Notes under the pieces: generated by a model
Seen by the model: the letters and a program-made list of their open reading frames with translations, nothing else
What the model was told of the DNA's origin: nothing
Database searches by the model: none
Virus record (IMG/VR): IMGVR_UViG_3300015371_000061
Coordinates: 1-48,558 of that record
Reading direction: 5' to 3' (one strand)
From: a virus
Length of the DNA stretch: 48,558 bases
In this document: positions 1-48,558 of the stretch, piece after piece
Position numbering within the stretch: the stretch's first letter is position 1
How the letters are laid out: each line of letters starts with the position of its first letter
Position numbers and translations under genes: made by a program

Positions 1-983
1 CCGCGGTAGTAGATGCCCTTGTTGGCGGAGATGGTGCTAACACCGAACCACACGTAGTACGCACCGACGTCGAACACGAAGCCTGAGTACGGTACTGTGA
101 GCGCCCTGACAACGACAACGTCCACTCCGTCTGCGCCCGAGAGCCCCGCAACTCCTGTGTCCGCTACCAAGCGCCCGGATGCGTCGCAGATGACGATGCG
201 GTAGTTGGCTGTGGTGCTTCCCGATCCATCTGCTGACGCTGTGCTGATACCGCCCTGAATGTAGTGCCATCGCAGATGTGTAGCAGGGATTTCACGAGGT
301 AGCCACCACAGAGCTGCCGACTGATTCTGTGACACGAACGCGCCGTCAATGAGCGTAGGCTGGACTGTTGCACCAGGGCCAGGCTCGAAGTTGACGATAT
401 CGTGGAGTGCGGCGGCATTTGCGGCTGCGTTGAGCGGTGGTACAGAGCCACGTGTACCGAATGGTCGCCTGTCTCTGATGTTGCCGGCGCTGACGGTCGA
501 TGCGCCTGCGGGCATGAGCACGTCCGCTAGGAGAATGTACGCCTTTGCAGTAGCGAGCGCAACGTTGAGGTCAGGTGCGCCCGAGCGGTTGTCCAGCGTA
601 GCACCAGTCGTCGGCGTGCCGTTGATGTTCTCGATCGCTGCGAGATATTGTGCGCTCGAATCACCAGCAGCAGATGCGTCATAGACATGGAGGACGAGCT
701 GGTCGATTCGTGGGTTCCCGCTGGGGTTGGCGTCGAGGATGATGTTCGCACTAGATCCCTCCTGCGTACATCTGTACAGGGTGTTGTCTCCTGGCTGGCG
801 CACATAACCTGCGCCCGGTGTGAAGCTCATGGTCAGCCCCGATACAACGCCAGGGAGCAGGGAGCTATACGAATCCACTCCGGGGCCGACCTGTATGTTC
901 GTAACCATTTTCCGAAGGTCAACGGCGTTGTAGTCGTCGTTGTCCTGGAAAACCACCTTACCGTTCAACTGCGTTTGTGACAT
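1..983 (-). CDS. Tail appendage protein, partial (C-terminus beyond left edge)
   Basis: The reading frame is open from an ATG at 983 down to position 1, so at least 327 residues are visible and the C-terminus is missing. A GGGAG ribosome site lies 6 nt upstream of the ATG. Segments such as RIDQLVLHVYDAS and, further on, IRDRRPFG resemble the N-terminal part of appendage or baseplate proteins of actinophages; this is a pattern-level match only. It is the last visible gene of the leftward tail operon, 9 nt after the Dit-like gene, where host-contact proteins usually sit. It probably forms part of the tail tip or a fibre attachment. No enzymatic motif is seen. Confidence 0.7.
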   Translation of the reverse strand, partial: MSQTQLNGKVVFQDNDDYNAVDLRKMVTNIQVGPGVDSYSSLLPGVVSGLTMSFTPGAGYVRQPGDNTLYRCTQEGSSANIILDANPSGNPRIDQLVLHVYDASAAGDSSAQYLAAIENINGTPTTGATLDNRSGAPDLNVALATAKAYILLADVLMPAGASTVSAGNIRDRRPFGTRGSVPPLNAAANAAALHDIVNFEPGPGATVQPTLIDGAFVSQNQSAALWWLPREIPATHLRWHYIQGGISTASADGSGSTTANYRIVICDASGRLVADTGVAGLSGADGVDVVVVRALTVPYSGFVFDVGAYYVWFGVSTISANKGIYYR

Positions 984-992
984 CTCAGCTCC

Positions 993-1880
993 CTAGAAGA
1001 AGTATGCATTCTGCCACTGAACGGTGCATGAACAGGCAACTGGATCTGCGTTCAATGCAGTAAACATGACCGTGTTTGAACCGTTCCAAAGCTGCCACCA
1101 TTTAGCGTCCGGTGCCTTGTACTTGTATAGTGAATACTGTCCGTCCAGTTCCACTGTCCGCCTGCCGAAGTCTGCTGTCATGCTGTGTCCGGCGGGAATC
1201 AGCACTCCCCTAAGACCCCACACGTCTACTGTACCACCTGGACGCACCACGCTGATCGTCGGATCGTTGCATGGGCCGACGACCACCACCGTAGGAGGCG
1301 TGTAGGCATAGCCCGCATTGAACGCCGAAGACGTGCTCGAGCCTGACGCCGTAAGCGTGAGCGGGAAACCGATGGGGAATGTAAACCCTACACCTGATTG
1401 CGGAGCTTCCAGAGTAACCTGCTGTGCGAACTGCGCGTAGAAACGTGGGTCGCGCATCTTGAGGTTGATCTGCGCCTTAGACATGAACGGAGTATCGGTC
1501 GTCATGGGCAGATCAGGCATCCCGCCATCCAGGTTACAGTATGCCGACACAACTTCTGACACGCCCATGAAGTCGAAGAGCACCTGGACAGTTGCATCGA
1601 ATCCGAGCTGTGGCGATGGTGTGAACGGTGCCATGAGAGCCATTCGACGCTGCCAATACTCCGCAGGATTCGACCCCATCACGTCGCACTCGATACTGAC
1701 GTGCGCGTTGCCCAGGAAATCAGGCTCCGGCCATGTACCGTGATCCTGTGACTTATTGGCGTCCCCGGATCGGCTGTCATACGTGATATCGAATCCAGTG
1801 ATCGGGTACTCTAGAGGATTCTCGGTGTTGAGCTGGACTTGATAACCGTTGGTGCCGATGATGGTGATTGTCTCGATCAT
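993..1880 (-). CDS. Distal tail (Dit-like) / siphovirus tail component
   Basis: The 295-aa product has the size, position and style of siphovirus distal tail proteins, which form the ring joining the tail tube to the tip. The N-terminal half carries a compact beta-rich region with conserved-looking tryptophans (EYWQRRMALMAPF, residues about 75-90). The C-terminal half carries a Gly/Thr-rich beta-sandwich (about 160-295). Its ATG overlaps the tape-measure stop as ATGA, so the two are probably translationally coupled, and a GAGG site lies 9 nt upstream. Tape measure followed by Dit is the standard order. The family call rests on order and general sequence character, not on a catalytic motif. 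Confidence 0.75.
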   Translation of the reverse strand: MIETITIIGTNGYQVQLNTENPLEYPITGFDITYDSRSGDANKSQDHGTWPEPDFLGNAHVSIECDVMGSNPAEYWQRRMALMAPFTPSPQLGFDATVQVLFDFMGVSEVVSAYCNLDGGMPDLPMTTDTPFMSKAQINLKMRDPRFYAQFAQQVTLEAPQSGVGFTFPIGFPLTLTASGSSTSSAFNAGYAYTPPTVVVVGPCNDPTISVVRPGGTVDVWGLRGVLIPAGHSMTADFGRRTVELDGQYSLYKYKAPDAKWWQLWNGSNTVMFTALNADPVACSCTVQWQNAYFF

Positions 1881-4800
1881 GCTGGCAGACCTCTGACGTG
1901 ACGCTCGTAGTCAAACCGAGACTTACGCATATGAGCCCTGTGGGACGTGCCGGCGACGTAGTTAGGCGCGTGGTAGTGGTAGTGGACGTGCTTCTGTCCA
2001 CCGCCACCGCCACCGTGTCCACGATGGTGAGTGGGGAACATCTCATGCGCCAAACCCTTGAAGAACCTGAGTAGCTCAGGCTTCACGTCATGCAGGCCAG
2101 TGAGCAGGCCGAAAGCCGCGCTCTTGCCCATGTTCTTCCATATGCGTGTCTCATTCAGGAATGCGCGCTGCGTGCCGGATCTGACGAGCCTCTGCTGTCG
2201 TCGGAAGATGCCGAAGTACGTCTTGCGCTGTCTCTTGGTGGCTGCCAAGATCGACTGTACGGCTGGAAGCGAATCCGGCCCCATCTCCCAGAGCTGTGCA
2301 ACGAGAGCAGGCGGCGCTCCCATAGACCTCAAACGATCCACGGCATGAATCCACGTGCTGAACTTATGTGTCTGTGCTCGTAGATCCTGAGTCAGTAGTC
2401 CAATGCCTGGCTTCGCACCGAATCCCATGATGCTCGAGATAATGTCGCCTCGTGGCCCCTGGAACAGCGTGCCAGCGTTACTCTGCATCGTAGATAACAG
2501 GGATGACCACTCCGACGACATAGTGCCGATGATGCTCTTGAATGCGGCCTGAACGCCTCCGGCCTCTTTCACCATGCCGAGCTTGATACCGTCGATGATG
2601 TTCTTGCCTTCCTTCATGAACACCTTAGACGGCGATCCTGACTTGATACCCTTTGCACCGGCGAACCCATTATGCAACGCTGACGCGATGTTCTGTCCAG
2701 CAATCTCAGCTTGGCCTACGAGTGTACCTAACGCTGTAGTTACAGGGCCGGTGTCGATAGCAAACCTGAGCTTATATCGCTGCTGGATAGTATGCATCGC
2801 TTCTAGATGTAGCTTGGAGACACCCTTCATGGCCGGGCCAGTACCATCCTGGAAATGAACCTTGAAACGCTGCTTCGCAAGCATCTGCGCTCTGCTGTGA
2901 ACCCTCTTGGCGCTATCGTCGGCCTGCTTTGTTTCTAGCGTGAGGAACCACTTAGGCAACTTATGATGTGACTGAACGAACTCAAAGAGCCTCTGTAGCT
3001 TACCCTGGTTGAGTTTGAGCGCCGTATCGAGCTCATGACCTGTCATCATCTTGTGCGTAGCCTGAGCCACAGTCGCAACGATGCCGATAGCCTTGTCTCC
3101 GAACTCCTGGAAACGTCCTAGCAATTCAGCAGTTGGTAGCCTGCCCGTCATGCGCGAGATAAAGGCAACATTCTGCTGTTGTCGTGCGCCTAACCCGGCA
3201 TCCTTAGCTAGTGTGACGGCACCACGACCAGCAGCTTGCTTTGCGACCTTCTCGCCCGCCGCAGCAATCTGAGATAGCAGCTCTACTTCATGCTGTGTCT
3301 GATTCGTAAGTTGGTGCATCTGATTAGCTGCATCCTTGGTATTCTGCTTGAGGAACAGCGTACCCTTCCAGCCCGCACCTGTATTAGCCTTCTGAGCTTC
3401 ACGAGTGTTAGTCGTGAGGTCAGACATGATCTTATTAGTGGAATCGACAGCCTTGTTGATCTTGCCAATATCCGCCGCACGACCCTTTAGCCCTTCGAGG
3501 GACTTGTTCACATCGGCGATAGCGTCCTGCGTAGTGTGAACGGTGCGCGTGAGAATGTAGAAGCCTCCTGCTATTGCCGCCGCAACTGCGACGTAAGGCA
3601 GGAGAGCTACTAACCCTCCACCTATGAGTCCCAATGCCGCTGCAATCTCACCGGCGGCAAGAGCCTCAGATACGAGTGCAATACCTGCGGCCAGCTCACC
3701 GAACGCTGTCGCCGCCGTGCTGACGAGGGCCGCAATCCGCAGAGTCGCGTACATGCTCGTGAGGCCGCCGATAACTACTGCCAGCGACCCGCCTACGAGT
3801 AAGAGCGCAGACGAGAACACAGCTAATGTCGCAATTGTCTGCTTCACACCTGGAGAGAGGTTGTGGAACCATGTGCCGGCCTCAGTTAGAGGCCCGAGTA
3901 GCTGGATAATGGCAGGGATGGCGTCCTTACCAATGGCGATGGCAAGTGCCTTGAATTGGTTGATGGCGACGTTGAGTTTGACCTGTGGTGTCTGACTCAT
4001 AACCTTGTACGAGCGCGTAAACTCGTTCGTGTCTCCACTAACCTGCTTGAGCATCTGGCTGTACTGAGGGAACTGCCTGAACAGGAACGTCAATGCCTTA
4101 CGTGCCTGGATCGTTCCTGTCTGATTAGACAGCTCCTTGACCCACTGCATGACGTTCTTGCCCTTGGCAAGCTCTGGGTACTGCTTCAAAATGCGGCCGA
4201 GGACTACGGGCAGGTCGAGCAGGTTGCCATGAACGTCAGAAATGTTCACGCCAGCCTTTTTCAGACCCTCGATCATCTTCGGGTTAGCTAAGATTTCGGT
4301 AGCGCGTGCCAAAGCCACGGATGCCTGACGTACTGACGGCATACGTCTAGTCAGGAACGCAAGTGAACCGAACATGGTGTCGATAGACTGGTTCGCAGAC
4401 TTGAACGCTGGTACGAGCTGGTTCAGGGCGTTGTTGAAGTCCGTGAAGGTCGTGCGTCCGAACCTGACAGCCGAAAACATCTTCTGCTCAATCGGGATAA
4501 TGTCCTTGACGCCTTTGTTGTAGGCGTTCATGACCGTGATACCGCCCTGTGTGGCGGTGTTCAGGTCGGACTGACCTGCAACTGCGGCCTTGTTGAACGT
4601 AGCCATGAGCTGCAAGCCCTTTTGAGAGTTCTGAATGTTCGTACCGGAGAAGATTTCATAGATGGACTTCGCCATCTCGTCCGCTGATGCAGGGAATTTC
4701 TGCATCTGCGAAAGGATGCCCTGCTGTACCTGCTCCGTGACCTTCCCAACCTGCTGGATGCTGGTAATGGCCTGCGTAGCTGCCAGTGAGGATTCCGTAG

Positions 4801-5680
4801 CTAGACGCGCAGCCGAGGTCGCCGCAAATCCCAACCCCACAGCCCCCACGCCACCGGCAAACATTGCCGTGCGTCCTGCTGCCGCTAGTCCCTGGGCTCC
4901 TGCGCGTAGTCGCTCTAGTCGCGCTACTCGTGGGGCGGTTCTCTCGTATCGAGCTCTTTCCGCATTGAATTCCGCCAACGCGGCCTGATCCCTGCGGATC
5001 TGATGGTTCAGACTTTCTAGTGCGGCTCTGTCAGACTCGATACCGGCGGCAAAGGCTTTCTGAGCACTTGCGCTCTTTGCCATAGCGATTCTCTGCCCCT
5101 CAATAGCCGATTCTGAACGCTCTACTTGCAGAGCGAGCTGCTCTTGCTTCATAATGAGCGGGGCCATGCCTTCTGCTAGCTGCGTCGCAGAACGTGCCTC
5201 TATCATCGGCTTCAACTTCGACCGCACTTGCCCGCCAAGTGCCTGCGCCGCGAACCCCTGCTTGCGAAGTGCGGCCTTACCCGCCTCTAGATCTGCGGCC
5301 TCACGTGCGCCTATATCCGCCTTGAGTTTCTCCTCAAGAGTGCTTCTCGTCTTGAGATAGTTGTTGAGGCGCTGAGTGCGTAGTGCATGTTCTCGCGTGA
5401 GATTGTTCAGATCGCCCTGTGCTCTGAGATTCTCACGCGAGAACAGGCCACGCTTTTGCTGTTTGCTGGCAATAGCCTCCTGCATAGCTAATGCCTTGTT
5501 CTGCTTGGCAGTAATGCCAGCTTCCATCTCCGCAGCCCGGTTACGCATCCGTGTAATGTTCTCGGCTACGGACGTAGACTTGCCGAGTGTACGCATGGCG
5601 GAGCTAACCTGCCTCAACTGTCGTGAGGCATGATCCTCAGCACGGATGATGAGGAATAGCTCTCTAAGGCTGACGGCCAC
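1877..5680 (-). CDS. Tape measure protein
   Basis: At about 1267 aa this is the longest gene here. It determines tail length and is packed inside the tail tube. Residues about 1-270 are a long Ala/Arg/Gln/Glu-rich coiled coil. A TP901-type tape-measure core follows (TESSLAATQAIT and Gly/Ala-rich stretches), then a hydrophobic block of several membrane-like segments (about 620-700), then alpha-helical sequence and a His/Gly-rich tail. I chose the GTG at 5680 because GGAAGG lies about 10 nt upstream and it overlaps the frameshifted T stop (5664-5666). A longer frame exists from a GTG at 5734 inside the T-coding region. At roughly 1.5 angstrom per residue the tail would be near 190 nm (inference). 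Confidence 0.93.
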   Translation of the reverse strand: MAVSLRELFLIIRAEDHASRQLRQVSSAMRTLGKSTSVAENITRMRNRAAEMEAGITAKQNKALAMQEAIASKQQKRGLFSRENLRAQGDLNNLTREHALRTQRLNNYLKTRSTLEEKLKADIGAREAADLEAGKAALRKQGFAAQALGGQVRSKLKPMIEARSATQLAEGMAPLIMKQEQLALQVERSESAIEGQRIAMAKSASAQKAFAAGIESDRAALESLNHQIRRDQAALAEFNAERARYERTAPRVARLERLRAGAQGLAAAGRTAMFAGGVGAVGLGFAATSAARLATESSLAATQAITSIQQVGKVTEQVQQGILSQMQKFPASADEMAKSIYEIFSGTNIQNSQKGLQLMATFNKAAVAGQSDLNTATQGGITVMNAYNKGVKDIIPIEQKMFSAVRFGRTTFTDFNNALNQLVPAFKSANQSIDTMFGSLAFLTRRMPSVRQASVALARATEILANPKMIEGLKKAGVNISDVHGNLLDLPVVLGRILKQYPELAKGKNVMQWVKELSNQTGTIQARKALTFLFRQFPQYSQMLKQVSGDTNEFTRSYKVMSQTPQVKLNVAINQFKALAIAIGKDAIPAIIQLLGPLTEAGTWFHNLSPGVKQTIATLAVFSSALLLVGGSLAVVIGGLTSMYATLRIAALVSTAATAFGELAAGIALVSEALAAGEIAAALGLIGGGLVALLPYVAVAAAIAGGFYILTRTVHTTQDAIADVNKSLEGLKGRAADIGKINKAVDSTNKIMSDLTTNTREAQKANTGAGWKGTLFLKQNTKDAANQMHQLTNQTQHEVELLSQIAAAGEKVAKQAAGRGAVTLAKDAGLGARQQQNVAFISRMTGRLPTAELLGRFQEFGDKAIGIVATVAQATHKMMTGHELDTALKLNQGKLQRLFEFVQSHHKLPKWFLTLETKQADDSAKRVHSRAQMLAKQRFKVHFQDGTGPAMKGVSKLHLEAMHTIQQRYKLRFAIDTGPVTTALGTLVGQAEIAGQNIASALHNGFAGAKGIKSGSPSKVFMKEGKNIIDGIKLGMVKEAGGVQAAFKSIIGTMSSEWSSLLSTMQSNAGTLFQGPRGDIISSIMGFGAKPGIGLLTQDLRAQTHKFSTWIHAVDRLRSMGAPPALVAQLWEMGPDSLPAVQSILAATKRQRKTYFGIFRRQQRLVRSGTQRAFLNETRIWKNMGKSAAFGLLTGLHDVKPELLRFFKGLAHEMFPTHHRGHGGGGGGQKHVHYHYHAPNYVAGTSHRAHMRKSRFDYERHVRGLPA

Positions 5681-5900
5681 TCTGCTTAGCCTTCCACTCC
5701 TCTTGTTCCTGCTTTGCGCGCTCGCGCTCTTCACGCGCCATGTTGAATATCTGCATGCGTGCTACATTTGTGGGGGTCTGATCCATCAGACCCCCACCGT
5801 TAGGAAGTGTATGTAGCTTCTCGCAGAGCATATACATGTTGATCCACTCAGTGAACCCCTGTTCTTGCTCTGTTAGGACGCCGGCGTAAGGGTGATCCCC
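5664..5900 (-). CDS. Tail assembly chaperone T extension (-1 frameshift product)
   Basis: This frame is open but has no good start of its own. It is read by slipping -1 from the upstream chaperone gene near the GGGG run at 5897-5900, adding 77 residues to give a GT fusion of about 211 aa. The extension runs DHPYAGVLTEQEQGF and ends in a charged, Glu/Arg/Lys/Gln-rich helix, as in other T segments. GT binds the tape measure during tail assembly, and the tape-measure gene overlaps its end. The position between chaperone G and the tape measure is the classic arrangement. The exact slip codon is inferred: P-site GGG re-pairing on CCGGGGAT. Confidence 0.8.
   Translation of the reverse strand, partial: GDHPYAGVLTEQEQGFTEWINMYMLCEKLHTLPNGGGLMDQTPTNVARMQIFNMAREERERAKQEQEEWKAKQSGRQP
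5771..5796. repeat. Perfect 12-bp-arm palindrome inside the T frame
   Basis: Arms 5771-5782 (TGGGGGTCTGAT) and 5785-5796 are exact reverse complements separated by two bases. The element lies inside the coding sequence of the frameshifted T extension, about 100 nt downstream of the slip site. No T-run follows on either strand, so it is not an ordinary intrinsic terminator. Confidence 0.8.
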
Positions 5901-6298
5901 GGTGACTCTGAGCGCGAAGCGATAAAATCCTTGAGTTCTTCGTCGTCACCGTTGATCTTCGCAAGGATCTTTTCAATCTCCGTGCCCACACGTGGGTCGA
6001 GAATGTCTAGCGTGGCGTCCATAGAGAAGTTGAGCTGGCGTCCCTGATCGTCTTCGAGATTGTGGTCTACGATGCAGTTCTTGAAGTCGTACAACGTCGT
6101 AGCCCGATTGAGCGTGTCCAGGTACATGCGGTTGTCTCGCGTGCCACCCTCAGTTTCCATCTCGGCGTACATGCGTGTAGCCATGTCTGCGCGTACCTTC
6201 TTCTGACCGTAACTGAGGGGTCGAACGGTTACGGTGCCGCCCTCTACGCTGTTGAGTTCGACAACCTGTGGTGTCATGTCTACTGTGGCCTTTGGCAC
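5873..6298 (-). CDS. Tail assembly chaperone G
   Basis: The 141-aa acidic protein lies directly between the major tail protein and tape measure genes, the invariant place of the siphovirus chaperone pair. It begins MPKATVDMTPQVVELN and has a compact alpha/beta body ending DDEELKDFIASRSES. It is abundant relative to GT and helps keep the tape measure soluble while tail tube protein polymerises around it. Its stop (TAA, 5873-5875) lies just beyond the probable slip site, so most ribosomes terminate and a minority continue in the -1 frame. Identification rests on size, order and the overlapping frame. Confidence 0.85.
   Translation of the reverse strand: MPKATVDMTPQVVELNSVEGGTVTVRPLSYGQKKVRADMATRMYAEMETEGGTRDNRMYLDTLNRATTLYDFKNCIVDHNLEDDQGRQLNFSMDATLDILDPRVGTEIEKILAKINGDDEELKDFIASRSESPGITLTPAS
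5897..5902 (-). promoter_or_regulatory. Probable -1 ribosomal frameshift site
   Basis: On the minus strand the zero-frame codons CCG GGG ATC give a run of four G. A peptidyl-tRNA on GGG can slip back one base with perfect pairing. The -1 frame is open from well upstream through to 5664. No textbook X XXY YYZ heptamer is present, so this is a slip on a G run rather than a simultaneous-slippage heptamer. Confidence 0.55.
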
Positions 6299-6310
6299 TA
6301 CTGTTCCTTT

Positions 6311-7321
6311 CTACGTGACGGCGAGGTTCGTTGAGGACAAAATGTTGATATCGAACCCCGGGTTTGCACCTCCCGATGAAATGATCCTCATGACGGTATC
6401 CGCCATGATGATATCGCCCCAGCTACCGAGCGAAACCGGGTACTCATCGAACACGCTGTTGTACACGTTGATGACCACCTGGTCGGCTGCGCCACCCGAG
6501 CTGATGAACTGCAACCGCTTGGAATCTGTGGCGAGGAAGTGGGTGTAGTCGGTCTTGTCGTCGAAGTCGAGCTGAGTCGCAACCTGCGCCTCTGTGATTC
6601 CGAAGCTGATGTACGTAGCGGCTCGAGATGCCGTAATGCGGTTCTGAGCCTCTGCGTTCTCGTTGTCGGTGAACGTGAAGCCGTTGAACTTGTTGGAGAC
6701 AGTGGTGCCGGTCATCGGCGCGACTCCTGATGCCGGCGTAGCCAGCGCGCCATCTCCGAGCGCAATCGAGTGCGCTGCTGCGCCGAGGATCTGTGGAGCG
6801 GTGAACGTCGGTGTTGGCGACCCGATCGTGGCCGAGGGAACGTCGCTCAGTCCCAGCAAGCTGGTGATGTTGAACCTGAGCACACCGCCATCGACCGTAA
6901 TGTCGAACGCACCGACCACGCATCCTGCGTAACCGAACCACACTCCATTCCGTAGAATGGTGATGCTCATGGTACGGTTGGTCGCAGGGATCTGCGCTCC
7001 CGTCCCTGGCTTGTAGCTGTAGGTGAACGGGGAAACTGCACCCGTCTTTGTCACACCGAGGCGCGACGCATGAAGGAAATACGGCATCGTGCGCGTATCC
7101 GCCTCCATACTGAGCCCACCCTCGATGTGGTAGAAGCCCTGCTTGGCAGCCTGTGAAATGGTCTGCTGCCTGATGGCCTCAGAGAAGTACCGATCTTCGT
7201 TGTAGGTGAATGTCTCGTCTGTGACAGGCACCCATACAGCAGGCGTTACCCACGTCCCTGGCGCTGCGGCGGTTTCGAGGGCAACTCCGATAGCGCCACC
7301 TGCACCGAGTCCAGCCGTCAT
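6311..7321 (-). CDS. Major tail (tube) protein
   Basis: The 336-aa protein is beta-rich, with Gly/Thr/Ser-rich strands typical of tail tube subunits that stack as hexameric rings. The N-terminus (GAIGVALETAAAPGTWVTP) and a WVPVTDETFTYNED segment resemble tube proteins of the gpV-like group in which an entry strand precedes a beta-barrel. The C-terminal third (NAEAQNRITASRAATYISF) may be an added domain. It sits upstream of the chaperones and downstream of the tail terminator, the usual order. Its ATG overlaps the preceding stop as ATGA. Confidence 0.85.
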   Translation of the reverse strand: MTAGLGAGGAIGVALETAAAPGTWVTPAVWVPVTDETFTYNEDRYFSEAIRQQTISQAAKQGFYHIEGGLSMEADTRTMPYFLHASRLGVTKTGAVSPFTYSYKPGTGAQIPATNRTMSITILRNGVWFGYAGCVVGAFDITVDGGVLRFNITSLLGLSDVPSATIGSPTPTFTAPQILGAAAHSIALGDGALATPASGVAPMTGTTVSNKFNGFTFTDNENAEAQNRITASRAATYISFGITEAQVATQLDFDDKTDYTHFLATDSKRLQFISSGGAADQVVINVYNSVFDEYPVSLGSWGDIIMADTVMRIISSGGANPGFDINILSSTNLAVT

Positions 7322-7521
7322 TTCGTACCACCCCCAATCACCTTCGCGCCCGCGATGCCGTCAACGACGTCTGCGAACTTGTTTCCAGTACGTTCCTCGT
7401 ACTCTGTGATCTGCTCGTCAGTGACCTCGACCGTCTTGCCGTTGACAAGCGTGACAGGGAAGTCCTGAACAGAGAACTCTGTATCCTTGGGCAGATGATC
7501 CAGTTTTAGCTCAATCTTCAC
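7318..7521 (-). CDS. Small tail-region protein of unknown function
   Basis: A 67-aa acidic product starts at a GTG at 7521, overlapping the tail terminator stop as GTGA, with AGAGGAAGG 8 nt upstream. A longer frame to 7626 exists but runs through the tail terminator gene. The C-terminus carries VTDEQITEYEERTG and VVDGIAGAKVIGGG. I recognise no family. Tight coupling on both sides suggests expression at tail-protein levels; it may be an accessory tail or connector factor. Confidence 0.65.
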   Translation of the reverse strand: MKIELKLDHLPKDTEFSVQDFPVTLVNGKTVEVTDEQITEYEERTGNKFADVVDGIAGAKVIGGGTK

Positions 7522-7955
7522 AGTCCAATCCTTCCTCTGCTCTTGGCTGTCCATGTAAGCTCTGTCGAAATGACGTGGTTCGCACGTCGCGTCGGGACTG
7601 GCACCGGCCTTTCCTGTGCTACCCAACTACCAGCTAGCTGTCCTCCGAATGTCCAGTCCGAATGAAGAAAATTTGTCACGGATTCTGCTAGCCTTAGATC
7701 TGTGTGGGTACGTCCCGGACGGCTTTCGGTCAAATCTGCGTGGAGCACATAGATGAGGACTGTAAAGGTTAGCTCTGTCTGCTGAAACGACGCTTCTGGC
7801 CTGCGATCTAAGTCTCCTGGTACTACCATCGCCGATGGCCATCGCATTGTCTTTGGTACTGCCGAGAAGTCCACGGAGTTCAAGCCAATGTCGTTGGCGT
7901 TGTCGTTGATCTTGTTGAATACGGCTGTGGCAGCCTCGTCTAGTGTTGTTATCAT
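7518..7955 (-). CDS. Tail terminator protein
   Basis: The 145-aa product has the alpha/beta layout of tail terminator (gpU-like) proteins, which cap the tail tube and form the interface for the head. An N-terminal helix (LDEAATAVFNKIND) is followed by beta strands, a basic segment ESRPGRTHTDLRLAESV, and a C-terminal strand ISTELTWTAK. It lies just upstream of the major tail protein and downstream of the gpG-like gene, the standard position. The call rests on order and fold-like pattern rather than a diagnostic motif. Confidence 0.7.
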   Translation of the reverse strand: MITTLDEAATAVFNKINDNANDIGLNSVDFSAVPKTMRWPSAMVVPGDLDRRPEASFQQTELTFTVLIYVLHADLTESRPGRTHTDLRLAESVTNFLHSDWTFGGQLAGSWVAQERPVPVPTRRANHVISTELTWTAKSRGRIGL

Positions 7956-8545
7956 TACCCGAATCCCCCCGGCAGGAACGTGCCGAGGTTCGATCTTGGC
8001 CGGAATACTGGCCTGCCCTGAATCATGAAGGTTTCACCGCCCGGTGCTCCTGCCGCAGCTAGATTCGCTATCTCGGTAAGCCACATGATAAATTCGTTCT
8101 CTACCAGTTGCATGCCGACTGTATCTAGCCCGATGAACGGGCGCTCGTAGATGTTACGAGGGTAGTATCCCGAGCTGTGGAAGATCTCGTCCTTCATGCC
8201 GCCGGACAGATACTCCAAGTTGGTGCCCACAACCGCGAAGCTCGTAGGGCTCGTGGCGTGCTTGTACATGGTGCGGCTCTTGCGGAGCATCCTCGTGCCC
8301 GTATATGTCTCCATGTACTCGTGAGCCGGGCCTTGCTTACCTTTCTCTCCCCACGGCGGCCAGTCCGGCTCTTTCGTGAACGTCCTCTTGACGTTCTCGA
8401 TAACAATGGGGATACTGCGCCTCAGAGGCACGGCGAGGTCGTGTACCGCGATGCTCCCCTGCAATAGTCCGTCTGCAACTACTGCCGGCTCTGGGAACCA
8501 ATCGAACTCTAGAGGTACACGGCTTCCGAAGGCTCGTGATGGCAT
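7955..8545 (-). CDS. Phage virion morphogenesis protein (Mu gpG-like)
   Basis: The 196-aa protein matches the style of the Mu gpG/virion morphogenesis family: a helical region with LRRSIPIVIENVKRTF, a central basic segment and a YPRNIYERPFIGLD segment like the conserved RPFLG motif of that family. Members act in head-tail joining or tail completion. Position between the gp36-like connector and the tail terminator agrees. The C-terminus is Gly/Pro-rich. Adjacent genes are packed with one-base overlaps, so it belongs to the late operon. Confidence 0.75.
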   Translation of the reverse strand: MPSRAFGSRVPLEFDWFPEPAVVADGLLQGSIAVHDLAVPLRRSIPIVIENVKRTFTKEPDWPPWGEKGKQGPAHEYMETYTGTRMLRKSRTMYKHATSPTSFAVVGTNLEYLSGGMKDEIFHSSGYYPRNIYERPFIGLDTVGMQLVENEFIMWLTEIANLAAAGAPGGETFMIQGRPVFRPRSNLGTFLPGGFG

Positions 8546-9018
8546 TAGTAGTCCACGCCCATCTTGAACTTGGCCTGATCCCCTGTTGGGGATGAGTCAT
8601 TCGGGTAGAAGTTGTCTTCGGTGATGTGTGAGGTTCCCGAAACCGCAACGCCTGCTCCGACTAGCTCTGGAAGAACGAGCCTACCGTCGATAACTCCGTC
8701 GAGCATGGCCATAGCCTGGTTGTACAGGCGCACGGCATACGGGTCTACTTCGTCCGTGTTCGATGAGGTCTGACGACCATAGACCTTGGCCGCTACGAGC
8801 ATGCCCGCGATGCTGCGGATAAGCTCTGGCGTAGTCTCTGGCGTCAGCCATGCGTCGATCACGGTGTTCGGCACGTGCGTGACGTATAGGTACGAACGGA
8901 TGAGACGTGCTACGTCCTGATTCTCCTTGGCGAAGTCCTCGGGAGAGGGCAGGGCAAGCACGTCCGGGTCAATGTGAACCGCGACGTCATCCGTCGAAGC
9001 GTAGGCGTATTGCGTCAC
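8545..9018 (-). CDS. Head-tail connector (Mu gp36-like)
   Basis: The 157-aa protein begins YAYASTDDVAVHIDP, the pattern of Mu gp36-like (DUF1320) connectors, with an N-terminal helix pair and a helix containing RSIAGMLVAAKVYGRQ (about 70-90). Such proteins bind under the portal and form the neck. Gene order (capsid, small acidic protein, this, gpG-like) matches Mu-type head modules. The C-terminal 40 residues (TEDNFYPNDSS) are polar and probably flexible. Confidence 0.7.
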   Translation of the reverse strand: MTQYAYASTDDVAVHIDPDVLALPSPEDFAKENQDVARLIRSYLYVTHVPNTVIDAWLTPETTPELIRSIAGMLVAAKVYGRQTSSNTDEVDPYAVRLYNQAMAMLDGVIDGRLVLPELVGAGVAVSGTSHITEDNFYPNDSSPTGDQAKFKMGVDY

Positions 9019-9028
9019 GCTTCCCTAT

Positions 9029-9418
9029 CTACTTCGTAGACGACTTTGAAGCTGCCGCCTTTGGTGCTGCTTCCTCCGGTGCCTCTTCCGGCGGTGGTGC
9101 AGGCTCGCCTCTGGACTCCATCATTGTGGGGCCTTCGGCTGCATCTGATACCGCCTGTACGTTCTCGAGGTCTGCCTTCGTCAGCTCACGCACGTCCTCT
9201 AGGGACAAGCCATGAACTGCCGCACGTCGAAGAACGTCGCTCTTCATGAGGTTGAGGTACGACTCGGGGACGAGAATGCCCGCCTTGACGTACTCTTCCT
9301 CATTGTCGCTGTACTTAGAGGGAAGCGCATCTCCCTCATGTGCTACAACGACCTGCTGCCGCGGATCACTGTCGTCCAGATCCACGAGGTCTGATGCAAG
9401 TACGAGATTGTCGGCCAT
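9029..9418 (-). CDS. Acidic structural-region protein, unknown function
   Basis: The 129-aa protein has an acidic N-terminus, a central helical part with LNLMKSDVLRRAAVHGLSLEDV, and a low-complexity tail rich in Ala, Pro and Glu ending in Lys/Ser. The central part looks like the small helical domain seen in head-tail proteins placed after capsid genes. It lies between the major capsid and connector genes. I do not recognise a family; a head completion or capsid-associated role is inferred from position. Confidence 0.6.
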   Translation of the reverse strand: MADNLVLASDLVDLDDSDPRQQVVVAHEGDALPSKYSDNEEEYVKAGILVPESYLNLMKSDVLRRAAVHGLSLEDVRELTKADLENVQAVSDAAEGPTMMESRGEPAPPPEEAPEEAAPKAAASKSSTK

Positions 9419-9429
9419 GTTTCACCCCC

Positions 9430-10422
9430 CTACGCGATCGCGGCCTTGATGATGTACCCAGCAAGCGCGTTGACCAGCTTGAAGTCATAGCGCCACTGGA
9501 CGCGGACGACTTCCGAAGTCCGCTTCTCTTCACGCCACCGCGTAACCCGGCGTGCTCCTGCATCCGGGTACGGGAACGTGAAGGTCTTGCCGAACGTCTG
9601 CGTGTAGTCCTCCGGGCCGGTGTCGGCCTTGCCGATCCACACGTCCTTGCCCCAGATCGAAGTCATGACCGGAGTGGCGTCGATGTTATCGGCGGAGTTG
9701 TACACCGCATTCGTGATGAGGATGCGACCGTTGAATCCCGTGAACAGGTTGATGGCCTGCACGATATCGTAGGTAGCAGCCTGCATCGTGTTGGGAACCC
9801 ACCTGTTGAGCAGAGCCGGGTGGTTGGCAAGCGTGAGCCACACGTTCCACGGAATGACCATCAGGTTCGGGTAGTCGAGAATCCCGGTGTAGATGGCGTT
9901 GATCGCGTCGATGATGTTCTTGACGGGATCGGCCGTGGACGTGTTCCACTGTGTCGCACCCGAGAGCGTGATCTTGTTGGACGACGCATAGTTGGATGCG
10001 TTGGTGACGAGAGCTGCAACTTTGGTCTCGTACTGGATCGTGAGCGCACGAGTGATGAGTCGCGTAGCATCTCGCTGCGGGTTGATCGCTGCCATCAGGT
10101 TGGCCTGGGCGTTCCTGTTGGCGGCGTTGACGACCTGAACCTCGGTGTCGTCTACGGCTGCCTGGAGAGCGTACTCCTTCGTGCTGAATACGTCCTCAGA
10201 CCACTTTCGCCCGCGAACCTCGTTGGCCTCGGTTCCAGGCTCACGCCGCGACGGGTACTGCAACCAGTCGCTGCGATCGAACACGCGATACCTGCCCGAA
10301 GGCAGATCCACGTTGAACGCTGGCATAACTTCGCCGGCGATGTAGTTCTGATCCTTGAAACCAACTGAGAAGTTGGTAAGGATCGGGTCTGCGTAAACAG
10401 CCCTAGAGTCGTACATCGGCAT
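9430..10422 (-). CDS. Major capsid protein
   Basis: The 330-aa protein forms the icosahedral shell. It begins YDSRAVYADPILTNFSVGF and contains WSEDVFSTKEYALQAAVDD and NPQRDATRLITRALTIQYE, matching the capsid group in which this N-terminal region precedes an HK97-type fold. DYPNLMVIPWNVWLTL (about 190-205) and a C-terminal strand with RVQWRYDFKL fit the A-domain and P-domain ends. It follows the decoration-like protein and protease-scaffold. No long N-terminal delta domain is visible, consistent with the separate scaffold in the protease gene. Confidence 0.9.
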   Translation of the reverse strand: MPMYDSRAVYADPILTNFSVGFKDQNYIAGEVMPAFNVDLPSGRYRVFDRSDWLQYPSRREPGTEANEVRGRKWSEDVFSTKEYALQAAVDDTEVQVVNAANRNAQANLMAAINPQRDATRLITRALTIQYETKVAALVTNASNYASSNKITLSGATQWNTSTADPVKNIIDAINAIYTGILDYPNLMVIPWNVWLTLANHPALLNRWVPNTMQAATYDIVQAINLFTGFNGRILITNAVYNSADNIDATPVMTSIWGKDVWIGKADTGPEDYTQTFGKTFTFPYPDAGARRVTRWREEKRTSEVVRVQWRYDFKLVNALAGYIIKAAIA

Positions 10423-10439
10423 TCTTCCTCACCCCCTTC

Positions 10440-10829
10440 TTAGAGCATCCACCTGCACGACCCGTAGCCACCAGCGGCGGCTGCGTGTGTGCAGACGGCA
10501 ACGACGAGTGTACCTGCCGAAGCTGTGCCCAGAGGCACGAGCGTACCATCGGCAGCCACACCAAGCACGAGCTGGTTGCCTGCAACGCATGGCGTTGCTC
10601 CGGCCTTGAAAGGAACCTGGCCGGACAGGGCGACGGGGACTCCCTTGCCCTTGGTGATTTCGCCTGCGGATACGCTTTCGATCGCGATACCGATAGGCGT
10701 GTCACCAACTGCGGAGACAGGTGAAACTGTCTCTGCGGTTGCAGACATCTTCACCGCGCAGTATTTCGTGATCGCGGCAGATGCGTCGAACCCCTTGTCG
10801 AGTCCGTAACTCCGAACGTCGTTTGGCAT
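10440..10829 (-). CDS. Capsid decoration protein (DUF2190-like)
   Basis: The 129-aa protein is small, Ala/Gly/Val-rich and beta-stranded, with GDTPIGIAIESVSAGE and FKAGATPCVAGNQLVLG repeating the strand-turn pattern of DUF2190/cement proteins that bind the outer capsid. It lies between protease-scaffold and major capsid protein, the usual place of decoration genes. Its ATG abuts the protease stop. The C-terminus ends AAAAGGYGSCRWML. Confidence 0.75.
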   Translation of the reverse strand: MPNDVRSYGLDKGFDASAAITKYCAVKMSATAETVSPVSAVGDTPIGIAIESVSAGEITKGKGVPVALSGQVPFKAGATPCVAGNQLVLGVAADGTLVPLGTASAGTLVVAVCTHAAAAGGYGSCRWML

Positions 10830-12286
10830 TACTCGTCACCCCCTCCCGAAAGAACGACCGGGATGCGAAGCTCCTGATAAGCCTGAGCCTCTTCTGGATG
10901 CTCGGCTGCGTACTGCACGAGCGCCTGGTCGTAGTCGATGTTTTCCTTCTCCGCAAGTGCGGCTGCACCGTCGGCAAACTTCTGCGACAGCAGAATCTTG
11001 TCAGCGGTGTCCTTGTCGTCATCGTTCCCGTTGAGAACGTTGCCGATTTCGTGCATGTGGACGAAGCCCTTGGACGTGGCCTCGCTCATGACCTGAGCGA
11101 ACTCGCCCACGGTGATCTCGCCCTTCTCGAGCTTGAGCTTGGCGTCCCTAACTGCGTCCCGATGGACGACAGCGAGAACCTTGCCATCAGGCGATCGAAT
11201 GCCCTCGGCAAACTTCTGGGCCTCCTGCTCCTGCCGATACTCACGGTTCGCCATGATTTCGGCATACAGCTCTGGCTCCGTTTCGGAGAGCTTCTGAACC
11301 TGCGGCTCGGGCGGTGCATTCCGCGCCGCTGCCTCAGAAAGAGCCTGGATCTTGCTGTTGATGGCCTCGTCAGTCGAGTCCTCGGGAAGACCAAGCCTCT
11401 CGCAAAGTGCCTTCCTATCCACTACGTCACCACCCTCCTGTGGTTCAGGCTCCGGCGGAGCCGGCGGCCGATTGAGAATTCGCTCGTACAGATCGAAGTC
11501 TGACAAGTTGATGGGCGCGATGCCCTTGGCGAACGGTGTGTTGGTAAAGGCTCCACCCCACAACACGTTCTTGAATGAGTCGCCTGATGTGGGATGATCC
11601 CATTCAGGCAGCCTTTCTACCGATACGTACCTCCATTCGCCGTCCTGAATCTCCTTGAGAGCCGTTGGTGTAGGCTTGAGTCCGACGTAGAAACCGTCGT
11701 CCCTAACCTCGACCGCCTGTACGGTCGCAGCGGCCTTCGTGCCCTTGCTCGGGTCTTTGCCGTGGTCGTAATTCCACGTGACCTCGCGCTCCAGCACGTT
11801 GCCCGTGAAATTGGACGCCATCTCGTTGGCGACGTCTTTCGTGAAGTCGATTTCGCCGTACTCGGGATGGGCGTACTTGCGGTAGTTGAAGGCATGAACC
11901 CAAATGAGTCCATCATCCCCAGGCTCCGCAAGACTCTGAACGATGGTCTGTGGTTCCAAGTTATCCTGCCTCCCTAATATCCGCTGTAACATCGCCTTGA
12001 CACGCGACTTTGCCGCGGCTGGCATGCCTTGTACTTGGTTGAGTCGTGCAAGCGCGTTCCTGACATGGGGCAGATCCGGCTTTCCGCTACCGTCCTTGTA
12101 AGGCAGATGCCGTAACGAACGCGGAGTAGTCTTGCCGCCACTGTCTTTCGATCCTCCAGCTGAGATGTACGCGAATGAGCCGTCCGGTAGGTTGTTGACG
12201 AATGCGGTTGACCATACCGCAAACTCTTGTAGCCCCCACTCGGAGAGCTCTTGTACCGTCGGCTCTATCCAACACGAGTCACACAT
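10829..12286 (-). CDS. Prohead protease-scaffold (Mu I-like) with N-terminal accessory domain
   Basis: The product (485 aa from the ATG at 12286) has three parts. Residues 15-110 carry LPDGSFAYIS and TPRSLRHLPYKDGSGKPDLP, a domain seen in several phage head proteins. Residues 120-260 resemble Mu protein I: NYDHGKDPSKGT with a candidate catalytic His (about 175), RYVSVERLPEW with a candidate Ser (about 222), and WGGAFTNTPF. Residues 280-485 are Pro/Glu-rich then coiled coil, the scaffold. Such proteins shape the prohead and cut it, and themselves, before packaging. The ATG is preferred because AAGAG precedes it and the preceding small gene stops two bases upstream; a longer frame reaches 12448. 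Confidence 0.85.
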   Translation of the reverse strand: MCDSCWIEPTVQELSEWGLQEFAVWSTAFVNNLPDGSFAYISAGGSKDSGGKTTPRSLRHLPYKDGSGKPDLPHVRNALARLNQVQGMPAAAKSRVKAMLQRILGRQDNLEPQTIVQSLAEPGDDGLIWVHAFNYRKYAHPEYGEIDFTKDVANEMASNFTGNVLEREVTWNYDHGKDPSKGTKAAATVQAVEVRDDGFYVGLKPTPTALKEIQDGEWRYVSVERLPEWDHPTSGDSFKNVLWGGAFTNTPFAKGIAPINLSDFDLYERILNRPPAPPEPEPQEGGDVVDRKALCERLGLPEDSTDEAINSKIQALSEAAARNAPPEPQVQKLSETEPELYAEIMANREYRQEQEAQKFAEGIRSPDGKVLAVVHRDAVRDAKLKLEKGEITVGEFAQVMSEATSKGFVHMHEIGNVLNGNDDDKDTADKILLSQKFADGAAALAEKENIDYDQALVQYAAEHPEEAQAYQELRIPVVLSGGGDE

Positions 12287-12288
12287 CT

Positions 12289-12477
12289 CTAGCTCTTTGC
12301 TGTCCCGCCTACTCGGAGGGACATGGCACGATTGCCTCTGCCCTGTGGGACGTTCGTGCGTCCGCGTGCGCCCTTGGCCACGAACTGTGTGCCCTGGAAG
12401 CCACGCCCACGTGAGTTGAAGGCCATCACCTGACCGCGCTTCATCCACACGTCTCGTGCTAGCTGCGTATCAGCCAC
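12289..12477 (-). CDS. Small basic protein, unknown function
   Basis: A 62-aa product from a GTG at 12477, with AGGAGGCGATTGTA just upstream. It is rich in Gly and Arg (SRGRGFQGTQFVAKGARGRT) with almost no acidic residues after residue 10. Its stop lies two bases before the protease ATG, so both are probably translated from one coupled unit. I recognise no family. The composition would suit nucleic acid or scaffold contact, but this is speculative. Confidence 0.6.
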   Translation of the reverse strand: MADTQLARDVWMKRGQVMAFNSRGRGFQGTQFVAKGARGRTNVPQGRGNRAMSLRVGGTAKS

Positions 12478-12498
12478 TACAATCGCCTCCTGTGTATT

Positions 12499-12711
12499 TT
12501 ACAACACTCCAGCATTCTCATCCTTTTCGTACCACGGTCTACGATCTGGTTCAGGAACCGAGTTCGCTTCTGTGATGGAAATGTCCGGGTCGTTGCGGAG
12601 CGGATGCTGTCCGTAAAACCCCACAGGCACCGACACGGGTTCCACTTTCCTGACGCGGCCATCTCCGTCCCTCGTTCGGAGCTGTTCTACTGTGAGTCCA
12701 TCATGGCTCAC
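12499..12711 (-). CDS. Small protein of unknown function after portal
   Basis: The product is 70 aa from a GTG at 12711 with GGAGGG 8 nt upstream, starting just after the portal stop (12716-12718). The frame stays open upstream to 12885, but that part lies inside the portal gene and has no ribosome site. The sequence is polar, with TVEQLRTRDGDGRVR near the start and Pro-rich stretches (SVPEPDRRPWYEKD). It contains one copy of the dispersed AAAACCCCACAG motif. I recognise no family. Confidence 0.6.
   Translation of the reverse strand: MSHDGLTVEQLRTRDGDGRVRKVEPVSVPVGFYGQHPLRNDPDISITEANSVPEPDRRPWYEKDENAGVL
12616..12625 (+). repeat. Dispersed motif site 1 (AAACCCCACA core)
   Basis: Core AAACCCCACA in context AAAACCCCACAGGC, on the plus strand and inside a leftward gene. 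Related near-matches lie close by at about 12746 and 12796. Confidence 0.6.
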
Positions 12712-12715
12712 GGTG

Positions 12716-14290
12716 TCATCCCTCCGTTGTGGCCTTTGGTTGATTTCCCCCCACAGGCCCACGTGTACCAGCCCGACCGCTGGACTGTGTGGCCTGTGGG
12801 GTGTCCTGGGTCTGCGGGCCAGCTTTGCTAGCCACGGCCTTGAGCGTACCGGCGGACGCTGTGCCGAAGTTGCCGCCCCCTCCACCTGCTGGTAGCAGCC
12901 CAGCCTTTGCTAGTGCGATCTGTTCCGGTGCGACAAACGGCTTCAAGTTCTCTTCGTTCACGCGGACGGAAGCCTTGTCCCAAGTTGTGGGCCAATCGAA
13001 GAGCTGACGCACGTATTCCTCGAATCCGTCGTCCACAGAAATGACGTTTTCGGAGACGAGGTTGCGGATGGCCGCTGCAAGCATCTGCTGGTCACGGGAC
13101 TCGCCGATACCTCTGACTTTGAGAGCTGGATATCGCTCAACTGTGAAGTTATAATCGACAAGTTGTGGTATAAGATGCTGATTTAGTCCGCTGCATACCA
13201 TAGCACCTATCTGACGCAGCGACTTGAGCAGCATATCGAACGACGTTGCCATGTTCGATCGTGAGCCCGTTGTCCCTGCCGAGGACGTGCCGTTGATGAA
13301 CTGCGCCAAAACGTTGCGCGCAATCATCAAGTCGTGGTGCTCTGCGGACTCTAGTGCGTTGGTGAGCTGCCCTTCTGGCTTCGCAAATCCGACCTCCCAA
13401 CCCATAGGACGAACGATGTGTGCCTGCTCGTTCGTTCTGAGGTTGCGTGCCATGTCTCGTGCGTACTTGAGGTCGTTGTCGTCGTATCCAGGCGGCAGGA
13501 TGATATCGGGGATGCCGATACCATGCCTCTCCTTCTGGATGGCGTCGATCTTGTACAGGTTGTTCTTGTAGTACCAATGCTGGAATGCTGTCCGTAGGAT
13601 GGACTGACCCTCGAGATTCCCACCTTCCTTGTCGAACGTGAAGATGACCATCTTGTCGATGGGAATGAGGACAGGCTCGTCCTCTAGCACCTGGTACTGC
13701 TCGTTCGGATCTGCCTTCCGATGCCACATTCCAACAGGCCCGCCGTTCTGGTCGTACTGGAAGTGATCGAGTGTGACGGCAGGCCGTGGTGCGAGCTTAC
13801 GGAGCATGGTATAGTTGCGACTGTTGCTCGATGGCCTGAGCGGACGCCATGCTGCCTCTACGAAGACCTCTTCTAGACAGGAGAAGCCATAATCGAGGAA
13901 CGTCAAGACATGCGTGAGCACATCGAACCACGTGGAGGTCATGAATTGGAACAGGTTGTACTCGATGAACTCAGCAGCGTCCAAGTCAACTCTGTCCGTA
14001 GACGCGGGCTCCACGTACCAGTCAGCTCCGAGCACAGGGAACTTGCACACCCGCAGAGACAACCTGACCTGAGCATCGTTCCGCTTCATCTTCTCGTAGG
14101 TGCGGAGCGCAGAGATGCGCGGGTACAGCGCCGTGTTGTACTCGATGGGGATGGCGTAGAAGGGGCTGTTGACGCCCTGCTCCCTGTAGTGCATTGGTTC
14201 AGGGACTTCCTTGCCTTCGGCGTCGTGGATCATTGGGCCTTGACTGACACGCCCGTTACTGCGGGCGACAGCTTCTTCGATCGTGGACAC
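12716..14290 (-). CDS. Portal protein (Mu gp29-like, DUF935 type)
   Basis: The 524-aa protein forms the dodecameric ring at one capsid vertex through which DNA passes. Features of the DUF935 group include LRTYEKMKRNDAQVRLSL (about 65-80), the FLDYGFSCLEEVF segment, PIDKMVIFTFDKEGGNLEG (about 210-230) and HGIGIPDIILPPG. The C-terminal 70 residues are Gly/Ala/Thr/Gln-rich and probably disordered. It lies between the large terminase and the protease-scaffold, as in Mu-type head modules. Start ATG or GTG at 14290, immediately after the terminase stop. Confidence 0.9.
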   Translation of the reverse strand: MSTIEEAVARSNGRVSQGPMIHDAEGKEVPEPMHYREQGVNSPFYAIPIEYNTALYPRISALRTYEKMKRNDAQVRLSLRVCKFPVLGADWYVEPASTDRVDLDAAEFIEYNLFQFMTSTWFDVLTHVLTFLDYGFSCLEEVFVEAAWRPLRPSSNSRNYTMLRKLAPRPAVTLDHFQYDQNGGPVGMWHRKADPNEQYQVLEDEPVLIPIDKMVIFTFDKEGGNLEGQSILRTAFQHWYYKNNLYKIDAIQKERHGIGIPDIILPPGYDDNDLKYARDMARNLRTNEQAHIVRPMGWEVGFAKPEGQLTNALESAEHHDLMIARNVLAQFINGTSSAGTTGSRSNMATSFDMLLKSLRQIGAMVCSGLNQHLIPQLVDYNFTVERYPALKVRGIGESRDQQMLAAAIRNLVSENVISVDDGFEEYVRQLFDWPTTWDKASVRVNEENLKPFVAPEQIALAKAGLLPAGGGGGNFGTASAGTLKAVASKAGPQTQDTPQATQSSGRAGTRGPVGGNQPKATTEG

Positions 14291-15672
14291 TACATGGCCT
14301 CCAATTTGAACTGATCGTCATACTGGAAAAAGCCGTTGGTTCCAGCACCGACCATCATGGTCTGCCTGTACACGTCCGATAGTCGCGCGCCGGCGCCTAG
14401 ACAGAAGTATTCTCCGAAGAAGTAGCGCAATGCGTCCGGTGAATGTGAGTTCTGATGTGTGAACTTCTCTTCGACAGTCTCGCCTGGCTTGATCTGGAAC
14501 GTGTTGAGCTCTCGAATCAAGTTGACGCAGCTCTTGTCGATGAAGAACCGCTGCTTGACGCTACCGTCATCCAACGGTACACCACGCATGACGCGCTTGA
14601 CTTCCTCGATTGCCAACATCGGCCCTACGCGCCTGCCGAGGACGTGTCCGAACCTAATTTGCATAGTGGCAATACCATCTGCGCCGGATGGATCAGCGGC
14701 GATGAAGTCAACATGGAATCCTGGTGGGTTGGCCCGACCCGCCAAGGTTTCACAATGCTGTACTGTGGCTCGTCCTGACTCGTAGTGCTCTCGCCAGACA
14801 TAAACGTTCTCCTCTGGATCAACCATTATGTCCAGGCACACGAACGGATCACGGAACCCGAAGTCCACGGCCCAGTAATTTCGCCAATGCCGCAGATACC
14901 GAGCGGTAATGGCCTCTAGATCTACGACGTGAACCTTCTCGTCGAACTCTGCGTAGACCTTGCCCTCGAATGACGTGAATTCAGCGCAAACTTCCTGTCG
15001 GAAGATAACATCGGACATTTCTGTCTTCATCTGCTGAATCTCGGGGTCGTCGATCGTCCCGTTGAACTTGTGAGTGTTCATCCATGACGGGAACTGCCAG
15101 GAATCCCATGTGTCGTAGTTGGGGTCGAATCCACGTCCCCAATACGTCCAATACCAGTTGAATCCCTTGGGCGTGGACGGGAAGATGGCCCTGCCGCGCT
15201 TGTCAGCGAGTGCCGGACGCACGTAGCGTGTCCATGTCAGCTCTACGTGCTCGCCAGCCTCGCACATGACAGCTCCATTGAGCCCCTTACCCTGTAGGCT
15301 CTTAGGCTTCTCAGCAGATACGACCTTGACATACGTTTGCCACGGAAACATGACCGCCATGTTGCCGGCCTTGGGTGAGTATGAAATTTTCGTCCGCGGA
15401 TGGTTGTAAATCGCTGGTACGTTCTGGATCTGGCTGACGAGAACCTCGAATTCGCGTTCGCCAAGCTCGTATGTTGGCCCTACGAGCCAGAACGTTCCAC
15501 GTGGAACCATGAAATCCGGCCAGAAGTCCGCGATGGCGGATGTGCTCTTGCCGAATCGTCTTCCACAACACGGAACCTTGAAACGTGCGTTACTGTCGTG
15601 TATGAGAGCCTGAGATGGGTGGGGATCGTATTCAATCTCTTCCCAAATCTGCTGTCGGTTGTAGGTCGTCAC
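14290..15672 (-). CDS. terL: Terminase large subunit
   Basis: The 460-aa protein is the ATPase-nuclease that packages DNA. Walker A is GRRFGKS at residues 37-43. A Walker B-like segment GAVMCEAGE lies at 133-141, with E138 as the likely catalytic glutamate; the usual preceding Asp is Cys. The nuclease half has AVDFGFRDP (Asp about 270) and AADPSGAD (Asp about 327), then HSPDALRYFF near the C-terminus. Start GTG at 15672 overlaps the previous stop as GTGA. The gene lies mid-operon behind the fibre genes rather than first, and the possible small subunit is 5.5 kb upstream. Confidence 0.95.
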   Translation of the reverse strand: MTTYNRQQIWEEIEYDPHPSQALIHDSNARFKVPCCGRRFGKSTSAIADFWPDFMVPRGTFWLVGPTYELGEREFEVLVSQIQNVPAIYNHPRTKISYSPKAGNMAVMFPWQTYVKVVSAEKPKSLQGKGLNGAVMCEAGEHVELTWTRYVRPALADKRGRAIFPSTPKGFNWYWTYWGRGFDPNYDTWDSWQFPSWMNTHKFNGTIDDPEIQQMKTEMSDVIFRQEVCAEFTSFEGKVYAEFDEKVHVVDLEAITARYLRHWRNYWAVDFGFRDPFVCLDIMVDPEENVYVWREHYESGRATVQHCETLAGRANPPGFHVDFIAADPSGADGIATMQIRFGHVLGRRVGPMLAIEEVKRVMRGVPLDDGSVKQRFFIDKSCVNLIRELNTFQIKPGETVEEKFTHQNSHSPDALRYFFGEYFCLGAGARLSDVYRQTMMVGAGTNGFFQYDDQFKLEAM

Positions 15673-16025
15673 AAGGCTGGTGCCACAGCGATGTAGAGGT
15701 ATCGGTAGTTAGGCACACTTAGTAGCTCTGCTCCGGGCGTCGTGAGATGCAGCGTGAACCACCCCAGGTGCGGATAGAACTTCCCTGACGCCACGAGGTC
15801 AGCCGCGATGGTGTTGAAGTCGAACCCCAGGAGCTTCGTAGGCGCGTCCACGATGGCCGCATCTTCTTGATCGGCTATAACGATGCCGCCCCACGTCTTG
15901 AGTGAGAATTTGGCCGACGCTCCTGTGAGATCTTCGCTGATGGGCACACCTGGAGCCTTCTCTGCGTACATAGTCAGCCCTTCAAGTGTGTCTCCTAAGC
16001 GGATTCCGAAATCAGCTACGGGCAT
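15669..16025 (-). CDS. Baseplate BppU-N-like structural protein (tentative)
   Basis: The 118-aa protein has a single beta-rich domain: IRLGDTLEGL, then DLTGASAKFSLKTWGG, IVDAPTKLLGFDF and a C-terminal YRYLYIAVAPAL. The order of strands is like the N-terminal domain of BppU-type baseplate and fibre-attachment proteins. It sits between the long fibre gene and the large terminase, consistent with an attachment role for that fibre. The family match is from pattern memory and is weak; a small virion decoration protein is the alternative. Confidence 0.5.
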   Translation of the reverse strand: MPVADFGIRLGDTLEGLTMYAEKAPGVPISEDLTGASAKFSLKTWGGIVIADQEDAAIVDAPTKLLGFDFNTIAADLVASGKFYPHLGWFTLHLTTPGAELLSVPNYRYLYIAVAPAL

Positions 16026-16038
16026 TGGTCATCCATTT

Positions 16039-19000
16039 CTAGGATCGTCCTCCTATGGTAACACCATTCGATCCCGAAGCCTCAACCAGTCCACGCCCGA
16101 CGCGGCCCCCGATTGATGAAAACCCCACAGCCCTGGCGTTGATGTTGCCAGAACCTGGTGGTAGCCAAAGGATCGTCCTAACTACCACGTGGATACCTAT
16201 GCTGTCACTTACGGAGAGCAGGGTGTCTGAAATAAACCGTGGCTTTATGATCGTAAGCGTGGGCGCAAAGACCAGCAGATTGTCCGTGAGGGCTCTTGCC
16301 ACAACTGCGTGAGTGACAAGCACGTCGGTCATGCTTACGAGAGTGTCGGTTAGTGGCCTTGGAGCTGCTACCGTCCTGGTGACACTGACCGAGAACGTCA
16401 AAAGGTTGTCCGTCAGTGGCCGTGTGACGACCTTGGTGACGGTCAGGGTCGGTGAAAACGCCAGCAACGTATCTGCAATAGGCCGTGAGACAACCTGAGC
16501 GACGCTCACCGACGGGCTGAACGTCAAAAGCGTGTCCGTAATCGGCCTGGTGATAACCTGTGTGACCGCAACGGATGGGCTGAATGCCAGAAGTGTGTCC
16601 GTGATAGCCCGGAATGGCCCCTTGACGGCTGTAACACTCGGCGAGAAGGTCAACAGCGCGTCTGTGATCCCACGTGTGACCACAATGCTGCGCGCAATGC
16701 TGTCTGAGGGCGTCAACAGCGTATCTGTGATGGGCTTTGTGACCAGGCGCTGGGCTGTAACGCTGGGACTGAACGCCAGGAGCGTATCCGTGAGCTGTCG
16801 CGTGATCGTGATGCCCACGGACGGGCTGAATGACAGCAATGTGTCCGTTATGGGGGCTGAAATCGCGCGCTGAACTGTGACCGCCGGCGCGAACGATAGG
16901 AGCGTGTCCGTGAGGGCTCGAGTTGCGGCCAGAGTGCGGACGATGCTGTCTGAAGGCGCTAGAAGCGTATCTGTAACAGGTCGTGGTGCGGCTAGAGTAC
17001 GCACAATGCTGTCACTTGGTGTGAGCAGCGTGTCTGTAATCGCCCGCTGTGGCCCCTTGATAACGGAAATACTCGGGCTGAACGTGAGCAGCGCGTCTGT
17101 CAGCGGGATGGTGAGGACGACAGCTCGTGCGATACTGTCCGTGGGCGTGAGGAGCTGATCTGTGAGGCTCCGAATTGGCCCCTTGACGACCGCTATAGCT
17201 GGTGTGAACGACAGCAGCGTATCCGTTAGTGGGAACGTGACTACTATCGTGCGCGCAATGCTGTCCGTAGGCGACAGCAACGTGTCCGTGACGGCCCGTG
17301 TGATGATGGGACGCGCTAACGTGACGCTGAACGTCAGCAGGGAGTCCGTGATTGGCCGTGTGAGGACTACAGCTCGAGCTATTGTGTCCGAAGGAGCGAG
17401 CAGCGTATCCGTGATGCTTCTTAGGAACGTTGGCGTGCGTACAATGCTGTCAGATGGCGTCAGGAGTGTGTCTGTAATCCCACGTGTAAGGACAACTGCA
17501 CGCGCAATGCTGTCCGACGCTGAGAGCAACGTATCCGTGATGGTACGTGGCGCAACAAGGGTGCGCACTATGGAATCCGAGGGCGACAGCAAGGTATCGG
17601 TGATAGGCCGCGTGGTAGGCGCAGTACGGACAATGCTATCCGATGGTGCTAACAGCGTATCTGTGATCGACCGTGGTGCTGCTAGCGTCCTGGTAATGCT
17701 GTCACTAGGCGTGAGCAACGTATCCGTAAGCGGGACGGTGATAACACGGGAAGCTGCGATGCTATCTGAGGGCGAAAGCAGCGTATCGGTGATTAGCCGA
17801 CCGGGTATGACAGTCCGTGCGATGGAGTCGGTCATGCCTGACGACCCTGTCATGTCCGCCAATGGGTAGTCGCTGAACTGCTTGGTGATGTGGAGGTCGT
17901 CCAGGTCGAACGTGACGGTGCCCGTCCACGTAGACCAGAAGTCCATATCCACAATGTCCGCTGACGTGCCTGCTAGGGTCTGCGTCTGTGTGGTGCCACC
18001 GTTGGCGCGCACCTTCCACTGGTACGTGGCCGTGGTAATGTCGAATGCCACGTCAATCACGTACAGCGTGTTGATCGACATTGTGATGACAGCCGTGCCA
18101 GCAGTACCGCCGATGAAGCTCTGTAAGTTACCGCCTGTGGTGATGGATAAACGACTGACAGGGTTGGAGCCGTCCACGGTGAAGATACGGCTAGTGCTGG
18201 AAGGCAACGCTGAGAAGTAGATAGAGAATCTCGCCGTGAACTGGCGCAAGCTCGCAGGGAAGTTGATCTTGGAGTCAGACGAGCCCGTTAGTGACGCACG
18301 AACATGACGTGTGCCTGTGCGTGGGTTGGCTGTAGAGAATGCTAGAGCTGCACCGGCTCCGCCCGTGAATATGTCCGTGAGTGCGGCCTCGCTCTCAAAA
18401 CTCGTGGCGGTAATGTCGTTCGACGTTGGTACGTACCCGCCACCAAGTAGTGTGTCCGTGATAGAGCGTGTCCAAGTCTTGGCAGCCGTGACGCTTGGGC
18501 TGAAGGACAGCAACGTGTCCGTCAACGGGATGGTGAGGACTACGGTTCGCGCTATTGCATCTGACGGCGCGAGTAAGGTATCTGTGATCGCCCGTTGCGG
18601 CCCCTTGGTGATGGCAATGCTGTCGCTTGGCGCTAACAGCGTATCCGTCATGCCACGGGCTATGACCTGTGACGGCACAATGCTATCTGATGGTGATAGC
18701 AGCGTGTCGGTCAGGTTACGTGGCGCTGAGACTGTGCGCGTGACGCTAGGGGAGAACGCCGTAAGCGTGTCCGTAAGCGCCTTGACGTATGTGGGCGTGC
18801 GAACAATTGAGTCAGACGGTGCTAGGAGCGTATCCGTGATGTTGCGCGTAGTGGATACCGCTGCGCCTACGGGGTCGAAATCGACCGTCATGATGCTGAC
18901 GTTCGGCGTGCCACCACCAAGTGCCCACGTCATCGTCTGCGAGCTGCCCGTCGCTGCTATGCGTGCGCCTGTTTCTCCGCCGTTGTCGGAGTAGAACTCG

Positions 19001-19632
19001 GTAGCGCCCGTGGCACTAGGATCGCCAGACGACGCGGCAGTACACCCGATGAGCATGCCGTCAACTGAGCCCGTTATGGCGGTCGTCGTGACTGGCCCCG
19101 CCGTCCCGGAGTACGTGTTTCCTGTGCCGCTACCTGCGACTGGTGGTGTACCTACGTTCTTGAGACATATCGCGCCGTCACCAACGCCACCCGACATACC
19201 GCTGATAACAACGGACGCCGAACCGGGTGTCGGATTCGACAAACCCCACATCTCCGCACGAATACCGTTTGCGATCACGGTGCCAATCTGGTACATGGCA
19301 ACGCCACCGAATGTGACACCGCTGGCCGTGGTCGCGCTGGCTGCACCGATGCAGACCAACAGGAAGTTGGCATCCGCATCCACCGTAGCGGTGAACGTGT
19401 ACCCGGAGAATGGGCCAACAGCCGTACCCGCTACGACGGCTGTGACGATGCCTGGATCTACGTCTGGGGCGTCGCGTAGCACCTGCCGCTCGAACTGAGG
19501 GGCAGGCATGGAGAGCGTGGTCTTGGCCCGATCTGCGCCCTGTAGTCCGGCCGAAGTCGGACGTTCGACGCCTGAGCGCGTGGTGCGGCCGGATGAGCCC
19601 GGATAACCGCCGAGCCTGCTAGTCAGGCCCAT
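16039..19632 (-). CDS. Giant repetitive fibre protein with internal LamG-like domain
   Basis: The 1197-aa protein is modular. Residues 60-255 form a beta-sandwich-like domain (GGVAMYQIG, AEMWGLSNPTPGSASVV). Residues 263-397 hold about 7 copies of a 21-residue repeat. Residues 405-585 look like a laminin G/concanavalin fold ending FDLDDLHITKQ. Residues 613-1150 hold about 26 further copies. Two repeat flavours alternate: ITDTLLxPSDSIxR and ITDTLLxFSPSVxx. A short Gly/Val/Ser-rich cap closes it. The protein lacks a signal peptide and lies among virion genes, so it is likely a long fibre or surface shaft displaying a glycan-binding domain. The internal repeats imply copy-number variation by recombination. 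Confidence 0.8.
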   Translation of the reverse strand: MGLTSRLGGYPGSSGRTTRSGVERPTSAGLQGADRAKTTLSMPAPQFERQVLRDAPDVDPGIVTAVVAGTAVGPFSGYTFTATVDADANFLLVCIGAASATTASGVTFGGVAMYQIGTVIANGIRAEMWGLSNPTPGSASVVISGMSGGVGDGAICLKNVGTPPVAGSGTGNTYSGTAGPVTTTAITGSVDGMLIGCTAASSGDPSATGATEFYSDNGGETGARIAATGSSQTMTWALGGGTPNVSIMTVDFDPVGAAVSTTRNITDTLLAPSDSIVRTPTYVKALTDTLTAFSPSVTRTVSAPRNLTDTLLSPSDSIVPSQVIARGMTDTLLAPSDSIAITKGPQRAITDTLLAPSDAIARTVVLTIPLTDTLLSFSPSVTAAKTWTRSITDTLLGGGYVPTSNDITATSFESEAALTDIFTGGAGAALAFSTANPRTGTRHVRASLTGSSDSKINFPASLRQFTARFSIYFSALPSSTSRIFTVDGSNPVSRLSITTGGNLQSFIGGTAGTAVITMSINTLYVIDVAFDITTATYQWKVRANGGTTQTQTLAGTSADIVDMDFWSTWTGTVTFDLDDLHITKQFSDYPLADMTGSSGMTDSIARTVIPGRLITDTLLSPSDSIAASRVITVPLTDTLLTPSDSITRTLAAPRSITDTLLAPSDSIVRTAPTTRPITDTLLSPSDSIVRTLVAPRTITDTLLSASDSIARAVVLTRGITDTLLTPSDSIVRTPTFLRSITDTLLAPSDTIARAVVLTRPITDSLLTFSVTLARPIITRAVTDTLLSPTDSIARTIVVTFPLTDTLLSFTPAIAVVKGPIRSLTDQLLTPTDSIARAVVLTIPLTDALLTFSPSISVIKGPQRAITDTLLTPSDSIVRTLAAPRPVTDTLLAPSDSIVRTLAATRALTDTLLSFAPAVTVQRAISAPITDTLLSFSPSVGITITRQLTDTLLAFSPSVTAQRLVTKPITDTLLTPSDSIARSIVVTRGITDALLTFSPSVTAVKGPFRAITDTLLAFSPSVAVTQVITRPITDTLLTFSPSVSVAQVVSRPIADTLLAFSPTLTVTKVVTRPLTDNLLTFSVSVTRTVAAPRPLTDTLVSMTDVLVTHAVVARALTDNLLVFAPTLTIIKPRFISDTLLSVSDSIGIHVVVRTILWLPPGSGNINARAVGFSSIGGRVGRGLVEASGSNGVTIGGRS
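16120..16129 (+). repeat. Dispersed motif site 2
   Basis: AAACCCCACA extended to the 17-mer AAACCCCACAGCCCTGG, identical to positions 35206-35222. It lies in the C-terminal coding part of the fibre gene. Confidence 0.65.
16190..17800 (-). repeat. Tandem 63-nt coding repeat array, long block
   Basis: About 26 diverged copies of a 63-nt unit encode the 21-residue repeat ITDTLLxxSxSxxxxxxxxRx. The TDTLL core is the most conserved part; the last 8-9 residues vary. Confidence 0.85.
18445..18846 (-). repeat. Tandem 63-nt coding repeat array, short block
   Basis: About 7 copies of the same 21-residue unit precede the LamG-like domain. The same two flavours (APSDSI and SFSPSV) are present, so both blocks come from one ancestral unit. 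Confidence 0.8.
19241..19250 (+). repeat. Dispersed motif site 3
   Basis: Core AAACCCCACA inside the N-terminal beta-sandwich of the fibre gene, followed by TC instead of GC. Confidence 0.55.
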
Positions 19633-19638
19633 GTGTGG

Positions 19639-20079
19639 TTACTCCATGTAGGAGATGTAGGCGTTCAAGACGCTCGCTGTGGAGCCACCGAAGTTCCAGA
19701 TCACAAGGCTGGATGCCTTTGGGATGCGTAATGGCTGAATCGGCCATGTCCACACCACCGCCGCCCCGATAGCAGCCGCCAATGTTGTACGTCTGGGCGA
19801 CACGTTCGTGGAGATGGTTGGTGCTGTGCCCCACGTGTTCGCAACAGTCACAGTCGCTGCTGGGTAGTCAGAGTCAACTGGAATGGGAATAGTCGTGGTG
19901 CCCGGCGTAACACCGATCGCTGCTGGCCTGTGAATGCTGATCGAGGATGCCGTGGCGGCGTTACAGGCGAAGCCCATCTCATAGATGAGCGCGGGGTTGT
20001 TTGCGCCAGTACGGAACTCAGCGTATGGTGCGACTGTAGCCGCAGCGACAGTCTGCCAGCCAACTTCGTAGATGGCCAT
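19639..20079 (-). CDS. Beta-rich virion protein, unknown
   Basis: The 146-aa protein is Ala/Thr/Ile-rich without charged clusters and appears all-beta: TVAAATVAPYAEFRTGANNP, SISIHRPAAIGV and a C-terminal LNAYISYME. It lies seven bases upstream of the giant fibre gene in the same operon. Proteins of this style are common in the appendage modules of actinophages and may be fibre tips or head decorations. I cannot name a family. Confidence 0.6.
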   Translation of the reverse strand: MAIYEVGWQTVAAATVAPYAEFRTGANNPALIYEMGFACNAATASSISIHRPAAIGVTPGTTTIPIPVDSDYPAATVTVANTWGTAPTISTNVSPRRTTLAAAIGAAVVWTWPIQPLRIPKASSLVIWNFGGSTASVLNAYISYME

Positions 20080-20080
20080 G

Positions 20081-20806
20081 CTAGATGTTCAGTGTCCAGG
20101 CGACTGTGAGCTGATCGCCGTTTGCCAGCGTCGTGGACGTAAACAGGTTCTCGCACACGAGCGTACCCGTGCCCTGTGTGGTGGTGTCGAAGAGTCCTGC
20201 CGCCTGGAGCGCCGTCAGCGTAGTCGATGCTGTGAACGCCTTGGTCTGCGTGAAGTTGGCAGCAGACGTGGTGTGCGCGTAGGTCGCAAGTGTGCGCGTG
20301 ACCCCGCCGAAGGTGTACTCGCCTCGAGATGTGGACGCTGCTGCGTCCGAAGAGGCGTTCGTGCCCCAGCAGATGCGCGTGGCGGTGGTGTTCGTCGCCG
20401 TGTTGGCAGCAGCCGCCGCATTCGTGTTGTTCGTGAGCCCGATGTACTTGGCGACCGCCGTTGCGGATGCACCTGCACCGAGCTGAACGGCGCAGAAGTC
20501 TGTACCCACGTCCACGCGCAGGTTGGGTGCGAAGCCCCTCAGCTCATAACCCAGCTTGGCGTAGATGTGCTGTGTGTAGATGGGCTTGAGCCCGTTTGAC
20601 ACACGCAGGCGGTCGTAGTTGAGCAGGCTCGCTGGTGTGGCTGCGAGGTCTTTGGGATCTACGCTGGTGTCATGTACCAGCTCTGCGCTACGTGCGTTGG
20701 CACGCCTGAGCGTGACGCGCACGGTGTTCTTCTCACCCAGGTCGTCAAGGAGCGGCCTAAGCTCTTCCTCCGGGAGCTTGTCGAGGATGGCTGCTAGAGT
20801 GCTCAC
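20081..20806 (-). CDS. Virion surface/appendage protein
   Basis: The 241-aa protein has an N-terminal helical part (MSTLAAILDKLPEEELRPLL) and a beta-rich body with AKYIGLTNNTNAAAAANTAT, FTQTKAFTASTTLTALQAAG and LANGDQLTVAWTLNI. The strand pattern is typical of a widespread phage structural domain found in tail or capsid fibres. Start GTG at 20806 overlaps the previous stop as GTGA. A virion role is inferred from operon position upstream of the fibre. Confidence 0.6.
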   Translation of the reverse strand: MSTLAAILDKLPEEELRPLLDDLGEKNTVRVTLRRANARSAELVHDTSVDPKDLAATPASLLNYDRLRVSNGLKPIYTQHIYAKLGYELRGFAPNLRVDVGTDFCAVQLGAGASATAVAKYIGLTNNTNAAAAANTATNTTATRICWGTNASSDAAASTSRGEYTFGGVTRTLATYAHTTSAANFTQTKAFTASTTLTALQAAGLFDTTTQGTGTLVCENLFTSTTLANGDQLTVAWTLNI

Positions 20807-21129
20807 GCGAAGTCCTCCTCAGTTGCCATTGTCCCTGTCGCGTCGTGTGTCTGTCCGAGTGCTGTGCGCTCTGCTGTGACGTCGTGAGGTACGGCATGCT
20901 CGTCCGCCGGCGTGAAGTCGAATCCCTTGGCGTCAGGAACGCTCTCGATGACGGTCACTTGTCCTGCGAGCGCAAGCTCGTCTGCAACTGGCCCTTCTAC
21001 GATGACTTCGTCGCCGCCGGAAAAGGATTCCTCGTTCACGACGATGTTCGCGTTGTCAGCAACTCTGACACGCTTGGGTGGAACGTTTCTCGTCACCTTC
21101 GGCGATGCAGTCGGCTCAGGTGTGCTCAT
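20803..21129 (-). CDS. Small acidic protein, unknown function
   Basis: The 108-aa protein has a basic N-terminal part (KVTRNVPPKRVRVADNANIVV), a short beta segment (GDEVIVEGPVADELALAGQVTVIE) and an acidic C-terminus. The centre resembles small KOW/beta-barrel-like domains in phage structural operons, which is a weak impression. It starts by ATGA overlap with the preceding gene. Function unknown. Confidence 0.55.
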   Translation of the reverse strand: MSTPEPTASPKVTRNVPPKRVRVADNANIVVNEESFSGGDEVIVEGPVADELALAGQVTVIESVPDAKGFDFTPADEHAVPHDVTAERTALGQTHDATGTMATEEDFA

Positions 21130-21386
21130 TCTGTCGCCTCCCCTTTCATCTTGTCGAGCAGCTTCGTAAGATCGTCCTCGTCGTGCCTGACCTTGAACAC
21201 AGTAGTGTCGAGAATGTACTGTGCGGCCCGTAGTCGCAGAGAGTCGCTAGGAGCTGACTTCGCAAGCGCGACGATAGTGTTGGCTGCATCCTCTTGTGCT
21301 TCCTCGAAGATCCGTTCTGCGGTTCCTTCACGCAGCTCGAACTCTTTTTCTACTGCCCGCTTGTAATCTCCCAGATGATCCGCCAT
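21126..21386 (-). CDS. Possible terminase small subunit
   Basis: An 86-aa helical protein is the first gene of the leftward operon. The segment AANTIVALAKSAPSDSLRLR followed by AAQYILDTTV is like the C-terminal helical part of many small terminase subunits and related DNA-binding proteins. The ATG at 21386 is chosen because a promoter-like element lies just upstream; the frame extends to 21488 without a ribosome site. Small subunits normally precede the large subunit, but here 5.5 kb of fibre genes intervene. The call is tentative. Confidence 0.5.
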   Translation of the reverse strand: MADHLGDYKRAVEKEFELREGTAERIFEEAQEDAANTIVALAKSAPSDSLRLRAAQYILDTTVFKVRHDEDDLTKLLDKMKGEATE

Positions 21387-21411
21387 GCGGACATGATACA
21401 GGAAACAGACC

Positions 21412-21439
21412 GCTATACAGTATCTCACCAGATTGTCAG
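21412..21439 (-). promoter_or_regulatory. Putative leftward late promoter
   Basis: On the minus strand CTGACA (21434-21439) and TATAGC (21412-21417) are 16 nt apart, giving a start near 21405 and a short leader before the ATG at 21386. It overlaps the TGACAA repeats, which could be operator sites. Confidence 0.45.
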
Positions 21440-21471
21440 ATTCACCACCGTGCAGATTGTCAAACTTGTCA
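21429..21471. repeat. TGACAA direct repeats at the leftward promoter
   Basis: CAGATTGTCA occurs at 21429-21438 and 21453-21462, exactly 24 nt apart, and a shorter TTGTCA lies at 21466-21471. The first copy overlaps the putative -35 box. The arrangement resembles an array of repressor or activator sites. Confidence 0.5.
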
Positions 21472-21540
21472 ACACTCCATACTATCAACCCATGTGTGTG
21501 ACGCAGCGTATCGCCGGCTGATGGATCGCGGGTCTAGGAA

Positions 21541-21596
21541 TGCTTTTGCCGAATATCCTTCGGCCCCCTCCCGCTTTCGCCGAAGGATATCAAGCA
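21541..21596. repeat. Inverted repeat in divergent control region
   Basis: Arms 21553-21564 (ATATCCTTCGGC) and 21579-21590 are perfect complements with a 14-nt loop. Outer TGCTT (21541-21545) and AAGCA (21592-21596) extend the symmetry. It is non-coding, as no gene with a ribosome site covers it. Confidence 0.65.
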
Positions 21597-21650
21597 TATC
21601 GGGCCAAACGCCGAACAAAGTGCGTGACATGCGTTGCTTGCGGCACCCCT

Positions 21651-21686
21651 GTAGACTTCGAGCATGCTCGCACGCACGAAGTCTAC
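21651..21686. repeat. Second inverted repeat in divergent control region
   Basis: Arms GTAGACTTCG (21651-21660) and CGAAGTCTAC (21677-21686) flank 16 nt that contain the palindrome GAGCATGCTC. Possible operator or RNA hairpin in the rightward leader. Confidence 0.65.
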
Positions 21687-21802
21687 TAAGCACGGCCAGA
21701 CCACCCGGCAGGCGCACGCCCGTGCGCTCACGGGGGCGTGCGAGCACACGCACGCGGCAGACACGCGCACGGGGGGAGGTGACACACAAGCACGCACACG
21801 CA

Positions 21803-21845
21803 GCGTGCGCGCACGCCGCACACACACGGACGCCCCATATGGGGC
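21803..21845. promoter_or_regulatory. Two 14-bp perfect palindromes abutting a ribosome site
   Basis: GCGTGCGCGCACGC (21803-21816) and GCCCCATATGGGGC (21832-21845) are both self-complementary. The second touches the AGGAG ribosome site (21846-21850) of the first rightward gene. The surrounding DNA is alternating CA/CG. An operator controlling this gene is plausible. Confidence 0.5.
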
Positions 21846-21858
21846 AGGAGTACATGAC

Positions 21859-22506
21859 ATGACGCAGCAGAACCAGCAGCAGCAGGACGCCCCGACGATC
21901 AGTGACGCGGAAGTGACAGCGTCGCTCGAAGAGGCGCTCGCGGGCATCCTGTACACCCGGACGCGCAAGCAGAAGGGCGAGACAGCGGACGCCCCGACCG
22001 TGAACCAGAACCGGGGCAGGACGATCGACGCGCTCATCTCACGGGCGGTCGAGAGTGACATGCCGCTGATCGTGGAGCCGGACGATATCGACTGGCAGCG
22101 TGAGGCGCGAGAGGTCGTGAACGGGATCAGGACGGAAAACCGCGTCCTGTACCGTGAGACGCCCGGCACGCTCTACGGGATGCTTCAGTCCCGGATCACT
22201 GCCGCACGTAACGCGCACGCGGCAGCGGTCGATTCAGAGGGCGACTTCACGCCCCCGTTCGAGGTCGTGAAGCTTCACGGCTGGACTACGGACACGGGAC
22301 GCACGGCTATCGTTGGCCCGCTCGCGCTGGCAGCGCCTAACTACGCTGTCCGGCTCATCGCGGCCGCGTCCGGCCTCACGACTGATCAGGTCGTGGAGCA
22401 GCAGCGCAAGCGGCTCGCAGACGCACGCAAGCGGGATGAGGCGCAGCGCAAGCTGGCCGACGCCGCGAAGGCGCGTGCGGCGAAGGACGCCGCCGACGCC
22501 CAGTAG
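21859..22506 (+). CDS. First rightward gene, unknown function
   Basis: The 215-aa product starts at an ATG at 21859 with AGGAG 8 nt upstream; the frame is open back to 21664 but through repeat-rich non-coding DNA. It has a Gln-rich N-terminus, a helical middle (SDAEVTASLEEALAGILYT, RGRTIDALISRAVESDM) and a C-terminal Lys/Ala/Arg coiled coil. Its GC content looks higher than the following genes. As the first gene of the rightward arm next to operator-like palindromes it may be an early regulator or host-takeover protein, but no domain is recognised. Confidence 0.7.
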   Translation: MTQQNQQQQDAPTISDAEVTASLEEALAGILYTRTRKQKGETADAPTVNQNRGRTIDALISRAVESDMPLIVEPDDIDWQREAREVVNGIRTENRVLYRETPGTLYGMLQSRITAARNAHAAAVDSEGDFTPPFEVVKLHGWTTDTGRTAIVGPLALAAPNYAVRLIAAASGLTTDQVVEQQRKRLADARKRDEAQRKLADAAKARAAKDAADAQ

Positions 22507-22516
22507 CACGCCCCCC

Positions 22517-22547
22517 TGCCCCCTGCCCGCATCGCGGGCAGGGGGCA
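22517..22547 (+). terminator. Very stable GC-rich hairpin after first rightward gene
   Basis: Arms TGCCCCCTGCCCGC (22517-22530) and 22534-22547 are perfect over 14 bp with a 3-nt loop. No T-run follows directly, so it may block transcription or protect an RNA 3' end rather than act as a classic terminator. Confidence 0.6.
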
Positions 22548-22601
22548 GCGGCATGCCCAGGCGCAGCGCGTGAGCGCACGTGAGCTCGCACATACGAGTT
22601 G

Positions 22602-22629
22602 ACGTGTACTCACACGTGCAGATTTTTTT
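22602..22629 (+). terminator. Weak intrinsic terminator with T7 tract
   Basis: ACGTGT/ACACGT with a 4-nt loop (22602-22617), followed five bases later by seven Ts and more T-rich DNA. Together with the hairpin at 22517 it separates the first gene from the small-gene operon. Confidence 0.45.
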
Positions 22630-22651
22630 CCTTTTGTTTTTTGGAGGAAAT

Positions 22652-22876
22652 ATGAACGACAGAGATGCTCTCATACACTCGCGCCACGATCACAGAAATA
22701 CGTGTGCGCGCACATCACGAAAGATACGTGAGATGAGAGAACGTCTAGACACAGCTCTAGAAGCACATAACTCTCCGCACGATCACAGCGCAACTACGCG
22801 CAGCATCATCGAAGAGATACTCGACAAGATGAGCAGACTCTACGATGAGCTACAGCGCGAGCGCGAGTCTATCTGA
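22652..22876 (+). CDS. Small coiled-coil protein
   Basis: The 74-aa product starts at an ATG at 22652 behind GGAGGAAAT. It is almost entirely helical and charged: ARTSRKIREMRERLDTALEA in the middle and IIEEILDKMSRLYDELQRER at the end, with a His-rich N-terminus. A dimeric coiled coil is likely. No family is recognised. The stop is immediately followed by a copy of the AAAACCCCACA motif. Confidence 0.65.
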   Translation: MNDRDALIHSRHDHRNTCARTSRKIREMRERLDTALEAHNSPHDHSATTRSIIEEILDKMSRLYDELQRERESI

Positions 22877-22886
22877 AAACCCCACA
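22877..22886 (+). repeat. Dispersed motif site 4
   Basis: AAACCCCACA (context GAAAACCCCACACG) begins at the stop of the preceding gene, in the gap before the next one. Confidence 0.6.
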
Positions 22887-22928
22887 CGCCAGACGCCAGG
22901 AAGCGACACACGAAAGGAGGTGACTATC

Positions 22929-23099
22929 GTGGACGTGCTGAAACAGATGATCGACCTCGCCTATGGAGCATGCAGGAACGCAGAGAAGCTCCACTTCTGG
23001 GAGGAGGCAGAAATCTGGGGCGCAACTTTCTACAAGTTGTGCGACGTCGTCGAGACATGCTACGGCATCAAGCTCATCGAGCAGTATGCCGACATGTAA
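22929..23099 (+). CDS. Small helical protein, unknown
   Basis: The product is 56 aa from a GTG at 22929, with a perfect GGAGGTGA site 5 nt upstream. It begins DVLKQMIDLAYGACRNAEKL and continues with an aromatic, cysteine-containing helix (WGATFYKLCDVVETCYG). No homolog recognised; soluble, probably helical. Confidence 0.6.
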   Translation: MDVLKQMIDLAYGACRNAEKLHFWEEAEIWGATFYKLCDVVETCYGIKLIEQYADM

Positions 23100-23118
23100 C
23101 AGCACCAGGAAAGGAAAC

Positions 23119-23259
23119 ATGAGCACCAGCACCACGGACAAGAACAGGATACACAAGGACTTGGCACGAATGCGTGCGCTCTCCGCCGGCGCGACTGTGC
23201 GAGACAAGTGCGACGAGAGCACGAAGCAGAAGCTCGAGCTCATGAGGCGAGGGCAGTAG
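23119..23259 (+). CDS. Small polar protein, unknown
   Basis: The 46-aa product starts at an ATG at 23119 after GGAAAGGAAAC. It is Lys/Arg/Thr-rich with DLARMRALSAGATVRDKCDE. It is the last gene before the AT-rich gap at 23260-23567. Function unknown. Confidence 0.55.
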   Translation: MSTSTTDKNRIHKDLARMRALSAGATVRDKCDESTKQKLELMRRGQ

Positions 23260-23567
23260 CGATATGTTTTCTGATGGCATTGGCGCACACACTTGCGACA
23301 ATGCCATTGGTGAGCATATACAGACCTATTGCACCTTCAACTTAGGTGCAGGCGTATCCCCAACATACCGTATAACTTACAACTGTCCCTCTCTCTCTAT
23401 ATAATATAGATATATAATAGATAAGTATATACATAGAGTAAAGGACTCTTTCTGCACAAAAAACTCTATGTTATATTTTGCCCTGAAAACATCACAACTA
23501 CATATAATCCAGACCTGATACACTACGTTATCCCCTCGAACACGGACAAGACCAGGAAAGGAGCACG
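23260..23567. other. AT-rich non-coding gap with hairpins and TATAAT boxes
   Basis: No gene is supported in these 308 nt. A strong hairpin has arms ATGGCATTG (23274-23282) and CAATGCCAT (23299-23307) with an inner CGCA/TGCG stem. A second has TGCACCT/AGGTGCA (23330-23350). Then comes an AT-rich tract with TATAAT at 23400-23405 (TTACAA 17 nt upstream), 23413-23418 and 23503-23508. It is compositionally unlike its neighbours. It likely holds promoters for the downstream small genes and could be an origin, though no iterons are seen. Confidence 0.5.
23400..23405 (+). promoter_or_regulatory. Putative -10 box in AT-rich gap
   Basis: TATAAT with TTACAA (23377-23382) 17 nt upstream. It would transcribe the gene at 23568 with a long leader. 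Confidence 0.4.
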
Positions 23568-23771
23568 ATGGGATATTTCAAGGAGGGCGACCTCGTCACA
23601 CTCCGCAATGATCGTGAGCAGGAGCGTGGCATCATCATGTCAATCCGCGAGCTAACAGTCAACGAACAGCCCACACAGTTCGCAGAAGTGTTCTGGCCCA
23701 GAACCTTCCGCGTGTGGAACTACAACGTCAGCATCATCATCCCTGACATTGTGCTCCACCCGCTCCACTAG
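23568..23771 (+). CDS. Small SH3-like protein, unknown
   Basis: The 67-aa product starts at an ATG at 23568 behind GGAAAGGAGCACG. It opens GYFKEGDLVTLRNDREQERG and alternates strands to the end (FAEVFWPRTFRVWNYNVSII), the look of a small SH3/KOW-like beta barrel. It is the first gene after the AT-rich gap. Function unknown. Confidence 0.6.
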   Translation: MGYFKEGDLVTLRNDREQERGIIMSIRELTVNEQPTQFAEVFWPRTFRVWNYNVSIIIPDIVLHPLH

Positions 23772-23781
23772 CACTACCAGC

Positions 23782-23811
23782 ACATAGCACGGAGTCATGT
23801 CTGTGCTATGT
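23782..23811 (+). terminator. Hairpin between small genes
   Basis: ACATAGCAC (23782-23790) pairs with GTGCTATGT (23803-23811), loop 12 nt. No T-run follows. Confidence 0.45.
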
Positions 23812-23862
23812 CATTGCACCACAAAGAGCACCAGCCCCTACACAACGAAAGGAGGTGACACA

Positions 23863-24096
23863 ATGACACCGAAGGAACAGCACCGCGCAGCGTTGCGTGC
23901 CATCGCCCGCGAGATGAAAGCAGAACTGCGGGAGGCACGCGCACTCATCCCCGCGCTTTCCGCACGACGAGAACTCGACGAGATGATGGTTCTCATCTAC
24001 AAGGCGGAGATTCTGGAGACACTCATCCAGTTCATGGATGACACCGTCGTCGGCACATACGCCCCAACACAGTCACGAAGGGAAGTGACAGCATGA
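23863..24096 (+). CDS. Small helical protein, unknown
   Basis: The product is 77 aa from an ATG at 23863 with AAAGGAGGTGA 5 nt upstream. It is almost all helix (HRAALRAIAREMKAELREAR, LDEMMVLIYKAEILETLIQF). The stop overlaps the next ATG as ATGA. No family recognised. Confidence 0.65.
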   Translation: MTPKEQHRAALRAIAREMKAELREARALIPALSARRELDEMMVLIYKAEILETLIQFMDDTVVGTYAPTQSRREVTA

Positions 24097-24416
24097 CTCA
24101 GCAGCAGAAGCTCACCAACGAGCAGATCGAGGATGCTGTCAAGCAGCTCCGCACTCATTGCGCGCTGGAGATGGAGAAGCCAGCCCGCGATTGGCAGTAC
24201 ATGTGCGTGCGTGGCATCCTCCACGACCTCGGCTACCACGGCGAGGACACCGTCCAGATCATGGACGCCATCTACGACCACGGCTTCACGTACTGCTTCG
24301 ATCCCGACTATCAGCACGCCAACAGCGACACGTATCCGTCGGCAGATTCCTGCTACTGGATGCCAGACCAGCTCTCGTCACGTCTGCCTGGTTGGCTCTA
24401 CAAGCTGGCCCAATGA
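24093..24416 (+). CDS. Unknown early protein (107 aa)
   Basis: The sequence starts QQQKLTNEQIEDAVKQLRTH and ends in an aromatic region WMPDQLSSRLPGWLYKLAQ, with DWQYMCVRGILHDLGYHGED in the centre. It is probably a small globular alpha protein. It is coupled by ATGA to both neighbours. No family recognised. Confidence 0.65.
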   Translation: MTQQQKLTNEQIEDAVKQLRTHCALEMEKPARDWQYMCVRGILHDLGYHGEDTVQIMDAIYDHGFTYCFDPDYQHANSDTYPSADSCYWMPDQLSSRLPGWLYKLAQ

Positions 24417-24565
24417 TCCCGATCGACTGGAACACCAAGATCTTGCACATGAACATGCGTCGGGCAATGGGTCAGCACGTACCGTTCTACCGCACCAGGC
24501 GGGCATGGTATCGCTTCCGTCGCAACGCCTGCATGCTTGACACCTTCAAGCAGTACTCGGATTGA
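24413..24565 (+). CDS. Small very basic protein
   Basis: The 50-aa product starts by ATGA overlap at 24413. It is Arg-rich and aromatic in the centre (NMRRAMGQHVPFYRTRRAWY), suggesting RNA or DNA contact. It ends the mini-operon before a hairpin and the first exported-protein gene. Function unknown. Confidence 0.55.
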   Translation: MIPIDWNTKILHMNMRRAMGQHVPFYRTRRAWYRFRRNACMLDTFKQYSD

Positions 24566-24575
24566 TGTTCAGCAC

Positions 24576-24598
24576 GGAGGTAGCTAACCACTACCTCC
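24576..24598 (+). terminator. Hairpin before exported-protein gene
   Basis: GGAGGTAG/CTACCTCC with a 7-nt loop. The left arm contains an anti-ribosome-site-like sequence; no T-run. Confidence 0.45.
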
Positions 24599-24628
24599 CT
24601 CTGAGCACCAGGAAGAGAGGAGGTTATC

Positions 24629-25015
24629 ATGCTCAGATCCAAGCTACTCGTAGTCTCCGCCTGTGGGGTTTTCCTCGCAAGTGGCACCGCCGCACACGCC
24701 GGCGACGATCCCACACTCGCCAACTGCATGGTTGCAGGCAACGGATACTGTGGCGGCACAGCCAACACGTATCCTCGCCCTGCGTCATGGGGTCAGCGGT
24801 TCGTGGTAGTCCGTCAGGGCAACCAGGCACGTCACGTTCGCATGTACTTCGGCGTGCCTCATCTTGGCCCACGTGGGCCATTCCTTGAGCGGGCATTCGT
24901 GGGACGCATCCTCACACGATGCGCTCCGCGTGGCGCCAACGTGTTCGCCACACACAACGGAGTGGCATTCGTCCGCATGTGCGGGCGCGTGTACGCTCAT
25001 CGCTTCCGCCCCTAA
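24629..25015 (+). CDS. Exported small protein 1
   Basis: The product is 128 aa from an ATG at 24629 behind GAGGAGG. The first 24 residues (MLRSKLLVVSACGVFLASGT then AAHA) are a Sec signal peptide with an AHA cleavage site. The mature part is basic with four cysteines (NCMV, YCGG, RCAP, MCGR) that could form two disulphides, and a beta-rich centre (RFVVVRQGNQARHVRMYFGV). A motif copy (TGTGGGGTTT) lies within the signal-peptide codons. Hairpins flank the gene on both sides. Function unknown; probably acts outside the membrane of the infected cell. Confidence 0.7.
   Translation: MLRSKLLVVSACGVFLASGTAAHAGDDPTLANCMVAGNGYCGGTANTYPRPASWGQRFVVVRQGNQARHVRMYFGVPHLGPRGPFLERAFVGRILTRCAPRGANVFATHNGVAFVRMCGRVYAHRFRP
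24662..24671 (-). repeat. Dispersed motif site 5
   Basis: Core read on the minus strand (plus strand TGTGGGGTTT) in full context GGAAAACCCCACAGGCGG, inside the signal-peptide codons of the exported protein. Confidence 0.6.
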
Positions 25016-25028
25016 CGAGGGCAGATTG

Positions 25029-25055
25029 GAGAGTACGCCGTGCGGGCGTACTCTC
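25029..25055 (+). terminator. GTAC-core hairpin
   Basis: GAGAGTACGCC pairs with GGCGTACTCTC, loop 5 nt. It follows the exported-protein gene; no T-run. It is one of four hairpins sharing a GTAC core. Confidence 0.55.
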
Positions 25056-25083
25056 TGATGTGACCACGAGAGGAGGTGAATGA

Positions 25084-25413
25084 ATGCCTATGTCAGACAG
25101 CATGATCCAGTCAGCAGCACGGTTGGCGATGTACGACGCGCTAACCATTCTCGAAGCTGCCAAGGAGTTGGATTCCAACTACGACGTTGGGATGCACCCC
25201 AACACGAAGGTGGAGTGGCAGGCGCTGATTGGGTCAGCACAGGCCAACGTGCCCGCCGGTTGCATTCAGCGGCACATGCTCAACCCTGCCAAGAACGGCA
25301 GGCCGTCCTTGTTTGTCACGCACATCTACGCGAGCGCCGAGGACTCCGGTTCCAGCACTCTTCGACACGTCAGTCTTTTTGATTGGCGGGAACAGTCGCA
25401 CGGAGAAGCATGA
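25084..25413 (+). CDS. Unknown early protein (109 aa)
   Basis: The ATG at 25084 lies 7 nt after GGAGG. The protein has a helical N-terminus (MIQSAARLAMYDALTILEAA) and a beta-rich C-terminal half (KNGRPSLFVTHIYAS). It ends by ATGA overlap with the next gene. No family recognised. Confidence 0.6.
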   Translation: MPMSDSMIQSAARLAMYDALTILEAAKELDSNYDVGMHPNTKVEWQALIGSAQANVPAGCIQRHMLNPAKNGRPSLFVTHIYASAEDSGSSTLRHVSLFDWREQSHGEA

Positions 25414-25610
25414 ACAGACCATCCAACAAGTACAAGGGACTCACGGACGATGAGCTTCGTGACCTGGAGCAGAAGTGGGCACGCAGAGCAGAGCTTGCTA
25501 CTGCGGCCACACTGTCTAGCGTACCAGGCAGCCCAGAGTTCCTGTTCTACCACACCATCGCACTTCGGGCTGCGTCAGTAGCAGCTCACTACCGAGAACT
25601 AAGGGGGTGA
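25410..25610 (+). CDS. Small helical protein, unknown
   Basis: A 66-aa product, coupled by ATGA at 25410. It carries LTDDELRDLEQKWARRAELA and a second hydrophobic helix ending YRELRG. The pattern is a two-helix bundle. Function unknown. Confidence 0.6.
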   Translation: MNRPSNKYKGLTDDELRDLEQKWARRAELATAATLSSVPGSPEFLFYHTIALRAASVAAHYRELRG

Positions 25611-25612
25611 AC

Positions 25613-25819
25613 ATGGATTCAGAGAACTGGGTACATCTCAGCATCAAGTTGGACGATGGCGATCCAGCACCAACGGATCAGCGTGCGGAAACACTCGCAC
25701 GAGTGATTGGCATCAACCTTTTCGAGGTTCGAGAGATTTACATTCTCGAGGACGACGGGTTCGGCCATCTCACACGTCCACAGACGCCCACATACCCAAC
25801 ACCGGAGGATTCACCGTGA
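25613..25819 (+). CDS. Small protein, unknown (68 aa)
   Basis: The ATG at 25613 follows AAGGGGGTGAAC; a GTG two codons upstream is the alternative. The sequence is beta/alpha: ENWVHLSIKLDDGD, then a helix, then VREIYILEDDG and a Pro/Thr-rich tail. No family recognised. Its stop overlaps the GTG of the next gene. Confidence 0.6.
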   Translation: MDSENWVHLSIKLDDGDPAPTDQRAETLARVIGINLFEVREIYILEDDGFGHLTRPQTPTYPTPEDSP

Positions 25820-26145
25820 AGAAGGTTTCTCTCGGACTCCTGGTTGGGGCAGCACTTGCCGGCTGTTTCTGGATTGGTGAGCAGGATGCACAGGCTCACT
25901 TCAAGAACGGCCAGTGGTATGTCCGACACCAGCCTGTCACATTACGGCTGGCAGGTCAGACGTGCTGCAACCCAACCAACACGTTCTACCGCATCACGTG
26001 GGGGACACACAAGCACCAGGGATTGATCTTCTTCCCGTGTGCGGACACCCACGCACGGATCACCTACGCCAGGCGCACACGGACGAGTGGCCGCGTCTGG
26101 ATTGGTAGCTGCGGCGTTCAGAAGTCGCGGAGGCTCCGCCCGTAA
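25816..26145 (+). CDS. Exported small protein 2, possible lipoprotein
   Basis: The product is 109 aa from a GTG at 25816. Lys-Lys then a hydrophobic stretch ends LVGAALAGC, a lipobox-like LAGC; an alternative Sec site is AQA about ten residues later. The mature region has a CC pair and two more Cys, basic residues and beta strands (WYVRHQPVTLRLAGQTCC). If lipidated it would be anchored outside the membrane and could act in superinfection exclusion, which is only an inference from location. Confidence 0.65.
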   Translation: MKKVSLGLLVGAALAGCFWIGEQDAQAHFKNGQWYVRHQPVTLRLAGQTCCNPTNTFYRITWGTHKHQGLIFFPCADTHARITYARRTRTSGRVWIGSCGVQKSRRLRP

Positions 26146-26381
26146 TGCCGGCTACCAAGGTGCATGACATTCGGTCGTGCGTGTGCCCTGACTGTTGTGC
26201 TACACGTATGAGCACGAGTAGCTGGGCACAGGCACGGATGCGCACTCAAGCTCGTTCGCAAAAACAGCAGGACTTCGGGAAGAGCATGATGGGATTGGGG
26301 TTCAGCATGATCCTGGTCGGCCTTTTCCTGATTCCGTGTATAATAGGGGTTGCTTGGTTCATTGCGCTGATCGGCTCCTAG
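26145..26381 (+). CDS. Small membrane protein with Cys-rich N-terminus
   Basis: The 78-aa product starts at TAATG at 26145. The N-terminus has a CVCPDCC cluster that could bind zinc. The C-terminus is one or two membrane segments (GLGFSMILVGLFLIPCIIGV onward). It follows the possible lipoprotein and precedes a terminator. Function unknown. Confidence 0.6.
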   Translation: MPATKVHDIRSCVCPDCCATRMSTSSWAQARMRTQARSQKQQDFGKSMMGLGFSMILVGLFLIPCIIGVAWFIALIGS

Positions 26382-26394
26382 CTCGGCTCCATAG

Positions 26395-26425
26395 GCTCGT
26401 ACACTCTCGTAGTGTACGAGCTTTT
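26395..26425 (+). terminator. Intrinsic terminator with GTAC core
   Basis: GCTCGTACACT pairs with AGTGTACGAGC, loop 5 nt, followed by TTTT. Confidence 0.75.
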
Positions 26426-26449
26426 GGTGCTTAGAAAGGAGGTGATTAC

Positions 26450-26866
26450 ATGCAGAAACGCCACGCAATTCCCGTGGCCATAGCAACCGCAGCGGCAGGT
26501 GTAGCAGCAGCCGTTGTTGTTGGCACCGATCCACTGGCCGCGTCTACGACGACGGTGCAACCTGTCAGGACTGACACAGCCATTGTGAAGGTCAAGGGCA
26601 AGACACGTACCGTCAAGGTCAAGGTCAAGGGTAAGACGCGCACTATCCGTCTGCCCGGTCACACGGAGACGATTCATGGTCAGGAGGTATTTGTGCCTGG
26701 CCCGACAGTGGCATTACCACCCACAACTGTGACCAAGCAAGGCCCGACCAAGACCACGGTCATCACAGCGCCCGGCACAACGGTGACAGTAACATTGCCG
26801 GCGACCACCGTGACTGAACCCGGCACAACGGTAACAGTCACAGAGACAACGACGGTGACAACATGA
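26450..26866 (+). CDS. Exported Thr/Val-rich repeat protein
   Basis: The product is 138 aa from an ATG behind AAAGGAGGTGA. A signal segment (AIPVAIATAAAGVAAAVVV) is followed by two copies of KVKGKTRT and a long Thr/Val/Pro tail with TTVTEPGTTVTVT-like repeats. Almost no aromatic or cysteine residues are present. This is the composition of a wall-spanning or surface-exposed stalk. The next gene, overlapping, is a 29-aa membrane peptide. Function unknown. Confidence 0.65.
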   Translation: MQKRHAIPVAIATAAAGVAAAVVVGTDPLAASTTTVQPVRTDTAIVKVKGKTRTVKVKVKGKTRTIRLPGHTETIHGQEVFVPGPTVALPPTTVTKQGPTKTTVITAPGTTVTVTLPATTVTEPGTTVTVTETTTVTT

Positions 26867-26952
26867 ACGAAGCTCTCAAGATCGCGCTGGTTATCCTGGC
26901 GTGCATGCTCGTGCTCGTGTGTCTGTTCGCGGCATTCGTGCTCGCGGTCTAG
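26863..26952 (+). CDS. 29-aa membrane peptide
   Basis: An ATGA overlap starts MNEALKIALVILACMLVLVC followed by hydrophobic residues, a single membrane span with no soluble domain. Too short to be secure by length alone, but the overlapping start and clean span support it. Similar tiny membrane peptides occur four more times here. Confidence 0.55.
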   Translation: MNEALKIALVILACMLVLVCLFAAFVLAV

Positions 26953-26956
26953 GCTC

Positions 26957-27193
26957 ATGCACCATCGTGAGATACAGAGCCAGGAGACACAGCTCACCTA
27001 CCACTTCAACTACAACAGTGACTTCAGCGGCATCGTAGTCATTTCGTGGCAGAACAACACCGAGGAAAGGGTACGTGAAGTGTACGTGCCGTTCGACGTG
27101 TTGGCTGAGTTCGTGGGAGGCGCAGTTCTCTCGGCTCGCATCAGCGCCCTGGAAGATCAAACAGGAAGGGAGGTACTAGGGCTAGATGGCTGA
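26957..27193 (+). CDS. Small beta-rich protein, unknown
   Basis: The 78-aa product starts at an ATG at 26957, with a poor ribosome site. Pattern: QLTYHFNYNSDFSGIVVISW, then VREVYVPFDVLAEFVGGAVL. The second part resembles the small proteins of actinophage early regions in which this strand-helix segment is common. Function unknown. Confidence 0.6.
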   Translation: MHHREIQSQETQLTYHFNYNSDFSGIVVISWQNNTEERVREVYVPFDVLAEFVGGAVLSARISALEDQTGREVLGLDG

Positions 27194-27404
27194 CGACAAG
27201 ATCCACTTCGGGACATTGCACCCGGACGGCTCCGTCACGGACGAGCAAGAGATGGAGAAGGACACCATTCGACAGTGTCCGCATCTCATCATGTGGCCGA
27301 CGCATTACCGTGAAGACGGTACGTGCAAGTGCGACGATCCCAACGACACGGACATGCCCGAGTGGGGCTACACCTGGAACGAGAAGATCGGACGGTGGAA
27401 ATGA
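27186..27404 (+). CDS. Small acidic protein with paired Cys
   Basis: The 72-aa product carries CPHLIMW and CKCDD, so a metal-binding or disulphide role is possible. It overlaps the preceding gene by 8 nt and the next by ATGA. No family recognised. Confidence 0.6.
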   Translation: MADDKIHFGTLHPDGSVTDEQEMEKDTIRQCPHLIMWPTHYREDGTCKCDDPNDTDMPEWGYTWNEKIGRWK

Positions 27405-27667
27405 AGTCCGTATTCAAGTACGAGATTCCCATCCTGGACAGCTCTGCGATCATGATGCACGACGGAGCGATCATTCGTCACGTTGACAATCAGCACGAAC
27501 GTCTGTGCATCTGGGCCGAGGTCGATCCGCAGAACGCCATGTCATCACGGACGTTCTATGTGCGAGGTACGGGTCACGAGCTGCCTCCCAACGTGGAGTA
27601 TATCGGGACGGCAATCTTCGCCAGCGGCGCTCTTGTGTTCCACGTCTATCAGGACGTGGCATTTTGA
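27401..27667 (+). CDS. DUF7352-like small protein
   Basis: The 88-aa product is a compact beta domain: FKYEIPILDSSAIMMHDGAI, then RLCIWAEVDPQ, RTFYVRGTGHELP and a closing strand LVFHVYQDVAF. This matches the pattern of the DUF7352 family, frequent in actinophage early regions; function unknown. Overlaps the preceding stop by ATGA. Confidence 0.65.
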   Translation: MKSVFKYEIPILDSSAIMMHDGAIIRHVDNQHERLCIWAEVDPQNAMSSRTFYVRGTGHELPPNVEYIGTAIFASGALVFHVYQDVAF

Positions 27668-27984
27668 GCGAGCGTTACGACGTCCACGAAACGATCCACA
27701 AGGATCTGTCAGGTACGTGGCGGTGTGAGTTCTGTGGATTGGGCTTCGCGCACGCCGCCACAGGGATGACTCCCCACGAGCAGGTCGTAGACCACGTAGT
27801 CAAGAGGCACCCGGAGAAGCTCCACCTGACACAAAATCGGGACGAAGTCCTGTCAGAGGACTGGCTCCTGGAAAACTTGCCAGAAGGCTGGACGTATGAT
27901 TGCCAGTTCGATCCAGCGGCATTCACGATCACAGCTACGGACGGCAAGACATTGACCATACTTCTACGCCTACTGAAAGGATAG
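27664..27984 (+). CDS. C2H2-type zinc-finger-like protein
   Basis: A TTG at 27664 overlaps the previous stop as TTGA. The 106-aa product has WRCEFCGLGFAHAATGMTPH followed by VDHVVKRH, a C-x2-C plus spaced His arrangement as in small phage zinc fingers. The C-terminal half is alpha/beta. A nucleic-acid or protein-binding role is probable. Confidence 0.6.
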   Translation: MSERYDVHETIHKDLSGTWRCEFCGLGFAHAATGMTPHEQVVDHVVKRHPEKLHLTQNRDEVLSEDWLLENLPEGWTYDCQFDPAAFTITATDGKTLTILLRLLKG

Positions 27985-28015
27985 GCACACACCGACGAAG
28001 AAGAAAGGCCACAAC

Positions 28016-28411
28016 ATGATCGACAAGTGTGCAATCGCAACCACAGCGCACGAGTACCTCGCCGCCGGCGAAGATCACTGGACGAAGAACGATCTCGTCA
28101 AGGTGCCAGGCGACGAGATGGGAGTCGGCGATGAGGCATCGGCCTACAAGTTGTTCTACACGATGGCCGATCCTTACCCCGTGTGTTTGGTGGGCAGCTT
28201 TGTGTACGCCTGCTGGAAGCACGGTGTGCCAGTCGCAAATGAGGAGAACGCTCTCCACAACGACTACCGCGACCTCCTCAACGAGCTGACCGCCTACGTT
28301 CAGCAGACCACGGACTACGAAACCTCCACCGGATTCAACGACGACGACAGCACGGTGTGGCAAGACGTCGTCAAGGTGGCCAAGGGGTTCCGGGACAAGG
28401 TGTGTGCGTGA
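28016..28411 (+). CDS. DUF6197-like protein A
   Basis: The 131-aa product starts at an ATG at 28016. The N-terminal DKCAIATTAHEYLAAGEDHW is followed by PVCLVGSFVYACW, the conserved Cys-Leu-Val-Gly helix of DUF6197, and GFNDDDSTVWQDVVKVAKGF near the end. It is paralogous to the next gene. DUF6197 proteins are frequent in actinophages and actinobacteria; function unknown. Confidence 0.7.
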   Translation: MIDKCAIATTAHEYLAAGEDHWTKNDLVKVPGDEMGVGDEASAYKLFYTMADPYPVCLVGSFVYACWKHGVPVANEENALHNDYRDLLNELTAYVQQTTDYETSTGFNDDDSTVWQDVVKVAKGFRDKVCA

Positions 28412-28818
28412 TGGCGATTGACAAGTGTGCCATCGCACGCGAAGCTCACGACTACCTCGAAGAGGATCGGGGTCATTGGGGTAAGGGATCATTTCTCAAT
28501 GACAGGGAAGTCGAGATGGACTTCGACGACGAGGGCGAGGCTTACAACTACCTCGAAGAAGGGCACAGGGATTGTGCGGTGTGTTTGGTCGGTGCCTTGA
28601 TCTACGGGTTCTGGGCCACCGGCACGCCAATCCTTGATCCAGAGTCCCACGCCATTACCACGGAGTACGTGACGCTGAGGAACCAGCTCGACGCACACGT
28701 CCAGGACAAGACGGAAGGCATGTTCTCGAGCGCCATCAGCTTCAACGACGACCTCGAAACCAACTACGACGAGGTCGTCGCATTCACCAAGAGCTTCACC
28801 GAAGAGATGTGCCGGTAG
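28411..28818 (+). CDS. DUF6197-like protein B
   Basis: The 135-aa product starts at an ATG at 28411, sharing one base with the previous stop. It repeats the layout of the preceding gene: DKCAIAREAHDYLEE, AVCLVGALIYGFWATG and SFNDDLETNYDEVVAFTKSF. Tandem duplication is evident. The insertion near residue 30 (NDREVEMDFDDEGEAY) differs between the copies. Confidence 0.7.
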   Translation: MAIDKCAIAREAHDYLEEDRGHWGKGSFLNDREVEMDFDDEGEAYNYLEEGHRDCAVCLVGALIYGFWATGTPILDPESHAITTEYVTLRNQLDAHVQDKTEGMFSSAISFNDDLETNYDEVVAFTKSFTEEMCR

Positions 28819-29070
28819 ATGGCATTCATCAACGTGGGCTCGTTCGTCGATGGTGTGCGACCAAAGACGAAGAAGGCGCTGCGTGAGGCAGTTGCCGACG
28901 ACCCGAACATGACGCGAGTGCATTTCGATGCAACGTCAGTGTTCGACACGCAAGCGCGGTACTCAGCTCAACACACCGTTGCCACGGACGACGTATTGGT
29001 TGTAGTGGGGCCAGATCCCTACAACAACCGTAAGTGGTATGCCAACGTGAAGAACGGCAAGGTCACGTAG
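28819..29070 (+). CDS. Small protein, unknown (83 aa)
   Basis: Begins MAFINVGSFVDGVRPKTKKA immediately after the DUF6197-like pair. It has a basic helix, then beta strands (DVLVVVGPDP, WYANVKNGKV). Last gene before a terminator. No family recognised. Confidence 0.6.
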   Translation: MAFINVGSFVDGVRPKTKKALREAVADDPNMTRVHFDATSVFDTQARYSAQHTVATDDVLVVVGPDPYNNRKWYANVKNGKVT

Positions 29071-29081
29071 CAGTAGCATAG

Positions 29082-29110
29082 GCCAGGTCAGTCACACTGA
29101 CCTGGCTTTT
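29082..29110 (+). terminator. Intrinsic terminator
   Basis: Perfect GCCAGGTCAGT/ACTGACCTGGC, loop 3 nt, then TTTT. Confidence 0.85.
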
Positions 29111-29119
29111 GGTGTTTCT

Positions 29120-29440
29120 ATGGGACTAACGCACACATCCGGCAACACGGTTTTCGGAAACCCCACACTCCACTCCTATCACCACGAGTGCGATTGCGGG
29201 CTCGTGTTCAAGTCCGTTGTAGGCTGGATGCAGCACATATCTCAATGCCCGCATTTCGTTTGCGATTGTGCGCCGGCAGATCAGGTACAGGACTGTCCTC
29301 GGCTCGAGGTCATACCAACTCCACGCGAGGCGAGCCGAATGGACGCGCTAGAGTATGCAGCTAGGTTAGCTGTCACAGATTCGACGCTATACAACGGCAA
29401 GGCTTACGGACGCATTCACGAAGTTATCCGGGAGGGGTGA
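29120..29440 (+). CDS. Zinc-finger-like early protein
   Basis: The 106-aa product starts at an ATG at 29120, only 10 nt past the terminator and without a clear ribosome site. ECDCGLVFKSVVGWMQHISQ then CPHFVCDC gives a cysteine/histidine cluster like a C2H2 finger with extra Cys. The C-terminal half is helical (DALEYAARLAVTDS). A motif copy lies in the early codons. Confidence 0.6.
   Translation: MGLTHTSGNTVFGNPTLHSYHHECDCGLVFKSVVGWMQHISQCPHFVCDCAPADQVQDCPRLEVIPTPREASRMDALEYAARLAVTDSTLYNGKAYGRIHEVIREG
29158..29167 (+). repeat. Dispersed motif site 6
   Basis: AAACCCCACA (context GGAAACCCCACACT), in the early codons of the zinc-finger-like gene. Confidence 0.6.
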
Positions 29441-29478
29441 TAGGTAAATCTTTACAATTTCTGGGGCCGTGTCTGGGC

Positions 29479-29484
29479 TATACT
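29479..29484 (+). promoter_or_regulatory. Possible leaderless promoter
   Basis: TATACT is followed by six bases and then an ATG, so initiation at +1 would give a leaderless mRNA. No good -35 at 16-18 nt is seen; TTTACA lies 22 nt upstream. Confidence 0.4.
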
Positions 29485-29490
29485 CCGGGC

Positions 29491-29640
29491 ATGCGTTCCA
29501 CTGACAAGCTGACCCGAGAGATTGCGGCTTACCTGCGTGCGTATGAGTACCTGCGCGCCCGTGGTGAGGCCGATCCCCGGATTCTGGACGCCTACGCTAT
29601 GCAGTACGGTGTCCGTCAGCGTCAACACGCGCAGATATAA
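29491..29640 (+). CDS. Small helical protein, possibly leaderless
   Basis: The ATG at 29491 begins MRSTDKLTREIAAYLRAYEY. The 49-aa product is helical and basic. The frame is open from 29437, but a -10-like TATACT places transcription start at this ATG. Function unknown. Confidence 0.55.
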   Translation: MRSTDKLTREIAAYLRAYEYLRARGEADPRILDAYAMQYGVRQRQHAQI

Positions 29641-29653
29641 CCACGGAGGCACT

Positions 29654-29947
29654 ATGCGTAGTGAACGCATTAGGCGCCACGTCCGCAACCACACAGTAGG
29701 GCCGATCGGCAGCAAGAACGCCCATTGGACTATTTGGCGTGTGCATGAAAACATGTACGAACTTGTGCATATCAACCATCGCATGCTTGTGTGGGAAGTA
29801 GACAGCGCCGGCAAGTGTCACTGTCACTTCCACAGCATCGGCATTGGCAGCGTGACAGACCAGCAGATCATGAACGCTGTCTTTGAAGAGCTCAAGTTGC
29901 CGTACCGTTACAAGCGTGACGGTGGCGCACGGATTGAGGCAGCATGA
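29654..29947 (+). CDS. Unknown early protein (97 aa)
   Basis: ATG at 29654 with GGAGG 5 nt upstream. It is basic, His-rich and beta-stranded: NAHWTIWRVHENMYELVHIN and GKCHCHFHSIGIG. A CHCHFH cluster could bind metal. Coupled to the next gene by ATGA. No family recognised. Confidence 0.6.
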   Translation: MRSERIRRHVRNHTVGPIGSKNAHWTIWRVHENMYELVHINHRMLVWEVDSAGKCHCHFHSIGIGSVTDQQIMNAVFEELKLPYRYKRDGGARIEAA

Positions 29948-30243
29948 CAGTTGACAAGTATGTGCTTTTCAGGATGACGGGCAAGATTGCGGGTAAGACC
30001 ACATACCGCATTCTTGTCGTCGTGCCACGCAGAGGATTCAGCGCGCACATCTCTATCCACGGTGAAGCCGTCGGCATCGCCGAAGAGTGGCAGCGTCAGA
30101 TGCATCCGAATATGCCACGCGCGCATTGGACAGCTTACCCACGGCCCCAGATGGGCGATCCACTAGAAGCCATCTACGGACGGGAGACTGATACGAGTAG
30201 CCCAACCGACGTGCGAGAGAAAGGAAGTTCTAGTAAGGAGTAA
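29944..30243 (+). CDS. Unknown early protein (99 aa)
   Basis: Starts by ATGA overlap. N-terminal beta sheet (DKYVLFRMTGKIAGKTTYRI), an aromatic helix and a polar tail. Last gene before the exported protein at 30247. No family recognised. Confidence 0.55.
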   Translation: MTVDKYVLFRMTGKIAGKTTYRILVVVPRRGFSAHISIHGEAVGIAEEWQRQMHPNMPRAHWTAYPRPQMGDPLEAIYGRETDTSSPTDVREKGSSSKE

Positions 30244-30246
30244 CAA

Positions 30247-30714
30247 ATGCGTTTCAAGGCCACACTGGCAGTTGCGTTCGCAGCTCTTGCGTTCGGAGTG
30301 CCAGCAACAGCAGCACATGCAAGCACGATCACGATCAAGAAATCCGTACACTCACGGACGGTACAGGTCAAGAGCCTCACGAGCCACGCGGCATTCTGCA
30401 CGGATGCCACGTACTCGAAGTGGGGAGTAGATCTGTTCCAGATCGTGCAGTACAAGGTGTGGAACCATTCACACTGGTGCTACTACCAAGGTGGCAAGGT
30501 CTACCTGCGAGAGGGTCACACCGACACATACGTCGCCGACCTATGGCACGTCTCGCGGGCCACGTGGGGGAAGTCGTGGTACAACCCCTACTCACAGTGG
30601 CAGTCACTCTCGAAGGCCACATTCGACCTCATCATCGGCGGACAGCAGACGCAGGAACGTAACCTGTCCGTGTGCGTCGTGATGGGCAACCAAGGAGGCG
30701 ACCGCTGGTGCTAA
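30247..30714 (+). CDS. Exported small protein 3
   Basis: The product is 155 aa from an ATG behind GTAAGGAGTAACAA. The signal peptide MRFKATLAVAFAALAFGVPA then TAAHA cleaves before STIT. The mature part is Trp/Tyr/His-rich with four Cys (AFC, HWCYY, SVCVV, RWC at the terminus), suggesting a disulphide-stabilised extracellular beta protein. Its signal peptide resembles that of the protein at 35245 (both RFK followed by Ala-rich). Followed by a 26-aa membrane peptide and a hairpin. Function unknown. Confidence 0.7.
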   Translation: MRFKATLAVAFAALAFGVPATAAHASTITIKKSVHSRTVQVKSLTSHAAFCTDATYSKWGVDLFQIVQYKVWNHSHWCYYQGGKVYLREGHTDTYVADLWHVSRATWGKSWYNPYSQWQSLSKATFDLIIGGQQTQERNLSVCVVMGNQGGDRWC

Positions 30715-30794
30715 TGGCACTTGGCATCGCCGTGCTGATCGTGATCGGCATTCACGCAGCACGTGAGTATCGTCGGCTCGGTCACAACCGTTAG
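30714..30794 (+). CDS. 26-aa membrane peptide
   Basis: TAATG overlap. Sequence starts MALGIAVLIVIGIHAAREYR and ends basic, a single-pass peptide with positive-inside end. It directly follows an exported protein gene. Confidence 0.5.
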   Translation: MALGIAVLIVIGIHAAREYRRLGHNR

Positions 30795-30807
30795 CTGATG
30801 CTCAACG

Positions 30808-30834
30808 GAGGGTACGTGCTCTGCACGTACCCTC
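30808..30834 (+). terminator. GTAC-core hairpin
   Basis: GAGGGTACGTGC pairs with GCACGTACCCTC, loop 3 nt. Weakly T-rich after it. Confidence 0.6.
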
Positions 30835-30867
30835 TATTGAACAGCGGCTAGAAGGGAGTGTGATATA

Positions 30868-31077
30868 ATGAGCCTGTTCAAGATTCATCGCCTGCTCACA
30901 GAAGCAGACCAGGAGTGTGTCGCACAGATTATCGCAGCACTCCATCCAGATTTCTCAGAACCCAACGTGGAGGTAGCCCAGGAGTTCATCAAACTGCGTG
31001 ACGAGATTCAGAACGGACTCAATTTCATCAGCAACTCGGAGGTCTGGAACACAGATGCCACTGAACACAGTCATTGA
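30868..31077 (+). CDS. Small acidic protein, unknown
   Basis: ATG at 30868 behind AAGGGAGTG. The 69-aa product is helical: LLTEADQECVAQIIAAL, then VAQEFIKLRDEIQNGL. No family recognised. Confidence 0.6.
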   Translation: MSLFKIHRLLTEADQECVAQIIAALHPDFSEPNVEVAQEFIKLRDEIQNGLNFISNSEVWNTDATEHSH

Positions 31078-31420
31078 GCGTGATGGCAAGGTTCTCAAGA
31101 TGCCCAAGGGATGGGGAGGCTTCCATCTCATGTCGATGCTGTACGCAGTATCGTGGGATTCCGGCAAGGGCTGTTTCGAGGACAACACGGAACCGGCTAT
31201 GGAGACGCCTGAGCTGACGGACGGTTCGGGCTACGGGCCGGAAGGGCATTACGTCAACGGGTATCACTCGGCGATGATTCACTACGGACACATCGCAGCG
31301 ACGGCCCTCAACGACGGCAACTACACACTCAAGAAGGACTACACGTTCGTCGATTCATCGGACGGTGAGATTCTCGAGCTCAAGGCCGGCGACGTTCTCA
31401 AGGCATGGCGCGGCCCATGA
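31055..31420 (+). CDS. Unknown early protein (121 aa)
   Basis: ATG at 31055, overlapping the previous gene by 23 nt. Contains LKMPKGWGGFHLMSMLYAVS, GYGPEGHYVNGYHSAMIHYG and a C-terminal GEILELKAGDVLKAWRGP. Beta-rich, single-domain. Function unknown. Confidence 0.6.
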   Translation: MPLNTVIERDGKVLKMPKGWGGFHLMSMLYAVSWDSGKGCFEDNTEPAMETPELTDGSGYGPEGHYVNGYHSAMIHYGHIAATALNDGNYTLKKDYTFVDSSDGEILELKAGDVLKAWRGP

Positions 31421-31713
31421 AGCTGGAGCCAACAGTCCTGATTGATGGGGCCGTACCACACGACTACCCTGAGCGGTCGCAGATGCTGCTCAACTACGCC
31501 ACAGATCTGTCGTCCCATCTGCAATCGCACAACACGGACGACAGGTTCCAGAGGTTTCAGGAAGAGGTCAGACAGGCCAGAGACACGGACGCCTGGATTG
31601 ACCTGGAAGATGAGATCATCGACCTGATTGAGGACATGCTCCCGGACGACATGTGCGTGGACATGCCACAGCCAGGCGATGTTATCGTCATGAGCATGGA
31701 GGAATGCGTATGA
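31417..31713 (+). CDS. Acidic helical protein, unknown
   Basis: A 98-aa product from an ATGA overlap at 31417. Strongly acidic C-terminal half (EDEIIDLIEDMLPDD). No family recognised; the high negative charge could mimic DNA, which is speculative. Confidence 0.55.
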   Translation: MKLEPTVLIDGAVPHDYPERSQMLLNYATDLSSHLQSHNTDDRFQRFQEEVRQARDTDAWIDLEDEIIDLIEDMLPDDMCVDMPQPGDVIVMSMEECV

Positions 31714-32039
31714 GTGGCATGGATGAAAGCGATTTCATCGACAGTCCCGGACAGCAGGCAGCAGCAGACCAGCGGTTTGAGGAAACCCTCGATCAACTGA
31801 AGGCGGCATTCCTCAATCCAAATGGGAGCTTCGCCGTCTACATCTTGAACACAGATCTAGAGTCAGGCGACCACTCTGACGACGACATGATTGTCGAGCA
31901 CGTCAAGATCGGCAAGATTCATCCTATCGCCGGTGCATTGTTCTGGGCGCTGCTTATCCACAAGGTGTTCCTGGGCTCAGATAGATGGGCAGAGCTTATG
32001 GGACGAAGGATGGAGGGATACCGTGGCGAAGACGACTAG
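31710..32039 (+). CDS. Small acidic protein with hydrophobic C-terminal helix
   Basis: 109 aa by ATGA overlap. Polar, acidic N-terminus, then VKIGKIHPIAGALFWALLIH and an Arg/Gly/Glu tail. Could be peripheral at the membrane. Function unknown. Confidence 0.55.
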   Translation: MSGMDESDFIDSPGQQAAADQRFEETLDQLKAAFLNPNGSFAVYILNTDLESGDHSDDDMIVEHVKIGKIHPIAGALFWALLIHKVFLGSDRWAELMGRRMEGYRGEDD

Positions 32040-32427
32040 CCATCTAGACGAGGCTGTTGCCAGCCTCCGTGCTGCGCTCAAGCAGATTGAGAGCGAAGAG
32101 CGTCAGCTCCAGTACGCGAAGCAGCGCATTCTCAAGGCGCTGCACGCATTCGTTCAGGAAGATGGCAGCGTGCCGTTGGCACGGACAACTCCACGGTTGC
32201 TAGGCCCACGCAGATACGACTCGGACAAGGTTGTGCTCCAGAACGTCATTGCACATCGTGTACCGGGTAAGGAGTTCACCAGCGAAGAGGCTCGAGAGTG
32301 GAGCCCAGAGCTACGTCCAGGTCAGGCCAACTCCGCTCTCGACAAGCTCACGAGAGGAGGTAAGCTCATCCGCATCAAGAAGGGCGTGTTCACACTCCCA
32401 CCGAAGGAGAACAATGGAGCTAGCTGA
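32023..32427 (+). CDS. Coiled-coil winged-helix protein
   Basis: 134 aa from a GTG at 32023 with GGAGGGATACC, overlapping the previous gene. An N-terminal coiled coil (EAVASLRAALKQIESEERQL) joins a C-terminal winged helix: FTSEEAREWSPELRPGQANS, then DKLTRGGKLIRIKKGVFTLP. Likely a DNA-binding regulator, possibly of middle transcription. Confidence 0.65.
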   Translation: MAKTTSHLDEAVASLRAALKQIESEERQLQYAKQRILKALHAFVQEDGSVPLARTTPRLLGPRRYDSDKVVLQNVIAHRVPGKEFTSEEAREWSPELRPGQANSALDKLTRGGKLIRIKKGVFTLPPKENNGAS

Positions 32428-32602
32428 CAAGATCATCGAAATCGAGCAGCTCAAGAAGGAAGCGGACATTGTCGCGGGCGCGAGGTTTTCGCCTGACGAG
32501 GACATGTCTACAACAACAAGGACGATCGCAGGTCAGAAGCGTGACATTGCGATGGTCAAGAGCGCCACGTTGAAGCAGGTGTTGGAGATTCTCAATGCCT
32601 GA
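32414..32602 (+). CDS. Small helical protein, unknown
   Basis: ATG at 32414, 62 aa. Helices DKIIEIEQLKKEADIVA and a C-terminal TLKQVLEILN. No family recognised. Confidence 0.55.
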   Translation: MELADKIIEIEQLKKEADIVAGARFSPDEDMSTTTRTIAGQKRDIAMVKSATLKQVLEILNA

Positions 32603-32750
32603 ACCGCGCGAGATGTACCGCATCTCCAAGATGCACCGCAAGTCCAAGGCATGGCAACGACACGGAGGTAAGTATACCCAGGACGACGCCAACAGGATCA
32701 AGCGAGAGCTTGAACACAAGGGTTGGGTAGTAACCGTCTATCGAGCGTAA
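32595..32750 (+). CDS. Small basic protein (51 aa)
   Basis: ATG at 32595, overlapping the previous stop. Arg/Lys/His-rich: YRISKMHRKSKAWQRHGGKY then ANRIKRELEHKGWVVTVYRA. A helix followed by a strand suggests nucleic-acid contact. Function unknown. Confidence 0.55.
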   Translation: MPEPREMYRISKMHRKSKAWQRHGGKYTQDDANRIKRELEHKGWVVTVYRA

Positions 32751-32761
32751 GGAGCACGGAC

Positions 32762-33283
32762 ATGGCAGTTGACGCAGCACGCGCAGTAATCGAGCGATTC
32801 CAGAACGAGACCATCGACGATTACGGCCACACGTCGAAGCACGATGAGTTCCACGATCTCGCAGGTGAGCTGAACCACGAGGACTTCGACCCGGAGGATG
32901 AGGCCCAGCTTCGGGACGTGTTCCTGTACAACGGAATCGAAACCGAGTACATTCAGGACTTCAAGGAGTGGTTTGCCGCGCAGCAGAAGATCGCGGCATA
33001 CCTCGCGGGCCTGGGTGCGGAGTACCTGGACAGCTACGCGCCAGATTGGCGCGATCGTGTGGACGAGCAGCGCCTCACGATGTCATCAGGCCAGTCGTGC
33101 ATTCTCGGCCAGGTGTTCGGTGACTACGAAGCCGGCATCAACCAGATCTACCGCGCACGTGCGAGGGACGAGGAGTACGTCGATATCACGAGCTTCTCGA
33201 AGGGTCACGGATTCATCGACAACGGCGCGTGCTATCTCGCATTGGACTATGCGTGGCAGGACGAGCTGCTCAAGCGTCGTTAG
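32762..33283 (+). CDS. CxLGQ-type early protein (173 aa)
   Basis: ATG at 32762 behind GTAAGGAGC. Contains a large acidic helical N-terminal region and a C-terminal domain with QSCILGQVFGDYEAGINQIY, GFIDNGACYLALDYAWQDEL. The same Cys-x-Leu/Ile-Gly-Gln pattern recurs in the gene at 41746, so the two share a domain that is common in actinophage early regions. Function unknown. Confidence 0.65.
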   Translation: MAVDAARAVIERFQNETIDDYGHTSKHDEFHDLAGELNHEDFDPEDEAQLRDVFLYNGIETEYIQDFKEWFAAQQKIAAYLAGLGAEYLDSYAPDWRDRVDEQRLTMSSGQSCILGQVFGDYEAGINQIYRARARDEEYVDITSFSKGHGFIDNGACYLALDYAWQDELLKRR

Positions 33284-33316
33284 ATAGTACACGACTGAAA
33301 GGAGCAAGACTATACG

Positions 33317-33544
33317 GTGATAGCCAGGACAGAGGAATTCGCGTTCCACAAGATCAATGATTTACAGTGGCGCTTTGGGGTACTGGAAGATGGACACAGT
33401 ACCACCATCCTCAACAGCGAGAAGAACGAGCGCGTCGCTGCCCTTATGCGACTAGGGTTTGTCATAGTCAGACAAGATGAGCACAATCACTTCGTCGTGC
33501 TCGGGCGAACCGTAGAGGTCGATCTAGACCCCGTCGTGCTGTAG
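33317..33544 (+). CDS. Small beta-rich protein (75 aa)
   Basis: GTG at 33317; a GGAGC site is about 12 nt upstream, which is far. Alternating strands: FHKINDLQWRFGVLEDG, LMRLGFVIVRQDEHNHFVVL. No family recognised. Confidence 0.5.
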   Translation: MIARTEEFAFHKINDLQWRFGVLEDGHSTTILNSEKNERVAALMRLGFVIVRQDEHNHFVVLGRTVEVDLDPVVL

Positions 33545-33551
33545 GCGAGCG

Positions 33552-34022
33552 GTGCCCAAGTCTGATAGAATCCAGCCGGTGCCGACCCTGCTAGATAACT
33601 GCATTCGCTTCTATGAGGCATTAGACGAGGACGCGGTAACAGCAGAGGACGGTACGCGAGTGTTCAAAGGCCACACTACCGTCAAGATGCGGAGCCTCAA
33701 CCCTCCGATTGGGCAGGCACACTACAGCCGCATACGCCGTTATCTTGTGGCTATGGACTGCATTGAGAAGGTGCAGGCAGGCTCGAGGTTTTCCGAGTCA
33801 GTATGGATTTTGCACAGACCACCGACACAGGAGTTGATGGCGAGTGCAGATCCTGCTATGCTTTCTCAGAACAACAACGATCGCATGAAGATCTTGGTGC
33901 TCACGCAGTCCATCAAAGATATTCAGACACAGCTAGGAGGTATGAATGTCGTAAAGGCCATGCAGAATCTCGAAGAACGGCTCACAGTATTAGAAACCCA
34001 GATGAAGGAGAGAGATGGCTAA
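33552..34022 (+). CDS. Winged-helix coiled-coil protein
   Basis: 156 aa from a GTG at 33552. Residues about 15-90 look like a winged helix: LDNCIRFYEALDEDA, HYSRIRRYLVAMDCIEKVQA, SESVWILHRP. The C-terminal 50 residues form a coiled coil (AMQNLEERLTVLETQMKERD). Likely a regulatory DNA-binding protein, second of its kind in this operon. Confidence 0.6.
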   Translation: MPKSDRIQPVPTLLDNCIRFYEALDEDAVTAEDGTRVFKGHTTVKMRSLNPPIGQAHYSRIRRYLVAMDCIEKVQAGSRFSESVWILHRPPTQELMASADPAMLSQNNNDRMKILVLTQSIKDIQTQLGGMNVVKAMQNLEERLTVLETQMKERDG

Positions 34023-34392
34023 CAAGCCAGCCGCAGAGCGACAGTCGATGGCAGATGCAGCCGCAGAGCTCGAAGCCCTCATGGAGGACACTGACGAGCA
34101 AGAGCTGAGGCAGATCCACGCCGGCGGCGTCAAGGACAGCAAGTGGCGTCGTGTCGTGGACAACTTCCTGGACTCAGGGAAGCCGATGCGAAAGTTCGTC
34201 ATTCCTGACGACGGGCCGATCAAGCTCGGCGCAGTTACGTCCGGCCTCCAGAACGTGAAGAAGCGTTCAGAGGATGCCGGAGCGCCACTTCCGATCAGCA
34301 TCACATCGTCCAAGCTCAAGAAGACGGTTATCCTCGTGAACACGGAGCTGTACAGCGAGGAAGAGGCAGAAGCAGAAGTCGCAACTGCCTAA
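34015..34392 (+). CDS. Unknown early protein (125 aa)
   Basis: ATG at 34015. Acidic helical N-terminus (ADAAAELEALMEDTDEQELR), then KWRRVVDNFLDSGKPMRKFV and beta strands (TVILVNTELY), ending in an acidic tail. Looks like a small globular protein; family unknown. Last gene before a strong hairpin. Confidence 0.6.
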   Translation: MANKPAAERQSMADAAAELEALMEDTDEQELRQIHAGGVKDSKWRRVVDNFLDSGKPMRKFVIPDDGPIKLGAVTSGLQNVKKRSEDAGAPLPISITSSKLKKTVILVNTELYSEEEAEAEVATA

Positions 34393-34406
34393 GTAGCACA
34401 CACTGA

Positions 34407-34435
34407 GGCCCGGTGATCGTTTAGATCACCGGGCC
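34407..34435 (+). terminator. Strong hairpin before GH16 gene
   Basis: GGCCCGGTGATC pairs with GATCACCGGGCC over 12 bp, loop 5 nt. No T-run directly after. Confidence 0.6.
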
Positions 34436-34446
34436 AAACGTGTTTC

Positions 34447-34455
34447 TGTTACAAT
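34447..34455 (+). promoter_or_regulatory. Putative extended -10 promoter for GH16 gene
   Basis: TGTTACAAT (TGn-TACAAT) lies just after the hairpin, giving a start near 34462 and a leader of about 60 nt before the ATG at 34524. Confidence 0.4.
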
Positions 34456-34523
34456 CGTCCGAGCTACGCAAAGGCCGCCCCCAAGAAAACCTGTTGCCAA
34501 ACAGGCCGACGAAAGGAGAGCAA

Positions 34524-35153
34524 ATGCGTAGATTGGCAGGGCTCGTGGGTTTGATTGTCGTCATGATGATCCCCACACAAGCCCAGGGTGCCAACGGACT
34601 CACATGGAGTGGGTACGCTTGGCACATTCACAACGGCACAGGCGCGTTAGGCCAGGCATGGTCAGCAAGTAACGTAAGTGTGTCGAGCGACGGAGTGCTG
34701 CATATCAAGGTCGCCAACAAGGTAGGCGGCGGTATCGGCATGAAGACGAACCGCACTTACGGGACGTATCAGGTGCGGATGCGAATGTCCAAGGGTACAG
34801 GCAAGCCTGTCGTGCTTTTGTGGCCACAGAACGGAAACCGGCCAGAGATTGACTTCGCAGAAGGCTCGAACCCAGATCCGAACCGAGTGGATATGCACGC
34901 TACGTGGCACCCAGATATGGTGAAGAGCCACATGGTGCATTACTCCCTCGCCATCGACTACTCACAGTGGCACACGTTTGGTGTCGTGTGGAAGTCAACC
35001 GGCATCGACTTCACCGTCGATGGACGGCTCTGGGGGCACTCTGACGCAACGTCGCACGTACCGATGCATGTCAGCATCGCAGCGAACTGGAAGCCGGAAG
35101 AGCAGGTGACACCGGCTACCACGCTGGACGTTGCGTGGGTGCATCTCTCGTAG
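34524..35153 (+). CDS. Exported GH16-family glycoside hydrolase-like enzyme
   Basis: 210 aa from an ATG at 34524 behind AAAGGAGAGC. The signal peptide MRRLAGLVGLIVVMMIPTQA ends at QG. The mature protein is a single beta-jellyroll with GTYQVRMRMSKGTGKPVVLL, the catalytic motif PEIDFAEGS (E-x-D-x-x-E; nucleophile and acid/base Glu with the assisting Asp), WHTFGVVW and FTVDGRLWGH, all diagnostic of GH16 beta-glucanase/laminarinase-type enzymes. It would cleave an extracellular or wall-associated beta-glycan. The length is short for GH16. Being a free exported enzyme rather than a virion part is unusual in a phage. Confidence 0.8.
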   Translation: MRRLAGLVGLIVVMMIPTQAQGANGLTWSGYAWHIHNGTGALGQAWSASNVSVSSDGVLHIKVANKVGGGIGMKTNRTYGTYQVRMRMSKGTGKPVVLLWPQNGNRPEIDFAEGSNPDPNRVDMHATWHPDMVKSHMVHYSLAIDYSQWHTFGVVWKSTGIDFTVDGRLWGHSDATSHVPMHVSIAANWKPEEQVTPATTLDVAWVHLS

Positions 35154-35172
35154 TCACTACGAGGCGGGGGGC

Positions 35173-35205
35173 GGGAGTACGTATGGCGGGGGCCTGCGTA
35201 CTCCC
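35173..35205 (+). terminator. GTAC-core hairpin after GH16 gene
   Basis: GGGAGTACG pairs with CGTACTCCC with a G-rich internal loop. A copy of the dispersed motif starts one base after it. Confidence 0.55.
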
Positions 35206-35215
35206 AAACCCCACA
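35206..35215 (+). repeat. Dispersed motif site 7
   Basis: AAACCCCACA extended to AAACCCCACAGCCCTGG, identical over 17 nt to 16120-16136. Intergenic, upstream of the transglycosylase-like gene. Confidence 0.7.
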
Positions 35216-35244
35216 GCCCTGGAAGCTACTAGGAGGACGGATCT

Positions 35245-35772
35245 ATCCGGTTCAAGGTACTCACCATAAGTGCTGCCACACTTGCATTGGCAGCACCGGC
35301 TACAGAAGCAAAGGTACATGTACCACACTCAGTTCAGTCACCAATCCTGTATCAGATCCATCACTGGGTACGGGCCACGCACAAGGCGCAGGACGCGATG
35401 GGCGCTGCGAGGACGAAGTACCGTCACGCGGCGGAGCGCACGGAGTCCACAGAGTTTCGACTGTGGATTCGCCACGAGTGGCATCACAGAGCCGTAGTTG
35501 CGCGCCACAAGCTGCGGGCTGTGGGGTCTTCGATCTACGCGACCCTGCTTTGCATCCACCCGTTTGAAGAGCCGTCATGGAGCACAGTTGCCGGCGGGTT
35601 AGGCTTCGTGTATCCACCATCGGCCTACAACATTGGGTCAACGGATGCGCTGGCAGCTCAGTACGGTGATTCGTGGTACACGTGGCCTGTACAGGCCCAG
35701 CTCGCGTTCGGAGCAGAGCTTGTGAAGGCATATGGCTACAGCCCGTGGACTACGGCGTACCATTGTGTCTGA
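35245..35772 (+). CDS. Exported transglycosylase/Rpf-like protein with probable ATC start
   Basis: AGGAGG lies 8 nt before ATC (35245), from which the frame reads RFKVLTISAATLALAAPATE then A, a complete signal peptide. The first ATG/GTG/TTG in frame is a TTG at 35287 that would remove most of it. The mature part (about 150 aa) has a basic helix-rich region, then CIHPFEEPSWSTVAG and GYSPWTTAYHC, resembling the Cys-flanked, Glu-containing core of actinobacterial resuscitation-factor/transglycosylase-like domains. It probably cleaves peptidoglycan outside the membrane. The catalytic Glu is likely one of the EE pair. Confidence 0.6.
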   Translation: MRFKVLTISAATLALAAPATEAKVHVPHSVQSPILYQIHHWVRATHKAQDAMGAARTKYRHAAERTESTEFRLWIRHEWHHRAVVARHKLRAVGSSIYATLLCIHPFEEPSWSTVAGGLGFVYPPSAYNIGSTDALAAQYGDSWYTWPVQAQLAFGAELVKAYGYSPWTTAYHCV

Positions 35773-35851
35773 GACGGCCTGGCGCAACTTCGCCATCTAC
35801 GTGGTTATCGTAGTTATGATCGTGGTTGTAGCCAACCTCATTTGGAGGTAG
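35765..35851 (+). CDS. 28-aa membrane peptide after transglycosylase-like gene
   Basis: GTG at 35765 overlapping the previous stop. SETAWRNFAIYVVIVVMIVV then VANLIWR is a single membrane span. Its position next to wall-active enzymes makes a holin- or pore-related role possible, but at 28 aa this is only inference. Confidence 0.5.
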   Translation: MSETAWRNFAIYVVIVVMIVVVANLIWR

Positions 35852-35970
35852 CTGTTTGACTTTACGGCCCGAGTATGATAGGGTCGGTTGTTGAACGGCT
35901 GGACAGTCGGGCAAGGGGTCGTCCGGCCCAGACGGCCCCTTGCCGCTAACTTTCCATGTTAGGGGGCACA
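35852..35970 (+). promoter_or_regulatory. Non-coding leader with promoter-like element and long hairpin
   Basis: TTGACT and TAGGGT with 17-nt spacing (near 35856-35884) could be a promoter. A long stem follows: GCAAGGGG-T-CGTC pairs with GACG-G-CCCCTTGC (35911-35943). The next gene starts at a GTG at 35971. Confidence 0.45.
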
Positions 35971-36153
35971 GTGGCTCAATGCGAATACGTCGCATGTTTC
36001 GAGGAAGCAACTGCTGGACGGTTAGTAGAAGCGCCTCACGGCCATTCATGGACGGCCAACGTCTGCCAGCGACACGGAAAAGAACTGGATAGGGGATTGC
36101 CTATGACCATTCTCGTGTACGCCCAAGTGCGGACAGAGCAGACCACGTCATGA
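35971..36153 (+). CDS. Small Cys/His protein (zinc-binding?)
   Basis: 60 aa from a GTG at 35971 with AGGGGG 5 nt upstream. QCEYVACFEEAT and NVCQRHGKEL give a C-x5-C...C-x2-H set, common in phage small zinc proteins. Overlaps the next gene by ATGA. Confidence 0.6.
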   Translation: MAQCEYVACFEEATAGRLVEAPHGHSWTANVCQRHGKELDRGLPMTILVYAQVRTEQTTS

Positions 36154-36470
36154 GTCGTGAACATGACGAAGCCATCAGAGCAGCACTACGTCGTCAGAAC
36201 CCACTAGAGCAGCAGGGGCCACCACCGCCACCGAGGGCACACAAGACAGAGATTCTGGACGGTGGATGGACTATCGGTGTGGGGCCATCACCGATGGGCG
36301 GGCCGGCGGTCATCATCTCGTCCATAGATGGATCGCTAGATATGATCTACCCATTCCGCGACACACTACACTTCGCGGAGTTTAGAGCTGGCGCAGAGCA
36401 GGTAGCGCAGGCTTTCAGACAGAGGCAGGAAGCAGGACAGGACAACGGACAGCCAGAAGACGGTGAGTAG
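36150..36470 (+). CDS. Unknown early protein (106 aa)
   Basis: ATGA overlap. A basic helical N-terminus, a Pro-rich linker (QQGPPPPPRAHK), a beta region (GWTIGVGPSPMGGPAVIISS) and an acidic Gln-rich tail. No family recognised. Confidence 0.55.
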   Translation: MSREHDEAIRAALRRQNPLEQQGPPPPPRAHKTEILDGGWTIGVGPSPMGGPAVIISSIDGSLDMIYPFRDTLHFAEFRAGAEQVAQAFRQRQEAGQDNGQPEDGE

Positions 36471-36549
36471 GCTACTCTCCTACTTTCTCTTCTGGTTCTG
36501 GTACGTACCACGAGATGAGCTTCGGGTGCTATATAGGAAGCTCAAATAG
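36463..36549 (+). CDS. 28-aa aromatic membrane-associated peptide
   Basis: GTG at 36463, overlapping the previous gene. SRLLSYFLFWFWYVPRDELR then VLYRKLK: a short aromatic hydrophobic segment followed by a charged tail, similar in size to the other tiny membrane peptides. Its last base is the first base of the hairpin array. Confidence 0.45.
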   Translation: MSRLLSYFLFWFWYVPRDELRVLYRKLK

Positions 36550-36701
36550 TGGGCCGTGACCTATCCCATCCCCCTCAGCGTCACGGCCCACACAAAGACG
36601 TGCGCCGATACTCCCTGAATCGGCGCACGCCTAGCTTGTGCGTGTCCACTTCGACCACGCACGGGGAGAGTTTGGCGGTATCTCTCGGCCAAAAACCGCC
36701 A
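36549..36701 (+). ncRNA. Tandem four-hairpin structured element
   Basis: Four stems in a row: GTGGGCCGTGAC/GTCACGGCCCAC (36549-36591), CGTGCGCCGAT/ATCGGCGCACG (36599-36629), GTGCGTG/CACGCAC (36638-36662) and TGGCGGT/ACCGCCA (36673-36701). The last competes with TTTGGC/GCCAAA (36671-36693). No reading frame with a start and ribosome site covers it. It could be a small RNA or a regulatory leader for the gene at 36764; strand is not certain. Confidence 0.6.
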
Positions 36702-36763
36702 CCCATTGTCTATTTTGACAACGCTCAGATTTCCACCAAAAATTTTGAGGTTATAGGAGTGAC

Positions 36764-36973
36764 ATGGCTATCGACGGACGTTTCGAGCTCGAAGCGGACG
36801 TGGGCAGGAAGGCTCACGAGGAATCATTACTCCGCACGGATAACCCACACCTATATCTAGCCATAGCCTGGGACAACGGATGGGTAGCTAGGGCGCGCGA
36901 GCAGGAAGCTACGACAGTCGCGACCACAAGAGTCCTTGGGTTCAAGGCATGGATAGCGGCACAGGGGGACTAA
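36764..36973 (+). CDS. Small protein, unknown (69 aa)
   Basis: ATG at 36764 behind AGGAGTGAC, the first gene after the hairpin array. FELEADVGRKAHEESLLRTD then a hydrophobic AIAWDNGWVARAREQ. No family recognised. Confidence 0.6.
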   Translation: MAIDGRFELEADVGRKAHEESLLRTDNPHLYLAIAWDNGWVARAREQEATTVATTRVLGFKAWIAAQGD

Positions 36974-37368
36974 AGTTATGCCCTAGCTGTGGCAGGTGGG
37001 TAGATCAGCTCTCAGAGATTGAGGGCTGGTGTCTTAGGTGCATAGCCGCAGCACAGGGTAAGCAGATAGGGGTCTGCAAGGATTGCGGCACAGAATTCAT
37101 ACCCAACAAGCGATCCACGAAGAGCTACTGTAACAGGTGCAGGTACAGGAGAAATAGTTACAAGAAGCCACGGATGAGATGCAAGAATTGTGGAGCTAAG
37201 ATTTGGGCTCGTCGCCCGAGTAGGTTTTGCGGCAAGCCTGAATGTCAGCTCGCAAAGGCACGATACTTCAAGTGGAAGAAACAGGGACTTTCGGTGACAG
37301 CAGCAATGCATAACGCCGTTACATTGTACAAGCGTAAGCAGAAGGAGAAAGCAGCCACGAAAGGCTAA
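36949..37368 (+). CDS. Multi-zinc-ribbon basic protein
   Basis: 139 aa from an ATG at 36949. Three Cys4-type ribbons: CPSCGRW...CLRC, CKDCGTEF...CNRC, CKNCGAKI...CGKPEC, joined by very basic linkers (RRNSYKKPRMR), then a basic helical tail (YKRKQKEKAATKG). Expected to bind nucleic acid; it could be a transcription regulator or a structural nucleoid protein. Confidence 0.65.
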   Translation: MDSGTGGLKLCPSCGRWVDQLSEIEGWCLRCIAAAQGKQIGVCKDCGTEFIPNKRSTKSYCNRCRYRRNSYKKPRMRCKNCGAKIWARRPSRFCGKPECQLAKARYFKWKKQGLSVTAAMHNAVTLYKRKQKEKAATKG

Positions 37369-37385
37369 CCAACGAAGGGAGTGCC

Positions 37386-38273
37386 ATGAAGTTTCTCAGA
37401 CTGGTCACAGGGACAGGGCTGTTAGCATTGATGTTAGTAGCCGGCAACGCTGTAGCTGCCACCACAGTGAGCGCCAGCAACCCTTGTTCCGGCACTCCCA
37501 CTACATACAACCACGTGATCGTGTACATCATGGAGAACAACTCCATCAAGCAATCACGTCATCACATGCCATTCCTCGACAGCCTTGCAGCGAAGTGCGC
37601 GTACATGACACACGAGCATGCCATTACACACCCGTCCTTGCCTAACTACATGGCGCTGACTGGTGGCTCCACGTTCGGCATCACCAAGAACGCAGATCCG
37701 AAGACGGATGCTGTAGACGAAAACTCAGTGTTCCAGCAGGTGCCAGGCTGGCGTACATGGGCGCAGGGAATGGGCACTAACTGTCATCTCGTGGACAGCA
37801 ACAACTACGTGGTACATCACAACCCCGCCGCCTACTACCTACCGATCCGTAGCGAGTGCAAGGCATGGGACGTGCCACTCAAAGGACATTTGGCAGTAGA
37901 CTTGTCAGGTGGAGGGCCAACGTTGGGAGTGGTCATCCCTGACAACTGCAACAACGCACACTTCGAGCCAACCTGTTCAGGTGGTAGCGACAGGGAAGCA
38001 CGTCTGCGGATTGCGGATAACTACCTGAAAGCCAGGATGCAGACTATCCTCAACAGCGAGGCGTATCACCGAGGGCACACGCTCGTCATCATTACCTGGG
38101 ACGAGGGTAGTGGCAGCAACAAGGTGTATACGGTGCTGGCAGGGCCATCGCTCAACGGTCAGGTAATCACCACGGAATCGACACACTACAGTCTGCTCAG
38201 GCTCATCGAGAAAATCGTAGGCGTGTCATGCCTCAACAACGCATGCACCGCTAGCAAGATCAGCCTACCATGA
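37386..38273 (+). CDS. Exported phosphoesterase-family protein (acid phosphatase/phospholipase C-like)
   Basis: 295 aa from an ATG behind GAAGGGAGTGCC. The signal peptide MKFLRLVTGTGLLALMLVAG ends NAVA. Mature motifs match the Pfam phosphoesterase family: HVIVYIMENNS, HPSLPNYMALTGG, PDNCNNAH, ITWDEGSGS and THYSLLRLIE. Active-site residues in this family include the Glu-Asn of MEN, the Asn of LPNY and the Asp of WDEG. Such enzymes act outside the membrane, on phosphomonoesters or phospholipids. A phage-encoded exported copy could scavenge phosphate or attack the host envelope. Confidence 0.8.
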   Translation: MKFLRLVTGTGLLALMLVAGNAVAATTVSASNPCSGTPTTYNHVIVYIMENNSIKQSRHHMPFLDSLAAKCAYMTHEHAITHPSLPNYMALTGGSTFGITKNADPKTDAVDENSVFQQVPGWRTWAQGMGTNCHLVDSNNYVVHHNPAAYYLPIRSECKAWDVPLKGHLAVDLSGGGPTLGVVIPDNCNNAHFEPTCSGGSDREARLRIADNYLKARMQTILNSEAYHRGHTLVIITWDEGSGSNKVYTVLAGPSLNGQVITTESTHYSLLRLIEKIVGVSCLNNACTASKISLP

Positions 38274-38371
38274 AACCGTCCAGTCTCGTCAAGTGTTCCC
38301 GGTGCAGGAGGCTCATTCGCTGGGACGCATTTCGCTGCCCCTATTGTCATAAAAGGCAAGTAGAGCCATGA
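38270..38371 (+). CDS. 33-aa zinc-ribbon peptide
   Basis: ATGA overlap. VKCSRCRRLIRWDAFRCPYC is a complete C-x2-C...C-x2-C ribbon. Stop overlaps the next ATG. Confidence 0.6.
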   Translation: MKPSSLVKCSRCRRLIRWDAFRCPYCHKRQVEP

Positions 38372-38598
38372 CAGTAGTAGAGTTTCTAGGCGGCCCACTG
38401 GACGGACTCATTCGTGACTTGCCAGACGTGCCCTCCACGTACAGGGTGCCAGTCATGCCGAAGATCACCATGATGTTCGATGCAGAGATACCGCAGCAGT
38501 TCATCGAGCCCAAGGTTATCGAGTACAGACGTAACCGTTTCAAAGGCGGGCCAAAGGACGGCATGATCGTGTACACAGTAAGGCCATACGCACTATGA
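38368..38598 (+). CDS. Small protein, unknown (76 aa)
   Basis: Coupled by ATGA on both sides. FLGGPLDGLIRDLPDVPSTY opening, and RFKGGPKDGMIVYTVRP near the end: the repeated GGPxDG motif marks a small phage protein family found near replication genes. Function unknown. Confidence 0.6.
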   Translation: MTVVEFLGGPLDGLIRDLPDVPSTYRVPVMPKITMMFDAEIPQQFIEPKVIEYRRNRFKGGPKDGMIVYTVRPYAL

Positions 38599-38735
38599 AG
38601 TACGAGCCTGTAGCAGACCCCGATTACGGAAGTGTGCTAGAGAAGAGCGTAAGAGCTGCGTTCATTCGCTTGGGCACAGAATTGAAGTGGATGAACTTCT
38701 GCATGTGGGCCATAGATAGGCGCTGGCAGGGATGA
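38595..38735 (+). CDS. Small helical protein (46 aa)
   Basis: ATG at 38595. KYEPVADPDYGSVLEKSVRA then AFIRLGTELKWMNFCMWAID. Overlaps the helicase start by ATGA. Function unknown. Confidence 0.5.
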   Translation: MKYEPVADPDYGSVLEKSVRAAFIRLGTELKWMNFCMWAIDRRWQG

Positions 38736-40141
38736 TCTACAACAGGGCTCCATTCCAAGTAGAAGATCTCGAGTTCCTACGTGCGCGCACAGCTAGCGCA
38801 AACTTCAGTGAGATGGGATGCTACAAGACGACCACGGCAGAATTCCTCGTCCAAGATCTAGGAGCAGAACGTGTCCTTGTTATCACCAGCAAGACCGGCA
38901 AGATCACGTATGAGCAAACACTTCCATATGTACTACCGGATCTACCTGTGTATCGCCTGGATATGCACAACGTTCCTGGTGCTGTTGGGCATGTACGCCA
39001 CCGCCGTGATCGTAGTAGCGGTATGTTCCTGGCACATTTCAACCTCTTTACGAAGAGATCGCAGGTTGCGGCAGCATTACGATCGACTGACTTCGACGCG
39101 ATCATCGTAGACGAATCCCACCGGATCAAGAACAGAGCTGCTCAATGCACCAATCAGATCATGTATCTCAAGTCGGACGTGCGCCACATTATGACTGGCT
39201 CACCGTTCGTCAACAATCCATCAGATTTGTGGGCACAAGCCCGGTTCCTGGATAGATCCAAGGTGCCGGGCTTTTGGCGTTTCTCAGATCATTTTTGCGT
39301 CTACGACGAAGATCTGTTCGAGAGACGTGGGATCAAGTCCGTCGTCGATATCCAACGTGGTGATGAGCTGAAAGCATGGCTCAAGTCATTCGCGGTGTGG
39401 AGATTCAAGCGCGATATCTTTCCAGACTTGCCACCGAAGATTCCATACCAGTATGACGTCGTGCTCAACAGTACACAGAGGCGGATGTACAATGAGATCA
39501 AGTCTGAACTACAATCCATGGACGAGGACGGAGTCCCCTTCAATAGTCCTAATGTACTTTCAGCATTGTCGCGTATGCGGCAGATTGCATCGGCTACGCC
39601 CAAGGTACGCGGCAAGAAGTGGTTGGAAAGAGAGGAGAGATGGGCCTATGACATAGAGCTGGTAGAACCGAGTAGCAAACTCGATGCTGTTATGGACGTG
39701 CTGAGAGAAGCGTCAGGTCAATGCGTAGTATTCTACACACACCGAGATGTAGGGAGGCTGCTCAATGCACGACTCAACCGCGCCGCCATTTCTCATGTCA
39801 ACATGCTCGAAAGCGACAGTGAAGCAAGTCGTCTGCAAAAGGTCAATGCTTTCCAGGCTGGAACGGGCAAGGTTTTCCATAGCACTCTGGCGCTTGGAAG
39901 TGAAAGCATCACGCTCACAGCCGCCGACACTGTTATCTTCGTGGATCGAGCTTGGACACCCAAGGACAACAACCAGGGTGAAGATCGAGTACACCGTCCG
40001 GGACAAACGCTCCCAACCAACGTGGTCGATATTTATGGACGCAACACTACTGACAGCTATGTACGGCACAAGGTAGGGATGAAGAACGGATGGTTCCGAG
40101 AGATCTTCCACAACGAGGAAGTGTACGCACTTGCCTACTAG
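38732..40141 (+). CDS. SNF2-type DEAH-like helicase with unusual Walker A
   Basis: 469 aa. Motif I is SEMGCYKTTT (residues 26-35); the usual GxGKT Gly before Lys is Tyr31. Motif II DESH lies at 127-130, motif III IMTGSPFVNN follows, and the C-terminal half has motif V/VI TAADTVIFVDRAWTPKDNNQ then GEDRVHRPGQT. Such proteins translocate on double-stranded DNA and are common in phage replication regions. The altered P-loop could reduce ATP use or be a lineage variant. It heads the replication block and is overlapped by the preceding small gene. Confidence 0.85.
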   Translation: MIYNRAPFQVEDLEFLRARTASANFSEMGCYKTTTAEFLVQDLGAERVLVITSKTGKITYEQTLPYVLPDLPVYRLDMHNVPGAVGHVRHRRDRSSGMFLAHFNLFTKRSQVAAALRSTDFDAIIVDESHRIKNRAAQCTNQIMYLKSDVRHIMTGSPFVNNPSDLWAQARFLDRSKVPGFWRFSDHFCVYDEDLFERRGIKSVVDIQRGDELKAWLKSFAVWRFKRDIFPDLPPKIPYQYDVVLNSTQRRMYNEIKSELQSMDEDGVPFNSPNVLSALSRMRQIASATPKVRGKKWLEREERWAYDIELVEPSSKLDAVMDVLREASGQCVVFYTHRDVGRLLNARLNRAAISHVNMLESDSEASRLQKVNAFQAGTGKVFHSTLALGSESITLTAADTVIFVDRAWTPKDNNQGEDRVHRPGQTLPTNVVDIYGRNTTDSYVRHKVGMKNGWFREIFHNEEVYALAY

Positions 40142-40160
40142 ATGGCTACTAAAAGCAGAG

Positions 40161-40331
40161 ATGAGAGTCCATGCCATGCGCAGCTCTGAGTACATAGCAC
40201 AGCGCGGCGAGATAGAGCTTCACGGAACGCAATGCGAGGTCACATTCTCGGACGTATATCTACCAGACTTCGCCATTGGACAACGTCTCTGGGTACATGT
40301 GATGGATGGGAATCCGGCAGACGACGACTAA
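40161..40331 (+). CDS. Small beta-rich protein (start uncertain)
   Basis: About 56 aa; alternative ATG at 40176 and a longer frame from 40131. SSEYIAQRGEIELHGTQCEV then SDVYLPDFAIGQRLWVHVMD. Lies between helicase and nuclease, overlapping the latter. Function unknown. Confidence 0.5.
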   Translation: MRVHAMRSSEYIAQRGEIELHGTQCEVTFSDVYLPDFAIGQRLWVHVMDGNPADDD

Positions 40332-41487
40332 CACGGACGGAGGACACACGGACATACCGGAACATATCGCGATCCACACGTCTGACACGGCGACGTTCAA
40401 GAAATGCCGCCGGCGTTGGGACTGGACTTCGCCTGGTCGCGGGAACCTGCGGCCAAAGGTGGCGATGGCAGGGATCAACTTCAACCTGACATACGGCACC
40501 GCATTCCACGACTCGTTGGAGTATTACTACAGCTCCAAGTTGGAGAAGCGTCCAGAGTACGCTGTAGACGAGGTTGTCGAGCACTTCCAGACGTATTGGA
40601 CAGCTCTCGGCGACAAGGTCAAGAAGGCCAACGAGGGCTGGTGGACGGAGAACAAGGAAGAGTTTGAGTATCACCTGGATCTAGGTGAGGGTATGCTTAG
40701 ACACTACCTGCCCTGGGCACAGGAGCACGACGAGTTTCGAGTCGTAGCTATTGAGCACCCGTTCAAGGTAGACACCGGGCTGCGCGCGAGAAACCCCCAC
40801 ACGGGGGACGTACTTCCCGTCTACTACTGTGGTAGGATGGATATGATCGTCCAGAAACTTTCCACAGGAACCTACGGAGTTGTCGATCACAAGACCAGCT
40901 CTCGTCACGAGGATGAGGACTACAAGGCCAAGCTAGACATGGACGAGCAGGTTACGAGATACATGTGGGCAGCAGAGCTCGAGGCAGAGCAGTACGACCT
41001 GGAGTACAAGCGGATTGACTTCGTGTACTACAACGTGCTGTTCAAGGCGTACCCAAAGCCGCCGACTATCACGAGTCGTGGAGTCCCGTCTATCGACAGA
41101 CAGAACGAGATGACGACGGCTCCGCTGTTCGCCAGGACGGTTATGGCGGACGAGGATCTACAGATGTGGATTCGCACGAACGACAAGGCGCAAGCCTACT
41201 ACGACTGGCTCAAAGAGGTAGGCGATCGTCGGTTCATCATGCGCGACGAGGTCTTCCGGTCACGGAAAGAGCTGCGAGCCAACATGCAGAACGCACTTTG
41301 GGAGATTGAGGACATGCTTCGCATGGATCTACATATCTACCCGAATGCAACCGGAGACTGGTACTGCATCAAGTGCCCATTCCGTGGGCCGTGCATCGCC
41401 ACGAACGACGGATCAGACGTGGACTACATGCTCAGTGAGATGTACGAGCAGAACATGGACGACGAAGGACATTACAGTGTCGTCTAG
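40306..41487 (+). CDS. PD-(D/E)XK nuclease with C-terminal Fe-S-like cysteines
   Basis: 393 aa. The N-terminal TATFKKCRRRWDW (Cys34) and the C-terminal CIKCPFRGPC (Cys354, 357, 363) match the four-Cys cluster of RecB/AddB/Cas4-type nucleases. The active-site core is CGRMDMIV followed by GVVDHKTSS (Asp194, Lys196). LDMDEQVTRYMWAAE is the QxxxY-like helix. It would resect double-strand ends, fitting with the adjacent annealing ATPase and SSB-like protein. Overlaps the previous gene by 26 nt. Confidence 0.85.
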   Translation: MGIRQTTTNTDGGHTDIPEHIAIHTSDTATFKKCRRRWDWTSPGRGNLRPKVAMAGINFNLTYGTAFHDSLEYYYSSKLEKRPEYAVDEVVEHFQTYWTALGDKVKKANEGWWTENKEEFEYHLDLGEGMLRHYLPWAQEHDEFRVVAIEHPFKVDTGLRARNPHTGDVLPVYYCGRMDMIVQKLSTGTYGVVDHKTSSRHEDEDYKAKLDMDEQVTRYMWAAELEAEQYDLEYKRIDFVYYNVLFKAYPKPPTITSRGVPSIDRQNEMTTAPLFARTVMADEDLQMWIRTNDKAQAYYDWLKEVGDRRFIMRDEVFRSRKELRANMQNALWEIEDMLRMDLHIYPNATGDWYCIKCPFRGPCIATNDGSDVDYMLSEMYEQNMDDEGHYSVV

Positions 41488-41509
41488 CGCATGGGAAGAA
41501 GATGCAGGC

Positions 41510-41749
41510 ATGGCCGGCGATGCTATGGCAGAGGAACCGATGAACTGGCGAATAGTGCTCGGCTATGCCGTATTCAGTATCGAAACCAACGATGCATTCG
41601 TAGTGACGGATGCAGCACCCATAGGGAGGTGGATGATCGGCAAACGTTTGACCGAGATCATCTACTGGGTGAAGAAGAAAGGAGGTAAGATAGAAACTCT
41701 CCCTCATCATCTAATGCACACACAACCCGAACTCGAAAGCGAAAAATGA
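41510..41749 (+). CDS. Small protein, unknown (79 aa)
   Basis: ATG at 41510 with GAAGAAG about 8 nt upstream; a GTG at 41477 is possible. MNWRIVLGYAVFSIETNDAF then a helix KRLTEIIYWVKKKGG. Overlaps the next gene by ATGA. Function unknown. Confidence 0.55.
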   Translation: MAGDAMAEEPMNWRIVLGYAVFSIETNDAFVVTDAAPIGRWMIGKRLTEIIYWVKKKGGKIETLPHHLMHTQPELESEK

Positions 41750-42066
41750 ACACACTCGTAGAAGAGAAGATCGCCGAGAGCATCGTCCTAGAGTCAGTGG
41801 ACGAAGCATCTCGCGGTGCTCTGTGGCTCGATGGCAAGGTGCCACACTGGTATCTGTACATCGACGCCGCTACACTCAACATCGCAGACAGCGATAGCTG
41901 CGTCATAGGTCAGCTCGAAGATGTTTACCCGGACTTGTTGGTCAAGGCTGGTGGATACAGCCCAGACCTCGGGTTCGACATTGATGAGCTGTCCTCAGAG
42001 GGTACGACCTACCCATACCTCAACGCTGCATGGCGCAGGGAGATCCTCGCACGGCAGGGAGAGTAA
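41746..42066 (+). CDS. CxIGQ-type early protein (106 aa)
   Basis: Starts by ATGA. Carries DSCVIGQLEDVYPDLLVKAG and YPYLNAAWRREILARQGE, the same layout as the C-terminal domain of the 173-aa protein at 32762. It is a second copy of that domain without the acidic N-terminal part. The position between nuclease and ATPase suggests replication-time expression. Function unknown. Confidence 0.65.
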   Translation: MNTLVEEKIAESIVLESVDEASRGALWLDGKVPHWYLYIDAATLNIADSDSCVIGQLEDVYPDLLVKAGGYSPDLGFDIDELSSEGTTYPYLNAAWRREILARQGE

Positions 42067-42155
42067 TGTTCTACCGTATGGTGATGAACATCCTTGCGGT
42101 GCTCATCACGTTCGTATTCGTCGTGTGGCTGATCTTCTTCATTGGAGGTATGTAG
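42066..42155 (+). CDS. 29-aa membrane peptide
   Basis: TAATG overlap. MFYRMVMNILAVLITFVFVV then WLIFFIGGM is a single hydrophobic span. Its stop overlaps the GTG of the ATPase gene. One of the tiny membrane peptide set. Confidence 0.5.
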   Translation: MFYRMVMNILAVLITFVFVVWLIFFIGGM

Positions 42156-42904
42156 TGGTATCAACTCTGGCCGAGAAAATCGGTGCCGTTCCAGCGTCAG
42201 AGGCACGTGTCACTTTCAACATCGAGATATACGGAGACTACGGCGCAGGAAAGACACACTTCTGCGGGACAGCCGCAGACCATGAAGAAACCGCACCCCT
42301 CTTGCTGCTGGACATAGAAGGCGGTGCGGCCACGCTTCGTCACCGACCAGATGTAGAGGTCGTACAGGTTCGTAGCATGAACGAGATGGTCACGATCCAC
42401 AGGGAGCTCAAAGAGGACAACGGCAACACGTACAAGACCGTCGCTGTTGATTCCCTTACAGAGTTGCAACGACTGGACGTGTCAGAAATCATGCGTGCGG
42501 TGCATCTCCTGGATGACGACCGTGATCCAGACGTACCATCTCCGCGTGAGTGGCAGAAGACATTGGCACACATGCGGAAGATCTGTCGAGCGTACAAGGA
42601 TCTGAACGTGAATGTGATCTTCACGGCGCTCGCCGTCAGGAAGCAAGACGAGGACGGCGCAGTATCTATCAAGCCATCGCTACAGGGTAAGGCGTTGGAC
42701 GAGATTCCTGCGTTCTTCGACGTAGTAGCATACCTGGACACCATCATCGAGAAGGACAAGATAGAAAGGAGGCTTATTACAGCACAGCATCCGAAGTACC
42801 GTGCGAAGGACAGGCTTGGCGTCAGCGGAGGCAGCAACGTCATTGTCGAACCGACAGTACCGAAGCTGTGGGAAAACCTCGCTGCGACAGCCAAGGCTGC
42901 ATAG
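42155..42904 (+). CDS. Sak4-like / RecA-fold ATPase
   Basis: 249 aa from a GTG at 42155, after GGAGG. Walker A GDYGAGKTH (residues 27-35); Walker B-like KTVAVDSLTEL. The C-terminal half carries VIFTALAVRKQDEDGAVSIK and DVVAYLDTI, typical of phage Sak4 single-strand annealing proteins. These act with an SSB partner in recombination; the next gene encodes one, and a RecB/Cas4-like nuclease lies upstream. Confidence 0.85.
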   Translation: MVSTLAEKIGAVPASEARVTFNIEIYGDYGAGKTHFCGTAADHEETAPLLLLDIEGGAATLRHRPDVEVVQVRSMNEMVTIHRELKEDNGNTYKTVAVDSLTELQRLDVSEIMRAVHLLDDDRDPDVPSPREWQKTLAHMRKICRAYKDLNVNVIFTALAVRKQDEDGAVSIKPSLQGKALDEIPAFFDVVAYLDTIIEKDKIERRLITAQHPKYRAKDRLGVSGGSNVIVEPTVPKLWENLAATAKAA

Positions 42905-42944
42905 GCCACAAAACCACACAAACGCGAAAGGCTAAAGCACACAA

Positions 42945-43436
42945 ATGGAAAACCTTGATTTCTCAGGTGCGAAGGAAGTCAGTTTCGAGCCGCTGCCAAA
43001 CGGTACATACGAATGCACCGTGATGGAGGCAGAGATGGGCGAGACTTCCGGGTCGGGTAAGCTCGGCGTTCGTCCGAAGCTGATGCTCACGTTCAAGGTC
43101 ACAGACGACGAGGCCAACCCCGAAGAGTACCGCGATCGTCGCATCTGGACGCAGTACACGGTGCCACCAAAGGAGTTCGAGGGAGCACCGTACAAGGAGT
43201 ACGACTTGATGATGGGCAACATCTTTGGGTTCTTCAAGGCCCTTGGATACGAGGAGAAGGACGTCAGGAAGTGGAAGAAGCTCCCCAACCCTGACGACTA
43301 CCTCGGACGCCCATGTTCGGTCGTGGTGAAGTACGTGCCTGCCAAGGGCGAGTACGCCGCCAAGAACGAAGTGCGAACTGTGAAGCCGGCAGGGTCAGCA
43401 CCTGCGTCGGCAGCAACAGGGCTTGACGCACTGTAA
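42945..43436 (+). CDS. SSB-like protein (DUF669 type)
   Basis: 163 aa. Residues 1-140 are a beta-rich fold: EPLPNGTYECTVMEAEMGET, KLMLTFKVTDDE, FGFFKALGYEE, PCSVVVKYVPAKGEYAAKNE. The C-terminal tail is Ala/Ser-rich. This is the usual partner of Sak4-type ATPases and serves as single-strand binding protein. Strongly acidic overall. Followed by two hairpins and the tRNA-like element. Confidence 0.75.
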   Translation: MENLDFSGAKEVSFEPLPNGTYECTVMEAEMGETSGSGKLGVRPKLMLTFKVTDDEANPEEYRDRRIWTQYTVPPKEFEGAPYKEYDLMMGNIFGFFKALGYEEKDVRKWKKLPNPDDYLGRPCSVVVKYVPAKGEYAAKNEVRTVKPAGSAPASAATGLDAL

Positions 43437-43442
43437 GACCTG

Positions 43443-43511
43443 AGCCCGTCTGTCCGTGGGCGGGCTTAGTGCGCGGGGTGGGTGCGTGACGATACCGCGC
43501 TCACCCCGCGC
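43443..43511 (+). terminator. Two hairpins before tRNA-like element
   Basis: AGCCCG/CGGGCT (43443-43466), then GCGCGGGGTG/CACCCCGCGC (43471-43511) with a 21-nt loop that itself contains GGT/ACC. No T-run follows. Confidence 0.5.
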
Positions 43512-43516
43512 TGTAT

Positions 43517-43608
43517 GTCGTCATAGCTCAAGTGGTAGAGCACCACACTTTGCCTCTCCTGGTGCGGGTCAAAGTGTGAAGATGTGGGTTCGATCCCCAC
43601 TGACGGCC
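43517..43608 (+). tRNA. tRNA-like element with enlarged anticodon arm
   Basis: Acceptor stem GTCGTCA/TGACGGC (43517-43523, 43601-43607), D arm GCTC/GAGC (43526-43541), and T arm GTGGG-TTCGATC-CCCAC (43584-43600) are canonical. The anticodon arm is 35 nt (43544-43578) instead of 17: stem CACACTTTG/CAAAGTGTG and a 17-nt loop. Removing 43555-43570 would give a TTGCCAA loop with anticodon GCC, as in bacterial glycine tRNAs, but TGC and TTG are alternatives. CCA is not encoded. The primase ATG (43611) starts 2 nt after its end. Confidence 0.6.
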
Positions 43609-43610
43609 AT

Positions 43611-45773
43611 ATGGCAGTAACCATCAATACCGACAAGCTCAGAGCAGAGTTCTTCGAGAGCATCTTCGGATCACACGAAGGATACGTGTGCATAGCAGCA
43701 GCGAGGGCAACTAGCAGGCATTTCAACGAGACATATTTCGAGTGGCCCAAGGACATAGCCAAGATGATGAAGCACATCAACGAGGTTTCCGGCGGTCACA
43801 ACGTGTGGTTTTGTGCCCAACTTCTCGACGAGCCCAAGAGGGTCAAAGAGAACGTTGGGCTTTGTTATGCCTTGTGGGCAGATTTGGATACATGCGCTCC
43901 CACAGAGATTGTCCCACGTCCTCCAGTCGTACTCCAGTCGTCAGAAGGTCGATGGCAAGCGTTCTGGCCTTTGACCAGGGGTATCGAGCCGGTGATCGCT
44001 GAGGACTACTCACGCAGGATTGCATACGCCTACAAGGAGCACGGTGCAGACCAGTCGGGATGGGATCTAACACAGCTCCTACGTGTCCCGTTCACGTTCA
44101 ACTACAAGTACCCAGAGCATCCACAGGTCATCGTGGAGCTAGAGTTGGGAACGCAGTACGAGCCTAAGCTGTTCGCCGACAACTACGATCACGTACCCAA
44201 CTACAGCATCAATTGGGTAGAGCCACCGGAACGCTCGCTTAGTGCGGACACCATCCTCGCTGAGTATCGTACACGTCTAGAACAGTACATGATTGACATG
44301 TACACCAACGAGCCGGCCGAGGGCGCAGATTGGTCAGCCATCTTGTGGAAGTTTATGTCCTGCATGTTCGAGATTGGCATGAGCCCAGAAGAGGTCTATG
44401 CCGTATCTTCCACAGCAGCGTGCAACAAATTCATGCGAGATGGAAAGCCAGAACGTCTGTGGCCAGATGTGCTCAGGGCTCAGGCAGCATTTCAGGGTAC
44501 GCGACCTGTGCTGACAGTACAGGAGATGCCAGAAGTCACGATCGACAGAGATCTAGAGCGATCCTTCATCGAGGACTACGCGGATTGGGCTGGCACACTC
44601 ACGGACGCGCCACGTCAGTACCACGAGGCATCTGCATTCATCATCCTCTCGTCGTTGCTGGCATCATCGCTCGTGATTGAGACCAGCGTAGCCAATTTCA
44701 GAACCAACCTATGGGTGTGCATCCTTGGTGAGACGACACTCACGCGCAAGACTACAGCTATGCGTTTGGCAGTAAGACTCATCAACGAGGTGGATGAAAA
44801 CATTTTGCTCGCTACAACAGAGGGCTCAATTGAGGGCATCATGAGCGCGATGCAGCTCAGGCCCCACAAAGCTGCACTCTTTCACCGGGATGAAATCGCC
44901 GGCATGTTCAAGGCGACAGTACGCAAGGACTATCTCTCTGGCATGTTGGAGACATTCACCAAGATGTACGACGGAGATGACTTCAAGAGGGTTCTCCGTA
45001 AGGAAACCATCCACGTAAGAGAGCCGGTATTCATCTTCTTCGGTGGCGGCATCAAGGACGCCGTGCTAGGAGCACTCCAACAGGAACACCTAACCAGTGG
45101 CTTTGTACCACGGTTCTTGTGGGTCATAGGTGAAACCGCGATTGACGATCTGGCACCGCTCGGCCCAAAGCGCCAGCAATCTATGGAAGAGGAAAGTCAG
45201 ATCGTTGGCAGACTACGATCCCTATATCAGACGTACAACCAACCACAGGTAATCAAGATCGGTGGCGAGCCTGTCGAGGTTCCACAGAAGGTCGTAGCAG
45301 AGCTGACAGAACAGGCATGGGAGTTGTTCAACGATTTTCAGATGGACTTGCTCAAGTGGGCTCGAGGTCAGCAGCAGCACCACATCATTATGCCTGTCAT
45401 GTCACGCACGGCTGACAACTGCCTCAAGATGGCCGCGCTCATTTCTGCGTCCAGGCAAGACCCGTCTATTGACGGGCGCATCACCGTCACTGAGGAAGAC
45501 GTGGCTCACGCGGTTTACTTCGTACAGAATTGGGTTCCGTACACGATGGAGGTTGTGCCCAACGCCGGTGTCAGTGACGCCGAACAGCTCGTACAGCGAG
45601 TGTTGGCCGGCATCAATCGGGAGCCAGGAGTGTCAAGATCCAAGCTCATGCGATCGTACAAACTCACGGCTCGAGAAATGACAAGCATCACGGACACACT
45701 ACGTGAGCGCATGCTTATCAGGGTGACTAAGGACGGACGGCAGAGCAATTACTACCCAGCAGCATATGGATAG
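43611..45773 (+). CDS. Primase-helicase (PrimPol-type N-terminus, SF3-like helicase)
   Basis: The ATG at 43611 gives 720 aa; a GTG at 43584 inside the tRNA-like T arm is possible. The N-terminal half resembles archaeo-eukaryotic primases: LWADLDTC (Asp91, Asp93) and SSEGRWQAFWPL then SGWDLTQLLRVPFTFNYKY. The C-terminal half has a P-loop-like GETTLTRKT (373-381, Lys380) and HRDEIAGMF (Asp427, Glu428), as in DUF3987-type helicases, plus GGGIKDAVLGALQQEHLTSG. It would prime and unwind DNA ahead of the polymerase. The absence of a ribosome site before the ATG is odd. Confidence 0.75.
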   Translation: MAVTINTDKLRAEFFESIFGSHEGYVCIAAARATSRHFNETYFEWPKDIAKMMKHINEVSGGHNVWFCAQLLDEPKRVKENVGLCYALWADLDTCAPTEIVPRPPVVLQSSEGRWQAFWPLTRGIEPVIAEDYSRRIAYAYKEHGADQSGWDLTQLLRVPFTFNYKYPEHPQVIVELELGTQYEPKLFADNYDHVPNYSINWVEPPERSLSADTILAEYRTRLEQYMIDMYTNEPAEGADWSAILWKFMSCMFEIGMSPEEVYAVSSTAACNKFMRDGKPERLWPDVLRAQAAFQGTRPVLTVQEMPEVTIDRDLERSFIEDYADWAGTLTDAPRQYHEASAFIILSSLLASSLVIETSVANFRTNLWVCILGETTLTRKTTAMRLAVRLINEVDENILLATTEGSIEGIMSAMQLRPHKAALFHRDEIAGMFKATVRKDYLSGMLETFTKMYDGDDFKRVLRKETIHVREPVFIFFGGGIKDAVLGALQQEHLTSGFVPRFLWVIGETAIDDLAPLGPKRQQSMEEESQIVGRLRSLYQTYNQPQVIKIGGEPVEVPQKVVAELTEQAWELFNDFQMDLLKWARGQQQHHIIMPVMSRTADNCLKMAALISASRQDPSIDGRITVTEEDVAHAVYFVQNWVPYTMEVVPNAGVSDAEQLVQRVLAGINREPGVSRSKLMRSYKLTAREMTSITDTLRERMLIRVTKDGRQSNYYPAAYG

Positions 45774-45802
45774 TTACCCCGCACGGAACCCACTCCGGGG
45801 GC

Positions 45803-45812
45803 TGTGGGGTTT
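45803..45812 (-). repeat. Dispersed motif site 8
   Basis: Core read on the minus strand (plus strand TGTGGGGTTT), context GGGAAAACCCCACAGCCC, in the gap just upstream of the DNA polymerase start. Confidence 0.65.
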
Positions 45813-45836
45813 TCCCTGCCGGGAGGCCGGAAGCCC

Positions 45837-48263
45837 GTGAGCGCCCCATCTGGCCCACGATCTGAGCCGGTCGCCAATGGCCGCCGACCGTCGCCCCAGG
45901 AGCGCGGTGCGCTGTGCGAGCTGTGCCCATTACAGGGGCGCAAGATGGCCGACACATGCGGCCCTACGAGCGCGTCATGGGCGCTCGTGTCACGCTCTCC
46001 GGGCAAGCATGATGTACGAAATGGTGAGCCATTCAGCGGCCCATCTGGTAGGATTGTCAACTACCTACTTGGCAAGAACGGCACACAACGCGAAGACGTC
46101 ATACTTACGAATGTAGTTCTCTGTCAGACAGACGACCCACCGAAACTTGCCATAGAATGCTGCTCAAAGAGACTGGAGAATGATCTACATGAAGTCGATA
46201 CGATATTGGCCGGGGGTAGTGAGGCGGTTCGTGCATTCCTCCACAAAGGGATCGAAAAGTCCCGAGGACTCCACCACACAGTCGAGTACGGAGAAAGAGA
46301 ACGTACCGTCGTCGCTACCTACAACCCCGCCTTCGCCCTCAGAGAAGCCGCCATCTTCCCCTCCATCAGGGATGACTTCCGAAGAGCGCAAAACCCGCCA
46401 CCACCATTCCAACCGCCGCGAGTCGAAGTAGTACGCACACTACCGGCGGCACGTAGAGCACTAAGGAGACTGTTAGATGAGCCAATTGTCGCCATCGACA
46501 CAGAGACTACAGGACGTGTTGTTGGCAGTAAACTCGTCTGTATTGGATTTGCTGCATCACCTGGAAACGCAGTTGTCATCGGACGAGAGATCTGCCAGAC
46601 CTGGCCCGCAGCCAAAGCATTACTTGTGGACTTCTTCAACCAATACAATGGTAGACAGCTCTGGCACAACGGGCAGTTTGACACCAAAATCCTCAAGTGG
46701 TTAGGAGTACCCGCCAAGGTAGACGAGGACACCCTGCTACTCTCATACGCTTGCGATGAGAGAAGCGAGGGCGTGCATGGACTGGACTATCTCACACAGA
46801 ACGAACTGGAGTGGCCGTATTACACACCGCCAGCAGTAGCAGAGGGGAAAACTAATGGCTTCAAGTGGGATCACAACGGTGAGCCCTTCTCCCAATGGGA
46901 CGAGCTATACACTTACAACGGATACGATTGTTGTGGCTCATATCAGCTCTACGGCATCCTCTACGACCGTGCAAGTGACGATGATGTACTTGGTCGCTAT
47001 CGTGAGGTACTCATTCCAGGTACGAACGCACTCGCCAAGGTAGAGGCACGTGGGATCTTACTTGACGTACCAAAGCTCGAGCACATCAGAGACGTTGAGG
47101 TAAAGCCTCAGCTAACAGAGATATCCATCAAGGCCGGCAAGATTGCCAACGAGCCCATCAACCTCAACAGCTACCAACAGTGTGGAGCGTTCCTGTACGA
47201 CAAGATGGGCGTCAAAGATCCAAAGCTCAACTATAGACCGAGCCAGGAGAAGCCAAAGGTCAGGAGTGTAGATGAGAAACACAGAGAGTGGATCGCAAAG
47301 AACGTCACTAACGAGACGGTTCTACGATTCGTTGCGTTCCTACATGAGTTCAAGAAGCTCGACAAGATCAGAGGAACGTACCTCGACGGACTCCTACCTT
47401 TTGTTGCGTCAGACGGACGGATACGGGGTGAACTGCTGTTATATGGAACTGAAACGTCCAGACTCAGCAGCCGTAGGCCCAACCTTCAGAATCAGCCCAG
47501 AACTACTGACGCAGATATTGAAAGAGGCGAAGGCTACGTCAACATCAGGCAGCTCTACATGGCAGATCCAGGTGGCATCGTTATCGCCGCCGACTATAGC
47601 CAGGTTGAACTCAGAACAGCTGCGGTACTATCAGGGGACGAATTCCTACTAACCATCTACTCGGAAGGGAAAGACCTGCACGATGAGATGGCCGACTTCC
47701 TCTTTGGCAAGAGCTTCACGCATGAACAGAGAGTTGCGGCGAAGGCCGCTAACTTTGGTTGTTTGTTTGGAATCCAAGGATGGTACTTTGGACAGCTCTT
47801 TGGGATACCAACAGACGAGGCAACCCGTATTATTGCACGTTGGTGGGATCGTGTCCCTCAACTCGCTGAGTGGGCACAGCATACAAGAACTGAGGGTAGA
47901 AAGAACGGATACGTCAGAACTGCATTTGGTCATAAGAGACGATTCCCTCTTATAACCGACGAGAACATAGACCATGTTCTCAAGGAGATGGTCAACACGC
48001 CCGTCCAGGGAACAGCCTCAGACTTCACGACCTGCGCCATCATAGACTTAGAGGAGGACAATGCTCTTGATCCTATCGGCGCTGGTATCGTCCTGGCTGT
48101 TCACGACAGCACTCTTGCTTTATCACATCGTAAGCACGCGAAGGAAGCTTGCGAGACTATCCGAGAATATATGGAGGCTCAACCGGCGAATAGACTCGGA
48201 TGGACGGATATCCCGTTCTCGGTAGAGGTCAAGACCGGGCCAGATTGGGGGCACGTGAAATGA
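45837..48263 (+). CDS. UDG-like / family A DNA polymerase fusion
   Basis: 808 aa from a GTG at 45837 with GGGAGG 10 nt upstream; a GTG at 45804 is possible. Residues 27-190 resemble family 4 uracil-DNA glycosylases: CELCPLQGR, EPFSGPSGRIVNYLL, ILTNVVLCQTDDPP and Cys108/109, so Cys27, 30, 96 and 108/109 could hold a 4Fe-4S cluster. Residues 210-390 are a 3'-5' exonuclease: AIDTETTG (Asp221, Glu223), HNGQFDTKIL, YNGYDCCGSY. Residues 400-808 are the polymerase: ADYSQVELR (Asp586), RVAAKAANFGCLFG (about 631), VHDST (Asp757; usual Glu is Ser758). This replicates the phage genome; the glycosylase-like part may scan for uracil. Confidence 0.9.
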   Translation: MSAPSGPRSEPVANGRRPSPQERGALCELCPLQGRKMADTCGPTSASWALVSRSPGKHDVRNGEPFSGPSGRIVNYLLGKNGTQREDVILTNVVLCQTDDPPKLAIECCSKRLENDLHEVDTILAGGSEAVRAFLHKGIEKSRGLHHTVEYGERERTVVATYNPAFALREAAIFPSIRDDFRRAQNPPPPFQPPRVEVVRTLPAARRALRRLLDEPIVAIDTETTGRVVGSKLVCIGFAASPGNAVVIGREICQTWPAAKALLVDFFNQYNGRQLWHNGQFDTKILKWLGVPAKVDEDTLLLSYACDERSEGVHGLDYLTQNELEWPYYTPPAVAEGKTNGFKWDHNGEPFSQWDELYTYNGYDCCGSYQLYGILYDRASDDDVLGRYREVLIPGTNALAKVEARGILLDVPKLEHIRDVEVKPQLTEISIKAGKIANEPINLNSYQQCGAFLYDKMGVKDPKLNYRPSQEKPKVRSVDEKHREWIAKNVTNETVLRFVAFLHEFKKLDKIRGTYLDGLLPFVASDGRIRGELLLYGTETSRLSSRRPNLQNQPRTTDADIERGEGYVNIRQLYMADPGGIVIAADYSQVELRTAAVLSGDEFLLTIYSEGKDLHDEMADFLFGKSFTHEQRVAAKAANFGCLFGIQGWYFGQLFGIPTDEATRIIARWWDRVPQLAEWAQHTRTEGRKNGYVRTAFGHKRRFPLITDENIDHVLKEMVNTPVQGTASDFTTCAIIDLEEDNALDPIGAGIVLAVHDSTLALSHRKHAKEACETIREYMEAQPANRLGWTDIPFSVEVKTGPDWGHVK

Positions 48264-48558
48264 AGCAAGAGAAACAGGTTACGAAAACGTGGTATGAGTG
48301 TGACCAGTGTGGCTATAGTCTTGGTGAAAAACTCCGAGACGATGCCATTACACTAACGGTAGGCACAAGGGAGTTCCATTTTCATGGAACGGAGTACCCT
48401 CACATGCGAGCACACGGTACAGATCAGCTCGTGGAGATCATGTTCGACCACACAAAGAGCTGCATCGCACGCTGGTTCCTAGCGAACTCACATATCCACG
48501 CTATCCAGATGGAAGAAGGCACTAGACCAGAGAGAATCTACTACAGTAGGCACGTCAA
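48260..48558 (+). CDS. Zinc-finger-like protein, partial
   Basis: ATGA overlap with the polymerase. TWYECDQCGYSLGEKLRDD and HTKSCIARWFLANSH give a C-x2-C plus Cys arrangement. The frame is open to the right edge. Likely a small regulatory or structural protein beside the polymerase; no family named. Confidence 0.55.
   Translation, partial: MKQEKQVTKTWYECDQCGYSLGEKLRDDAITLTVGTREFHFHGTEYPHMRAHGTDQLVEIMFDHTKSCIARWFLANSHIHAIQMEEGTRPERIYYSRHV

Follow-up and report, generated by a model that had tools for sequence, protein, structure and literature searches.

The window analysed here is the full 48,558 nt of a virus contig (IMG/VR record IMGVR_UViG_3300015371_000061). Toward its end, an SSB-like DUF669 gene, a tRNA-like element, a DNA primase and a DNA polymerase A follow one another in this order. 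The polymerase (45804-48263) has an N-terminal uracil-DNA-glycosylase-like domain and a 3′-5′ exonuclease domain. The features around the element are as follows.

42945-43436, plus strand: upstream gene for an SSB-like DUF669 protein
43471-43511, plus strand: hairpin rich in GC, immediately before the element, GCGCGGGGTGGGTGCG...CGCGCTCACCCCGCGC, from the sequence
43517-43608, plus strand: tRNA-like element (tRNA mimic), acceptor stem through discriminator C43608, from Rfam RF00005 and the fold
43517-43523, plus strand: acceptor stem, 5′ strand GTCGTCA, with 7 of 7 positions paired to 43601-43607
43526-43541, plus strand: D arm GCTC-AAGTGGTA-GAGC, preceded by TA, from sequence and fold
43544-43578, plus strand: enlarged anticodon arm, from sequence and fold; 9-bp stem formed by CACACTTTG (43544-43552) and CAAAGTGTG (43570-43578), 17-nt loop CCTCTCCTGGTGCGGGT (43553-43569)
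43584-43600, plus strand: T arm GTGGG-TTCGATC-CCCAC, from the sequence; same position in 10/80 primase clusters
43601-43608, plus strand: acceptor stem, 3′ strand TGACGGC (43601-43607), and discriminator C43608, from the sequence
43609-43610, plus strand: 2-nt spacer AT, with cleavage predicted between 43608 and 43609 from the spacer pattern in relatives
43611-45773, plus strand: DNA primase (PHROG 10514, DUF3987 domain), start codon ATG43611

The Rfam tRNA model RF00005 matches 43517-43608 on the plus strand with 50.4 bits, well past the gathering score of 29 (E = 6e-8 over the whole window), so the likeness is unlikely to arise by chance, as the initial annotation had argued. This is the sole above-cut-off Rfam match within the 48.6-kb phage contig. 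All tRNA hallmarks other than the anticodon arm are present, again as first described: the acceptor stem, D arm and T arm are canonical, and the variable region reads AAGAT. In place of the 5-bp stem and 7-nt anticodon-presenting loop of a tRNA, both the sequence and the predicted fold (−35.9 kcal/mol, z = −2.5) bear out the 9-bp stem and 17-nt loop reported earlier. If a canonical one-base position 26 is imposed, the first anticodon-stem pair becomes a C-A mismatch and the stem moves by one. No bulge-helix-bulge motif is visible by eye or in the predicted fold of the element, where the stem is one continuous 9-bp helix, in line with the earlier reading, and the window element encodes no CCA. 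The covariance-model search that had been proposed as a check detects the element; ARAGORN calls no tRNA at 43517-43608.

The primase start codon had been placed two bases past the acceptor stem; it lies three bases past the stem and two past the discriminator. No Shine-Dalgarno sequence precedes ATG43611, unlike a number of other window genes, which have good ones. In a simple scan, the surroundings of the element showed neither a sigma-70-type promoter nor a T-tract terminator. The 2 nt that separate element and ATG cannot accommodate a promoter, so that any primase transcript begun upstream would carry the element.

The nearest named relatives of the primase (23-28% identity) belong to phages of Curtobacterium, Streptomyces, Arthrobacter, Clavibacter and Stenotrophomonas, and the terminase is closest to those of Arthrobacter and Microbacterium phages; the host is likely an actinobacterium. 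DNA similarity searches against the phage collection returned no relative of the locus, the element alone matched generic tRNA pieces only, and single-protein and exact-pattern scans yielded no close relatives. No RNA-processing enzyme was found among the window ORFs scanned. tRNA genes recur between the SSB-like or neighbouring gene and the primase in phages Yappy, Thunderclap, Jojan60 and Pan2, where the primase keeps a leader of its own. The same interval, from SSB-like gene to primase, also holds unannotated degenerate tRNA-like elements in Curtobacterium phage Yappy (L002, 2270-2367) and Clavibacter phage CN1A (L006, 2342-2475). Stenotrophomonas virus Jojan60 (L007, 2380-2462) carries an unannotated 83-nt tmRNA-like RNA (RF00023, 61.8 bits) with a CCA end and without room for a tag-coding part, located 32 nt before a primase gene that has its own Shine-Dalgarno sequence.

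Two alignment-based scans of IMG/VR, one of them with an alignment of three primases, recovered 134 primase loci, the window included, which form a non-redundant set of 80 clusters at 90% amino-acid identity. The search for the same element in relatives, suggested in the initial annotation, was successful: in 10 of the 80 clusters, again counting the window, a T arm, a 7-nt acceptor strand, a discriminator and 1-3 nt stand directly before the primase ATG. Chance would give 0.13 such clusters (P about 2e-16, a value to be read with the caveat that members of the same clade are not independent), and 118 decoy offset classes never gave more than 2. The spacers are AT in the window, TT in L269, TA in L272, L297 and L381, T in L280 and L375, TAG in L367, TTT in L379 and TTC in L380. 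L269, L272, L297 and L375 offer no in-frame start near the junction other than the abutting ATG, and in L367 this ATG comes immediately after a stop codon; in the window and L280 an in-frame GTG or TTG is also present 27 nt upstream. A full 7-pair acceptor partner exists in 9/10 elements, the 5′ end of the remaining one (L297) being cut off by its contig.

On the primase tree, the ten clusters occupy three separate places: the window alone, a group of L269, L272 and L280, and a group of L297, L367, L375, L379, L380 and L381. A single origin with many losses is a possible account of this distribution. The idea of a broken tRNA unique to this phage was rejected, since 10/80 clusters in three tree places keep the acceptor stem, the T arm and the spacing. 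In a fourth clade (L301, L371, L376 and L377), a small ORF sits immediately before the primase, and only TT separates its ATG from the discriminator A of a canonical tRNA-Leu(taa). L376 retains, at 1816-1843, a remnant tRNA 3′ half (T arm, CACCGGC and A), behind which come TT and a small-ORF ATG; this ORF is related to the small ORF that follows tRNA-Leu in L301, and the remnant showed no 5′ acceptor strand. The element is absent from 70/80 primase clusters. In about half of the mimic-less clusters, many of them without a Shine-Dalgarno sequence, a hairpin of 11 bp or more lies close to the start codon; examples just upstream of the primase are found in L252, L283, L244, L317 and L292. The median Shine-Dalgarno duplex energy is −0.7 kcal/mol (weak or none) at the abutting starts versus −3.8 kcal/mol in the other clusters, and an encoded CCA is absent from all ten abutting elements and from the tRNA-Leu cases.

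Across the nine complete elements, 107/108 acceptor and T-arm positions are paired, although the high acceptor pairing is partly by construction, because the acceptor partner was searched for. Each acceptor position shows two to four pair types among these nine. The remainder of the element varies, with total lengths from 68 to 112 nt. The D arm is canonical in the window and reduced in L272; L280 and most members of the L367-L381 group have a 7-8 bp arm in its place. The arm preceding the T arm is nonstandard throughout, and its length, sequence and loop differ between relatives. RF00005 gives these relatives' elements 12-20 bits or does not detect them, and no Rfam match to them exceeds the cut-off. 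Loop C runs of 4-6 occur in L269, L367, L375, L379, L380 and L381. The window element carries CCTCTCC, its longest C run being 2, and C runs do not exceed 3 in the window, L272 or L280; a conserved C-rich loop, found in only part of the relatives, was therefore rejected as a defining feature.

The spacing is not a general habit of ATGs abutting tRNAs, an explanation rejected because the next ORF behind other tRNAs on the same phage contigs is mostly 12-40 nt or more away; several of these ORFs have a clear Shine-Dalgarno sequence. For 695 distinct acceptor and T-arm ends from all fetched loci, we also determined the distance to the first long-ORF ATG. The distribution peaks at 2 nt (14 cases) and 3 nt (6), compared with about three per bin elsewhere, and within the 1-3 nt class every ORF of several hundred residues encodes a primase.

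Enlarged anticodon arms are not confined to this locus. Many tRNA-like phage elements in IMG/VR combine an intact acceptor stem, D arm and T arm with an enlarged or irregular anticodon arm (L009-L127; for example L024, L027, L064, L104, L112 and L010), often far from other tRNAs. Between L027 and L104, a 7-bp arm changes on both sides, and the L010 element ends 2 nt before the ATG of a 57-aa ORF. This wider class, though real and diverse, was set aside as an explanation: in most members no ATG abuts the element, and the class accounts for the odd arm only in a general way. Another form, which recurs in viruses and bacterial genomes, resembles tRNA-Ile(UAU) and combines an ordinary anticodon arm with a long variable arm (loci include L043, L058, L072, L093, L129 and L136).

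RNase Z and RNase P read the parts conserved among the elements, the acceptor/T-arm stack and its junction, and need the variable parts least. The presence of a mimic 1-3 bases from the primase start on at least three branches suggests that host tRNA-cutting enzymes trim the primase message. We consider the element to be probably a tRNA mimic that marks the transcript for RNA processing, much as tRNA punctuation does in mitochondria and t-elements do in plants. The acceptor/T-arm stack would be the part recognised by host RNase Z, whose cut would fall just behind the discriminator, and RNase P would perhaps cut on the 5′ side. The anticodon arm would then be dispensable for processing and free to vary, which would explain its odd form. 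The downstream product would begin 5′-AU-AUG and be translated as a near-leaderless primase mRNA. Because the uncut start codon lies against a stable fold and lacks a Shine-Dalgarno sequence, cutting would turn primase translation on. The almost leaderless primase mRNA predicted in the initial annotation would be the most likely key to function.

Several properties of the candidate enzymes and hosts bear on this proposal. Bacterial RNase Z cuts right after the discriminator of CCA-less tRNA precursors (PMC8549757), and for the Bacillus subtilis enzyme a U within 2 nt downstream stimulates cutting about 200-fold (PMC10100781). A U lies no more than 2 nt after the discriminator in all 10 abutting clusters and in the tRNA-Leu cases. 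Leaderless mRNAs are efficiently translated in mycobacteria; the start codon in the reporters used stood exactly at the 5′ end (PMC4633059), and 1-3 extra bases 5′ of the AUG may weaken leaderless initiation. Not all actinobacteria have an obvious RNase Z, P. acnes reportedly lacking one (PMC3848588), so host identity matters for the processing model. The canonical D arm and high tRNA score of the window element exceed what processing strictly needs, which counts against the processing reading. We regard as evenly balanced the broader proposal that phages, probably actinobacterial, repeatedly evolved tRNA mimics that exploit host tRNA 3′ processing to obtain a near-leaderless primase mRNA. On the same reading, primase translation in such phages would depend on RNase Z cutting and proceed without a Shine-Dalgarno sequence, a consequence that we hold to be about as likely to be right as wrong.

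The stable fold right at a start codon without a Shine-Dalgarno sequence would also suit a cis-acting riboregulator that stays uncut and controls primase translation by keeping ribosomes off, by drawing them in or as the target of a tRNA-binding protein. The long hairpins close to the start in many other clusters make a general rule of structured primase starts possible. A plain hairpin would suffice for such a role, however, and the full acceptor/T-arm stack with its 1-3 nt spacing on separate branches would be left unexplained, so we consider this unlikely. A trans-acting small RNA on a tRNA scaffold is rather improbable; in it, C-rich, anti-Shine-Dalgarno-like loops would bind mRNAs or ribosomes, or the RNA would act as a nuclease decoy. 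The C runs in the loops of six relatives and the CCTCTCC of the window fit this idea, as does phage T4 rnaC, a stable RNA with a tRNA-like 3′ end, and phages are known to escape tRNA-cleaving defences by means of their tRNAs (PMC10264068, PMC11555353). Yet the loop sequences are not conserved, the runs stay short in L272, L280 and the window, and an sRNA role alone does not explain the constant distance to the primase ATG. A decoy for anticodon nucleases, one of three options first put forward, is not supported, there being no anticodon or anticodon-loop feature common to the relatives that such a nuclease would recognise. The C-rich loops of several relatives nevertheless leave room for an excised RNA that may also act in trans.

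Since several related phages have tRNA genes between the SSB-like gene and the primase, relics are to be expected there, and a decayed tRNA gene in a compact genome could have its 3′ end beside the primase by chance. Pairing that stays intact despite unrelated sequences, spacing held at 1-3 nt across separate clades and distances that peak at 2-3 nt are hard to reconcile with a neutral relic; together with the tRNA controls, the spacing makes it quite improbable. We give least credence, and very little, to the idea that the element is a working tRNA, whether interrupted by a mini-intron or decoding in a novel form. The tRNA score is high, and removal of about 18-20 nt could yield a 5-bp, 7-nt arm, but there is no bulge-helix-bulge, the insert is too short for a group I intron, and no bacterial splicing route for it is known. 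Moreover, the inner regions of the relatives are unrelated and often longer, with poor D arms and tRNA scores of 12-20 bits or none. The earlier option of a novel tRNA form fares poorly for a similar reason, the relatives' elements having even less tRNA core and no CCA. Of the three options first listed, the comparison with relatives most favours a degenerate tRNA retained as a processing signal: the acceptor stem, T arm and spacing persist, and the anticodon arm, D arm and sequence are what varies.

If the processing reading is correct, the locus represents tRNA punctuation in a bacterial virus, with a near-leaderless mRNA obtained from tRNA processing and not from promoter placement, as opposed to mycobacterial leaderless mRNAs, which were ascribed to de novo transcription (PMC4633059). 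It would offer a function for seemingly useless phage tRNA-like elements that standard tRNA finders miss, and the junction would provide a clean, testable site for RNase Z action on viral mRNAs. The open-licence papers searched contained no description of this kind of element in a phage.

Mitochondria have both tRNA punctuation and t-elements (PMC8003010), and the phage element shares their tRNA-like fold at a coding-sequence boundary, here 2 nt from the primase ATG. As in mitochondrial tRNA punctuation, a tRNA structure adjoins a coding sequence and its excision would leave an mRNA nearly without a leader; the mitochondrial tRNAs, however, are real translating tRNAs, whereas the phage element has no usable anticodon arm and its cleavage is predicted. 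Plant mitochondrial t-elements are likewise tRNA-like structures that set mRNA ends for tRNA-processing enzymes (PMC8003010), but they are organellar and experimentally mapped, while the phage elements stand 1-3 nt before a start codon and their processing is predicted. The stable species 1 RNA of phage T4 (rnaC) likewise has a T arm and a tRNA-like 3′ end but no tRNA core; it differs in lying within a tRNA cluster, in its longer inner region and in having no start codon joined to it. The actinobacterial 6C sRNA resembles several relatives in its C-rich hairpin loops and lacks their tRNA-like ends. The 6C model gave no above-cut-off match for the window or the relatives tested, and the window element does not have the two hairpins with loops of about six Cs that define 6C. 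Finally, actinobacterial leaderless mRNAs share with the predicted primase message an end few bases from the AUG and the lack of a Shine-Dalgarno sequence, but their ends have been explained by transcription that begins at the start codon (PMC4633059), whereas the end proposed here would be made by processing.
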